A DNA stretch of 64,000 nt from contig OX637622.1 of NCBI GenBank assembly GCA_951802195.1, positions 620,001 to 684,000 on the forward strand. The letters are read 5' to 3'. Under the pieces are notes generated by a model that was not told the DNA's origin, did not search any database, and worked only from the letters and a program-made list of their open reading frames with translations. How positions within the stretch are numbered: position 1 is the first letter of the stretch; each line of letters opens with the position of its first letter. Positions 1 to 64,000 of the stretch are shown one piece after another. A program made the position numbers and the translations under genes. Source of the stretch: Tausonia pullulans (taxonomy: Eukaryota; Basidiomycota; Tremellomycetes; Cystofilobasidiales; Mrakiaceae).

Positions 1-277
1 CCTGGAACGAGTCAAAGGCTCCCCGTTCATTTCGAGCTTTCGGGGCCCTCGCCTTCCGACCGGCCAAGTCCGCTCCTCGCTCTCTGGGGCGTTGGGTCGG
101 AGAGAAAGAAGGCGATTCCATAGGATTTTTCTTTGGTATACGGTGAGAGAACTAAGAGTACATACTTAGAAAGAGAATGAAAGGGAGAGAAAAAGAAAGA
201 ACGAGGCGCTGCCCGTGAAGATATATGTGCCGCCGTGCCCCAGCAAGCACAACAGCGAACTCCTGCGATTCCTCCTC
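1..277. other. Downstream flank of ERG9
   Basis: This is non-coding sequence 3' of the minus-strand squalene synthase stop codon. It would hold the ERG9 3' UTR and end region. I see no gene or RNA here. Confidence 0.5.
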
Positions 278-338
278 TTAGTCCGCGTACTGAAGCAGAA
301 GGGAAAAGTCAGCCAGCTGCTTGTCGCCATATAATCGA

Positions 339-376
<38 letters not shown>

Positions 377-2534
377 ACCTTCATGACGACCCAAACGACA
401 CCCCCTCCAAGCAGCCCCATGACCGCCAGCAGTGCGAGGATCATGCTCCCCAAGAGGTAGTAGTTCAGGTCCCCCTGCGACGCATCCTGAGCGAGTTGCT
501 GAGTCGTCAGCGGTGGCAGACCCTTGGACACCCGCCACTCGGCGCGCTCGCGGGCCCGCTTGCGGAGAGCCTTGGCGGCGTCGGCGTCGGCCTTGGCGGA
601 GGCGATCCGGAGACGAGCGTCGTTGGTCGATGTATCGAGAGTGGAAGTGGGGGCGCCGGGAGGGGTGTTGGGCGAGGGGGCGATGAGTTGGATGAAGGAG
701 GGGTACTCTGGGGGAGCCAATGTCAGTGTGGTGTGAGTATCCAGTATGTATGGGAGACAGAGCATGCGACACTCACGGTGCTCGGTCCACTGCTCGATCT
801 TCCCGCATGCGATGGAGATCTTGATGAACGAAGGGTCCGCTGGAACAGCCTTGGCGTGGATCTTGCGGGCGTAGTCGCGGAAGAGGTACGCGACGTCCCT
901 CGGGTTGGTGCACTTCATGATGAGCTGGACGGCCTGACCCTTGCGGATCTTGATGTTGCGTCGGAAGACCTCCTTGTTCATGAAGCACAGCTCAAGCGTT
1001 GCGATCGCCATGACGGCGGGGATGGCGCAAAAGTTGAAGGCGCTCTGGTTCTTGAGGAGGCTGAGGTAGTCGAGCCCGTCGATGCAGTGACCGAGAGCGT
1101 CGACGACCATGGCCGAGAGGACCCAGAGTGCCTTGTCCTCGTTCTCCGGCCGAACGAGCTCCTTGAGTGAGGTGAACCCTCCGAACCTCTCAGACCCCCA
1201 GATCTCCCGAGGCCAGAAGGCGCGGCCGTCATCCGTGTCCTCGCGGATGTCGCGGAGAATGTTGGTCTTCTGGAGGAGGAGACCGAGCGAGTTGGAGAGG
1301 ACGAGCTGGTCGGCGAGCCAGGGCCGTTCCTTGCCCGTAGAGGAGAAGAGACCCGAGAGACCCTCGCCGACAAGACCAGCGACGTAGTGGCAGTAGAGCG
1401 AGAAGTCCTCCATCGTCGCCACCTCGGCGACGGGCTTCTCGGGCGTCGATCGGGCCGCGAAATCGGCCATGCCGTTGCCCATCTTGCGGGCGATGTCGGC
1501 AATGATCTTCTGGTTGCTGAAGGGGGTTGAGGGGGGGTTCGGGAGTGTATGTGTGTCAGTCAAGGGCCTACGGACACCTTCGGCTCGTCTGACGCCCTCG
1601 CACCACTCACTCGACGTTCAAGTTGTTGAACTCCTCAACGACGACCTCGAACCTGACGAGCAGCGCTCGGTCTTTCTCCTTCTCACCCGAGCCGTTAAAG
1701 TTCCATCCGGGCTGGTAGAGCTTCTCGTGGAACGACCGGAGGAGGGGGAGCTTGACGTCGTTCGGGAGCGACATGTCGTCCTCGATCGTGTCGAGGCCGC
1801 GGAGGACGAGGTAGAAGATGCAGATCTAGGAGACCACAAGAGCGGTCAGCTCATCGCGTCCCTCGCATCTGCGGCCGAGAGGGAGCAGTCGGGCGGGGCC
1901 GCCCTCCCAGCCAGCGACCGACAGAGAGCGCACTCACGCATCGTGCGAGATCCCCGTCCAGCTCCTTGATGACCGCCGCGAACGACCTCGAGGTCAAGTC
2001 GAGGAACGTCCAGCAGTCCCGCATCGACTCGCGGTCCCATCCGGACGTCGCGTGCTCCTGCTTCGCGGTGATGTCGCGCTTAGGGTCGTGCCAGATGAAG
2101 TACTGGGCGAGCGCACGGAACTCATTCTGGAGGAGACGAAGGGGGAAAGACGATAGAGACGATGGATGCGTTGGGGCAGGGAAGGGAAGCCGCCGGGACC
2201 GAGCAAGAGGGACGGGAGAAGGAAGAGCGTGTTCACCGTCGGGCCGGAGAAAACGCGGCGAGATCGACGTGGCGAAGGTGGAGAGCAGGAGGAATGGAGT
2301 CGGGTGCGTCAGGATTCGGCTCGCGGGTGGGGGGGAAGGCTCAACCCGGAGGATCTCTCTGTCCAGGACGTACGGGATGAGTGAGGACTGGAGAAGCCAC
2401 GAAAGCAAGAAGGAAGGAGAGAGAGCGCGCCGTCAGCACAGACCGCGGGTCTCGCTCGCGCCAGCACACGCCGGACGCAGGTCGGCGAGCGAGCGAGGCG
2501 ACGCACGAAGCTTGACGTGTTCGGCGATGCCCAT
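278..2534 (-). CDS. ERG9: Squalene synthase (farnesyl-diphosphate farnesyltransferase)
   Basis: It condenses two farnesyl diphosphates to squalene at the ER membrane, the first committed step of ergosterol synthesis. My exon model (complement) is 2507-2534, 2374-2387, 1938-2126, 1611-1825, 777-1516, 379-707 and 278-289, giving 508 aa, a normal length for the family. All splice sites are GT..AG and phases agree. The N-terminus reads [10 protein letters not shown] then LTHP then [13 protein letters not shown], the usual fungal start. Exon 3 (1611-1825) carries the first Asp-rich motif DTIEDD in [13 protein letters not shown]. Exon 4 (777-1516) carries [12 protein letters not shown] and the second motif [11 protein letters not shown]-terminal hydrophobic anchor ([16 protein letters not shown]) lies in exon 5 (379-707). 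The second exon is only 14 nt and the last holds three codons plus stop. The final intron contains a long GA/CT repeat. Family, frame and motifs are clear; the first two exons rest on motif restoration. Confidence 0.95.
345..372. repeat. (AG)n microsatellite inside the last ERG9 intron
   Basis: About 14 AG dinucleotide units in a row lie in the last ERG9 intron (290-378). On the coding strand this is a CT run just downstream of the 5' splice site. Confidence 0.9.
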
Positions 2535-3108
2535 GGCGAAGAAGACGGGGACGGGGGAAGCGAAGACGGGAGGACGGGGGGCGGGGGGCTGGGGGATGGG
2601 AACGAGGACGGAGCAGGCTGGGGGTTGGGAGTCAGGACGGAACGTCGACGAGACGAGACGACGGCGGCGGGCGGGCGGCGCGTGCTCGGCCCGCCTGGGT
2701 CGTCGACCCACTTCAATCCCACATCGCCCTCAGGCATCTTCATGGGGCCGCCGCCGCGCAGAGCCAGCGCGGCGAGAGGGCAGGCGGGCTCGGCAGCCAT
2801 GGCCTCTGAGACGCCTCAGCTCAGCCAGAGGCGAATGGTCCTTTCAGCGGAGGAACACAGCGACTCGCTGCTCCAGATGCGCCGAGATTGACCGCGCCGG
2901 GTCAGCAGAACTCGCCGCTGGCAGACAGTCACCGCAGCCGACGCGCGGGCGCAGAGCCCGCCGGAGAAAGGAAGGACAGAGAAGGCCATGCGATGTTCGG
3001 GGGACGGCAAACCATGAGGGAGGGGGGTATCGAGCAAGTGTGGAGGAGAGAGGGTATCGAACTATGCAGAGGGGAGGAGCAGCACCGAAGAGCACAGCGG
3101 CCGGTTCA
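2535..3108. other. Intergenic: ERG9 promoter and end of the SNARE gene
   Basis: About 570 bp lie between the ERG9 start and the stop of the next minus-strand gene, so the region should hold the ERG9 promoter and the neighbour's 3' UTR. I see no convincing gene or clear TATA box. Long reading frames here are GC-rich artefacts without family resemblance. Confidence 0.5.
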
Positions 3109-4473
3109 TCAGACAAGAATCACCGCCATGAGGAGGATGATAAGAAGGATGGTGAGAATGACTATGCACCACCCGGAGCCCTTCTCTGTATGCGCGAGGG
3201 AAGTCAGCATGACGAGGGGTGGGCCAGCCGAAGATGGGCCGCGGACAGACCTTCGCTCTTGTGGATGAAGTCCTGCATCTTCTTCATCGCCTTGTTCAAC
3301 CGGCCTTCGGTCTGATCGACATGGCCCGAGAGGTCCTCAATCATGCTGGAGGCAGACCCTCGTCAGGACCGCCATGCGCAGCTCTCAGACACGCACACTC
3401 ACATGTTCTGCTCGCCGGCCTCCCGACCCATCAGGCTCGCCTGCCCATGCAGCGTGCTGAGCGTCCCCGAGATCATGTTGAGCGTTTGGTCCTGGTTGTT
3501 CATGAGACTCTGCTCGTGTGCGTGCGAAAGCCAGTGTGAGCGATCCACTCGAAACCCCCCACCGACTGATGATACAACGGACCAGTTGCTCCTCCTGCTC
3601 CCAGTGATCCACTTCGTTGCTCCTTCGCTCATCGCCGACGGCCTCCTCTTCGTCGCGATAGTGGCCGCTGCTGCCTCCTGTCTGTGCTCGCCACTTGCCT
3701 GTCGCCGCCGATCGTGACGACCCTGGTCCTCGTGCCTAGACGCCATCGGTTGGTGAGTTCACGATCAGTGCGCGTCATCACCAACGTCCCCCCCTTCCCC
3801 CCCCCCCCCCCCCCTCTCTTTGCTTCGTCAAGGCCGGAGACTCACTCGGTCCCTTAAGCTACTCTGCACGACCTGTCCACCGACGAGCGCCATCGGTCAG
3901 GTCAGCCCAGCTCGCTTCACTGCACCTACCTGCACGCAGGTCCGAGCCCACCGGCGTCGACGCCGACGCCGACGCGCTGGACGCCGACAGCCACTCACCT
4001 CCACCTCTGCCCTCGCCCATTCGACCCACTTCCTTCTCCTGGCAACCTCCCCTTCGTCGATCCCCCACTGCCCCCCGGCCCTCTCCACAAGCCGGACGGA
4101 CTCATCCAGGCTTCTCGCGCGCCGTCCAGCGCGTGCGCGTCAGTCCGCCGGCCGGCCACAAGCGAACGATCGGGCGGCGGCGGAACGCGTTCGTCCGGGA
4201 CTCACTCGTCGAGGTCAGTCTCGAGGACGGAGAGCGCCCCTCGGATCTCCTCTGTTGTGCTGGCGGCTTCGTCGGAGGAAGAGGGGGAGGGGGGGAGGGA
4301 GAGAAGCGTGGAGTGGAGGCGCTGGAGGTGGGAGAGCGTCTGGGTGACTTCGGACTGGACGTCGAAGTACGCTGGGGGTAGTAGGTCAGGATGGGGGAGG
4401 GGAGAGAAGGAGGGTCAGGGAAAAGGGCTTGAAGAAGGCAAGTGGGAGAGAGAGACGCACGATCGCGGCTCAT
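3109..4473 (-). CDS. TLG1: Endosome/trans-Golgi Qc-SNARE, Tlg1/syntaxin-6 family
   Basis: A tail-anchored SNARE for fusion of vesicles with the trans-Golgi network and early endosome. Exons (complement): 4461-4473, 4206-4371, 3999-4110, 3846-3872, 3583-3735, 3403-3512, 3251-3345 and 3109-3185; phases close to a 250 aa protein. The N-terminus MSRDPYFDVQSEV and following helix match the syntaxin-6 N-terminal domain. The SNARE helix begins QTLNMISGTLSTLHGQ, passes LMGREAGEQN and MIEDLSGHVDQTEGRL, and ends KAMKKMQDFI. The tail WCIVILTILLIILLM is a single membrane anchor. The 3403-3512 exon could instead begin at 3509 (next acceptor), changing one residue. The first coding exon is 13 nt. The 3846-3872 exon (9 residues) is supported only by phase and splice sites. 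An 18-nt C run sits in the intron between 3735 and 3846. Confidence 0.92.
3797..3814. repeat. Poly(C) tract of 18 in a SNARE-gene intron
   Basis: Eighteen consecutive C on the plus strand (G on the coding strand), inside the intron between exons 3735 and 3846 of the Tlg1-like gene. Similar tracts lie in introns of the polygalacturonase and the ABC transporter. Confidence 0.9.
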
Positions 4474-4637
4474 CGTGAGGAGAGAATGCAGAGAAGAAGG
4501 TAGGGAGATGGTTGAAGGGGGACGATGGTGACGGATGAAGCTGAGGGGGTACCTAGGAGGCGGATCCGTCCCTTGAGGGAGCATGGACCCACGGTCGGCT
4601 CGCCGAACCACGATCCCACGCAAAGACATCGGTAAAC

Positions 4638-4644
4638 AAAAAAA
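4638..4644 (-). terminator. Candidate Pol III terminator (T7) downstream of the permuted tRNA
   Basis: Seven T in a row on the minus strand, about 60 nt beyond the last base of the tRNA 5' half. A nearer T4 lies at 4675-4678. Either could end a Pol III transcript; the T7 is the stronger. Confidence 0.5.
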
Positions 4645-4705
4645 CTAGAATAAAACCAAACGAAGGACGAGGCCAAAAGATTAACGGGGCTGAGTCGAGA
4701 TGGAT

Positions 4706-4784
4706 TATGAGCCCGACACGCTACCATTGCGCCAGCCCGCAGTTTTAGTTGCGGGCTCCAGTTTCGATCTGGAAACCTTCGGGT
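4706..4784 (-). tRNA. Circularly permuted initiator tRNA-Met (CAT)
   Basis: Read 5' to 3' on the minus strand, the 3' half comes first (4784-4749), then a 7-nt spacer CTAAAAC (4748-4742), then the 5' half (4741-4706). Joined at the canonical 37/38 position they form a full 72-nt cloverleaf. The acceptor stem is TGCGGGC with GCCCGCA (7/7), the D stem GCGC with GCGT (one G-U), the anticodon stem TCGGG with CCCGA (5/5), and the T stem TCCAG with CTGGA (5/5). The anticodon loop is CTCATAA. Initiator hallmarks are three G-C pairs flanking the anticodon loop and T-loop ATCGAAA (A54, A60). The internal Pol III boxes are in reversed order: B box GATCGAAAC (4769-4761) precedes A box TGGCGCAATGG (4734-4724). 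Position 1:72 is U-A instead of the usual eukaryotic A-U. No second half in normal order lies on either side. That the gene is used is inferred; that it folds is seen. Confidence 0.88.
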
Positions 4785-5081
4785 GCCGACACGCTCAACC
4801 ACGTTTCTCTGGATGAGGCATCTCCCTTGTTGGATACATAGACCCTTGGAGGAAAACGATCCAAAGTTTTGAACATGGGAGCGAGTTCATATCCTGCTCT
4901 TTCCACATGCTCCGTTTTGACTATATCAACGGCCGAGTCGACTACGTGTGGCGGCGCATCCCAACAGCTGTGTCACAGCACCAATCTGACGCCTCGACGG
5001 CGATCACGTCGCGCAAAACAAGAAAATACATCGACCATAAAGCTGCCTCCCACCAGGGAGCGTGATAGTCGAAGGCACCCC
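4785..5081. other. Spacer between the permuted tRNA and the PQ-loop gene
   Basis: About 300 bp upstream of the tRNA on the minus strand and downstream of the transporter stop. Its tRNA-proximal bases (4786-4800) can pair with the other tRNA flank. I see nothing else. Confidence 0.5.
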
Positions 5082-6717
5082 TCAGTCCGCTTCCTCGTCT
5101 CCAGCCACCTCCTCCCCACTCATCGATGCCCGCTCCCTCGCGAACCACGCAAACTGCGTGAGGACTGCCACGTCCAAGAAGATGGTGAGCGCCGATCCGG
5201 CGAGCCAGGGGGCGTTGGCTTCGATGTGGCGCTTCTGAAGGGACTTGGCGAGGATCGAGGCGACGTCTGACAAACAGAGACGAGGGGGTGTAAAGGGGGG
5301 GGGGAGGGGCAGGATTAATTGAGAGGAAAAAGGGGGAGGGAAACGGGGGAAGGGAGGAGGGACGGACAGGTGATGTTGCCCGTGATGGAGAAGAAGAACA
5401 TGGCGAGCGAGAGACCCTCGCATTTCGTCTGTTGGTTCTTCACCAGTTGGGGGATGCGCGAGCCAATGTCTGCGGGGGACGGAACATCAGCAGTATACAA
5501 AGACCAGAGGGAAGACAAGTTTTCCTACGTACAAGTGGCAGCGCTGATCCAACCCAATGTCTGGCTCTTCCATTCATACTTGTCCGCCCGGTCCGCACCA
5601 TCACCCATACCCCCGTCATTTCCACCCGGTGCCGGCCCCGCACGATTGTTCAGCATCCAAGCCAAGACGCCCGCCCCCCCGACCGATGCCAGAGCTAGCG
5701 TGTAGATCACTGCGCGGGAGGGGAGAGCCCACTTGTCTAGTGGTGGGGTCGGCTTCGGGATAAGGGGTGAGGATTCCTCAATTTGGGCGAGGGGGGAGCG
5801 GGAGAGCTGGCGGTAGTAGTAAACTTGGAAGAGAAGGATAATGTCGCAGACGGTGTAGTAGACTGATGAAAGCAGAGTCAGTGAATTAGACACAGGTTGC
5901 GCTGGAAAGGGGGACGCGTCGCGTGTGCTTGAGCTGCTGCGCTAGAGTGTGGAGTGACGGATGCCCTGCACACATTAGGCCTTCTTCTTCATAGAGAGAG
6001 GGAGAGGCCCGCCTCAATGGGGGCCGCACGACCTCGAGAGATGATCCGCCCTAGCCTGCTCGCTGCTCGCTCACTCGCTCGCCGGCGAATCGTCCCCCAC
6101 CCAAGATTGAGCGACCGTCCGTAGCTGCTCTCGCCTTCCTCCTCCCTTCTCCATCTCTGTGGTCTCTCCTCTGAACGACGCGGAGACAACTGTGCAAAAA
6201 CGCAAACGAACCTGCGAGGATAATCTGCAGCAACGACAAGGGAAAGAGCGACATTGTCAGTGAACTGCTCCGCCCTTCTTCGCCTGCGTTCCTCTTTCGA
6301 AAAGAGAGACAAAAAGAGAGAGTAAACAGATGACACGACTCACCATGGTCGGCAGCAAGCCCGCCATCACCCCTCCGACGAAATTCGTTACATCTCCGAT
6401 CAACCAAAGGACGCTGTGGTCGTCCCGTTCATGCGCGTCAGCGCACGGACGAAGAAGGTAGAGTGGAAAAGCGAAGCAAGGGGATGACCCACATGAATGC
6501 AACACTTAAACCCTCGCCAGACTTGAGAACAAAGTTCTCCCAGATCTGAGGAGAGTAGACAACTAAGTAGAAGGAAGGTAAAGGGTGAGTCAACCCTTCT
6601 GTGGAGAAGACAGGCAACCAGCGCTTTTCTGTGAAGTCGAGAGGACACACCGATCCAGCATGCAATCGAGATCCAGCCGAAGGCGGAGCTGAGCTCTGGA
6701 TACCCGTCAGCAATCAT
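5082..6717 (-). CDS. PQ-loop (SLC66/Ypq) vacuolar amino-acid transporter
   Basis: A seven-helix PQ-loop protein of the Ypq1/Rtc2/PQLC2 group, which exports basic amino acids from the vacuole or lysosome; substrate is inferred from the family. The gene starts MIADGYPELSSAFGWIS at 6717 and has several short introns. The first PQ motif is in VVYSPQIWENFVLKSGEGLS (near 6540), followed by WLIGDVTNFVGGVMAGLLPT (near 6390). The central part VYYTVCDIILLFQVYYYRQ lies near 5850. The second PQ motif is in DIGSRIPQLVKNQQTKCEG (near 5450), then LSLAMFFFSITGNIT. The last exon (5082-5266) begins within DVASILAKS and holds APWLAGSALTIFLDVAVLTQ. Both PQ dipeptides and the second-repeat order match the family. 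A hydrophilic loop of about 60 residues separates the repeats. Exact inner exon borders were not all fixed. Confidence 0.9.
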
Positions 6718-8538
6718 GGTGGTGTGTGTGTGGACGGATTAGCGGTGGTAGTGGGGGAAATGAAGACAGGTCATAGGCAGCGCGTGAAAACGCGAGCGCG
6801 AGTCATCAATCCGTAGCTGTCGTCGTCAAGGGGATGCGTGCATGCCGCCGTCTCGCTCTCGGCCCCGGCCCGAAAGAGGCAAAAACATGAAGGACAGGCA
6901 AGCGTGCTCGTGTGGAGGGCACGCATATCCATGCTGGAGAAGGCGAGCACAGCATTGGACGGAGACAAGCGATAAGCATACGGCAACAGCAAGGTTGCGC
7001 TGCTGGCCGCGGAGGGGAGGGAGGGCAGCATGCGGTTCTCTCCTCTCTCCCCATTTAACCCTCCTTTGCTCGGTAGAGAGGCCGAGGCTGCCTGTCGGCC
7101 CAACCTAAATGGTCATGAATTCTGAGGAGTGGTGGCAAGCGCGCGCGCCTCGTCGTCTTTGTGCATCGCTTTCTCGGAAAGGCACATGGCCGTTGTGATG
7201 TAGAGAGTCGTGACAGGCGACCAGGACGGGCGGGCGCCCCGGCTTAGCCCTCCTGAAACGACGAAAACGATGACATCGGATGTCCGCGATCAACACACCC
7301 GATTCGCGGTGCGGTGGGGCGAGGCCTTTCTTCCTACAACACCCTCGATCCATCACTTCCAGTGACCCGCAGTGCTTCCGCTTAAATAGAAAGGGAGACG
7401 CTCGTACCTCTCGCAGATAGAGAGGGACCCAGCGTTCTGAACGGTGGATGAGAAATGCGCGGGGAGCAAGAATGAGCCAGGCAGAACGGCACCATCTCGT
7501 CAGGGACATATGGCGCGGACAGAAGGCGCCACCGGCCGAACGCCCTGGCGCTGCTCATCCTCTTCTCTCAAGATAGAGAAGCGGCCCTGGGATGCCTATA
7601 GAAGCCGGCGTCGCGCTACAGTCAGCTTCATTGCTGAGAGATCAACGCCGTTGCGGGGACAAGAGTGTCGGGTCGTTTGAGAACAGAAGGCGGGTGGTGA
7701 CCAGAGTGGGGAGCCGCCGGAGTCCCCCCGGAGCTCACCACTTGCAGGGAGAGAGTCGTTCATAGCTTCAGTCAGCGGACAGCCCTCCGACCTGGGGATC
7801 ACTCCGCCGCCCGTCCGCGGCAACTCAGGAGAGAAGGAGTAAGAGCGGAGCTGATGGTGACGCGCCGAAAGAAAGAACTCAGCAAAAGAGGAAGAACCGG
7901 CATGGGCACTCTCGCTTCGGCGGGGTCCTCACACCTCAGCCCTGCCCCTCATTTCTAGCTCCCTCTCCACCAGTCCCACCGCCGCCGGCAAGTTTCCTCC
8001 TCCCAACGACAACGACGACCAGACGATTCTCCGCCTGGCCAGCGCATCAGCAGTCTCGCTCTTCCGCCTACTTCGTTCCTTCGCCCGACGAAAGCCCGCG
8101 CGCCCGGCCACAAGACCAGCTGAGCCTCGCCCCCTTCCGCCGCCGTCGCCCTCAGTAAATCCTCCGCGCGGATCGACACGCATCGGCGCCTGCCAGCAGC
8201 AGTTCCCACGCTCTTGCCTCCCCACTCGCTTGCCAATCGGCCCGCGATCTTCGCCTTCTCCCACCCAACCGAATTTGCCCGCTCCGTCCCGCCCGCTGCC
8301 CGCTCCGGCCTAAGGCGTGCCCGACCGATCGCCCCCCCTAGCTCCAGCTTGCATCCCTATCTGTTCCATTTTCTCTAGACCTCGCTATCGCTGTCGACTT
8401 CTTTCGCGCGTCCCTCGCCTCGCGTCCCGGACCGGTCCCGCGTTTCGCCTTGTTCGGCTGGCTGTTCCTTACCCCCTTCTTTCTTTTCTCCTCTCCCTTC
8501 CACCTTCTCACCTACCAAAACAACCCCGGCATCCCGCC
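6718..8538. other. Long divergent intergenic region
   Basis: About 1.8 kb separates the starts of the minus-strand PQ-loop gene and the plus-strand Ecl1-like gene, so it should carry both promoters. The part nearest 8539 is C/T-rich (about 8310-8530), as is common before fungal start codons. Reading frames present have no recognisable family. I see no RNA gene. Confidence 0.5.
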
Positions 8539-10959
8539 ATGGACCTCGACGAGCTCGAACTCGAGACGTGGTGCCCGGTCTGCGACAAGCTCATCCCCCA
8601 ACAGGCGGCGGCCTCGTACTCGGATGCCAGCACCAGTAGCAGCGCCGCCGGTGGCGCGTCGACGAACCCTACCGAGAGCCGAGCGAAGCGGCCGCCGAGC
8701 AAGTTCATCATTCCCATGGCACCGACGTTCAAGCGGGGCAAGACGGGGACGATCAAGGTACGTTCTTGGAGAGCAAGAGAGAGGGAGGGAGGACGATCCT
8801 CGGGCTGCTGCCAAGGACGCTGGCTGGATCAAAGGCGCGTGCTTACTCGAAGCTGCCTTTTGTTGCTGTCTCGCTTTCCCCTCTCCTACCCTCCTACCCT
8901 CCCCTCCTTCTCTCGTCCCCCCTCGCCCGCTCTCTCTCATCGTTTCTTTTCTGCTGCATGCACAATCCACAGTCCAAGCAGTCGACAGCAGCAGCAGCAG
9001 CAGCAGCGGCGGCAGTAGCAGCGAACATGAGCTCGGCGAGCGTGGGCCCGGCCCAAGTCGCCGGTCCGTCCGGCGCCGGGTTTGTCGCTCCTCCTGCAAC
9101 TGGACCTGGACCAGCGACCTCGCCCACGACAACGGCGACCAAGGTCAGTCTGCTGCTCTGTGATAGCTCGGAGCGCGACACCAGCACGTGGTCTTCTGAT
9201 ACCCTCATTCTCTCTCCCTCTCCCTACGCTCGCTCCCCTGTGCCCCCTCGCCTGCCCTCGTTCACGCCCTCGCTCACGCTGCCCCACTCAAATCCGCCTC
9301 CACCCGCGGCCGCCGCCGCTCCCTTGACTCACCCTCTTCCCTCCCACCCTTCAGCCCCCGCCGACGACCGCCGTTGCCGCCGGAACCGCCACGGCCGTCG
9401 GACGAACTCCTGCGCACAACTTCACCCGGGCTTCGTCCCAGCGCAAGACGGCAAAGGGGAACGAGTCCTCGCCGTCACCCTCGCCTGCGCCCGCGACAGC
9501 ACCAGCTGGTGCCCAGACCGCCGCCGCCTCAGCACAACCCCAGCCGCCGCCCGCTCCTCCACCGGCAGCATTCTCGTCCCGACTGTACTGCTCCGCGGTC
9601 TGCAAGGATCTCGACGAGGCTCGCTCGCTCGCCGCCTTGCTCTCCCTCTCCCCGCCACCGCCCGTCATCTCTCCCGCGCCCGCGCTCACGTCGCCGTTTT
9701 TCGTCTCAGACGTGAGTGGCGGCGACGCTTCAGGCGACGACTACTTTGGCACCGGCCGGCCTCGGGGTGGCTCGCGCAGCACGCACACGACCGCCTCGAG
9801 CTCCGACTCGCTCGCGAGCCTCGACGACAACCACCCGCAGCATCACCTGGGCTCATCGTCCTCTACGCACTCCCACTCAAGCTCCACCGGTGGCCATACC
9901 GCGAGGGGCGCATTCCGCAAGATGACGCCGCTTCACCCGCACCCTCCACTCGTGCAGGTCCTCGTCGGCGGCGCCGCGAGCATCCTCTCGCCTGCTTCTC
10001 CCCGCCGGGGCTCGACGCCCTCGGCGTCATCGACCTCCTCTTCCTACGGTCGCTCTGCGACTGCCATCGTCCCCGGTGCTGCGGGCCTCGGCCACCGTGC
10101 CTCCTCCTCCGTTCACCATAACGCCCATTCGACGCTGCACCACCACCACCACAACACTCCGACATCGCCGGGCGGCACGGCACTTCCTGCAGCAGCCTTT
10201 GAACCCGGCTCGGCACCCGCAACAGCTTCACTGTATGCAGCGTACGGGGCTTCGTTCCAGCGTACGCCGTCCGTGGAGTCCCGGCTGGCGATGTACGGAT
10301 CTCCACGGGCGTCGTCGAGCTTCATCGGGTCGTACGGCTTAAGGGGGAGGGAGGCCGAGAGGCGAAAGAGCGGGAGCAGGGAGCAGGAGAGTTCCGTGTC
10401 GAGTTCGGCGAGTAGGGACAGGTTGGATTTTTCCCCGAGTCTGCACGCGATCACGCCGAAGCAATCGACGCTTCTATCCAAGTCACTTTCCTCTCGTGTT
10501 CATGGAGGAGGACACGGAGCGAACTCATCGGCCTCGTCGTCAACGTCGTCCCGGAGGCACTCGCATGCCCACTCAACGGGCGAGCCGGAGACGTCGTCGT
10601 CGATGCCTCGCTCTCGGCCGTCTTTCAGCTCGATCGCATCGTCCTCTTCCTCATGCGGAGGCGGCCTCGACGAGGACGAGGACGAGGACGACCACCACCG
10701 GTCTTCCCCTCGCCGCAGCATCCCTTCCCTCCACCAGCGGCCGGGCTCGCGGTCGTACTTCCCTGCTCCTTCGTCTCCGGCTCTTCCTGCGGGGACGACG
10801 ACGAGCACCTGGAGCTGGGCACCAACGGAGAAGTTGTACGACGTGCCGAGGCTGTCGACGACGCCGTCCTCTGCTGCGGGCCAAGGCTTCGCGGTAAGTG
10901 GCAATGGAGGGAAGGTCATTGGCGGTGGGTCGGGGAAACTGTTCTATTGGGGGGACTGA
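8539..10959 (+). CDS. Ecl1-like zinc-binding life-span regulatory factor, very long form
   Basis: Exons are 8539-8757, 8973-9143 and 9355-10959; phases are 0 and the product is 664 aa. The N-terminus MDLDELELETWCPVCDKLI carries a CxxC pair. A second cysteine set, RLYCSAVCKDLDEARS, lies about 200 residues further on. This two-part pattern is that of the fungal Ecl1/Ecl2/Ecl3 family, small proteins known in yeasts to extend chronological life span and respond to nutrient or zinc stress. The rest is Ser/Pro/Ala-rich and looks disordered, with a poly-Ala run at the start of exon 2 and an acidic DEDEDEDD stretch. The protein ends GKLFYWGD. A perfect donor-like GTAAGT at 10893 is read through in this model, so the last ~20 residues could be an alternative end. 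The family call rests on the cysteine motifs; function is by analogy. Confidence 0.78.
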
Positions 10960-11660
10960 GTGCAGCGCCCTCCGCCTTGATATTTTTCTCTCTCTCCTCT
11001 TTTTGCTTAAAAGTTGTCTCCTTCTGCCATGCTCCATTTTACTACACGCCCCACATCTAGCGTTCAACCCCGCGCGCATTCTTTTCACACACCTCTTTTG
11101 CTTCGCTTTGTCTTGTTTTTTTTTTTTGTGTCTCACCTGAGTCGTCGATCTGCATGGTCCTGGGTCCCTCTCACGACGAACGACTGATTCAGCGCAGACA
11201 CAAGCAAGACTGGCTACGTTTATGCCGCTCATCGCGACAGTTGCGAAGGCGCGCGCCGCGGACTTCGGGCCACCGGTTCTCGTCCTTGACTTCCTGTCTC
11301 TTTCGCGTCCACCCGTCAACCACCACGGCGTTCTCTTCTCTCCACCACTGACCCAGCCGCTGCGATTCCAGCCGCCGCTCTAAGTCTGCTCCTTTTACAA
11401 AGGTGTGGGTTTCCCCTCTCGAGGGCTTTGACGCTTGACCCTGACTCGTCCCCCAACAGAGTCTTCTGTGCACGCCGCTGGCTCCCGCTTGCTCGACGCG
11501 TCGTTGCCTCTATCCAGTGAGGTGTGTCACCGTTCTGTCTCTGTCTACATGGCTGGATGTGCCAAGTGCTCAGCAACCATGGTTCTCCTCCTCACAGCCT
11601 TCTCCCCTTTTCTGTCGACGACGACGGTCCATGCACTCCGACCCTGACGCTCTCCCCAGG
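10960..11660. other. Intergenic: Ecl1-like 3' UTR and PUS3 promoter
   Basis: About 700 bp between two plus-strand genes. It has T-rich stretches near 11110 (a run of about 14 T) that could belong to the 3' end of the upstream gene. No gene seen. Confidence 0.5.
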
Positions 11661-13588
11661 ATGCCCACCCAGCACAGGATGTCGACCAAGTACGACTCGT
11701 GGTCCAAGGAGGACCTTATCGCCCACGTCGTGCGCCTCGAGGCTAGCGTCGCAGCCGGGGCGGCGTCGGCCACAGCGGCGGCGCCCGACGCATCTTCCTC
11801 CTCCTCCTCCCTCACCACCACCCCCACCGGCTCCAACACCCTCCCTCCCCTCTCCGCCAAAGCCGTCAAGAAGCTCCTCACGCGGAAGCCCCGCCCGGCC
11901 GTCGACTTCTCCACCTACCCACGCCGCAAGATCGCCCTCAAGTTCACCTACCTTGGCGCCCCTTATGCCGGTCTCGCGCACCAAGGTCTTGGGGAGTCGC
12001 TTGAGACGCCGACGGTCGAAGCAGTCCTGATGGAGGCGCTGGAGAAGGCACATTTCATTGAGCCGGGCAAAGGGTGGGAGGCATGTGGGTTTGCGAGGTG
12101 CGGGAGGACAGACAAGGGGGTGAGTGCCGCGGGCCAGGTGGCTAGTCTTTGGGTGAGGAGTCGGCTGCCTTATGACCCGAGGATCCACGAGGCGAGGGAG
12201 GAGCAAGAGGAGGAGGAGGCAGAGGCTATCTTCGTCGACGAGAACGACGAAGAGTCGGCCATGAATGAGGGGCCGACGAAGATACGGACACCCGTAACCC
12301 TCAAGGAACGCAAGGCCGCTGCTTCGCCGCTCGAACATCCTTACGTCCACTTCCTCAATAAACTTCTTCCGCCGACGGTCCGTGTTCTCGCGTGGTCGCC
12401 TCTCCCTCCCGACGACTCGTTCGACGCCCGCTACTCGTGCACGTCGAGGCACTACAAGTACTTTTTCTCCCTCAACTCGACGCCCTCGGGGACCGGCCAG
12501 GGACTGCCTCTCGATGTCGAGGCGATGCGTGAGGCGGCGAGTTATCTCGTTGGCGAGCATGACTTTCGCAATTTGTGCAAGGTCGATGGGTCGAAGCAGA
12601 TCTCGACGTTCACCAGGCGGATCTACGCCGCGACGATCTCCCCCGTCTCGCCCGTCACGCCCAAGCCGTTCGCCATCTCCCCCTACTCATCCATCACGCC
12701 CTTCGACACCGCTCCCTCTAGCTCGAACCCTGGGTCTACCCTTGATGAGTTCTTCGTCCTTGACCTTCTCGGCCGCGCCTTCCTCTACCACCAAGTCCGG
12801 CACATTATGGCCGTCCTCTTCCGCGTTGGCGCGCGCCTCGAGCCACCAACGATCATCAAGGACCTCATCGCGTGGGAGACCAAGCCGGACTATCAGATGG
12901 CCGCTGGCGAACCGCTGCTTCTTTGGGACTGTGGGTTCCCCGAGGGCGTGCTCGACTGGCAATACGGAAGCGTACCGCTGCCGAAGGATCAGGAGGGAAG
13001 GGAGGCAGGGCTGCTGAATGAGCTGGTGGGGAGGCCCGCAGAGGAACTGGGTGGCGAGGAAGGCAAATTCTTCATTCATTGTAAGCCCTCACCCACCCGC
13101 TCGTCGTCCAATTCGAACGGCTGACCCGCCCTCCCTTCAAAGCCTTCGCCCAGCTGTCGGCCTCCATGATGGAAGTCATCCACGCCGCCCATCTCGACAC
13201 TCTCCTCCACGCCCACTTCCACGCCTCGCTTCTCCGCATCCACCCCGACCTCGTCCTCGAGGCTCCCACAGGCACCCCCCGCCGACACGGCGCCGACCCG
13301 CAGAACACACGCCAGCAGCCTCCCACCCTCAAGACACCCACGGGCCACAACAAGTTCAAGGTCGAGCAAGCCCGCGGGTACACGCCGCTCGCCAAGCGAT
13401 CGAGGGGGGAGCCACCGGAAGAGACGAACAAGAAGTACAGGGAGCGGATGGAGGCGAAGGGCAGGTGGGCGAAGGGCGGGGAGGGAGTGCCCGTAAAGGG
13501 TGGGGGGAGGAGGAGGGAGCAGGCCAGGTTGGGGCGGGATACGGAGAGGAATGGTGGGGTGGGAATGGAGGTGGATGAAGACGAGTGA
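11661..13588 (+). CDS. PUS3: tRNA pseudouridine(38/39) synthase
   Basis: A TruA-family synthase of the Deg1/Pus3 type, which isomerises uridine 38 and 39 in the anticodon stem of tRNAs. There are two exons, 11661-13080 and 13143-13588, giving 621 aa. The N-terminus WSKEDLIAHVVRLEA is the usual short helix. The core begins RRKIALKFTYLGAPYAG, and the catalytic Asp is in ARCGRTDKGVSAAGQVASL. FNLCKVD-type sequence appears as DFRNLCKVDGSKQ. RAFLYHQVRHIMAVLFRVG is the conserved C-terminal helix. The second exon ends with ARGYTPLAKRSRGEPPEETN, typical of Deg1 tails. An acidic insert (EEQEEEEAEAIFVDENDEE) interrupts the catalytic domain near 12200. Start codons at 11631 and 11679 are also possible; 11661 is preceded by an acceptor-like CCCCAG, so a 5' leader intron cannot be excluded. 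Confidence 0.93.
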
Positions 13589-13841
13589 TGGATGACGCTT
13601 GATGCCCAGGGATTGAAAGGCTTTTTGACAGGAGTGAGACACTTTGCTCTTACTCGGTCCAGGCCCTGTCTTCCGTTACAGCAGGAGGAAGAGCAGGGAA
13701 AGAGAGCAGCACAAGTGCGATTGCGCTGGCTCACCTCACTTTCTCTCCTCAAGCTTTCCACGCCCATGTGATTTGACTCACGGCATCATTGACCTTTCGT
13801 TCTGGCAGAGACAAGACCCACGTCAACAACCGGGTCCGAGT
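13589..13841. other. Downstream flank of PUS3
   Basis: About 250 bp of non-coding sequence between the PUS3 stop and the left inverted-repeat arm. Nothing else is seen. Confidence 0.4.
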
Positions 13842-14034
13842 TGGCCGCCGCTGCGCTCTTCGTTCGCGAGTGTGCCAGTTCATCTCTAGAGACGGACCTC
13901 GACTCTTCGCACCACGAACGTTGGACCTTAGCGATCGTCTGTGTGTCTGCCCACAAGAGCTAGCGTTGGGAGCTGGGTGGCATCCCCACAATGCATACAA
14001 CCGCGGACGACTACTGCTTGACCGCCCTGGAAGG
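13842..14034. repeat. Inverted repeat, left arm (about 190 bp)
   Basis: The reverse complement of this stretch matches 18493-18683 at more than 90% with a few substitutions and 1-2 nt indels. The shared core includes GTGGGCAGACACACAGACGA and TTGTATGCATTGTGGGGATG. Similarity stops at a GGCCGCC end on the outside and at CCTTC.AGGG on the inside. Neither arm encodes a known protein. I found no target-site duplication beside the arms. Confidence 0.85.
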
Positions 14035-14473
14035 GCTTCCCCGTTCCCTACGGATGCTCAAACCCATTGCCTTCCTCCACCTTGGCACTTGGCAAGCCTC
14101 TTGTACTTAATGCCGCCCGACGAGCTCCAGATTCGGAGCCCTTTTAGGAGAGGTGCCATGGGCTTTCTTATATCTAACGCCCACGAATCGCATGCGGTGT
14201 GAGTCATCTCCAAGGAGAAGAGAGGAGGAGGAGACATGCGAGCGGCCGCGGGTTGACTAGAGTTTGGCGATAAGACGATGATTTAGCAGCTGTAACGCCA
14301 CCCTGCGTCACCCGTCTCAATGTCGGGCGCGCAGTACGCCAGTCGCAGGCACGCTCAACTAGGGCGTCTTCGAACCCCTTCGATGTCTTGACACCAGCTG
14401 ACCCGTATGCTGTTCTATGGTAGCGCCCACTCTGTGGGAAACACTAGTGTGGACTCTAAGCACGGCCTGCAGA
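14035..14473. other. Non-coding stretch inside the accessory island
   Basis: About 440 bp between the left repeat arm and the orphan reading frame. I see no gene, RNA or repeat. Confidence 0.4.
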
Positions 14474-15385
14474 TCAAGACAATTTATGATGCGATGGACG
14501 CTCGGTGTCCGAGCAGGGAGACTGAGGGCCACACCCGCGACGACGGCGTCTTTGTCTCCTCCGGGGTCGCAGCAATTGTTGACTGAAAGAAAATTTCCTT
14601 GGATGAGCTGGGTCCAGCCCTTTCTGTGATTCAATGTTGATAGATATTACTGCCCACAACGGAGTCGAAAGGATATATTTTTGAGCGAACGCATGGGCTA
14701 TTCGTCGTTGCCTCAGCACGCATGCATGCCTTACGTTACTGGCTTCAGCGGAGTAGGCGGACTTGGCCTTCAAAGAGCGGTCACAAGAGGTATCCGGCGT
14801 CGCACTGCTCATGGGAATAACCGACGATAGGCGTCCTTGACAGCAAAAATCAAAGGTGGTCTTTTCAGCCACTTCTTCAAAGCGGATGCGAACGGATTCA
14901 GGTAGGAGCGAGCTTGACACACATGTTGATCTGATTGCCGCTTGATAAGCCAACTCGATCAGCCGCAGATGCTTGCTCTCATCGTCGATGGCCGAACAGA
15001 ACTTCTCTGCGATGCATTGGCGCCGCTCACCAGCTGGCTTGTCCCAACGACCTGGCTTGAAAGCATATCGGCGACAGAATCGTGTAAGTATGCATTCCTT
15101 GTCCCTTGAAAAGCTGTGTTTGCGTTCAAGCCAAAGACGAGTGAAGTGGCAGCTGACGTCAGTCGGCCAGGAGTCAGCAGCCGTCTCGAACTGTAGTAAA
15201 TGTAGAGGACGATGGTCTACCTCCTTCCTCGAGCGCAATAGTCCTGCCAGATTCTCGTCAGTTACCATGGTTCCATTGCATTGAAAGCTACTTTGCCAGG
15301 TGGGAAGCCGTGCTTGCATGCAGAGAGGTGGGAAGGCAAGAGAGAATGAGGCCAGGCGTGTCGAATGGGTCGCGCAAGTCAACAA
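14474..15385 (-). CDS. Orphan single-exon reading frame, unknown function
   Basis: An open frame of 303 codons on the minus strand with no stop. I do not recognise it. It has mixed, less GC-rich third positions than the housekeeping genes, no signal peptide and no long hydrophobic segment. Its centre has charged stretches such as CRRYAFKPGRWDKPAGERRQ and its C-terminus is Arg-rich (LLRPRRRQRRRRRGCG). A second ATG at 15271 begins MVTDENLAGLL. It lies between the inverted-repeat arms, next to the polygalacturonase. It could be a lineage-specific gene, a remnant of a mobile element, or a chance open frame; transcription data would decide. Confidence 0.35.
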   Translation of the reverse strand: MLTCATHSTRLASFSLAFPPLCMQARLPTWQSSFQCNGTMVTDENLAGLLRSRKEVDHRPLHLLQFETAADSWPTDVSCHFTRLWLERKHSFSRDKECILTRFCRRYAFKPGRWDKPAGERRQCIAEKFCSAIDDESKHLRLIELAYQAAIRSTCVSSSLLPESVRIRFEEVAEKTTFDFCCQGRLSSVIPMSSATPDTSCDRSLKAKSAYSAEASNVRHACVLRQRRIAHAFAQKYILSTPLWAVISINIESQKGLDPAHPRKFSFSQQLLRPRRRQRRRRRGCGPQSPCSDTERPSHHKLS

Positions 15386-15607
15386 GACTCTATCTAATCC
15401 GCAGGACTCCTATGATACCAAAGCACATGACCATCCGATGGAACTTCCTAGACTGAAGAGCCAAGTGATCCCAAGGCCATATTATCAAAGGATTTGAGGA
15501 GAGGAAAGGAATCAAGGAAAACGCAAGCCGCCCTCCAATGGAGGCCTTTGAATCGCGAGACCGGGCCAAAGCCGGCCAAAGCTCAAGAATGTGAAGGGAT
15601 TGACAAT

Positions 15608-17819
15608 TTACTGAGAGAATCCTTTGATGACAAGGTTCTTGGGGACGACCGTCTTCTTCACACCGCCGGTGGCCGAAAGCTGTGTAAAGTCCCATCCAGA
15701 ACAAGTTGAGGTGCCGCACAGAATATAAACCTATTAGATTGTCCAATAGTCAGTTTGCTGAACATTAATCCAACAGAACTCGAGGGCGCGAAGGACCGAA
15801 GGAGAGGCCATTTTCGTCGCGCGGCCGTCAAGTCATCTGCGGCCTCCAGAAACGTTGGGACTCACAGGGGTGGCCTTAGATGTGACAGAAATAGTCGTCT
15901 TGGCCCCAGTAAACTTGACGTTCTTGATTGGAACACTGCAGTTGATGAAGATGTCAGGGACGAAAGACCGTCGGTGGCGGCGTCAGGTGGCTTGTGCGAC
16001 TCACTCGTTCGTAGGGATACCGGTAGGCCCTCCATTGAGGTAGTCCTGCTGAATGACGAGACCATTCTTTTCGGCATTGATAATGGTGTTACCATCATAT
16101 GTGATCTGAGCGAGAAAAAGGGGGTCAAACCGGCTGACATCTCAGCGAGCATATAGGGCCGAGGCATTGTCAGAACTCACGTCAGAGACCAGCGCGTCGG
16201 TTGCTCCAGAGATGGTCTTGATTCGCAGGCCGTTATCGGAGTTCTCAACTGAAGGTAGGAGAGCGATGATCAGCTCGGAGCGTAGCTCACTCAGAGAGAG
16301 TACTTACCAGTGTTGCCCTTGATGAGAACGTTGGAGACGGTCTTGCCGGCAGCGACGGATCCGATCGAGATGCCGTGACCACCGGAGCAGTAGTTGTTGA
16401 GGAATGAGACATTGTTGCCGGAGTTTATCGCAAGGCAGTCATCCTGGTCTATTAGAGCGACAGAGAGTCGGATTAAGGCCAGGAAGGATGCGGGGAGAGA
16501 TTAAGCTGTCCGTAGTCGATTCTCGCGGCGGACCCCTCCTCCATGCGTTTCTGCGGACGACTCACTCTTGCAGGACGAGTTCTGAATGGTAACGTCGCTA
16601 GCCGATACGTCAAAGCAGTCCGAGTTATGGCCGATTGTTTTGCCGTCCGAGCCGAGGGCGTCGCCGGCGGTGTTGTCGATGGTGATCTTGTTGAGGACCT
16701 TAGGGAAAGATAGAGAGGGTGATAAGCGTGTGTTACAGGGCTCAGCATGAGACATACGCACAAGTGTAGCCTTGTTACCGATCGAGAAAACGTGGCTGAT
16801 TTGAGGGTATGAGCAGCTTACACGAAGAAACCGGAATGGAGGCACCATTCGCTCACCGAGGCGAATTCAGGATTTTGAGGTTGGAGAAGGTACCGCTGGA
16901 TGTGACCTGGCGTGCAATACTGCAACGTTAGTACTTTCGAGTCCAGAAGGCCTTCTTTGTTACTCACGCGCATAAACTTGGGCTTGTCGACGCCGCCGTT
17001 ACCACCTTGGCCATCCCAGCTTTTGATCGCCGACATCTCTCAGCGCCCGAGGAAATGGCGCGCACGGCTTTTGACTTACTAGGCCTTGCCTTGACCATCG
17101 AAGGTGAAACCCTGGCCATCAAAGGTGACTGCAGGATAATATAAAATTTAGACGATCGTTTGGCCGAGTCGCCGCGATTGGTACTCACTGTTTTCTCCGT
17201 CGATGGTAAACATCGGTCCAACCCATCCGTCGACTGAGGAGATGACGACGTCAAAACTTTGGCGCTAGCTATCAGAATCGACCCATCATACTACTCACTA
17301 GACTTTCCAGTCCAGACAACTGTTGAGAGAGAGAAGGATGGGGTGGGAAGGGGGAAGGGGAGGGGGGGGGGGGGATGAGTGGGGAAAGGTCATTTGCGCA
17401 GCTCACTCGGATATCCTAAAGGGCACCACAGCTTGCAGATACTAACCATTGCCCGCGACAGACACTTTAGTGCCTTTTTGAAGTCCCGAAAGGTCCAATG
17501 CCTTTCCGGCAGGCACTGTGAAGCCCTTGATCGTGATGCTGTTGCGAAAATGAGCGGTCTCGGTCAGTCTACCCTCTCCTTGTGAACAGCTGGTCTCGAA
17601 GGGGTACTCACTCGGTACACTTCTTGGCACTGTAGAGGGAGGAAATCAGGCGGGAAATGAGCAAATACCTACACAAACGACAGAGCCAGCTTTAACTCAC
17701 TTAGCAACATCATCCCAGGAGGCGAGAGTATAGGCACATCCCCTTTTCTCCATCGTGGGGGTGGCCTTGACAGAAGCCGCCGCCGAAAGGGCGATGAGAG
17801 AGAGAGAGGTAACGAGCAT
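15608..17819 (-). CDS. Secreted endopolygalacturonase (glycoside hydrolase family 28)
   Basis: It hydrolyses alpha-1,4-galacturonan of pectin outside the cell. The start at 17819 opens a signal peptide, [19 protein letters not shown], followed by a Kex2-like EKRG site. The gene is cut into many small exons by introns of about 50-100 bp. Parallel beta-helix and catalytic motifs appear in order: [63 protein letters not shown] (catalytic Asp pair), [12 protein letters not shown] (catalytic His) and DNGLRIKT (substrate-binding Arg/Lys). The end [19 protein letters not shown] matches fungal endo-PGs. Every active-site residue I look for is present, so the gene looks intact. It lies inside the inverted repeat pair, with a decayed relative about 2 kb upstream. 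Pectinases are usually induced by plant cell wall; regulation is not visible here beyond a TATA box. Confidence 0.93.
17362..17374. repeat. Poly(G) tract in a polygalacturonase intron
   Basis: Thirteen consecutive G on the plus strand within a wider G-rich stretch, in the intron between the [11 protein letters not shown] exon and the VVWTGK exon. Confidence 0.9.
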
Positions 17820-17974
17820 TCTGGACTGAGTCGAGGATGGTCAGGAAAAGACGTGAGAGGAGCGGACGGACGAAGGGAGGCAGCTGACTTTGTGTGATTA
17901 GTGGGGTGAAAGATGCGGAGGAGGGGGAGGAGGTCGATGGGGAGTTGAAAGAAACTTCGGTGAACCTCACTTTG

Positions 17975-17981
17975 TTTTATA
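17975..17981 (-). promoter_or_regulatory. TATA box of the polygalacturonase gene
   Basis: TATAAAA on the minus strand, 156 bp upstream of the start codon. A start of transcription about 30 bp on would leave a leader of roughly 125 nt. This is consistent with a strongly regulated secreted enzyme, but the site is inferred from sequence only. Confidence 0.5.
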
Positions 17982-17999
17982 AAGGAGTTGGCACCTCAG

Positions 18000-18492
18000 C
18001 CGAGACCAACGATACGCCGAAGAGTAACCGCCACCAGTCGATCCTCTGTACTAGCTTGCTCTTGCTCTGGGGCTCAGACTGACCGCATGCACAGCCCGGA
18101 GCTAAGGGCGTTTGAAACAGAGGGATAATGGTCACGTTTCACGTTTCATGCCTCGGCCGCATATCCCGACACGAGGCGGGTACTTAAAGCAGTCTAAATG
18201 CCGGTCTAGAAGCTGAAGATAGGGCGAGGTCGGGGGAAAAAGGCTGGATTGCTGGTGGTGACCGCGAAAGCGTGGACAGAAGAAGCGCGCGTTTTGGTCT
18301 TGCGACACTAGGACTTTTGGAGCGCAGCGCCCGGCCCGGTCGGTAGCAGACTACCACGGAGATACGGACCGTGGGGGCCCGGACGGCCTTAGGAACAAAG
18401 GGCTTACCAAGATTGGAGAAGGTGAAGTTTATGGGCGCTCATGTCAGAGTGCGCGTCCAAGCAGGGGCTGGAGAGGTGAAAATGGGAAGAAG
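18000..18492. other. Upstream region of the polygalacturonase gene
   Basis: About 490 bp that should hold the upstream regulatory region of the GH28 gene. No further gene or named site is recognised. Confidence 0.4.
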
Positions 18493-18683
18493 TCCTTCAG
18501 GGCGGTCAAGCAGTAGTCGTCCGCGGTTGTATGCATTGTGGGGATGCCGCCCAGATCCCAACGCTAGCTCTTGTGGGCAGACACACAGACGATCGCTAAG
18601 GTCCAACGTTCGTGGTGCGAAGAGTCGAGGTCCGTCTCTAGATGAACTGGCACACGCGCGAACGAAGAGCGAAGCGGCGGCCA
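18493..18683. repeat. Inverted repeat, right arm (about 190 bp)
   Basis: Reverse-complement partner of 13842-14034. The two arms bound a 4.46 kb segment holding the orphan frame and the polygalacturonase. The pair could be the ends of one transposed unit or two separate insertions of a short repeat in opposite orientation. Confidence 0.85.
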
Positions 18684-19839
18684 GCTAGTTTGCCCGGACT
18701 CGTCGTTCTCTTGCAACAGGGGCTAGGTCTTCGTCAGAGACTTCGGAACTCGCTTTGTTTCACTGCTGGCGTTGACTCTCAACGATTTTCTCGAGCATTG
18801 GGAGACAATCCACATGCCCATGTGCGCGCGTGTGCTTTGTCTTCGATTATCCGTATCCTCGCGTAGGAAATAACTTGATGGATCAACTCTGATATGCAGT
18901 CTGCGGCATCTGCAGCCCTTCCTTCACCCGAGAGCGATCTGGATGAGCAGCTCAAGGTCATATCATTTGAGTCTGGGCCAGGCTTAATCTCATGCATGCA
19001 GGCTAAGACAGCGGAGCGCTTCTCATAACACACGGCGGGGGGTTATAGTAGGAGCTCACGTGGGAGGGCAGAGAGTCTGACAGGAGAAGGGTGGTCAGGT
19101 GCGCCACCCCTCGAAAGCTACAAGCGATGCCGTCAGTACGCCGATGCAGGCCAACCCCGAGCCGGCGGGCCGTCAACGATAACTGTATCTCAAAGAGCCG
19201 GAACCGGGGCGGAGAACGGGACACAGTTGGGATGACGAAAATTTCATTATTGCTCGGGCTAACAGGAAAGAGGATTAGCGTGCAATTAGAGTGTGGTCCG
19301 ATCTTTGTGTGCCCCATGACGCGCTAGGCGATAATAGCGTCAACCTTTCTGCGTGCAACAATCGATAGCACTTTTAGCTGACTCTATCTCGATGGAAAAA
19401 CCACGGAAGAATGGGTCGCCTTGCAGCCTTTTCTGTAGTAGATAGTGAACAAGAACAGGGGGAGGACCCATGCAAGGGCTCGCTCCATTCTGATGCTGGC
19501 GCTCTGTCTTTGCAAGCTGGTTTCGAGTCGGAGTGAAATTTCCTACAATAGATTTAAGAAAAAGACAAAGGAAAACGATAAAGCGTCTGGACAGATGGGG
19601 GCTCGAGACGAAGAGGAACGGACTGGTGGGACTAGACTTGTCATTGCTGGACTCTAGAGCTTTGGGCCTTGAATAACCCACGAGGAGGGGCTGACCGAGC
19701 TCTAAACGCCCCCCAAGCACAGATAAAAAAGAAAGGTCCAGATTTTGCCACGAATATTTACCGCACAGGACATACAGGGTCTGGCCCTTGATTCTGCGTT
19801 GCGATCATCTTGAACTCTCCGACGAAGTGAACGTCTTTA
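18684..19839. other. Gene-poor stretch
   Basis: About 1.15 kb with only short reading frames of no recognisable family. Base composition is less GC-rich than the flanking gene blocks. I see no RNA gene. Confidence 0.4.
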
Positions 19840-21100
19840 CACTAAGGAATGGCCAGACATATCCGCATCCTCATGAGGCGATACACTTATAAGGGCGTAA
19901 TTGGTCTCTGTGCAGGTAGGCCTTTCGTGCAGATAATCTTGTTGGAGAACAAGCTCACGTCTGCCCGCGTTGGTTACTGTGTTGGATATGCATGTCAGGC
20001 TGTTACGAACACCCAAGGGGGTAACGGTTTTGGGACGACAGATAAAGGTTAATAGACAAAGATATACATTGTCCGTCAGCTGATGACAAGACGGTTTCGA
20101 AATCCTCAACAGGAGCTCTGGTTGGGCGCGTCTGTGGCTTGCTAAAGGCCCACGTTGAAGGGGATGGGCGAAGTGGCGGTACTGTACCCCGATCACCATC
20201 TTATCGCCCGGGCTTCAGTGTAACCTCATTTTATAATTTCTACTTTGCTCTTTTCCTATTCAAAGTGGGCTCATGTGACCTTTGAACCAGTCTGGACCAA
20301 GCCAACCGAAATCGCGTGGCAACCCTTGCAGGATAGATTCCGGGTTTCGATGCCATTGCTCTTACCCAAGGCTCTTCTTGCTGAGTTATGTACCATGGAA
20401 ATCCAGAATGAATGACGAGTCGAGTCGATAGCAGACAGATGGTGCAATGAGATGGGGGCTAGGGAAACAGCCATCGCCAGCACCTGTCGCGACTTGACTT
20501 GGTCTGACATCAGTGTCTCCTCACATGAATGTTGTTGACAAGTAGCGGCCTCTTTTTTAAAGACTGGATTTATGAACTAGTGCTGATTGGGGGCGTCAGA
20601 CATACGGGAAGCGCCGGGAGATAGATACCCAGCGACCTTCACTCACCAGGGGCGTTAAGATGTTGAGGTTATTGATAATGCTGCTGCAGAAATACAGAGG
20701 GATCAGATCATGCCGCTGTAGATGTCAGCAAATTAAGGTCTCGGACCTATCTCATCGTCACCGGTGAGTGGATGAGGAGGAGGTGTCATACCTGGTAGAC
20801 TTGCGATGTGACCGTGTCGCCTCACCGAGCCGAGTATGGGCTTATTGACTCTTCCGTTTCCGCCCATATCGTCCCATTACATTTTGTCCTGGTCATATAA
20901 TTAAAAGTTCTTGCCATCGAAGGCAACAGCGAAAAGATTGAAGGTCGTAAGATGGATGGTGGCTATCCCAGTTGAGCCGCGAGCGACATTTACCAATATC
21001 GCCGTCAGAAGGAACATGAGTCCGTCCCACTAGGTAGGTGTCGGGCCCCTGGGATCATCTGAATTGGAAATTCAGCTCCGATCCTTTAATCCGGTGCACA
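19840..21100 (-). pseudogene. Decayed GH28 polygalacturonase relative
   Basis: Three separate blocks on the minus strand match the intact polygalacturonase in the same order and nearly the same spacing (offset about 3.8-3.9 kb). Near 19940, ELVLQQDYLHERPT corresponds to [14 protein letters not shown]. Near 20660, SIINNLNILTPL with a GTGAGTG donor corresponds to [13 protein letters not shown]. Near 20850-20930, FDGKNF and MGGNGRVNKPI correspond to FDGQGF and [12 protein letters not shown] fourth weak match near 21020 corresponds to GWVGPMF. Stops interrupt the frame between these blocks and the DD/GHG active-site region is not recognisable, so it should be inactive. Divergence is high, pointing to an old duplicate, not a recent copy. 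The N-terminal signal peptide part was not found. Confidence 0.7.
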
Positions 21101-23403
21101 AGGTTATTCGCGAATCACTTGACAATGATGTCGGAGCACTTCTTCGCTTGTATCAGAGGGCGACATTAGAAGAGGACATACAACAGCGATACAGAACCTT
21201 CACTCACTCAGCGACATCGCCGGTAGACCTACTCGTGACAGAGAGCCTTTTTCAATGGGCATCCCATGGACAACAGCAGGGGTCGAGAGGCTGAAAACGA
21301 GCAGATTGGCGAGCATTTTGGAGGACCTCGAGGTCAGAACTCAAAGGGAGGCGGCATCCAAGCTCGCGCAAGCCCACTTATTCACTTGATAGTGACGGGT
21401 CGGACAAATAATGACGGGAGTTCAGAGCGTAAAGGCAGTTCTTGGTCTGTTCAAACTCGCAGGAAAAGTACATTACGACCTAGTCGGACGAGCCAAGGAG
21501 GTACGCAAGGTGAGCAGCTTCGCCAGGCCCAAGCTTAGACCTCGGGCACGCTTTAAGAGGGAGTACTTGTTGAAATGCAGCGGGTCTGATCTCAAAGAGA
21601 CAATGTCTGTTCTTCAGCCTGAGGTGGCCAAGTTCTGTATCTTCTCTCTCATATCAAGGCGTACATCGTTCCCACAATCAAGCGCTGATGACTATTCAAT
21701 ACGAAGCACGTGAATTCGTAAGCACAAGCTGTCCTTGCGCATGTTTCCCCATGCTTCGAGGAGGCCAGAAGGGGTCCTAACGAAACAACCGCCACGACGA
21801 CCAATTGACGTCAGGGCTCGTCCTCAACTCAGGCGGGCGCCGTCCTGAATTTCGACCAGAAGCCTTGCTGGAGAGAGCTCTAGATAAGGAATGTGCGTGC
21901 AGAACTTCGGCACCTTGTACTGGCTGGCCCCTGACCCGGCGAAGGAGCGCGCATCACCTCGTCTCCGTAGAGGAGGATAGGCTGTTGTCGGGGCGGAGAT
22001 AAGCTGGAGAAATCAGTTCCCTCAGATGCTCCTTTCGTTAGAGCGACAAGAGATACCTTGATGTCTTGGAACCTGTCCGATGGCGAAAGAGACTCACAGA
22101 TGTCCAAAGTATGTAGATTCGGCCCAAAATAGTATCGCGAAGAGATCAGGAGCAGTGTAGAAGCGGATTCGTGGCTCGCCAATCACTCGAATCTCAGTTG
22201 GTGATGAACGCGCCGGCTGACGAGGCGTAAGGCAGCGAACTGAGCTAGGTCCAGTATAAGCAGGGTATCACGTCCAGGCCAAGGATAAGCCGAAAGATTC
22301 TTCGGCGCTGAAGCTCAGAAGATCTCCAGTCATAGAACGATGGCGTTAAACGTTCTGCATGGACCCTCGATCTCATGATGACGTGTTTACTACAGTGGAT
22401 GTATGTCGAAATATAATTCCCCCGCTTCTAGCCCACCAAGAGTGGATAAGAATGCGAACGAAGATGTCGACGCTCGTGATCCAAGGTTAAGACCGGCCGC
22501 ATGCGCCGTGATCTCGTCCCTTGCGAGGCTAGCAGGATGGGCGACCGGCTGTGTTACTGTCCCATGTTTGTCTTACCTGCTGATTGGTGTTCGGAAGAAG
22601 TGTATTGGGATCACACAGCAAGAGATAGCTGTTGGAATTCAGATTATTCGTAAACCACATCGCTGACTACGCGTGGGAACTTGGCCGTTGACCTCGACGG
22701 ACGTCTGACCACGATGATGATCACGAAAATGATTTACCAAAATGGATATGGAAAAATAAATCCAGCGCCTGAAGTGTGTCCCATGATATCTGGTCAGTCG
22801 TCCCTCGTCCAGCTCTAAGGCTGACTACACGCGGAGGACCACGCATAAACGCGTTCGCATCTGGGCACACTACCTTTATTTTCTGGAAGAATCACCCTAC
22901 TGGGGAGCCTGAACCAGGTTGGACTCATGAACGTTAAATTCGGATTCCTCGTCCGAGTTCCGCCAGTTGAAACCTCTTTGAGGATGAGAACCCGCGTTTG
23001 CCGGCCTGCTGTCCTCGTATTTTCGCGAGGAATTCTATGGTCATATGAGATCGCTCGTGAACGACCGAAACTACGTGCTAGATAAGCCCCTATCGAAACT
23101 CTGCGATCTGAAAGCGCTGGAAAATCGTCAGGGCCAGTCATGTCGTTCATCAGATCGCTCTGGCGCTTGAATTGACGATCGATCTCTCTAGTATGACAGC
23201 GAGATGCGTCTGCAGGGAATGAGCGACAACGTAGATGTTGTCCTTCTACCAGGTTCTCAATAGCGACAAAGATGGAAGATATCATGGAAACCCTGCTCGG
23301 TTTGCTTGACTGCCGAGGAAGTCAACAAAAGAGAGGCAACCATTACTATGACAGTCAGAACGTTATACAGGGAAATTACATAAAACGCTGCTCCGACAGA
23401 AGT
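21101..23403. other. Gene-poor stretch, no gene recognised
   Basis: About 2.3 kb with short open frames on both strands. A plus-strand frame at 21411-21713 and a minus-strand frame at 21880-22182 (with FGPNLHTLDICESL, faintly like leucine-rich repeat text) are the most protein-like. Neither shows start, splice or domain evidence good enough to call. The upstream part may contain the lost 5' end of the GH28 relative. Confidence 0.4.
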
Positions 23404-26154
23404 TCAGACAGCAACAGTGCTGAGGCTGATGTCTAGTGGATTCTTTCCACCCCGAATCGCCTCGAGTGTGGGCATCAAGTTCGTCCTCAGCAGCTCGCTC
23501 GACTTGGACACGAGGGGGTCGACGCCCATCGTTGCGACAGCAACAATTTTGCCTTCCTTGGCATAATACGCCTCGAACTAGAGAAGAAAGTCAGATCCTC
23601 AAGAATAGACACGATTGAGCACGACAACAACCCACCTTGAGGTCCGCGGCATTGCCCTTGATGTAAGAGTCGTCGTAGCCCTTACCGTTGCCGCAGTAGC
23701 GGAGTTGGGCGCCCTGGGCGGACCAGAAGATAGGGATCTTTGAGAACGGCTTGGCCTCGGATGGAGCAGCGATGGCGGAAGCAGCAGCGCGGCCGTCTTA
23801 TAGTAACACACCACCTGCTTGTATCAACATTGTTTCGCCAGGAAAGGTCTAGTCTTACTAACGGTTCGAGGCGACGTTCCAGTGCTCAATGCGGGTGTGT
23901 CCACCGTTGAAAGGGTAGTGGGCGATGTCACCTGGAGCGGGTTCAGCCTTGTAATAACGAGGTCAAGATACGACTAGGACTCACCGACAGCATAGACGTC
24001 AGAGTGGCCCACAATACGGAGGTGCTCGTCAACCTTAATGCCACCGTCCTTTTCGATCTCGACGCCCGCAGCCTTGAGGAGTTCGGTGTTGGGCTTGGCG
24101 CCGATGCCAAGAATGACGGCGTCCTGTGAGCACACAGAGGCAAGGTAAGTTAGGAGATCACACCCCGGCGTATAGTGTACACTCACGCAAGGTAGCACGG
24201 TGCCATCTTTGAGCTTGACCGAGCCGACACGCTTGGGATCCGACTCGCTCGCGACAAAGCTCTCGATCTCGCACTTCATATGGAACTTGATGCCCTGCTT
24301 CTCGTGGTGAGCTGAGAATGCGGGCTATGTCAGTGTACAGCAACCCAACTATGGTACGTTAGAGGGAACGCACCAAGCAAGCCCTTGCCGATTTCCTTAC
24401 CGAGGATAGCCTCGAAGGGGAACTCCTCCATGCCGATCACGTCGAGGCTCGCGAGCTTGCGCTTTGAGGCGACTATGGCGGCCTCCATTGAAATGAAGGA
24501 GCTCCCCACGAAGACGACCCTCTTGCCTTCCTTGATGGCTATTGGTCGTTCCAGAGATGTGAGGTCAAAGTGATACCGTCTGAGAGCAACACTGGAACGC
24601 GCAAACTCACCTTCGTCAACCATCTTTGCGTCCGCCACCGTCCTCAGCTTGAGGACTCCCTCGAGATTACCGCCCTCGACGGGGAGAGTCCGCGGGCTCG
24701 CCCCCGTCGCGATGATAAGGTGGTCGTACTTCTCCTCGCCGCCGTCAAACATGACCGTCTTGTTCTGGAAGTCGATTGCCGATACGTTCACGGAGATGCG
24801 GAGGTCGATATTCCAGGGCTCTGAGGCATACTCAGAGGTAGAGCGGATAGCGAGCTTCTCAGGATCAGACATAAAGGTCTTGGACTGCGTCGGAGAACGA
24901 GGACGTTAGTCACCAACAGAGATCATCGGTCCACGGTTCTCACGATCTTAGTTCTATCGATTGGGCCATGAGGCTCCGAAGTGATGACAACAATCTTGCC
25001 CTTATAGCCATTCTGCGTGACGAAGTATCAGCTTCTGTCCGCCCTTGTCGCGAGTGCTCGCACGCACCTCGCGAAGTCCCTCAATTGCTCCCATGCCACC
25101 ACTACCTCCCCCAATTATCACTACCTTACCATCGTCGGCGACAGAAGTAGCAATGTTGGACGTCTCGGTAGCAGCCTTCCTGGCACGCGTGGGCGTCCGA
25201 CCCTTCTTGCTCTCGACGACCCGCTTCGAGGCGGTCACAATGATCCTCTGGGGCGAGGTCTCGGAGAGCACGGCCGTGTAGGAGTGGAGCGAGTCGAGTC
25301 CTGGAGCGTCCTCGACGTCTCCTGTCTTGATGTCGAAGCTGATGGAGTTAGGCTGTGTGAGAAGAGTAGCAGACTGGCATCGCCTTCTGCCTCGTGCCAT
25401 ACCCACCACGCTCCATGCCAGGGACAGATCACGCGGCCGGATCCGGTAAGAACGCCCTTGACGAGGGGAGCACCATAGTCTTATCAATTTCCATTATTAG
25501 AAGTGGTCAGACCAGCATGTCGTGCGCATAAAGAAGGAGTTTGTTCATTGATTGACGAACTCACGGGTGCAGACAGCGGAGCTGTCAGTGGGACAACGAA
25601 ACTCAATCAGCAAGGAGGTCAGTAGCGGCCAGGCAAAATTCGGAGACTCACGTAGCAAACTGGAACGTCGATAGCGCAGGAGACAAAAAAAGGGTGAGAA
25701 AGTAGAGCGTCGTCGGATCAGGCAACCGCCAGGACGGCTGCGTTCGCCGATCCTTGATGAGGGGGAGAACAAGAGTACTGACGAGCTTGCCTCCAACCTT
25801 GCTGATGAGGACCTTGCCTTTCTCGCCGAACGTGACTTCCTTCCTGGAGAAAATAAGGGCGAGGAGGTCAGTGTCTGTTTGGCTCACTAGATGGGATCGA
25901 AGGACGAACATCGCTCCGTCCTGAAGCTCGCTGGCGTCGCAGACCTCGAGCGAGATGGGAGCGCTGTCGTTATCGGCGGACATGTTTCGAATCGAGAGGC
26001 GTGGAAGGGAAAGGGTACGTAGGGAGATACAGAATGGCTGGAGGGGTCCGTTGAGAGATATGAGTGAGGAAGGGAGTAGATGGCGGTTCATGAGGAAAGC
26101 AGGAACGATCCAGGATAACGGGCGAGCGCTGATTCGCTGACTCGTCTCGCGCAA
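23404..26154 (-). CDS. AIFM3-like Rieske and FAD/NAD oxidoreductase, probably mitochondrial
   Basis: Family: apoptosis-inducing-factor-like flavoproteins with a Rieske domain fused in front. The start at 26154 (or 26091, MNRHLLPSS) gives an Arg/Leu-rich leader that looks like a mitochondrial presequence; MSADNDSAP at 25983 would give a cytosolic form. Domains in order: Rieske, with ligands SAVCTHYGAPLVKG and RVICPWHGA; FAD-binding GKVVIIGGGSGGMGAIEG; EEKYDHLIIATGASPRTLP; NAD-binding KRVVFVGSSFISMEAA; then DAVILGIGAKPNTELL and the second FAD motif ending DVYAVG; and a C-terminal reductase domain ending IRGGKNPLDISLS. All Rieske Cys and His ligands are visible. Many introns; for example an intron at 25906-25858 is needed to join QDGAM to KEVTFGEKG. 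Substrate and any role in cell death are unknown. Confidence 0.88.
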
Positions 26155-28929
26155 ACGTCATCAAGCCTTCTGTGAGGCGGCCCATCAACGTTGACGTTGC
26201 AACGCCTCGCACGCGGCCCTTACTGTCAAGGCTTCATTCACCGCCGGCTCGACGTCATGAGCGGGGGATCGGGGCTACTGATGAACGCTCCATGTCACTT
26301 TGCGCAGTTTCTCGACGACCTCCACCACACTTCTCGTTCCAAACGCGCAGGTCCGGCTCCCAGCGTCTTTGTTGCTAACAGGCCATTCCTCGACCGAACC
26401 CTGAAGAGTCATCTCGAAGTATCCTTCAAGGTCCTTCTGCTAATTTCTCCGATACAAGACTTCGATTCAGCCATCGGACACAGAGATGCAGTGCGTCTGC
26501 GGCAACGACACGTTCGCTGCTGCTCAGCCCCCGCTAATCGTTTCAAGCCCTCGAGGTCCATTAATGATTCATTCACTCGGAGGAGGAGGGCGAAGACTCT
26601 CAACCCCGCCCTTCCCCCCGGCGTTGCTCCAGCAAGGCCTTGGACGACCCCTGGAGCGTGGGCGTTTGTTTAGTGTCCCGTACTCGATGCAACAATTGAC
26701 GCGAGGCCATGGATGTCGACGTGCCTGAATGCACTTTCTTACCCGCTCATCACTTTCCAGTTCTTGTTTTTTTTTCTTTTGTATCAGCCGCTTATTGGAC
26801 TCCATACGTCTGCAGGTGGAGCAGTGAGCCCCTTATGACGCCTTTGGACACTTGAAAGTAGGCTGGTATGCTGTCTTGCTTCTCACTCACCGGGATCCAG
26901 TTTGGGTCGACATTGTCCAATCTGGAGAAGAGTGCTAGTTGCGCGCGGAACCCACTTGTTCCGAGACCGAGACCACAATACCTCCCATCGTCCTGCACGA
27001 AGAGTACGATGCCTGAGAGTTGGGACTAAACCGAGCTCAGAGCTGCTAGAATTGGATCGAGGGTAGTCAGCACCAATTTACGCCGGTCTGGTCGAAGACT
27101 GCACTCACACAAGGGGTCCGGCCGTGTCCTCTCCGGCGCTACTGATCGTAGCCCTACTGGCTGAAGGAGGATCGTCCTCAGAAATGGAGTGGATTGGACA
27201 GCGCGCGCACCCAGGGAAACGCTTGAGATCAAGCGCACCATGGAAGATGTAGTATATCTGCGCCCCGCCGCAGAGCTCCTTGGGATACATTTAATCAAGG
27301 AGGCTGAGGTTTGCTCCGAGGAACAAGGTCTTGGAGACCGGAGAATCGGGCGAGTGGGAAAGGGAGGCGGCCGGAAAGCGCGACGTGGACGACGACTGGA
27401 CGGTGGTGTTATGTTTGGAGAAAGAGTCGGAGCGATTCAAATCAGAGCCACCAGGAACGGGAATGGGGAAAAGAGACGAGAGAAGAGTCGCAGATTGGAG
27501 TTGGATGGCACGGTGTAGTAGATGGTGGGTTTGGACTCTGACATTGGGTTGAGTGAGATGATGTCTGTCTCACAGTGGCGCAGTCTGATCGTCGATTGCA
27601 GTACACTCGCGCTCCGCCTCATATCAACTGCATGATCTTGACCCAAAGAGTGTTTAAAGGTGAGTCAGAGAGCCTTCCAATGACCGTCCCTCCGTTTCGC
27701 TTTTTGATTAATCCTATTGCCATTGTCCGAAACAATCGAGTAGGATGTGTTCTCTCATCTTGGTGCGCTCGAGCAACTTTAGATCGCCGTTGCTCCTATC
27801 GATTAGCTGACGTGATCACGTGCTCTTCAGCTTGGGCTGATAAATATCGGCTGCATTGCGATTTTCCCTCGCTTAAGGGCTAGCATCCATTGGTTTGGAC
27901 GCCTATCAAGAATCCCCGCCTCCCCGCCCTCCTCAATTGATCAGTCCTATTGTTCGCTCATCTTTCACACACCTCGTATCTCTCTGTTTATGCAGTCAGA
28001 TGTGGGCTCTCCGGGATGTTTGGGACAATCGTATGTCTCGTTGCGCGACGTTGGGACTTGAACCTGCCCTGAGAAGTTATCACATTTAGGGAGGCTTCCA
28101 TGTTCATGACTCAGCACCAACCGCCCGGGGGCGAGGAGTTGGTCCTCTCTGGAAAAGCTCATGTTTTCTACTTTTCGGTTCGCTTGCCTCTGGGTCCAAC
28201 CAGAGTCGGAGAAAGATGAGGGTCCTGGGCTGGTCCGTCGATCCATGCGGCATCGCACATCACTGACGAGATAACTGTACTCAGTAGAGTCATTTCTACG
28301 GTTCCGAAGTTGGATACAAGCGCTCGAAGCACACCACACCCTCTCTCGTTGCTCATGCTCTCTGTTCGTTGCGATGTGATGCGAGCGAGCTAAAAGAGGA
28401 GTTGCCAGAAATACTACCAGGAAGGCCACGCCGTCTTTCGTGTCCGCCGCTGTCGATCTTGAGCTCTTCTGTGCCTTCTCCCCCCCTCCCCCGCACGGAC
28501 ATGGATATAATCGATGGGACGCAAGGGTTGGCTGATGTTGATCCAAGGAAGGCGAGTTAATAAAGGGTCGACAAGGATGGGCATAGGGAAAAGAAAGAGA
28601 AGAGAGATAGGAAGACAGGTCAGTTCCCTTGTTTGGTGGTGACTCATGGCACGTCTGACTTGATCACGAAAACGCCCGGAGCCGACCGTGGTCTCGATGG
28701 TGCCAGTCGACGTGGCCGATCCGTGTTCGTGTCTGCTGGGGTAGTGGGTGAGAAAATCAAGGGAGGGAGGCGGCAGGCGCCTCAGGCACAGGCCACCAAG
28801 CGAAATGGACCGCGTGGGTCGGTCGGCGACACGCGTGCTCCCCTTCTTGTCTCGTCTCTTCGTCGCAGACAATTGGCTTCTCTATCTTCCCTCCAACGGC
28901 CTCCCTCTCACTCGCCAGTGACTCCCAGC
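26155..28929. other. Divergent intergenic region
   Basis: About 2.8 kb between the starts of the AIFM3-like gene and the ABC transporter; both promoters should lie here. Apart from the weak coding-like blocks at 26830-27541, I see no gene. A tRNA-like B-box string near 28060 (minus) does not fold as a tRNA. Confidence 0.4.
26830..27541 (-). other. Possible unrecognised gene or gene remnant
   Basis: Several minus-strand blocks look protein-coding in composition and follow one another: MSESKPTIYYTVPSNSNL (from 27541), SKTLFLGANLSLL (near 27320), GGAQIYYIFHGALDLKRF (near 27260) and DDGRYCGLGLGTSGFRAQL (near 26970). I could not join them into one frame with convincing splice sites and I recognise no family. 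It could be an uncharacterised multi-exon gene, a decayed gene, or chance. Confidence 0.22.
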
Positions 28930-31900
28930 ATGGACGTCTTCGCCGCCCAGCGAGCTTTTGCCTCGCTTCCGTCCGACCTTCTTCGCGAGCCTGTCACGCC
29001 CAACGCCTCGTCGTCTTCATCGGGGGCCGCCGCCGCCTTTGTCTCGCTTGTTTCCTCTTCATCTGGCAAACCGTGAGTCCTTAGGGCCTAGAGAGAGAGA
29101 GATAGAGAGAGCATTAAGGCGCACTCAATCTGATATGTTGATCTCCAGAACCCACATCCCGGCCTCATTTTGGAAGGACCCTCGGACGCACCTCGCCTCG
29201 GGCGCCGCCCTCTCGGTCATCCTCTTCCTTGTCCAATTCGCGCTCATCCCCGCGGCGGGCAAGCTCTACAGATGGGCCCGGGGTGATAGCCCTCGCAACA
29301 AGATGGCCGGCTACGAGTCAATCTCTTCCTCCTCGTCGGACACCGACGCCTCGGCCACTGTCTACGACGCTGAGTCGCTCTCACCAGAGGCAACGAACAA
29401 GTCCCAGAGCTTCGTCGACCGCAACGGCGGCGCGTCCCGGCTCGCCTGGGGCCTCATCCGTCTCGCCTCGCTTGTTGGACTCGTCGTCCTCGCGACGCTC
29501 GCGTCCTTCTACGCCCACGGACAGAAGGAGACCCTTATTGAGCTCGCCGGCGTCGCGTTCTACGTCAGTTGCTCTTGCTGTTCGGGGGCAGCCCGCGCGG
29601 CGCGGCCAGGGTGGCCATCGTTGTCCTCTCAAGAGCTCGCTTCTGACTCGCAATTATGCCATCTCTGCAGTCCTATCTCGTTCTCCTATCCGTCCTGTCC
29701 ATCACCTTCAAACCTTCGATCCGATCTACGTTCACCTCGGTCGTTAAGGGCCACATTGTCATCCTTCTTCTTGGAGGTTCGTCGGTCCTTCCTGGCTTTG
29801 CTCTGGGCTTCTGTCTACATGTCTGACTGCGGTTCTCTTATTTGCTTAGACTGGACTGTCTTCGCCATCCGGGATATTCTCCCAATGGCGACCTTTACGA
29901 TCAGCCCAGCCGACAATCTCAATACTATCACTTGGGCTCGCCTCGGCCTCCTCACCTTTGTCGCCCTCGCCCCGCCGCTCTTCACGCCGCGTGCCTACAT
30001 TCCGCTTGACCCGTCGGGGAAAGGTTCACCGACGCCCGAACAAACGACCTCAGTCGCGGCGCTCATCTTCTTCACTTTCCTTGACCCCTTCATCTTCTTC
30101 GCCTGGAAGCGGCCCGCCGTCCCCTTCGACGAGCTCCCACCGCTCGGCGACATCGACATGGCCCAGTACCTCCGCCACAATCTCCTTCACCAGCTAGACC
30201 CGCTGTCCAAGGACCCCCGGGCGCCTAAGGGTTATCGGCACCTTGGCTGGCGCATCATCCTCTGCTGGAAGTGGGAGTTCCTCCTCTGCACCGTCCTCAG
30301 CGGCATCTACACGTGTCTTGAATTTGTCGCTCCCTTCGCGGTCAATCGATTGCTTGCTTATCTCGAGGACAACGACGAGGTCGCCATCATGAAACCCTGG
30401 TTCTGGATTGCTGGAATCGGACTTGGTCCCTTTGTCCAGGGGTGCGTGGCCTCCTTCTCCATCACTCAGAGACGAAATTTCTGACGCGTTAGCTCTCCCC
30501 AGACTTACCTTTAACTACCTCATCTATGTCTCGACACGATTCATGTGCCGGTGCGAGAGCATCATCACACAGCTCATTTTCGAACACTCGCTTCGCATCC
30601 AGCTCCGCGATGACCCTGCTAAGACCAAGGGCGACACCGAGGCAGATGACACGGACCAGTCGGGTAACCTCGTCGGCCGGATCAACAATCTCATGTCATC
30701 CGATCTTGACTCACTTATCAACGCGCGCATGATCATGCTGTGGGTCGCGTCTTCTTTTTTCTCCTTTGTCAGATAGCATGCTGACTTCTCCCCCCCCCCC
30801 CCCCCTTCCCTCCCCCAAACCAAAGCGACCTCGTCTCTGCCCCGCTTGGCATCGCTATCTCCGTCATAGGACTCTACAACATCCTCGGCTGGTCCAGTCT
30901 CGTTGGCATCGCGACCCTGAGTACGTCGTCTCCTCACGCATAAACAGTTGTGCTCCGCGTTGACTCTTTGTCATCTCCTCCACGGCTAGTCCTCACAACC
31001 CCACTTCCTGCAACGCTTGCCGTCCTGCAGCATGGAACGCAGAAGAAGTTCACTGAGGCCTCAGACGCCCGTGTCACCAAGATCACTGAAGCCATCAACT
31101 CGCTCCGAATCACCAAGATGTTTGGAATTGAGGAGAACGTCAAGAACCAGATCCAGGACCTCCGTGCCAATGAGCTCCGCCTCAACAGGAAGCGCAAGCT
31201 CATCGGTCTCGTCATGTCGTGAGTTCGCTCCCATTGGGTGTAGGTACCGATCAAAACTGAAGCTGACACGCGCTCTGCTGCGACTAGTGTCACCAACTAC
31301 ACCCTCCCGCTGCTTGTCATGGTCGTCACGTTTGGTGTCTTTACTGTTATTCAGGGCGGTATCCTCACTTCGTCCAAGGTCTTCTCCGGTCAGTCGTTCA
31401 CCGCTGAGATTGTTGTTAACACTTGCTCACCTTCCCCTTTCTTCTCAAAGCCATCTCGGTCTTTGCCATCTTCTCCCAGTCGCTCAGCACTTTCTTCCAG
31501 GCATCGCGCTACATCGAGTCAAACGTCTCGCTCCAGCGTATCAACAAGTTCCTGCACAACACTGAGCTCATCGACCGCTACGTCGAGGGTCGTGCTTCTC
31601 CCGCCGCCACCCAGGAGGATCCGGAGTTCATCGGCTTCCGCAACGCGACGTTCTCTTGGATCACCAACGCTGCGTCTAAGGACGACGAGAACATTCGAAA
31701 CTTCCGGCTCCATTTCGATGACCTTCGCTTCCAGAAGGGCAAGCTCAACGTCATTGCCGGACCTGTAAGTTCTTGCCTGTGGGCTGTGCCCCAACTCGAC
31801 TGACACAGATGGCCCCCCAACTTTCCTTTCTAGACCGGCTCGGGCAAGACCTCCCTCCTCATGGCTGTGAGTTCAGGCCTGCCGCCCGCTCCCCCCGCTC

Positions 31901-34900
31901 TTAGTCGCCCATGTTCCTGACACGCTCCACTCCCTTCCGCCAGCTCCTCGGCGAGATGCACTATGAGAAGACTGCGGACTCTTCCTTCTCGCTTCCCCGC
32001 GCCGGAGGAGTTGCGTACGCCGACCAGCAGTCATGGCTTCAAAATGAGACACTCCGCGAGAACATCCTTTTCGGCTCTCCGTGAGTGGCTAAGTACCTCT
32101 GAAGTCGCGGCGCAGTGTTTGACAGAGCACTGTTTTTACAGCTATGATGAGAAGCGCTACAAGGCCGTCGTTCATCAGTGTGCTCTCGAGCGTGACTTTT
32201 CGCTGTTCGATGCTGGAGACATGACCGAGGTTGGAGAGAAGGGTGAGTTATTGTGACTTTGTTTCTACATCTTCTTATTGACCTAATTGCTCTGCCCACC
32301 TCAGGTCTCACTCTCTCCGGTGGACAGAAAGCTCGTATTACCCTCGCCCGTGCCGTCTACGCCCGCGCCGACATCCTCCTCCTCGACGACGTCCTCTCTG
32401 CGCTTGACGTTCAGACGGCTCGTTGGATCGTTGAGAAGTGCCTCGGGGGTGATGTTCTCGCCGGTCGGACCGTCATCCTCATCGTAAGTCGGTACACTTC
32501 ACTTGTTCGTGGCGGGACACTGACAGACAGCCTCTCACTTCAAGACCCACCATGTCCACATGGTCAGTGACCAGGCCGCCTTCCTTGTCTCGATGCAAGA
32601 CGGTCGTGTCAAGACCCAGGGCTCCGTCAACGACACACTCAAGCAGGACCCCAAGCTTTTCATCGAGGACAAGATTGATGAGAGCAACCAGGAGGCCGCT
32701 GAGGCCATTGAAGTCGTCGAGGGCGCACCCGACGCGATCCCGGACGTCAAGCCCACCAAGGATGGCAAGCTCGTCCTAGCGGAGGAGAAGGCTGAGGGTC
32801 GGGTCTCACGCAAGGCGATCAAACTGCTCATCACCTCGCTCGGTGGACCGATTTTCTGGATCGTCGTCCTCGGTGGACTTATCATCGACCAGTCGTTCAT
32901 CCTCCTCCAGACCTGGTGGCTCGGAGAGTGGTCCCGCCAATACTCGGTTGTGGACGACATCTCGGAGATTTCCGTGCCCTAGTCAGTCGCTGTGCCCACC
33001 ACGACTTGACCTGGTTTGAACCCCAGTTGACTGGAATCTCCCTACCAACAGCTACCTCTTCGTGTACTGCGCCATGGTCATCCTTGGAGTACTCGCCATG
33101 ACCCTCGGCTTCACTGTCTGGGTCTCCGGAGCTGTTCGCTCGGGTATGGTTATCCACAAGAAGGTGAGCTCGCAGTCGTCTAAGTGGGTGATGCACTCTC
33201 TGACGGAACCTCGCTTCCCTCTCAGCTCCTCAACTCTGTCTTCTCTGCCACCCTACGCTGGCTCGACGTCACTCCCCAGGGCCGCATCATCTCGCGGTAT
33301 GACTCGCCTGCATGTCTCATCTCCCGAACAAAGAAGCTGATGATTGCCTCTGCTTATCCCGCATAGCTTCACTCGCGACATGAGGTCCATCGACGGAGAG
33401 TTCACTGAGCTTACCTCGAGCGTCCTCGATATGAGCATCACCCTTATTGTCAAGCTCGCTGCCATCGCCGTCATGGTTCCCCTTTTCTCCCTGACGGGTA
33501 TCCTCGTCGCTGGATTCGGAGGTCTCATTGCCGAGCTCTGTGAGTCCTGTTGGTGCGTTATGATTACTTTCCCGATCTGACGACTCCCTTCGCCATTATA
33601 GACATCCATGCTCAGCTCAGCTGCAAGCGCGAGGGTGAGCCTCCAAGTCTCTTCAACCGTTGGACTCCGCTGACCCTCCTCGCTCCCCAGTCTCCAATGC
33701 CAAGTCGCCGCTCTTCAGCCACTTCGGTGACGCCATCGCTGGCCTCGTCTCTGTCCGCGCCTATGGCGCCGAGAGCAAGGTCCGCAAGGAGGCCATCCGT
33801 CGTGTCGACCGCTACGTCCGAACCATCGTCATCTTTTATGTACGTTTTGTGCTCTTTCTTAAAATCCTCGCCGATGGCTGACGAAAAATCGCAACCTCAA
33901 TAGAATCTCAATCGTTGGTGCAACGTCCGCTTCGACACACTCGCGGCCTGCTTCTCGTGCGGTCTCGCGACTTACCTTGTCTACGGCGCCAACCTGGACG
34001 CCAGCAACGTAGGTTTCACCCTCGCCGTCTCGGTCCAGTTCTCGTCCCTCATCCTCTGGACCGTCCGCGTCGTCAACATGTGGGAGGTCGCTGGCAACTC
34101 GGTCGAGCGTGTCCAGGACTACCTCGTCATCGAGACGGAGAAGGAGAACACGCCCAAGGGCGTACCTCCGGCCTACTGGCCGGCCTCGGGAGACATCAGG
34201 ATTGAGAATCTCAGCGCTCGTTACAGCCCGGACTCGCCCATCGTCCTCGACTCAATCAACATCTCGATCAAGTCCGGCGAGCGGATTGGAGTTGTCGGTA
34301 CGTGGTCTGCTCGTCCGTCGACCGAAAGAAAACGTGCGCTGACGACGGTTTCTTTCTTCAGGCCGCACGGGAAGTGGCAAATCGACGCTCGGCCTCGCTC
34401 TCCTCAGGCTCATCCCGACCACCGGCGACGTATACATTGATGGCATCAATTACAACGAGCTGAACCTCGATGCGCTTCGCCGTAAAATCACCGTGTGTAG
34501 ATTGGGCCTGTTCTACCGTTTCTTTCCCCGCTGACGCCTGACCATTCCCCTCCTGATCTAGATTGTGCCCCAGGACCCGACCCTCTTCTCCGGTACCCTC
34601 CGCCAGAACCTTGACCCTTACTCCGAGCACGAGGACGCTGTTCTCGAGGACGCCCTCCGCTCCTCGGGCCTTACCGGTCTCTCCGAGGCGAGCGCCGCCA
34701 ACCGCGCTGCGGACGGGACGACGACGCCTGGTGGCCACGCCATAACGCTTGAGACGGAGATCTCGGCCGGCGGAGAGAACCTCTCGCAGGGCCAGAAGCA
34801 GCTCGTCGCGCTTGCGAGGGGCCTCGTCCGTAACTCGAAGGTCGTCATCATGGACGAGTCGACGGCATCTGGTGAGTGATACTTGCCCCCGCTCACTTCT

Positions 34901-35255
34901 CAGTGTGAGTCTGGTCGCTTACGAGCAGTTCCGGAAATCACAGTCGACTTCTCTACGGACTCGCTTATCCAGGCCTCGATCCGCTCACGTCTCAACGGTG
35001 CCACACTCATCACCATTGCCCATCGTCTCCGTTCGATCATGGACTACGACAGGGTGGGTGGTCTCTCGTCCATCTTCGTAGAACCATTTCTGACTCGCGC
35101 GCTGTCCCCTGCAGATCCTCGTTCTCAGCACCGGCAAGGTCATTGAATTTGACACACCCAAGCAGCTCCTCAAAAACGAATCTGGCCACCTCAGGGCCCT
35201 TGTCGACGCCTCAGCCGATAGGGAGGACCTCATCGAGATGGCTAACGGTGCTTAG
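28930..35255 (+). CDS. ABC transporter, ABCC/MRP subfamily (Ybt1-like), vacuolar type
   Basis: A full transporter with an N-terminal extra membrane domain and two TMD-NBD halves. It starts MDVFAAQRAFASLPSDLL and ends LIEMANGA, with many short introns. Helices near the start include LSVILFLVQFALIPAAG and LASLVGLVVLATLASFY. NBD1 has Walker A PTGSGKTSLLMALLGEM (split by an intron near 31866), a Q-loop in YADQQSWLQNETL, signature LSGGQKARITLARAVYARA and Walker B ILLLDDVLSALD, with Asp instead of the catalytic Glu, as usual in ABCC proteins. NBD2 has RTGSGKSTLGLALLRLI, IVPQDPTLFSGTLRQNL, LSQGQKQLVALARGLV and VVIMDESTAS with Glu. Such proteins export glutathione or glucuronide conjugates, bile acids or toxic compounds into the vacuole; the substrate cannot be read here. 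One intron holds a 16-nt poly(C) tract. Confidence 0.93.
30790..30805. repeat. Poly(C) tract of 16 in an ABC-transporter intron
   Basis: Sixteen consecutive C on the coding strand inside an intron shortly before the QSGLVSAPLGIAIS-like segment of the first membrane domain. Confidence 0.85.
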
Positions 35256-35433
35256 AGGTTCTTTCGCTGTTCTTTTTCCTTGTTTTCTCTCTCGTGCTGT
35301 GGTGCCTTCTCTCTCGTTTCTCTCTCTCTCTCTCTCTATCCCTTCATATAAACATCATAGGAGACTGTTTCCGCGCTCTGTCTTTGCTCTTAGGTTGAAA
35401 TGCAATGGCCAAGGTGCAGTCTGATTTAGTCAC

Positions 35434-36873
35434 CTACTCGAACCTCAGCTTCACGCCCGCGTTGCTCGACTCGACCTTGGTCGTGGAGCCGCCGTTGCCT
35501 TCGGCGCTGCTAATCCCGACAGACCCCTGAACGCCCCCTCCAGACTCCTGCCGGTCCCTCACACCCTCGCCCTCGACCTGCACGCCTTGAGGTCCGCTCG
35601 TCCGACCGTGGAAAGTTCCTGCGCCAAACGCCCGATGGACAACCTTGACGGCCGCGTTGGATGTCTTCGCCGAAGCATGCACGACGGCGGCCTGGCGGTG
35701 GTCGTACACGATCGAGATGGGTCCGTTGGACGTCTCAATGGAAGCCTTCACCGCGGCTGCGGGTACAGCTGGGGCGAGCAGCCTCGCCTCCGCGACGGAG
35801 ACGGAGGCATTGCTGGTCACGAGCTTGAGCGTCGCTCCTGGGGAGAGATCGATGGCGCCCGAGAGATCGATAGTCTTGTTGCTCGTTTGGGCTTTGAGAG
35901 CGGTAGATATGGACCATGTCGAAGAAGGGGAGGAAGAAGTGACGGAGCCGTTGGCCGTCTGAAGTTCAACGGTTGGGCAAACGAGTCGCTCGCCTGTGAG
36001 CCCTATGGGGGCGTTGGTCGTCTTCAGGCGGAGAGAACGGCTGAATTGGAGAGAGGAGGAGGAGGATAGGATGCCGCCGTTGGTGGTGGTGATGGCAAGG
36101 GAGGCGAGCGGGTGCGAGTCGGCGAGGGAGAGGGTATACGCCGTGTTGGTGGTCGTAGTGGTCAAGGAGGCAGAGGTGGGGAGATGTCGAGAGAAGGAGG
36201 CGCCACGGGGGACCTGGATGCGGGTGTGAAAGTAGATGGGATTCCGGGGGATATGGAGCTTTGTGGGCGTCTATGAGATGGATCGCAGCAAGGCCGGACG
36301 GAATGCGCAAGGGGAGGACATCAGTCAGCTATAGGGAGGGTGCGTTCGTGCGGTCCAGCTTCCCCCACCTGTCACCAAGCGAGAAATACGATTCAGACGT
36401 ACATATAGCCCGACACCACGAGCGGGACCTCCCTCGACCTTAGCGAGCAGACAGAGAGTCACAGCTTCGAGCTCGTCCGGGTCCTGGTACCTCGCTTCGA
36501 TGACAACCCTGATTCCCGATGCTGCCTTCTCACCGTCCTCGGCCTCAATCATCTCAATCACCACATCTCCCTCCGATGTGCTCCCTCTAGCGCGGAAGAA
36601 GTAGTCCGCTGTGGTGGCGTCAGGGCCGTCTAGAGGGAGGTCGAACGTGCACGTCGAGCTGATCCGGTAGAAGCTCGACCCCGAGGCGGGCGACGCCGGG
36701 ACGGGGGGCGAGAATTCCCCGGTAGCGAGGATGTGGCCATCTGAGGCTGGAGGTCTTGGTGCGGGGAAGCTGCTGTAGGAGGAAAGGATGGATCCCATGA
36801 GTGCCGGACAGAAGGGAAAGAGGTGTGAACGTTTGGGTGGGGGCGAAGGGTTGTCGGAATTGACCGATCCCAT
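35434..36873 (-). CDS. DUF7330-like beta-rich protein, unknown function
   Basis: Two exons (complement 36403-36873 and 35434-36270), 435 aa from the start at 36873, or 410 aa from MGSILSSYSSF at 36798. The first part has a compact domain, YRISSTCTFDLPLDGPDATT to YVRL. The second begins PTKLHIPRNPIYFHTRIQVP. Its C-terminal half is a ladder of repeated short strands: LSLADSHPLASLAITTTNGG, LRLKTTNAPIGLTG, VELQTANGSVTS, LKAQTSNKTIDLSG, LKLVTSNASVSVAEA, IETSNGPISIVYD and AKTSNAAVKVVHR. This T(S/T)N-G/A-x-I/V rhythm is that of adhesin-like DUF4097/DUF7330 beta-solenoid proteins, common in basidiomycetes. There is no signal peptide or membrane anchor. It is tail-to-tail with the ABC transporter, 178 bp apart. 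Function unknown. Confidence 0.75.
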
Positions 36874-37133
36874 CTGTTACCCTCGCTAGCTCGCTTGGCA
36901 TCCAACCTCGCCGCAGGCAGCAGTCTTTACAAGTAGACTCAGACAATTCCTGCTTCAGGAAGAGCTGAGGTGTAAGACATCATCCATGAGGAGATCCCTA
37001 AAAATCTAGATACATATGTGCATGGTTGATGTCCCTTCGCGACCGATTGCGAGAGTGCTAGAAATACGGCTGCTCCCTCCCTCCTCCCTCCTCCAAATGT
37101 TACTTCTCCCGACGCCCCATGTGTTTTACAAAA

Positions 37134-40100
37134 TCAAGCCTCCAGCTCTATATCCTCCTCCCCCGATCGATCATCCCTAATTGAACTCTCCTGATACCCG
37201 CCGGAATGCGCTCGATGATGCGGCTTGTACGCAGAGTGGCCTGTCGGACGGGTCGGAGTGCATCCTCCTACTCCGATGATGCTGCCTCTTTGAGAGAGCT
37301 GAGGAGGAGAGACTGCGTCGCCGCCTACTTTTGCGGGTCCAAGGAGCGAGGCGATGGAGTGCTGCGAGGTCTTCTGCCGGGGCGGGGCTGAAGCAGGCGC
37401 CGATGTAGAAGATCCTTTTGTTCCGGGAGCCATTGCAAATCCCCCTTTCGGCATCGGGACAGGTGAATTAACACTCCTCGTCGACGAGGGCGACGAAGCC
37501 GACGTCCCTGTCCCCGACGCGCGGACGCTCCAAGGCGGGAAGGCTGGTGAATCCGCCGTTGAAGATGACGCCGTCGATGAGGCCGTCACGGGACGAATAC
37601 CCATCGTTGTCGTTGGGGGCGGCGGCGGCAGGGCGGGTGTGTGGTGAGAGAGAGGCGGCGGGCTCCCATTGGGTGAGGGGTGTCGACTACTGCGATTGTC
37701 GCTTGGGGAGGGGCCATCGCTGCCCCAGGCGCTCTGAGGAGGCAGCGCGCGCGTTTGAATGGGATCGACGAACCGCTCGCAATGGTAAGGCGGTTGCGGA
37801 GAGGCGTTCGCCGCGCTGTCTCTACGTCGGTGAGAGGAGGAAGAGGGGTCGAAAGGCGGCTGCTGCTGGTATGGATACTGATGCGGCGAAGGAGCCGGAT
37901 GGTCGTGTGACTCTCGGCGCTCGTAAGGGTGGAAATGGGGAGCCGACGTTGAGGATGATGACGAGAGACTCGAGGCTGAGGGCGGGCGGTGCTGGTGATG
38001 CGAATGCTGCTGTTGGTGTAAGCGAGGGTGGCGGGGGTGCTGCTGCTGCCGCTGCTGCGTCGGTGACTGGTGGGGAGGGGGAGCTGGGTGGTGCTGATAC
38101 GACGGTGGCATAGGGACAGCAGCAGCAGCAGCCGTCGAGAGTGGCGCGCTTGTCCACGGCGACGGGGTGTACATCACTGCCGGCTGAGAAGATGGCAGGT
38201 GGGAGCCTAGCGATCCTGGAGCCATCCAAGCGCCAGGGATGAGCCGAGGAGGCGTGGTGGCTGAATCCGGACCGGCAGCGGCGTGCAGGTGCAGGCGCTT
38301 CTGCTGCTGCGATGGAAGCACCTCCTGCATCTCGATGGGGGAGCTCGCGCGCACCGCTACGGCTCCTGCTGGCGGGGGCGGCGGCGGCGGACGAGCCACC
38401 TGCAGCGAGGAGCGCCTGAAGGGGGCAGGAGGAAGGGCCGAGAGGGCCGAGGGCAAAGGACCCGTCGAAGGAGGGAGGGTGAACGTGGGGGCGGTTGAGG
38501 GCTGAGAGGGGAACGGGGAGGGCAGCTTGACCGACTGAGGTGGGGGTTGAAAGGCCGACGCGAGAGAGAGAGAGAACACGCCTCCTGCCGGGCGGCTGTA
38601 GGCCACCGCGGAGGAGGGTGTGGCCGAAGATGAGGAGGCGGAGAAGGATCGCGAAGCGCGATACGCGGTGGTGGTGGCTGGCAAGGCCGCTGGAGGAGGA
38701 GCAGTAACAGGCGGCGTGACGAGGCCAAAAGTGTGGGCCAACGGCAACTGGACCGCCGAGGAGGGCGAATGCTGAGATGGCCTCGACGTTGATGACGGCG
38801 TAGAGGCGACGGAAAGCTGGGCCGGAAAGTCGAGCGGAGCAGCGGCCGCCCCGGGGGGAGGAGCGTCCGGGTATTGCGCAGGAACTGGGACGGGCTCCTG
38901 CGAAATTGGGCGGGACCAGCCTGCAGGGGCAGGGGCATAAGCAGAGGCGGAGCCATCAGATGTCGACCTCGGTGGCGGTGGCGGCGGCGCCGGGACTTGA
39001 TGCTGCTGAGCAGGCCTGCCGGAAAGCTTGCGCTTCTTCTCCCTGTGGTGCTCCTCCGCCCCGGCCTCGGCGAACCGCGTGAGCCAATGGTAGCCCTCGC
39101 GGAGGCGGGCTAGCTCTTCCTCGAGCTGGTTGACACGAGCGAGAAGGGCCGTCCGCTCGGCTGGCCAGCTCGTAGGATCAACGACAACTGCAGCGTCGCC
39201 GTCGTCGTCGTCGGGCGGATGGCGACCGTCAGCTGGCATTGTTTTTAACGTTGTCGAGGCCCGAGAGGCGACGGAGACTACGACGGCTGTGTTTGAAGAC
39301 AGCGGCGAGATGAGAGGAGGGGTCTCATCTCGAGGGCTGAAGAGGGGGCGCCGGCCGTCAACTGCGTCGTCGTATGTGGAGCCGGACGGAGGAGCGGCAC
39401 TGGCGTCTGATAGTGGCAGAAGTCGTCGTGTAATTTGGGGGGCTGACGGCCGGGAAGATCCAGGTAGTGGGGACGCAGAATGAGGAGGCGGAGGCAAGGG
39501 CGACAAGCGCTGCTTGGGTGGTGGCAGGTCGATCTCGCACTGACCCATCTCAATCTTTTCCTCGTCGAAACGAGGACGATTTCGTCGAGGGGAGCTCAAG
39601 CCGACCTCGCAGGGGACTTGGGCGAGTTTGCAGGCCGCACAGGGAGGTCGACCAGGCTCACGGCGTGGTGGGCGTCCGGTCGAAGATCGTATTCCCCGTC
39701 CTCTCTGGCCTGAGCCTCCTTCATCTGAGTTGCTAGGCTCCTGGATGGCCCGATCCGACTCGCGAAGGTCGGGAACGCATCGCTCGCTAATGATAATGAT
39801 GGCACACAAGGACAACAGCCAAGATGAGGATACGAGAGGCGAGGGAGAAAAGGCGGCACGAAGTTATACCGGGGCCACGGATTGACGGAGTATGAAGGTA
39901 GGGGGTGGGAGGAGGGAAGCAAAAGGGATCAGACTCGGTCAGTCAGCGGAAGCGGATGACACCACGCGGCGTAGCGTGGGGGCGGAGGAACGCGAAAGGA
40001 GGCCGGCGGCCCGTCCCAGCGAGCGACATGCGAGCGAGCCCCTTGACGGCTCGACAGCAAGAAGGGAGAGTGCAAACTCACCGAATGAGCAAGCATCGGT

Positions 40101-40719
40101 CGCAGGCAACTCGAGGCCCACCGTCTGAGTCGGGGAACATTGCCGCCGTGTTCTGCTCCGCCGGGCTGAGGGTGCTGCTGGAGAAGCCGGCGGCGGCGAG
40201 CGCGACCCCTGGCGAAGACGGCGACGACGACGGGGCCCAGTGTCGAAGGGTTGACGTCGGCTCGCTCTCAGACGTGGATCTCGTCTTCCCCAGCCGGCCG
40301 ACGCTGGCGGCGACGGTGTGGGCTAGAGTCAGGGAAGAAGAAGACGAAGAGCGAGGAGCGATGCACGGAGACACGGCCACTTTTACAGGATCCCAGTTGT
40401 GCGGCGGCAGCGACGAGCCCAATGGCAGCGACGGCGGCAGCGGGAACGACGCTGGCGAAGGGGGTGATGGTGATGATGACGAAGACCACGGCGTGTGCTG
40501 GTGTTGGTGATGCTGGTGATGGCTAAAGAAGGGGTTTGAGGCGTTTGCGCTTGCCGAGGACGGGGCTAAGACGGGGGCAACACCTATTGAAGTCGAAGGT
40601 GGAAAGGCGCCGCCGTCGCTGTGACGGCTTGCCCCAGCCACGGGCGAGGGCGCATGGTTCCTCGCTGCCAAGAGGGACGGGGGACCAGTCGCCAGTGTCG
40701 GCAGGAGGAAAGCAGCCAT
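37134..40719 (-). CDS. Large Zn2Cys6 transcription regulator with an extended cluster loop
   Basis: Two exons (complement 40082-40719 and 37134-39786), 1096 aa. The fungal binuclear zinc cluster straddles the intron: exon 1 ends VACDRCLLIR, exon 2 adds the third cysteine (ERC), and after a 45-residue loop comes PPCAACKLAQVPCEVG. Spacing is CX2CX6C..45..CX2CX6C, correct apart from the loop. A coiled coil follows (LLARVNQLEEELARLREGYH), then a basic KKRKLSG that could be a nuclear signal. Most of the rest is Ser/Pro/Gln-rich and probably disordered, with HQHHQHQH upstream of the cluster and Gln/His runs near 38000. The N-terminal 200 residues before the cluster are also low complexity. Start MAAFLLPTLATGPPS at 40719 is the best ATG before the cluster. 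Target genes are unknown. Confidence 0.85.
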
Positions 40720-43700
40720 CCGGGTCGGGGCGAGGGCGAGGAGAGCCTCGACGGGCTGAGCGTTAGTGGGGTGAGGAGTGGGGGAGGGCTGTTGACAGGC
40801 GCGACGGCGGTGGTGGCAGCGAGGAGAGGAGAGAAGGGGGGTGGTGGTTGCACCGCATGAACGATAACAAGGGGCGAGGACGCGGGCGGAAGAGAGACGA
40901 GAGGGGGAAAAGATGAGGAGAGAAGAAAGGAAGAAAGGTGAGGCGGAAACCCGTCGATCAGTGCTTGTGTCCAGGGGTTTGAGAGCAAACCGCAAAAGAT
41001 GACAAGCTCTTCCCGCCGAAAAGAGTCAGATCTCGGATCCGAGAAGCGTGCTTTCTTCTCTCCGCTTAACTTTCGACCGATCCTGCCCCAGGCCCGATCG
41101 GCGATCGAAGAGGCCAAGAGGGCGGAGCCCCGTGATGTGGCAGACACCCTCCCCTGTGCTACCCCGCTCCTTTCTCGTCATCCTCCTTCCTCCCTCGCAT
41201 CTATCTTTGTTCACGCGCATGTCGACGGACTGCCGGGCCGCCTTCCCTTGTGTCATGATCGTCATTTCGTCTCGTCTCGCGACTCGACTCAACTCGAACA
41301 ACGTCATCAAGCTAACTACAACTTGCCACCCGCCGCATCAAACAGGGGGTGGGCAGATCAAGACAATCGGAAAGACACGCTACCCAAAGATGCAACAGGG
41401 AGGGAGAAAGAGACGACGAGACAGAACAGCGAGCAGCTAAGGCCAAGGCGACAGACAACTGGACATGCCCAAATCTTAGGGCGGGCGGGCCCCTTGCTCC
41501 CTCGCACGCTTGACCTTGAACTCTCCGTTGGTCGAGAACCCGGCTCGGCTCTCGTGCTTCGCCGGGCATCTAAAACGTTTGGAACATGTAACTTGGTCAA
41601 ACGAGAAACTAACGTCACGCTCTGCACTCAAGCGTGAGTCGGCCGAGCCGCCGCCCCCTGGGTAAGAAGTACTTGCAAGCACTCATTGAACGCACGAAGG
41701 TGACGGACCGGCGGCGTAACCACGAGAGTAGCAAACGAGAAGGAGTGAAGAAGCGCGCGCGAAGCCAAGAGACGGATGACACAAAAGGTGAGCAAGAGAG
41801 AAACACTCACCTCTGCAAGTTCCTTGTTGGTAATATAGGACGAACGCGCGTATCGGCGAAGGAGAAAAGAGGGGTTTCGAAGACGAGGCAGAGGCGAGGG
41901 TGAACCGGGGGGCGGGAAGGCGGAGCGACGCAGCACTGGCGACTGCGAGTCGCGTCTTGATGTCTCTCTAAAAGGAGAGTGGATGACGACGCGAGTAAGG
42001 AGGGTGCAGATTCGTGCGGCGAGGGAACGAGAACAGTTGCGTGCTGGGTGGTCGTCGGGATGGTGAGAGACGCCCGGCTTCTAGGGGACAGAAAAGAAAA
42101 GCCAAGGGATAGACCCGGCAATAGCAGCAGTCGAAGGGAATGCGGGGAGGAGCCGAAAGAGACGACGATGACCGTCGGACGACGTCTGAGCGTGGGCGCG
42201 TGTGTGAGTCGCAGTGTTTTTGGTTTGTGCGGGGTTTTGTGATTCCGAGGAAACCCCCTGTGTCGAGCCCGCTCGATCTTTTGTCTCATTTCGTCTTAGA
42301 GGGAAAGCATTTTCCTCGCTCTCGCTCTGTGCCTGTCAGTCCGCTAGGTAAGGGGCGGATGTTGAACGCCTTGACGTCAATTCCCGAAACGGAGCCGAAG
42401 CGATGATATCATCGTAGAGTAAAAACATCCACCAGAGAAACGACTACGGTCTCGTCAAATCAAGGAGTGTAGTGCCGAGATACCGAGAAAATAGGTGGGG
42501 AGAGATAAAGAGAAGAGACGGGCTCTGAGGCGACATGCCCACACCCCGCCCTCGGCATTCCCTGAAGAGGAAGAGCCAGCCAGAACCGAGAAGGCATCAT
42601 CTTCAGGTGGCCCCGGCGCGCCTCCCTACAAACAAAAAAAGGTGAAAGGGCAGGGTCGAAATACGACCACACTGACGACGACATCGTTAAAAGGCCGAAG
42701 ATGGTGGCTCTCGGCATGCCCGGCAACTCGGTCTCTGCCTTTATTTTCGCAAGCGATGACAGCACAAGGAGAGGTTTCTCTCTCTGTTTCTCTCTTCCCT
42801 GTGAAGGCTCTCAAAGACTGGCACGGCTCCCAGGAGCGTTCTCGCTGTTTAGACAGACGACTCCCGTGGTCTCCTCGACTCTCTCTCACTTCCCGCCTTC
42901 TTACGACTTGAGCCGCCGTCATTCTAGAATTCCGGCCCCATGATCCAACTTCCGTGGGCGTCTGCGTGGTGTCGTTTTTTGCTCCTTTGCCTCCTCTCTC
43001 CCTTTTTGCCCGCTGTCCTTGGCAGAGGGAGCGAAACCCCCGTCTCGGCAACTCGGAAGAGAAGAAGCCGCTTTGAAGGATGTCGCCGCCGGCATTACTC
43101 GGAGGACAGAGGTGTAAGGAGGAGAGTTAATTGCTTTCTCTGCCTTTCGTTATCTGGATCCGTTAGTACACAGAGGAATGCACGCCAATCTCGCTTGAAA
43201 TTTCTATCATGCTTCCCGGCATGACCAACAGCACCATGAAAGTGAGCTTGTCGCTTTCGAACGAATGAAGACGTTACACATAAAGATACCGCTGTTTGGC
43301 TCGATTCGAGGTGATTTGAGAAGGAGGCAGGTAAGTCGTGTGTGCCTTAAGCATACTGCGGGTTCGTTCCACAGAGCGAGCTTCACTCGACATTCCAGCA
43401 AGCCCGCCCAACACGCCGCCTCGCTACTGGCTAAATAACCCGCCCCCCGCCCCTCCCTTTCATCGTCCCGGACAGCTGGCAGGAGGACCTCCCAACCCTC
43501 CCCAGCGCCGTCTGGAGGCGACGCTGACATCAGTCAGCTCAAGGCCCTTTGCTGAGCCTCGCCTGGGGACGTTGACCTCGCTCATCACCTCTTCTCTCCA
43601 TCCTCCATCCCAGGTGCCAGACCTAGGCTCGCAAGACTCACACGCGCTCGCGTTCGCCACAACGTCTCCACCAGCTGCGTCCTTTGCCTCGGTCGGGCTA

Positions 43701-43774
43701 AGGAGGATTTTTTTTCACTTCCTCATCGAGTACTTAGTCGTGCGAAAGATCTGGGATGCTGCCTCAACGCTTGT
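40720..43774. other. Long non-coding region upstream of the Zn2Cys6 gene
   Basis: About 3 kb with many GC-rich reading frames but no family I recognise and no consistent exon chain. It should hold the Zn2Cys6 promoter and leader. Frames that look superficially like genes (around 41000-41640 and 42940-43224, the latter with a Leu-rich start) lack support. No RNA gene seen. Confidence 0.4.
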
Positions 43775-44107
43775 CTACCCATCTGCGTCCAGTGAGCTGC
43801 CTCTGTTGCGCGACATCGTCTGTCCGCCGTCGCCGAGCGGTCCAGCCACACTCTTCTCTTCCATATCATCGTCTCCACCCAGATCCACCGCCTCTCCAGG
43901 AGCATAAGGTTCAGCCATGCCGTGGTGCTCGGAGAGGTTAAGGCCGGTGATGTCGCCGAGGTTGCTCAGGAGAGTCGTAGGACGTTCCAGGCGGCCATGG
44001 TGTGCGCTGAGACGTCCCGCGCGGGCCAGGGAAAGAAGGGTCGTAGAGCGGCTGAGACGGTGGGCTAAGATGGGATGTGGCCTAAGTCTGGCTGGTTTGA
44101 TGGTCAT
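43775..44107 (-). CDS. Small hypothetical protein, 110 aa
   Basis: A single open frame with good codon composition for this genome (GC-rich third positions such as GGC, GAC, ATC, CTC). The start MTIKPARLRPHPILAHRL and the next segment RSTTLLSLARAGRLSAHHGR are basic with few acidic residues, like a mitochondrial presequence. The middle reads LLSNLGDITGLNLSEHHG and the C-terminal half is acidic (VDLGGDDDMEEKS). I do not recognise the family. Upstream in-frame sequence to about 44130 is open too, so the true start may be further out or in another exon. It is divergent from the F-BAR gene. Confidence 0.4.
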   Translation of the reverse strand: MTIKPARLRPHPILAHRLSRSTTLLSLARAGRLSAHHGRLERPTTLLSNLGDITGLNLSEHHGMAEPYAPGEAVDLGGDDDMEEKSVAGPLGDGGQTMSRNRGSSLDADG

Positions 44108-44791
44108 GTTGATGCCGGTGCTGGGTGTGTTGGTCGTGCTAGGGGTGGATCGTCGTCGGGGTGCGTTCCTGGTGTTCTCATCTCGCTCTTCCCCCCTCCT
44201 CTTTCCAACCCTCTCCTCTCTTCATCTTTCCCCTACGTTTCCTTCGCCATCCCTTCCTCCCTCCTCTTATTCTCCTCCCCAATCCATTGTGCCATTCCCA
44301 CCTCTTTCGGGAGAGCGCCTCCCTCCCCCCTTCCGCTCCCTCCCAATGAGTATGGTCGTTGTACTTGTAAGTTGCTGGTGGTTCGATGGCTAGAATACAA
44401 AAATGACACCTTGAAAGGGATTTCTTCCATCTACCCCAACTGCTGACTGTAAAGGTCTGGTGTCACCCCTCGGTCTCGTCGCTACCTGCGCTAGCGATTC
44501 TCAAGCGATGCTGATCGATGATGGGGAACTTCTCACAGCCCGCACGTCTCCCCGCCGGATGTGAGGGAACGGATGACGTTTCTTCATAACAATCTGTGGC
44601 ACGGGAGAACGGCACTGTTGAGGGATGCTCGACACGCTTGAGACTCAGGGCAACGCGCGTCCGCCTTCCCTTTCTCGAGGCTGCTCCTCAACCACCAGCA
44701 CGACCCGTTCGGCCCCCAACCCACGGCCCTCCGCCCTCCGACGGCCCACAACCCTACGCCCATATATACAAAGAGGGAGGAACAGAGACTC
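44108..44791. other. Promoter region of the F-BAR gene
   Basis: About 680 bp, strongly C/T-rich near 44180-44350 on the plus strand. CATATATACA just before the start codon resembles a TATA element but is only about 25 nt from the ATG. Nothing else is seen. Confidence 0.4.
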
Positions 44792-47700
44792 ATGTCGCAG
44801 AACGATTGGGTGAACGCCTTCTGGGGCATTGTGAGTCTGGCTGTTTCTCTCCTATATTTGGCCTCGACGCGTCCATACATTCGAGGCGTCGGCCTCGCTT
44901 CCGAGTCGAGGGCATCCCCTTCCCATGTCAGGGCTCTTCAAGGATCCAAAGAACGGGCTCCAGGAGCGAGACTCGTCCTAGCACTCATTGTTGTCGTCAC
45001 CGGTCGCACGAACGAGGCCGACGGCGACCGGCTTTCTTGTTGCTCGCGAGTGATACGCGTATCGTCAACATCCGCGACCCTTTCCTGGACAAATCGCTGA
45101 TGATTGTCGCTCTCTTCCACCGTCAGAACGACGAGGGCTACGAGGTCCTCCTCGGCCGGCTCAAGGTCGCCTCGCGGACCGTCGATGAGATAAGGGGCTT
45201 CTGGAAAGAGCGGTCCGTCCACCCCTTACTTCTCCACCCCCTCCCCGCCATGGTGGCCGACGATGCGCTGTCATCGCGGCCCTCTTCGGCTGTGTCTTCA
45301 AAGAGTTCCCAGCCGCTGACCTGCTCTCTTCTTTCCTCGGCTTGTCCCCATTGCCTCTCTCCCCGCCTCCTACCCTCCCGCCTTCCCTCGCTCCCAATTC
45401 ACCTGTTCACGATGCAGTGCCGTCATTGAGGAGGACTACGCTCGCCGTCTCGCCAAGCTCGCCAAGCAGCCCGTCGGAAGGGACGAGACTGGGTGGATTT
45501 TTCTATCTCATGCTCGCCTATGTGCAACGCTATCCTTGAATGACGCCAGCTGAAACCTTTCTACGATGGCAGCGCACTTCGAACTGCTCTTGATTCGCTT
45601 CGGACAGAGACTGACCAGCAGGCGCAGGCCCACCTTGGGCTGGCGAGCGAAATCAAGTCCCAGGTCGAGGTGAGGAGAAGGAAAAGAAGCACCGCATGCC
45701 CTTGAGTTACCACAGTCGCTCATACCCATGACGTGTTCGCTCGCTCCAGGCGCCCTCGGGCGAGTTCGCGCAGAAGCTCACGGCAATGAAGAAGACTGTG
45801 GGGTTGTCTGTTCCTCTCTGGCCCGTCTAAAACATCCTGACATAGCGGTCTTTACAGTCCCAGAATTCGCTGGAAAAGGCGTACAAGCTCAAGAAGTCGC
45901 AAGAGGGTTATGTCGCAAAGGTCAGTCGCGCCGTACGCCTGCCTCTCGTCACTCAGCCCCTCTTTCGCTCACCTTCTTCCACCCGCCCCCCTCCGGCACC
46001 AGGCTCGGGAAAAGTACGCCCAGGACTGTCACCGCATCAACTCTTATACAGCCCAGACGTCGCTTTCCCAGGGCCGCGAGCTCGACAGAGTTGCGTCCAA
46101 GCTGGAGAAATACCAGGGCAACATTGGCGTCAACGAGCGCGATTTTGCCAACTTTGTCCGCTCGCTAGCCCAGACGACACGCGCATGGGAGGATGAATGG
46201 CGGTCGTTCTGCGATCAGCTCCAGGACCTCGAGGAGGAGCGCGTCGATTTCCTTAAGGATGTCGCCTGGACGTACGCGAACGCTATTTCATCCGTCTGCG
46301 TCACGGACGATGAGGTGGGTGCAGAACGAGAGCAAGCCAGCATGGTGCTGCAGGCTAGTTCAATGACTCAGACTTGACACTACTTTTCCCAGGCTTGTGA
46401 GCGGTTCCGTGAGCGCCTCGAGACAGTCGAGCCTCAGACGGAAACGATGGCCTTTGTCGCCGCATGTGGCACGAGTGCCCACATTCCGGGTTAGTTCCTC
46501 CCTCTCTCTGACTTGCCCTCGACATTGTTGACTTAAAGGCGACCCATTCAGACCCTGCGCCCTTCATCAACTACTCCGAGGGCGACGTGGATCCAACTGA
46601 GCCAACATACCGGGTCGCCGCCTTTCCCCGGCATTCCTCTCGCTCCAACTCTCTGCCGCTCGTCTCGCTTGAGGACCGGCAGCTGTCCCAGCTCCCCGCT
46701 CTGGCTTCCGCGCCTGCCCCGGCTTCTGCCTCTATCAAGGCTCCTGTTCCCGCCCCTGCTCCTGCCCCTCCTCCCGCACCAGCCACCGCTCCTGCCCCTC
46801 AGCCGCCGGTTACCCTTGCCCCTGTCGTTGCTGCTCCGCCTCCCGCCCAGACATCGGAACTGTCAGCCTCCTCCCCTCAGCCGTCGTACTCTTCGCCGAA
46901 TGGCGTCGGAAGCGGAAGCTTTGTTGGCCACGGCGGCCAGAATGGGCTCCATCAGCCGACGTCGCCAGTCCCGCCCGTCCAGAGCCCATCGGTCCCGTCC
47001 TACATGGCGCCTCCCCCCTCTCCTCCCCAGCAGGCGGGCTCATCCGCTTCCCGTCTGAGCCAGCCGGGGGGCGCGCCGGCGCAGCCCACCTTCGCCCAGT
47101 CCCCGACGTCGACAATGTCTCAGTCACCAGCCACGACTGCAACTCCCGCCGAGGATCCTATTGCCAAGGCGCTCGCAGACCTGCAGGCTAAGCGGGCGAG
47201 TCGAGCGGGTAGCATCCGCTCTCGCATCGGCTCCCCCTCCATCAAATCGCCCATGGCAGAGAGCAACTTTGCTCCGCAAGCTCAGGCTCAGGCGTACCTC
47301 GGGGGTGGCGACAACCGGCGGTACTCGACCGTCTCTGTCTCCTCGCAGCAGCAGCGGTCCCATTCGCCTGCTCCTTCGATACAGCAGCAGCAGCAAGGAG
47401 GAGGCTCCATCTCTGGCCACCGACAGACGCCCAGCCTCATCCCGCCCTTGGCGGGCTCAACTTCGGCAGCGCTTGCTCAGTCCCAACAGGAGTTCCAGAA
47501 CCGCAGTCGGCAATCGGTTGATTTCAGCCAAATGGGTAACTCTGTCGTCGGTGCACACCCGGCTTCTCGACCCAGCTCGCCTGCCCCCGGCTCAAGAGCG
47601 CCCTCACCGGCGTTCATGCAGCCGCCTCAGCTTCCGAGCTCGCCGATTCCTGTTGAGGCTGTCCTGGACCGGTACCAGCAATCGTTCCCCGGCGAGGGCC

Positions 47701-49053
47701 CGCGGTCCCGCAGGGGCTCAAACGCCTCGAGGACGTCGTACCACTCGGCCATGGGCTCGACCTCGCAGGCTCAGGACGCCCTTCGTAGCCCAAGCCCTGG
47801 ACTGGGTCGTGAGGGCTTTGTCGGTATCGGAGCCGGAGGTCGTAGTCCGAGTCCTGAACCTTCGATGAGGTCGCCATCGCCTGCGCCCAGTGGGCAGCGC
47901 CACTGGCAGCAGCCCCCTCCTAGGCAGCCGTCGCCTGGACCCCAGCAGCAGCAACAACACTGGCAGCAGCCGCCCCCTCGTCAGCCTTCCCCGGCGCCCC
48001 AGCAGCAGCCGCCGCCCGCGAGGCAGCCTTCGCCTGTCCCGAGCGGCCACCATGGCGCGCCCCTTGCTAGGCAGCCATCCCCCAGTCCTATCCACCGTCA
48101 GAGCTCGGGTATCTCGCTTGCCCCCGACGGATCGGTTGCGCACGATTCGATGGCTGAGGCCTACCGCCGGCAGCAGCTCGAGCAGCAGCAGCAGCATTCG
48201 GCCCGCCAGACGAGCATCCCGCCGCCTGCGTCGCCGATGCACCAGCCGCAGCGGCCGGCGTCTGTGGGACCACCTCCTCCCCAGCAACACCAGCAGGTCC
48301 CCTACGGCTACACCTCGCCTCCGCCCGTTGGTCAGCAGCCCGCGCAGTATGGCTATCCCCAGCAGCAGCAGCCTGGCTACCCGCCGTACGGCCAGCAGCC
48401 ACCCCAGCAACAGCCCGCATACCCTGGCTACAGCGCACCGCTGCCTCAGGCTCAGCCGCCCTACCACCCAGGATACGGACAGCCGCTGGGCGCTGCCGCT
48501 GCTGCTGTTTCGCCCGTCCAGCGGGCTGTCAGTCCTGCGCCTCACACGCAGCGTGCCGCTAGTCCCGCACCGCATATGCAGCAACACCACCACCAGCAGC
48601 CGCCGTACCAACAGCAGCAGCAGCAACAACAACAGCCGATGCGTGCGCCGAGTCCAGCCCCGCCGGTCGCCCAACAGGCTCCGAGCCCCGCGGAACAGGT
48701 CACCGAGGAGGGGAAGCCCGTCATCTTCTATGGTTCGTTGCGAACGTGTGTGCTGTTTGTGGCTTGACATCAGATCGCTCATTCGTCTCGAACGCCCACA
48801 GTCAAGGCGCTCTACGACTACACGGCAACGATCGATGAGGAGTTTGACTTCCAGGCGGGCGACATCATCGCCGTCACAGCCATCCCGGAGGACGGCTGGT
48901 GGTCGGGCGAGCTATTAGACGAGTCAAGGCGAATCCCTGGCAAGAGCGTCTTCCCTAGCAATTTTGTCACGGTTCGTTCCGCCTCTGGCTTGACCCCAGA
49001 CTGGCTGGACTGGTTACTGAAGATCGTTCCTCCTTTCTTTGTAGATGTTCTGA
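44792..49053 (+). CDS. F-BAR and SH3 domain protein (Cdc15/Hof1/Bzz1-like)
   Basis: A PCH-family membrane-bending adaptor linking membrane to actin at endocytic sites or the division ring. Exon 1 is 44792-44830 (MSQNDWVNAFWGI), exon 2 starts at 45127 with NDEGYEVLLGRLKVASRTVD. The FCH/F-BAR helices continue as AVIEEDYARRLAKLAKQPVG, LRTALDSLRTETDQQAQAHL, LEKAYKLKKSQEGYVAK and RINSYTAQTSLSQGRELDRV, ending near DAVEPQTETMAFVAACGTSA-like text at 46460. A central disordered region of about 700 residues (46590-48730) is Pro/Gln/Ser-rich, with repeated SPSP, PPRQPSP and poly-Gln. The C-terminal SH3 reads VKALYDYTATIDEEFDFQAG to PEDGWWSGELLDESRR and KSVFPSNFV, then MF and stop after a last intron. 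Which F-BAR subgroup it belongs to cannot be settled by eye: one SH3 favours Hof1/Cdc15/Imp2. Confidence 0.85.
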
Positions 49054-49360
49054 TTGAGGACGTGGCGAAGCGAGCACTAGCATGCACCTAAAGGCAGAGA
49101 CGATAGACGGATGAGGAGCGAAGGATTTCTGCACCACGTACACACGAAACGAAATTTGAGACGGATCAATTTATACAATCTTGTTTTCCTGCGATTGCTT
49201 TTTGAACACGACGCGTCCGAACGAAACGCGTCCGACAACGCGTGGAGCTCAGTCTGGGCGGCAGACAGGCAAGGGGACCTGTGAGGCAACCCAATGCCTC
49301 CCTCCTCCCTATCCCCATAACACCCACCTCACTCCACCTCCGCCTCCATCGCCGAAATTG

Positions 49361-52300
49361 ATGGCCCAGCTCCCTCCACCGCAGTCCCGGCGACCAACTA
49401 AAGAGAATCAAGAAAAGCTCTTCTTCGAGTCGGATGGAGAGGAGGAGAAGGAGAAGCAGCAGCAGCAGGCTTCGAGGTCTGGCGACCTAGCCTCATCGGG
49501 AACGGCTGTGGGCGACGACGACGAGGAGCAAAAGTCCTCGATCAACGCCAAGAAGGAAGATGACGACGATCAAGACGCCTATATCCCTCCGGACGACCAC
49601 CCCATGGACTTTGACGACGAGGATGACTTCTTTGCCGTTGGCAGCAGTACCTCGGTGGCGGCGGCGCATCGTTCCAAGCCCAAGACGCCCGTGCCAGCGA
49701 TGGCCAAGACCAAGACCGCTAAGGATAAGGTTCGTAAACGGGTCAGGATGGATTCAGACAACGAGGACAATGTTGAGATTGTCGCCGAAGGTGAGTCGCG
49801 GACAAAGAAACGCTCGGGTGTGAGACGAGGCAGCCCGGTGGGAGGGTGACTGACAGATGGGTCGAACATGTCGTCTCTCGCATGCTTACCATCCCAACAG
49901 CCCCCCAAACCCCCTCTAGACCATCGGATCTTCTGCCGAAGGAGGGCGGCTTCATCGGGGAGTGGGTGGCGGAGGGATACGCTATGTCGAAAGGTGCGTG
50001 ACGCGACTGTCCGTCAATCAACTCTTGTTCGTCGCTGACGACGCGGTTTCTTCAGGGAAGGGCTACTGCCAACCTGGCTCCAAGGTCATTCTCAAGCGCT
50101 ATGTCCCACCATCGGTCCAGCAGGAACCAGCCAAAAAGAAGGGCCAGCAGACGCTCTCATTCCTAGTGCGTGCTATGCGCCTATGCGGTGGTGTGCGCGT
50201 ATGCCTGACAGCTCGTTGCTCTCCATCGTGCGCATTCATGCAGAAAAAGCCCTCTGCTAGGCCGCTTGCAAAGAACATCGCCAAGCCCAACAACATAGTC
50301 CGATTCACCAATGAGGGAGGCTTCGGTTCGTTGTTACGTCTGTCTGGCGTTGTTGCGATGGCCGACTGTCTGACCGCCCTCGCCCTACATATATAGAGAT
50401 CGGCAAGTTCCCTCAGAAGACGTGCGACCTTCTCGCCCCCTTGCTCGACCAGGACATCCTGTGAGACTGCCTTCCACTTGAGACAGGCGCAAAGGTTTGT
50501 ATGGCTAATTCACGTCATATCCGCCAAGGCACATCACTGGCACTGTTGTTCACTGCGACGTCCCGCTCAAGGCCATTGGCGACACGATCGTCCTCTCACT
50601 CGAGGTCTACCTCAAGCCCAAGGCGTTTGAACCTGTCCCGCCGCCGGCGACGCCGGCGAAAGAGGAGCAGAGGAACCAGGCGTTCGGCGAGGTCAAGGAG
50701 ACTGAGGCGGAGAAGGCCCTCAGCCGGAGAAAGACAGCCTTATTGGCCATCTTTGGCGAGTTCAGGCGGCGCTAAGACACAAGGCGCCTAGCTCATCCGC
50801 TCCCCTCCTCTCTATCAGATCACGTTGGCATTACCCCGCGCCGCTCGAGCGCCTTGGCATCCCGCGCGAAGGACCCCGAGGTGGCTAAGGAGACGATCGA
50901 GCTTTTCGAGCGCAGCGGTAAGCGGCGTGGCTCGTCCGCATCCTCCTCCTCGAGTGGCTGCGAACGTTCGGCGAGCCCGATGAATGAACGGTCGACGATC
51001 TCGGAGAAGGGACACAAAGCCGACGTAAAGGGCAAGGGCAAGGAGAAGGCTCTCGCAGAAGAGAGCGAGGAGGACAGTGGCGACGAGACGGACATCGACG
51101 AGCACGCCGTAGAGAGTTTGTTTGCCAAGTGAGTGCGATATTCTCGACTCGCTCATACGACCTCGCTCTTCTGCTGATATTGCCCGTGTTTTCTTCTGCC
51201 AGGGCGCAGCGAGACGATACCACACTCGGGATAATGTTCGTCTTTGGATCCTTGCGTGCTCGGCATTCACTGACTGGACCGACATGTCCTTTTGCCAGGG
51301 AACCCTCCGAGACCTTCACCTACACTCTCAGACCGTACCAGAAGGTGCGAAGTCGTCGTGTTTGTCGATCGATCGTAAAGCGGAAACTGACGATTCGGTG
51401 TCATTCGCTCTCCAGCAAGCTCTCAAGTGCATTCGCTTCCTTGTTTATCTCTTCCATTCCTTTGATTGAACCTCTGGTCCTCACACAGGTGGATGTCGGA
51501 CATCGAGCTTGGCGTCAAGTCTGGCCGCGAGATGTCGCTGCACCCTCTGTGCGTCCATCATCCGTGCTTCATTAGGATCCAGCTCTGACCTATCATCTCC
51601 CTGTTTGTTTCTCCAGATGGAGCGAGTGAGTGGAACATTTTCTTTTCCGCTCCTGCGCATGCTCATTCTTATTTTGATCGCCAGGTACACCTTTGCGACG
51701 CCGAAGAAGCCGTGGACTGAGGGCGAGGTCATCGACGTTGACGATGGCTGGAGCGACGGTGGCTTGTCCTCTTTAATCCCCTTCCGACAGTCAGACGGCT
51801 TACGCGTCTCCTGCTTCAGAACTGCCCTTTTTCTACAACCCATACTCGGGCGAGCTCTCTCTGACATTCCCGCGCGCCGACTACGTCTGCCGCGGCGGAA
51901 TTCTCGCTGACTCAATGGTCAGTTGCAGCTTAAATTCTATCTTCCCGCAAGATGTCACTTTTTAACTTGAGATTTCGACCATCAGGGCATGGGCAAGACG
52001 CTGTGAGCCGGATTCTGCTCTCATATGTTTCTGAGTCCACCAAGCTGACGACGACCACCAGCATGATGGCTTCGCTCATTCACACCAACCGTGAATCTAC
52101 CAACATCAACACGAGCCCCGAAAATATCGACTCCAAGCCGTCCTCGTTCAAAGCGGCTGCAGCGGTCCCGCCGAGGCGGAAGCCCCGCCGACAGCTCACC
52201 CTCGATACGTCCTTTCGACCTGTCAAGGTCGAGACGATCGAGCGCGACATCGAGATCATCGAGGACAAGCCGACAACGACGCTTGTAGTCTGTCCCGTCA

Positions 52301-55047
52301 GTCTGCTGAATCAGTGGGAAAGCGAGCTGCTGAAGAGCGCTGCGGCGAATTCTTTGTCGGTCTTCAGTGAGTGGTGCTGTCTGCTCCATGTTTGGCAGGC
52401 TGTTGTCGACTGAGACGTATCTTTGTCCTTGAAGTCTATCACGGACCCTCGCGCGGATCTTCGCTCGAGGCGGTCCTCGACCCAGGAAGCCGTGTTAAGG
52501 CCGACGTTATCATTGTGTGTCGACGTCCGGTCCCTGACCAAGATCCTGATGCTGACCCTGATTTGCTCTACTCAGACGTCCTACGGGTAAGGAAGGGAGG
52601 AGCTCTCGTGCTGCTGCAGAAGTAGACCCTGACCCGCCTCCATCTCTTCCCTATCTTTCCCAGAGTCCTAGGCAGCGAGCACGAAAAGTGGACGCAGCGG
52701 CGTAAGAAGAAGACCTCGATGTCAGACGAGCCAACCTCGCTCTTCAGCTGTACGTCAAGCTTTCCATGCTCGCTCCCTACAATCACTGATATGTGATCAT
52801 GCCTCTTGCAGACGAGTGGTTGAGAGTTGTTCTCGGTGAGCCTTCTCCGAATCCTCCTCTGAACTCATCGTTAAAGCCCAAATTTTCAAGATGAGGCCCA
52901 CAACATTAAGAGTCGATCGACCAAGGCTGCTAAAGCGTGCTACGCTCTCTCAGCCCAGAGGCGCTGGTGCCTGACCGGAACACCCGTGAGTCCCTTGTGA
53001 CGGACTGCTCCGGGCTTGACTGATTACAGTCTGCTCGCTCAACAGATTCAAAACCGGCTCGAGGATCTCTACAGCCTGCTCTGCTTCCTCCGCCTCGAGC
53101 CCTGGGGCCACTTCAGCTTCTTCCGCTCGTCAGTCGGCCTACCTACCTCTTGACATTCAGCGAACCTCTGCCTTGCTCAATCTTCCCTCTCCCAGCTTCA
53201 TAACTGTGCCGTTCCAGAACAAAGACCCCTCGGCAATCGACGTCGTCCAGTTCATCCTCGAGTCGTGCCTCCTCCGTCGGGACAAGACGATGCGCGACGT
53301 GGACGGCCAGATGATTGTTGAGCTTCCGCCCAAGACGGTCGAATTTGAGTACCTCAAGTTCAGCGAGTCCGAGCGCAAGGTCTACGACCAGCTCTACACG
53401 GCAATCAAGCGGCAGTACTTAGGCTACAGCAAAGGTTCGTGTTTCGACCATCTCGTTGCTCGCGTTCGCCTGGCTGACCTTGCGCTACCTCGCAATCATC
53501 AGCCGGCGCGGTCGGCAAGAATATCAGCCAAATCTTCGCCCTTCTTATGAAGCTCCGGCAGGCCGCCCTGCATCCTCTCCTCGTTAGAACCGCCCTCGAA
53601 GGCAGCCAGGGTCTCTTTGATGACGACGACGCGGACGGTGGCCCGCTCGCGCTTGCTGATATTGAAGACGAGCCTGGGTCGAATGACACCAACATCTTCC
53701 GCAAGCAGGCGCTTGAGGCGCTAGCGGCGGGCAGCGGAGAGGAACAAGATCTCGAGTGCGCGCTGTGCTTTGAGGAAATGGACCCGCCGGCGATGCACAA
53801 GGAGTGCGGTGAGCGGCCTGTTCTCCTCTCCCCCCTCTCCCTCGTTTAGCCATCTTCTTTCTCTGACGGGCCACTTACAGGCCATATGGGCTGCAAGGCG
53901 TGTCTCATCAAGGGCTTGAAGGACCTTGGCAGAGGCAAGCGGGGTTGCATGATCTGCGAAACGGTCGTCTCGGACAGAGAGATCGTCGAGGTCCGTCGGC
54001 ACAACATATTTGGTTCTGACGAGGAGGGAGCTGCCGAGATTGCCTCAGTGACGCTCTGTGAGTCCAACCTGCACAACAATGGTGATGGATGGTGGACATT
54101 GACCGACCTTCTCTCTCCGAACAACCTCAGTGAAAAACAACTTTGAATCGTCGACCAAGATCGATGCGCTCGTCAAGAATCTGAGGCGGGTCCAAGACGA
54201 CGAGCCCGCCTTCAAGGCTCTCGTCTTTAGTCACTTTACTGTCCGTCTCCGTCTTCTTTTTCAGTGCGGTGGACTTTCTGACTTAATAAATTTGCTTTTC
54301 AGTCCTTCCTCGATATCATTGAGCGCGCCCTCAAACGCGAAGGCTTCCGTTTCCTTCGGCTCGACGGCTCAATGACTGTCCCGCAGAGGCAGATCGCCGT
54401 CAAAGAGTTCGAGAAGCCGAACAAGCGACCAGTTGTTTTCCGTGCGTGTCGAACCTCGAGAACCAAACTGGATCACCAACTGACCAATCAATCTGTTGCT
54501 CAGTCCTCTCGGTCAAGGCGGGTGGTGTGGGGATCAATCTCACCTCGGCCAACTACGTGTCAGCGCACTCGTCGTTCCCTCACCTTTGCTTCACCACTGA
54601 CATTTTGGTATCACCTCTCCAGCTTTATGATGGACCTCTGGTGAGACTTCACTGAGACTTTACTGAGCTCGAGCTCCTTGAGATCCGTTCTGACTGACTT
54701 GTTCACTCCTCAGGTGGAACGTCGCCATTGAAGATCAGGCCGTCGATCGTTGCCATCGTATAGGCCAGACTCGACCCGTCCACGTCACTAAGTTCATTGT
54801 GAGTGACGAGGCGTCTTGTTTTCGTTGGCCTTGATTGACTGTTTCCACCCAGGTCGATCACACGATTGAAAACCGAATCATCAACATACAGGTGCGTGTC
54901 CGAGCACTAAGGCCGCCCACAGATCATGCGCTGACTTTGGTTTCTCATCAGAATCGCAAGTCCGCGATCGTCACAAACGCGATGGGCGCGAGCAAGGAGG
55001 GCAGCACGGAAGCCCAGGCGAACCTGCAGCTGATGTTTGAGGACTAA
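49361..55047 (+). CDS. RAD5: DNA repair ATPase and E3 ubiquitin ligase Rad5
   Basis: Acts in error-free post-replication repair: polyubiquitylates PCNA and reverses stalled forks. Start [19 protein letters not shown] at 49361. Domains in order: acidic disordered N-terminus; HIRAN domain ([18 protein letters not shown], then [16 protein letters not shown], to [16 protein letters not shown] near 50610); linker rich in Ser/Glu; SNF2 ATPase with LRPYQKQALKWM-like start, motif [14 protein letters not shown] split by an intron near 51916, motif Ia [18 protein letters not shown], motif II DEAHNI (restored across an intron near 52890), motif [23 protein letters not shown]; a RING domain inserted between ATPase lobes ([26 protein letters not shown] near 53755-53965); C-terminal helicase with [30 protein letters not shown] and [12 protein letters not shown]. 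It ends LQLMFED. Domain order is that of Rad5/HLTF. Confidence 0.95.
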
Positions 55048-55288
55048 GGGCGGGGCCAGAAAGACCGAGAGAAATTGCTTGCTTGATTCTTTGTCTGCAT
55101 GGGGCTTTCGTTCTTTTTTTCGAAGACCGCTACATCGTTTGCCGAGTTGCGTGAGGTATTCGCCAGAGGAAGAGGTCGCGAGGAGAGGTCATGCCTGGTT
55201 CGACGCGTCGCGTCCGGCCTACAACGAAGGCTGGACGTGTGGGTCCACCTCAACCTCCACCTCTTCCGACTCGGACTTGTCAACAACT

Positions 55289-57323
55289 ATGCTCTCGACG
55301 ACATCTCCTATTCATACTCTCGTCAAGCATCTGGAGACGCTCACTCCCCCCAGCGCAGAGGGCTCACCGCCGGTGGTCGAGGAAGACCTCGAGTGGACGC
55401 TCGACGTCCCCCGAACTCGTCATGTCCTCGAATTCCTTGCAGATGTTGTAGCAAGCGCAGGGGTGGAGGATGTGGGCTTGGAGAGGGAGGAGAGAGAGAT
55501 GTGAGTGAGCTGGTGTCTAAAAGTTATAGTTTCGACTCGTCCTCCGCTCATCGGCTGACTTGCTCGTTGTTCTCACAGCCTGGATCGGGCTGTCTCTCTT
55601 GGGCTTCTCAAGAAAGACCCATTTTCACCTTCAAAGTGGCCGTCGCCTCCTCCAGCAGACTATCTGAGGCCCTCACAGCTTGCGTGAGTCGCAAGACAGA
55701 CGCGTCGTCGATATATCTTCCAAGGCCTGACCCGATACTTTCCGCTTTGGGACTCTCCAGCGACATCAGGGATCATCAACTGGCCACAATGGCGCTCAAG
55801 GAGCGTCAGGTCCAGCAGCTTAAATCCAGAATTTCGTTTCTCCAGTCAGTTTACGGGACTCAGCATGTCCAATCAACAAACTGCTGATCATGGCTGTCAT
55901 CAGACGAGAAGCAAATCGCCGGACCTCCATCCGGATGAGTCAAGAGAACTACAACGCTCGAATAGAGGCTCAAATCGACAGCTCCAGGGAAGCGCTTCTT
56001 GATCTTCAGCTCCGGGTGAGCTTTCACTCTACATTTGGTAGAGAGCGGCGGACAAACGATCTGACGTTGTCACCACATCCAAGGCTGGCTCTACCATTAT
56101 CCCTGACGTCGAACATCAGATCAGCTCCGCTTGCAAGCCTCAAACTCCATTGCCCGCATCAGAGAGCGTCTCTCACATCGAGGCTCTTCTCCAAACGTCA
56201 GAAGCCCTCCTGGTGTCCCTCATCGAGCTGGGCGACGAGGCGCTACCGGAAGAGCAGAATCCAACTATCAAGGCCGAGCTTGGAGAGGAAGCTGTTCAGC
56301 TAGCTCGAGCTCTGGACGAACGTCGACTGGCACTAGAGGAGGAGGCTTGGGAGATGGAGATGGAGAAGGTGCTTGCTGAGGAAATGGAGTTGGCAGCTGA
56401 TGCTTCGTCGTCCGTCGGGAATGATGGGAAGACGCTTGTGCAGGAGCTCGTCCAGGCTGGAGTACAGCATGACCGGCTCGAAGAGACGACAATGGGTTTG
56501 GCGGACCTTCGATTAGTCAGTGGCTGCTCTCAGTCTTAAGAGTGCACTGATGCTGATGTGTGCACTTTTTGTCAGGTCAAGGCCTCTCTCACTCAAAGTC
56601 TCCTTCCAGCTTCCCTCGTGGTTCATGCTCTCCTCAAGAATGATGCCGACGCCGCAGAAGAGCTTGATGTCAAGCTCGTGACTTTACAGCGTCAGATGGG
56701 CGAACTCGGCAAACTCGAAGCCGCAAAACTCTCCGACTCCTCACCATCATCCTTGAATGACAAAGGAGGCAAACTGCCTGGTAAAATCCTTGCCTTCTTC
56801 TCAGGCTTTTACTACAAATTCCTGACCGAGTTTTTCTAGGCGCCCTCGCTCACCTGCTTCGCGCCCAGCCAGTCGCTGGAACATTCTCGCACCCCCACCC
56901 CATCGACACCCCGGAGGACCTCGAGTTGGCCCTAGCCTACCTCACTAAAATTGTCATTGAGGCAGAAAGAACCTTTTTGCAAGGTATTTCTTCAGAGACG
57001 CAGCTCGCCAGCTTGCGCGACCTGTACGTCACTCTCCTCCTTCGCCTCAGCATCCAAACTTGACACCCCCCCGCTCTCCCTTTCTCAGCGCCAAATACTT
57101 TGGCCCAACTATGCAAGCCGTCCTTAGCAACACCCCAACACCGCTCCACCCCCTTCTGGCGTCATCTCAAGTGGTCCAAAGGGAGGAAAGCGAGCTCGCA
57201 AGACGGTACGAGCAGGAAGTCCAGCTGCTCCGTGAGAAGCACAAAAGTGGTGTTGATGGGGCGGCGAAGAAAAAGGTGGAAAGGCTGGTGAAGGAGAACC
57301 CGCCGGTGCCGAAGAAGGCTTGA
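55289..57323 (+). CDS. Probable augmin subunit, HAUS3-like coiled-coil protein
   Basis: A helical protein with several short introns, start MLSTTSPIHTLVKHLETL, end KENPPVPKKA. The N-terminus has EEDLEWTLDVPRTRHVLEF then LADVVASAGVE and a charged REEREI helix, resembling the HAUS3 opening in which a short helix is followed by DFDWLF..FLKWFC. The remainder is heptad-like: KERQVQQLKSRISFLQ, SQENYNARIEAQIDSSREAL, ARALDERRLALEEEAWEMEM, RYEQEVQLLREKHKS. Augmin loads gamma-tubulin on spindle microtubules, and HAUS3 is a long coiled-coil core subunit. The assignment is by shape and N-terminal pattern only; another spindle or kinetochore coiled-coil protein is possible. It follows RAD5 by 240 bp on the same strand. 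Confidence 0.5.
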
Positions 57324-57815
57324 TGGGGGTATTAGCAGTAGAGTAGCAAAGGACAAGCAAGAGTTCTTGTGATCACCAGGTGATCGTCAGGTGAGTGTGT
57401 CTTTCGGCAGCTTCGCACTTCAACCACTCATATCTCTCTTTACATGGCAGTTTTGACAACGACCAAACATCGACAATCTCGCGTCGGGCAATCTTGAGAC
57501 AGGCATGGCTGCGGATCAAGTGGAGGCAGTGCAGATTTACACTCAGTCGCAACATCGTCGAGCTGAGACGAGCTCTCGAACGGCGTCTCTACACTCAGTC
57601 ACAGACTTTAGACTCTGCCTGATATAATACCTTGGAGTAGGAGAGCAGAAAAGACATGGAAACGAAAAAGAGGGCCCAAGCGAGTCCCCAACTGGCTTCT
57701 CGGTTCGCCGCCCGCGCTTTCGCTGGACAGCTTGTCGTCCCGCAACCGCCAGCACTCCCACACGCGTCGTCGCCCGTCATCGCCATCCCGTCTCCTTCTC
57801 TCCTCTCCTCTTGCC
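57324..57815. other. Intergenic: 3' UTR and RER1 promoter
   Basis: About 490 bp between two plus-strand genes. A CACCAGGTGATCGTCAGGTG stretch near 57380 is a short inverted motif; nothing else is recognised. Confidence 0.4.
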
Positions 57816-59443
57816 ATGTCCTCTCCCCCCCCTCCCCCCGCTGCTGGTTCCGCAACCTCCACGCCGCCCCCTTCTGCCGCCACCGCCGCCCCGCGGGCGA
57901 TGCCGCTCTATCCTCGCCCGCCCCAGGCAAACGCGCATGCTCACCAACACCAGTACCCCCAACACAACCTTTACCCTCCGCCGACCAAGTCGACTGAGGA
58001 GACGCCCGCGCTCGCGTTCGCAGAGCAGGCCCAGCGATACAACCGCCAGTTCCAGGGCATCCTCGACCGCATTACGCCGTACTCGCTCTACCGCTGGTGC
58101 GGTACGGGGGCCCTTCTCGTCCTCTTTGCGCTTCGTGTCGTCCTCGGCGGGGGGGTGAGTGTCTGCTTTCTCTTTCTTTGCCAGCGGGAGGTTGCGGACG
58201 TGGGGGATGGGGCAGCTCGCTCGCTCCTCTCGTCTCGTCAGTCACGCGCGTTCTCACCCATTTCCGGCGACGCGCTGGCGGGCGTCCCTCCCATTCCTTC
58301 CTCTCGCCCGCTGGTTCCGCCGGCGGCCTTCCTTGGCGTCGAGTCCGCTTGCTCGCTCTTCTCGCAAAAGCTGATCATCGTTTGCTGCATTTCCTCTCGA
58401 CAGTGGTACATCGGTGCGCGTTCCGTTCGCTTGCTGGCTGGGTGGCTGGCACAGCTGGCCCGACGCGTCTCATCGCTGACCCTTCCACCGTACTTCGCCG
58501 ATGTCTTCCTCTCTCTTTGCAGTCGCCTGTATGTCTGAATGGCTCTTGAAGTATCCTCTCGATACTTTCGCTCACCTCCCCCATTTGCCTAGACGGACTC
58601 TCGATCTTCCTCCTCAACATCTTCCTCGCCTTCCTCCAGCCCAAATTCGACCCGTGCGTGTCGAACTCGTCGCACGAAAGTGCCAATAACCCACTAGTCT
58701 GACTGACAGCTCTTCACCTGGTGCAGCTCGCTCGAGCAGGACCTGACCTCGGACTCGATCGAGGAGGGCGGCACTGCGGGTACGCTTGACCCGTCCGTCT
58801 CGACCGACTTCAACGTCACCGGCAAGCTCCTCAACCTCGTCGGTGTTTCCAAGGCAAGCTTGGGTGCTGACGACGGCGAGGGTGAAGAGGAGTTCAGGCC
58901 TTTCATCAGGCGGCTGCCTGGTGCGTGGTCAAATCGCGACGCATCATTCCCCTCGCTCCTTTCGTCCTGACCACGACCGCATCCCTTCAGAGTTCAAGTT
59001 CTGGCTCCAGGCGACCCGTGCGACCCTCATTTCCATCGGTCTCACCATCACGCGCGCGTCGGATGTGTGCGTTGAAGCGCCCATCTCGCGTTCGCTCCAC
59101 GGGCTGAGCTGACCGACCTTTGTTCTCTCCGACGATAGCCCCGTCTACTGGCCGATCCTGCTCATTTACTTCCTCACGTGAGTGGTGTAGCTTCTGGTGT
59201 CGTATCGTTTGAGTAGATGCTGACTCCTCTATCTCATCTCCAGCCTCTTTGGCCTCACCATGAGGAGGCAGCTTCGCCACATGATTAAGTACAAGTGTAT
59301 GCATTTATTCGCGCTTTGCTCGACGCGACCAGCACGTACGTGGTCTGCGAGACTGACAAACGTCCCCATACTTCCTTCCTCTTGATCCCTCAGACATCCC
59401 CTTTGACCTCGGTCGCAAAGCCAAGTACGGTGGCAAGAAGTGA
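57816..59443 (+). CDS. RER1: ER membrane protein retrieval receptor Rer1
   Basis: A cis-Golgi four-helix receptor that returns ER membrane proteins in COPI vesicles. Start MSSPPPPPAAGSATSTPPP gives a Pro-rich cytosolic leader of about 75 residues, longer than in yeast. The core reads RYNRQFQGILDRITPYSLYR, then GALLVLFALRVVLGGG (ends at 58154), WYI (58404-58413), VA (58523-58528), YGLSIFLLNIFLAFLQPKFD, SLEQDL, then EEEFRPFIRRLPEFKFWLQA, VYWPILLIYFLTLFGLTMRR and KYIPFDLGRKAKYGGKK. Two micro-exons, 10 and 6 nt, are required to restore WYIVAYGLSIFLLN; each has GT..AG neighbours and agrees in phase. An insert (VTGKLLNLVGVSKASLGADD) between helices 2 and 3 is not in the yeast protein. All family landmarks are present. 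Confidence 0.95.
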
Positions 59444-60297
59444 ACGAACGGGCGAACGATCGGAGGCGTCACTCCCAACCGCTCTGCCTACCTCCCTCCG
59501 ACTGGAGGACGAACGTTTTCCCCACTCTCCCTCCCTCTCCTTTCAGTTCATCGTTGCTCCTCCCACCCTTTTTACACTTCGCCCCTTCTGGTTCTCCTTT
59601 TGGCTCGAGGATCTTCGATGGCCCCTTTTTCTCATGTCTCCCGTTTAGACGGGCAATCTTGACAGGTGGTTTCCATGCGTTGACCAAGGTCCAAGCGGAG
59701 GCTAGGCCCTCTGATCGAGCGAGGGGCAAAGGCGAAAAAGGCTCCGCGCGCTTGGGTGCCGTCGGCCACGTCACAAACAGAAACAGTGAGGGGGTGAGGG
59801 GGGGACGAAAGGAGCGCAGAGTGACGACGCTGGCGGCCGCCGTCGTCCACGAATAGTAGCAGGGCGAAAAGAAACCCGGGAGGGACGATGAAGCGGGATG
59901 ACGAGCGTGTAGTGCGATGGAGAGATGGAGAGCAAGAAGGGAAGGGAGAAAAAGTGCAAGTGTGGCATCCTAGAGTATATCGTGTTCTGTCTGCAGCTGT
60001 CTTTCTGTCCGGGATGACCGAGGGTTACGCGCGCTGAGACCCGGTATCAGTCCCCCACCATCCTCGTCCCTTACTTTGAGCCTTTTCCGCCCGTCAACCA
60101 CCAGCCCCAGCACAGTACACAGCTCTTCATCATTTTAAACGGCTCACGCTTAGGACGAGCGCCTCCTTGGCGTCCTCAGCAAGCCTGCCTGCCTGCGCTC
60201 GCTCCTCCCTTTCTCCACCTCTCCACCTCCCGGGCCGCCGTAGTTCGCGCTCGCGCGCTTCCTCCAGCAGCGACCAGCCCGCGACGTCTCGCCCCTC
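59444..60297. other. Intergenic: RER1 3' UTR and TRK promoter
   Basis: About 850 bp between two plus-strand genes. C/T-rich near 60180-60240, next to the TRK start codon. No gene or RNA recognised. Confidence 0.45.
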
Positions 60298-63200
60298 ATG
60301 GCCCGCCTTACGCCAGCGACGACGACGCTCCGGCCTGACGAGCCGCTGCCGAGGCACCTCAGGGCCTCGAGCTCATTCCAGACATTCTGGGCAGAGTTCG
60401 TGGACTCGCTCAACTTCTACCGGTCCGTCCTCTCGCTCGGGTCCGACCGTCGACTGGGAAAGCCCTCCCTTCGACCATGTCCTCTGTCTCTTCCTTGCTT
60501 TCGGAAATTGTCGACTAATGCTCTTTACTTGACGCTATGGCAGACTGCACATGCTCTATATTACCTTTGTGAGCAGCGCTCCATTCTCCCCGAGACATAT
60601 AGATAGGACCGACAGACGGGCACGCGTGCACGCGCGCGCCCGTGGTGTCTCGATCCCATTCAGTTCGCTCTGCTTCGGACCGCTGACACTTTGTCCCGTC
60701 TCTATCCTACTTTTCTGTGCTGTTTGGAATGGTTCCTCCTTGGCCCCTGCTGCCCTTCCTCCCGCCCATCCTCTAGACCCCTCTAGTATGTGCTATCTGG
60801 TCTCATGCGCACTTGCCCGCCTCCACAACCCCCACTATCCCTGACGCGAACCTGCTCAACCTCTTCTAGATCTTCTCTGGCATCATGTACGGCGCCAACG
60901 GGCAGTATAAGATCGCGTACATTGATTGCCTCTTTAACTGCGTCTCGGCGATGGCGTGAGTCTGAAAGGCGCGCTGCTTGTGTGTGGCTGGGTTAACTTA
61001 TGACATTTGTGGTTCTCTCAGCGTCTGTGGTCTCGCGGCGAGCAACCTCAGCACTCTTACGGGGTTCCAGCAGACGCTGCTTTTTGTCCAGATGCTTCTT
61101 GGTAGCCCTGTGAGTCCATACATGTTCGCCTGCTACAGTGAGACAGAGCTGAGCCCTCATTGCGCTTTCCCAGATCGGCGTCAGCGTGATCATGATCGCC
61201 GTCCGTCGGCACTTCTTCCGCGTCAAGTTCAAGCACATCATCGAAGCCCAAAACCGTCGTCGCGAACTTGAGGAGGGGATCCTGCCCCGACGAACGCGCC
61301 GGCTTTCCTTCTTCACAACTTCCATGGCGAGCGAGACGACCGCTCCTCCACCGTCGATTGCGGCGCCGTCAAAGGACCGGAGGTACCCATCGAACGCGCA
61401 TAACGAGGACGACCTCCCGACAAGCGCGTCGTCTTCACTCGAGCGAAAGGACGGCAACAACTTGGCCAAGACCGTCAACCTGGGCCGCCTCTCCTTCATC
61501 ACGCGGATTAAAACCCTCCTCACTGGCCGCGCCCCAACGCAAGATGAGGCAGAAGCCCGCATCCGCCAGCAGATGGCCAAGCGCGAGCGGAAAGACCGAG
61601 AGAAGCGCGAGCGTGAACGAACTGCGGAGGGTGGGCGGCGATTCACGAGGGACCACGCTGGAGGGCTCAAGGCGCATATGATTCGGAGGGTCGAGGGCGA
61701 GGTGCCGATGTTGGTGAATCAGACGGGGCATCAGGGTGGAGTGGCGGTGGAGAGGCCTGCAGCGATGGCTCATGCTGAGGCTGGTTCTGCTTCGGAGGGT
61801 GAGGGACGAGAAGAGTCGTTGTCGATGAGTCATAGCCAGCGCACAAGGGCGCTTAGGTCGTTGTCGAGAAGTCCTCGGAGAGCGGAGAGGACTGAGAGCC
61901 CGGAACAAATGTCCTTGGACGACGGCGAGCCTCGGCGATTGTCCGCGTGAGTCCTTGATACTGTTGTCGCCTCTTTAGTCTGTGCCTGAACTCATCTTTT
62001 CTCTCAGTGAACATACCTCTGCTCCGGCGTCACCCAACATCGAGGCTCGTCGTCCTTCGCTTCAGAGTGGAGGTCAAGACGCACCTCAGGGTCAGTCCCT
62101 CCCTCCCTTTTCCTCGGCTGCTGTCGCTTTCTGACATGCGACGTACCTCAGAGCACGGCTTCCCCCGATCCAAGACGATCGCCTTCGACCCGAACCAAAT
62201 CAATCAACCCCACCTGCACGGTGGAAAGTCGCAGGCCGCGGCCAGGCACCTCCCCAGGACGGGCACGATTGAGGACAGCACCGGCGGGATTGGAGGACGG
62301 CGGATTACCACGGGCGCGGGCTTTGAACGGAGTATGTACCTGCTGTCTCTGGCGGCGCCTCGGATGTTATCCTGACCATAGCCGTTGCATCCAACAGCCC
62401 TCACACGCCGCTCCCAAGTCACCCAAGGCGGCACCGTCCGCGGACCAGGGCTGAGTGTCCCCCGCTCGCAGACGGTCCGATCAACGGCATTCAGCAGCTC
62501 GGGCCGCCCGACCAAGCTCTCCGGTTTCGGAGGATTCCCAATGCCGCACGAGATCATCCGCATGGCTTTGGCCAAGTTCTTCCCCAAGGTCGAGCAGAAG
62601 ATCACCCGGACGCTTACCATGCAGCCGACGGCAACATTCGCGTCAATCAGAAGTGGGACGGGCTCGATGCGTGCATCGAGGACGATTGGCGGTGGGCTCG
62701 AGCCCGTGCCGGTGCCGTACATCTCGTTCGACGCTGTAGTCGGTCGCAACTCACATTTCAAAGATCTAAGTGAGGAGCAGATGGAGGAGCTCGGTGGCGT
62801 CGAGTACCGGGCCCTCAAGGTCCTCACTTGGATCGTACCCCTGGTGAATTTGGATCGACCTATTTGTGGCCCTGTGTCCTACCTAACCACTGAACGAACA
62901 CCTTTCCATCATAGTACTTCATCGTCCTCCCCCTCACCGGTTTCATCATCATCTGGCCCTATATCAATGCCAAGGGCCGTTACGACGCCGTCTTTGAAGC
63001 CCAGCCTCGCTTGGTTCCCATCGGCTGGTGAGCAGCTTGATTCTTCATCCGCTTGGCCGCGCCGCTCATCTCAATCTTTCCTTCAGGTTCTCGGCCTTCC
63101 AGGTCGTCTCAGCATTCAGCAATACGGGCATGTCGCTCGTTGACACGTCTATGATCCCCTTCCAGACCGCCTACCTTATGATTGCCGTGTGTCGTCCACC

Positions 63201-64000
63201 GTCATCCATCGCCCCCTTCACCGAGCGCTGACCTCGTTTCTTTCGCAGTACATTATCATCCTCATCCTCGCAGGAAATACCGCATACGTGAGTCCTGCTC
63301 ATTGTATGGATTTATAGACACACTCTAACCTCTGTCTTCCTTCATAGCCTGTCTTGTTCGTGCGCCCGCTTTGTTTCAACCCGCTTAGCCCTTAGCTGAC
63401 TTTACCCCTATGATCTTTCTCTTGTCAGCCTTCGCTTCACGATGTGATTCCCAAGACGCCCAGATGTCATCATTGTCTAGACTGACCCCTGTGCCCTTCT
63501 TTCAGCTGGGTCATCTCCAAATGCACCTCTCCCACCTCGCGCCTGCATGAGACAACTCGCTTCCTACTGGACCATCCGCGCCGATGCTACGTTTATCTCT
63601 TCCCTTCACATCAAACCTTCTTTCTGCTCTCCATCGTTATCATTATGACGTGAGTCTTGAGCGGACGCATCGTCTGAACCACTCTGACTATAACCCGCTC
63701 TCCCAGGCTCACCGATTGGGTATCCTTCCTTGTTCTGGACATCGGCACTCCGTCAGTAATTCCCTCCTCTCCATTGCCTTGCACTCTCACTGATCCGAGC
63801 GCCCTTGTTCTCAGCGTCATCGAGGCAATCCCCGTCGGGACGCGCATCGCTGCCGCCTTCCTTCAGTCCGCCGCCGTTCGCGCCGCTGGGTTCGCCATTG
63901 TCCCACTCAATTCCCTCGCTCCGGCTGTCAAAGTCCTCTATGCCATCAGTACGTTCCCACGTTTCATGTGCTGAGAGTCCCCTTGCTGACCTGGCAATCC
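60298..64000 (+). CDS. TRK1: Potassium transporter of the Trk family (partial, runs off the window)
   Basis: High-affinity K+ uptake at the plasma membrane. It starts MARLTPATTTLRPDEPLPRH and continues past the window end, with many introns of about 60-300 bp. Four MPM repeats are expected; I see the first pore near DCLFNCVSAMAVCGLAASNL (60930-61050), then FQQTLLFVQMLLGSP and IGVSVIMIAVRRHFFRVKFK. A long hydrophilic loop of several hundred residues (about 61260-62500) follows, as in fungal Trk1. ALKVLTWIVPL leads to the third pore, VVSAFSNTGMSLVDTSMIPF (63090-63155), whose NTGMS is the selectivity filter. YIIILILAGNTAY and the fourth pore SAAVRAAGFAIVPLNSLAPA (63870-63930) follow. The C-terminus is missing only because the window ends. 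Confidence 0.93.

Follow-up and report, generated by a model that had tools for sequence, protein, structure and literature searches.

How might a fungus obtain its initiator tRNA from a gene whose two halves stand in the reverse of the usual order? This question is raised by positions 4706–4784 on the minus strand of the 64-kb window (the whole stretch of DNA that was analysed), where the 3′ half of a tRNA precedes its 5′ half. Read in the direction of the gene, a TATA-like element, CTATGTAT, lies at 4834..4841, about 56 nt 5′ of the 3′ half, and a leader at 4785..4816 (32 nt as analysed) is complementary to the trailer and carries a G at position −3. The 3′ half occupies 4784–4749 (36 nt, tRNA positions 38–73, with the B box inside), a 7-nt linker, CTAAAAC, at 4748–4742 joins position 73 to position 1, and the 5′ half follows at 4741–4706 (36 nt, positions 1–37), containing the CAU anticodon and the A box. 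The trailer, complementary to the leader, spans 4675..4705 and ends in a TTTT run (4675–4678) that is probably the Pol III terminator of this copy. The TATA-like element and the linker were placed from the sequence, the 3′ half from the sequence and a covariance model (CM), the 5′ half from sequence, pattern and CM, and the trailer from sequence and pairing analysis. Joined at 37/38, the halves give a cloverleaf with the acceptor (7/7), T (5/5) and anticodon (5/5) stems all paired and the D stem at 4/4 with one G-U, and this copy has a T-loop reading AUCGAAA (A54 and A60) and three G-C pairs beside the anticodon loop. The first-pass annotation had given these half coordinates, which are exact, and had described a complete cloverleaf with a CAT anticodon, the initiator marks A54/A60 and three anticodon-stem G-C pairs, and a B-then-A order of the promoter boxes, each of which is present as described. 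The analysis supports reading the locus as a fungal initiator tRNA-Met gene in circularly permuted form, which is the best interpretation of it.

It had also been foreseen that gene finders expecting the normal order would pass the locus by, and both programs did so: ARAGORN reported no tRNA in the 64-kb window, nor did Rfam at its gathering threshold. In 11 representative loci of the family described below, Rfam likewise passed over the permuted gene, whereas it detected normal tRNA genes beside two of those 11 loci and in the comparison locus L025. The covariance search on rotated halves that the first-pass annotation had proposed was run with a model whose training set comprised nine elongator sequences from this genome (for tRNA-Ala, -Asn, -Trp and -Arg), each rotated at 37/38, and zero initiators. 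It returned 4706–4784 on the minus strand at 53.5 bits (E = 3.9e-15) and no second match in the 64-kb window up to E = 10. Because a model built without initiators finds the locus at such a value, and matches nothing else in the window at that limit, a chance origin is excluded. Over the window and the 11 representative loci, the permuted genes scored 52.7–61.1 bits, and the same model gave just three other matches there, at 8.9–17.4 bits. When 40 further loci of the genome were searched, eight records containing a permuted gene reached 52.7–60.3 bits, and everything else, normal tRNA genes included, stayed at or below 34.8 bits.

The identity of the tRNA rests on several features. An A at position 60 and an anticodon stem containing three G-C pairs are typical of the eukaryotic initiator, as is A54 in the T-loop. 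The latter, within A54U55C56, is named as an initiator mark in section 4 of a 2014 review (Soma 2014, PMC3978253), and a passage of PMC8450103 gives A1:U72 as another typical eukaryotic initiator feature. The family departs from this last feature, with U1-A72 at pair 1:72 in 14/14 genes (window positions 4741 and 4750). A1:U72 is typical but not universal, and Schizosaccharomyces pombe is an exception. We use the initiator label because of A54/A60 and the stem G-C pairs, and because these are the only set of non-elongator CAU genes that was found. The elongator tRNA-Met is a separate gene with the T-loop TTCGAAT; BLAST with its joined exons gave 13 genes, every one in normal order over 83–84 bp, equivalent to a 10–11 nt insert, and in the two examined ARAGORN predicts a 10-nt intron at 37/38. 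A guess at the D-arm of the elongator Met gene was discarded, as its 79 places were, by their letters, all Asn, Lys or Ala genes. The pattern GATCGAAAC occurred at no fewer than 208 places, against 94 for its reversed control, a comparison that carries no information here.

The search was extended to the genome assembly of 23.86 Mb in 21 contigs. BLAST with the joined 72 nt at E up to 10 produced 28 half-matches that form exactly 14 pairs, on contigs 1, 3, 6, 7, 9, 11 and 14, and in all 14 the 3′ half comes before the 5′ half. When the initiator 5′ half was searched as a pattern with up to 3 mismatches allowed, those 14 genes were recovered genome-wide and none further. Thirteen of the 14 share one and the same body; the remaining gene (L051, contig 1) differs at two positions that together form one T-stem pair, A52-U62 having become G52-C62 in a compensatory change. 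Contigs 14, 7 and 6 each carry one pair of genes with near-identical flanks, so that the family comprises 11 distinct genes. The linker measures 5–8 nt throughout and is of six types across the family: CTAAC, CTAAAC, CTAAAAC, CTAAACAA, CATAAC and CTTAAC. A permuted-initiator pattern was also followed into viral contigs (30 stretches) and genome contigs (at least 119 stretches, 80 of them taken as loci); all 14 loci of the genome itself have a complete T stem (5/5) together with a complete acceptor (7/7), a combination missing from each of the 110 outside loci that were examined.

No normal-order initiator gene was present among the BLAST matches at E up to 10, and a pattern for the normal order, running from the anticodon arm to the T-loop with up to 3 mismatches, gave 4 matches, all of which had 3 mismatches and looked unlike a tRNA by eye. 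A normal-order twin with an identical body, which the first-pass annotation had named as part of what would overturn its reading, was thus sought by BLAST and by patterns, and these searches of the assembly found none. The idea that the locus might be the sole initiator gene fared unevenly: the single locus is one of 14, but the arrangement is shared by all of them. The 14 permuted genes appear to be the sole cytoplasmic initiator tRNA genes of the assembly, "sole" being meant within this assembly, whose completeness is not stated. That every copy is permuted, that there are 11 flanking contexts and that no normal-order copy was found argues against both a normal twin and an assembly error. 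A different relationship would be that the permuted genes are functional but supplementary, the normal-order initiator being unassembled or diverged beyond the reach of the searches. An assembly of 21 contigs with unstated completeness, and a search that scored the best candidates only, speak for such a gene; but BLAST, even at E up to 10, gave just the halves of the permuted genes, the 5′-half pattern gave exactly 14, the four normal-order matches did not resemble tRNAs, and 13 elongator Met genes are present in the same assembly, so that we regard a supplementary role as improbable.

With the order of the halves reversed, the signals around these genes become of particular interest. An exact TATA starts 53–60 nt 5′ of the 3′ half in 11/14 genes, the window copy being among the 3 without it, and a run of at least four T begins 13–29 nt after the 5′ half in 14/14. 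Counting distinct genes, a TATA lies 20–70 nt upstream of 8/11 permuted genes versus 7/50 normal tRNA genes (Fisher p = 2.5e-4; 7/61 when all normal genes are counted, with the mitochondrial locus L212 excluded), a comparison made against mostly Asn, Ala, Trp and Arg genes. Since 63 of 897 candidates were scored, this normal inventory covers part of the set, with a skewed mix of isotypes. TATA-directed initiation is a natural reading because the B box precedes the A box, and a start about 25–30 nt below the TATA would yield a leader of roughly the length seen to be complementary to the trailer. The same mode of initiation has been proposed for the permuted genes of Cyanidioschyzon merolae (PMC3978253, section 5). 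According to that section, TFC1 and TFC3 homologues have not been identified in C. merolae, in contrast to the Tausonia genome, where the TFIIIC B-block family has one match.

The constant body and the leader–trailer pairing point to selection at the RNA level. Leaders of the 11 distinct genes average 28% identity and trailers 32%, and as a group the leaders nevertheless pair best with their own partners: the mean energy of own leader with own trailer was −16.8 kcal/mol, versus −9.7 kcal/mol when partners were swapped, 0 of 100,000 permutations were as good, and the own trailer ranked first for 7/11 leaders. The absolute energies of these own pairings are not exceptional, control flank pairs taken 200–1200 nt away averaging −12.5 kcal/mol, with 23/121 reaching the own median; it is the swap test, because it preserves composition, that constitutes the evidence for gene-specific pairing. 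In unconstrained minimum free energy (MFE) folding, 13/14 precursors formed the cloverleaf together with leader–trailer pairing, and in the fourteenth (L042) the free MFE structure was not a cloverleaf, which lay within 0.5 kcal/mol. Forcing the cloverleaf cost 0.5–1.6 kcal/mol in 14/14, and the leader kept 10–23 pairs with the anticodon loop or the trailer.

The key anticodon–intron pair of a tRNA precursor is that between position 32 and the third-last base of the intron. If the leader is read as the 3′ end of an intron, its position −3 is G in 14/14 genes and stands opposite C32. The 32:−3 pair is also kept in 12/12 normal intron genes in which ARAGORN sets the intron exactly at 37/38; of the 19 intron genes it predicted, 7 fail the rule, and all 7 have predicted boundaries off 37/38. 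Measured against the BHB motif or its relaxed hBH form, the junction is a candidate only: it has gene-specific leader–trailer pairing and a constant G(−3), but the isolated C32:G(−3) pair was drawn by the energy model in 0/14 folds. Reliance of the eukaryotic splicing endonuclease on anticodon–intron base pairs is described in section 8 of PMC3978253. Candidates for the enzymes are at hand in the genome, with two places that match the tRNA-intron endonuclease family and, on contig 6 at 341576–344786 (L247:1576–4786), a TRL1-type tRNA ligase gene recognised by domain matches, its ligase, kinase and phosphodiesterase domains lying in separate frames. Ordinary tRNA genes with introns in this genome (those for elongator Met, Lys, Asp and Leu) share the 37/38 junction and the 32:−3 pair with the permuted genes, differing in that their halves are in normal order, and processing by SEN and TRL1 is expected for them.

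A route from gene to tRNA can be proposed from these elements. Pol III, positioned by the upstream TATA since the B box comes ahead of the A box, would transcribe leader, 3′ half, linker, 5′ half and trailer through to the T run, as the anatomy of the genes suggests. The transcript is predicted to fold as a cloverleaf in which a leader–trailer helix extends the anticodon stem and takes the place of a tRNA intron, leaving G(−3) available to C32 for what would be the anticodon–intron pair. SEN endonuclease, judging from the matching genes, would then cut after 37 and before 38, and TRL1 would join 37 to 38 into a circle closed by the linker of 5–8 nt. By analogy with the algal pathway, RNase P and tRNase Z would excise the linker, and CCA would be added. 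We hold with high confidence that this is a type II (junction 37/38) permuted initiator tRNA-Met gene, one of 14 that are apparently the sole cytoplasmic initiator genes, with this Pol III–SEN–TRL1–circle route as its proposed processing.

The order of the last steps may be questioned. There might be no circle at all, should linker excision by RNase P and tRNase Z come first while the stems hold the halves together, with SEN and TRL1 joining 37 to 38 later, just as they splice an ordinary intron. The shortness of the linker in 14/14 genes is favourable to this order, and the acceptor stem and T arm, which both enzymes recognise, are complete in the predicted folds of the linear precursor. A circle was detected in algae, however (PMC3978253, section 6), and the sequence alone does not settle the order of the cuts; we accord the linker-first order only a slim chance.

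Less credible still is that the genes are inactive relics, either dispersed rearranged tRNA pseudogenes or a tRNA-derived repeat. Their multicopy, dispersed nature and the three pairs with near-identical flanks would suit a repeat, but 13/14 bodies are identical and the fourteenth carries a compensatory pair, leaders pair with their own trailers despite otherwise dissimilar flanks, G(−3) is constant in 14/14, and the assembly searched has no other initiator gene, which together render decay very improbable. The order of the halves would suit two transcripts, as in a split tRNA whose halves are made separately and joined in trans. The T run is found solely after the 5′ half and the TATA solely before the 3′ half, however, and the spacing of 5–8 nt in 14/14 genes leaves no space for a terminator and a promoter, so that the halves do not form separate transcription units and a split tRNA is highly unlikely. 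An assembly error, which the first-pass annotation had named as a possible source of the arrangement, or a tandem array read out of frame can be dismissed almost outright: nothing seen speaks for it, the genes are spread over seven contigs at 14 places with 11 distinct sets of flanks, and exactly 28 halves means no extra half beside any pair.

Permuted tRNA genes are best known from algae. Soma (2014) counted 34 of them in six algae and one archaeon, including permuted initiator genes in C. merolae, two Micromonas and Thermofilum, and cites Soma 2007 and Maruyama 2010 (PMC3978253). Sections 4 and 10 of the review place permuted genes only in unicellular algae (one nucleomorph included) and one crenarchaeon, and add that yeasts might in principle have such genes but that most eukaryotes lack them. 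The statement of the first-pass annotation that such genes are known from algae and archaea, not fungi, agrees with these sections, and no permuted tRNA gene of a fungus was found in titles and abstract openings of open-licence papers, subscription papers and outside preprints lying beyond that scope. Within the same scope, no open-licence paper matched initiator tRNA in Phaffia, and two Mrakia genome papers annotated tRNAs with tRNAscan-SE, their tRNA passages being silent on permuted genes (PMC12749792, PMC5100859). In the green alga Auxenochlorella, as described in PMC12633428, the tRNAscan-SE set was incomplete and permuted genes were then found.

The genes described here resemble the type II genes of green algae and C. 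merolae in having the 3′ half upstream, a junction at the canonical intron site and a short intervening sequence, as well as an upstream TATA-like element, a downstream T stretch and leader–trailer pairing; Micromonas, too, has its initiator Met isotype permuted (PMC3978253). They differ from the algal genes in belonging to a fungus and in forming a dispersed family of 14 copies with no normal-order member found, whereas in Table 1 of the review each anticodon has a single gene per species, the exceptions being Gly in C. merolae and Ser(CGA) in O. tauri, with two genes each. Their linkers of 5–8 nt compare with 12 and 47 in the Micromonas initiator genes (PMC3978253). Thermofilum pendens likewise has a permuted initiator gene, but it is an archaeon and its gene has the junction at 59/60 and an additional intron (PMC3978253, Table 1). 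By mechanism these are type II permuted genes; the new features are the kingdom, the existence of a multicopy family and the lack of a normal-order initiator gene, as far as the assembly was searched.

That the host is a fungus, as the first-pass annotation had claimed, is upheld by a DEG1/PUS3-like protein encoded at window positions 11661–13121. Among the best 120 of 1536 matches, the closest that bear an organism name are Phaffia rhodozyma (52%) and Mrakia frigida (55%, partial), followed by other named basidiomycetes at about 36–45%, with further sequences at 98% and 61%. Phaffia rhodozyma and Mrakia frigida belong to the Cystofilobasidiales, and we take the host to be a basidiomycete close to that order. 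A piece of cytochrome b and the open frame at window positions 28958–30481 yielded no useful taxonomic signal. Also near the tRNA gene is an open frame at window positions 166–1563 on the minus strand that, by eye, resembles squalene synthase. Elsewhere in the genome, a permuted initiator gene at contig 6: 345176–345252 (L247:5176–5252, located with the rotated CM) is a close neighbour of TRL1, whose last frame ends about 390 bp upstream of it; this tRNA would be the expected ligation substrate of TRL1. Between about 685 and 1021 kb of the same contig (L021–L028), blocks of Leu, Lys, Asn, Glu, Ala and Met tRNA genes recur hundreds of bp apart, and the stretch reads as a duplicated tRNA-rich region. 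Contig 21 (L245, L246) is 18.8 kb long with about 50% G+C; ARAGORN predicts 22 distinct tRNAs on it (23 rows, of which one falls in the overlap), and its long frames resemble cob, cox1 and nad genes by eye, so that it is apparently the mitochondrial genome. A G+C content of about 50% is high for a fungal mitochondrial genome.

The broader meaning of the family lies in the isotype concerned. An essential initiator tRNA that seemingly comes from 14 permuted genes would mean that permutation can come to account for an entire isotype beyond the algae. That ARAGORN misses the gene in the window, and that Rfam misses it there and in the 11 representative loci, may also point to a general cause of missing initiator Met annotations. 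If the host is culturable and can be manipulated, one could test directly how genes with reversed A and B boxes are transcribed, how SEN and TRL1 recognise their transcripts and why permutation arose. On the proposed route, the initiation of translation would depend on tRNA splicing. We consider it likely that all cytoplasmic initiation in this organism relies on an RNA that is spliced and circularised, the normal gene having been wholly replaced by a TATA-driven permuted family, and that SEN and TRL1 are in effect required. If so, initiation could be coupled to tRNA splicing and to the other jobs of TRL1.
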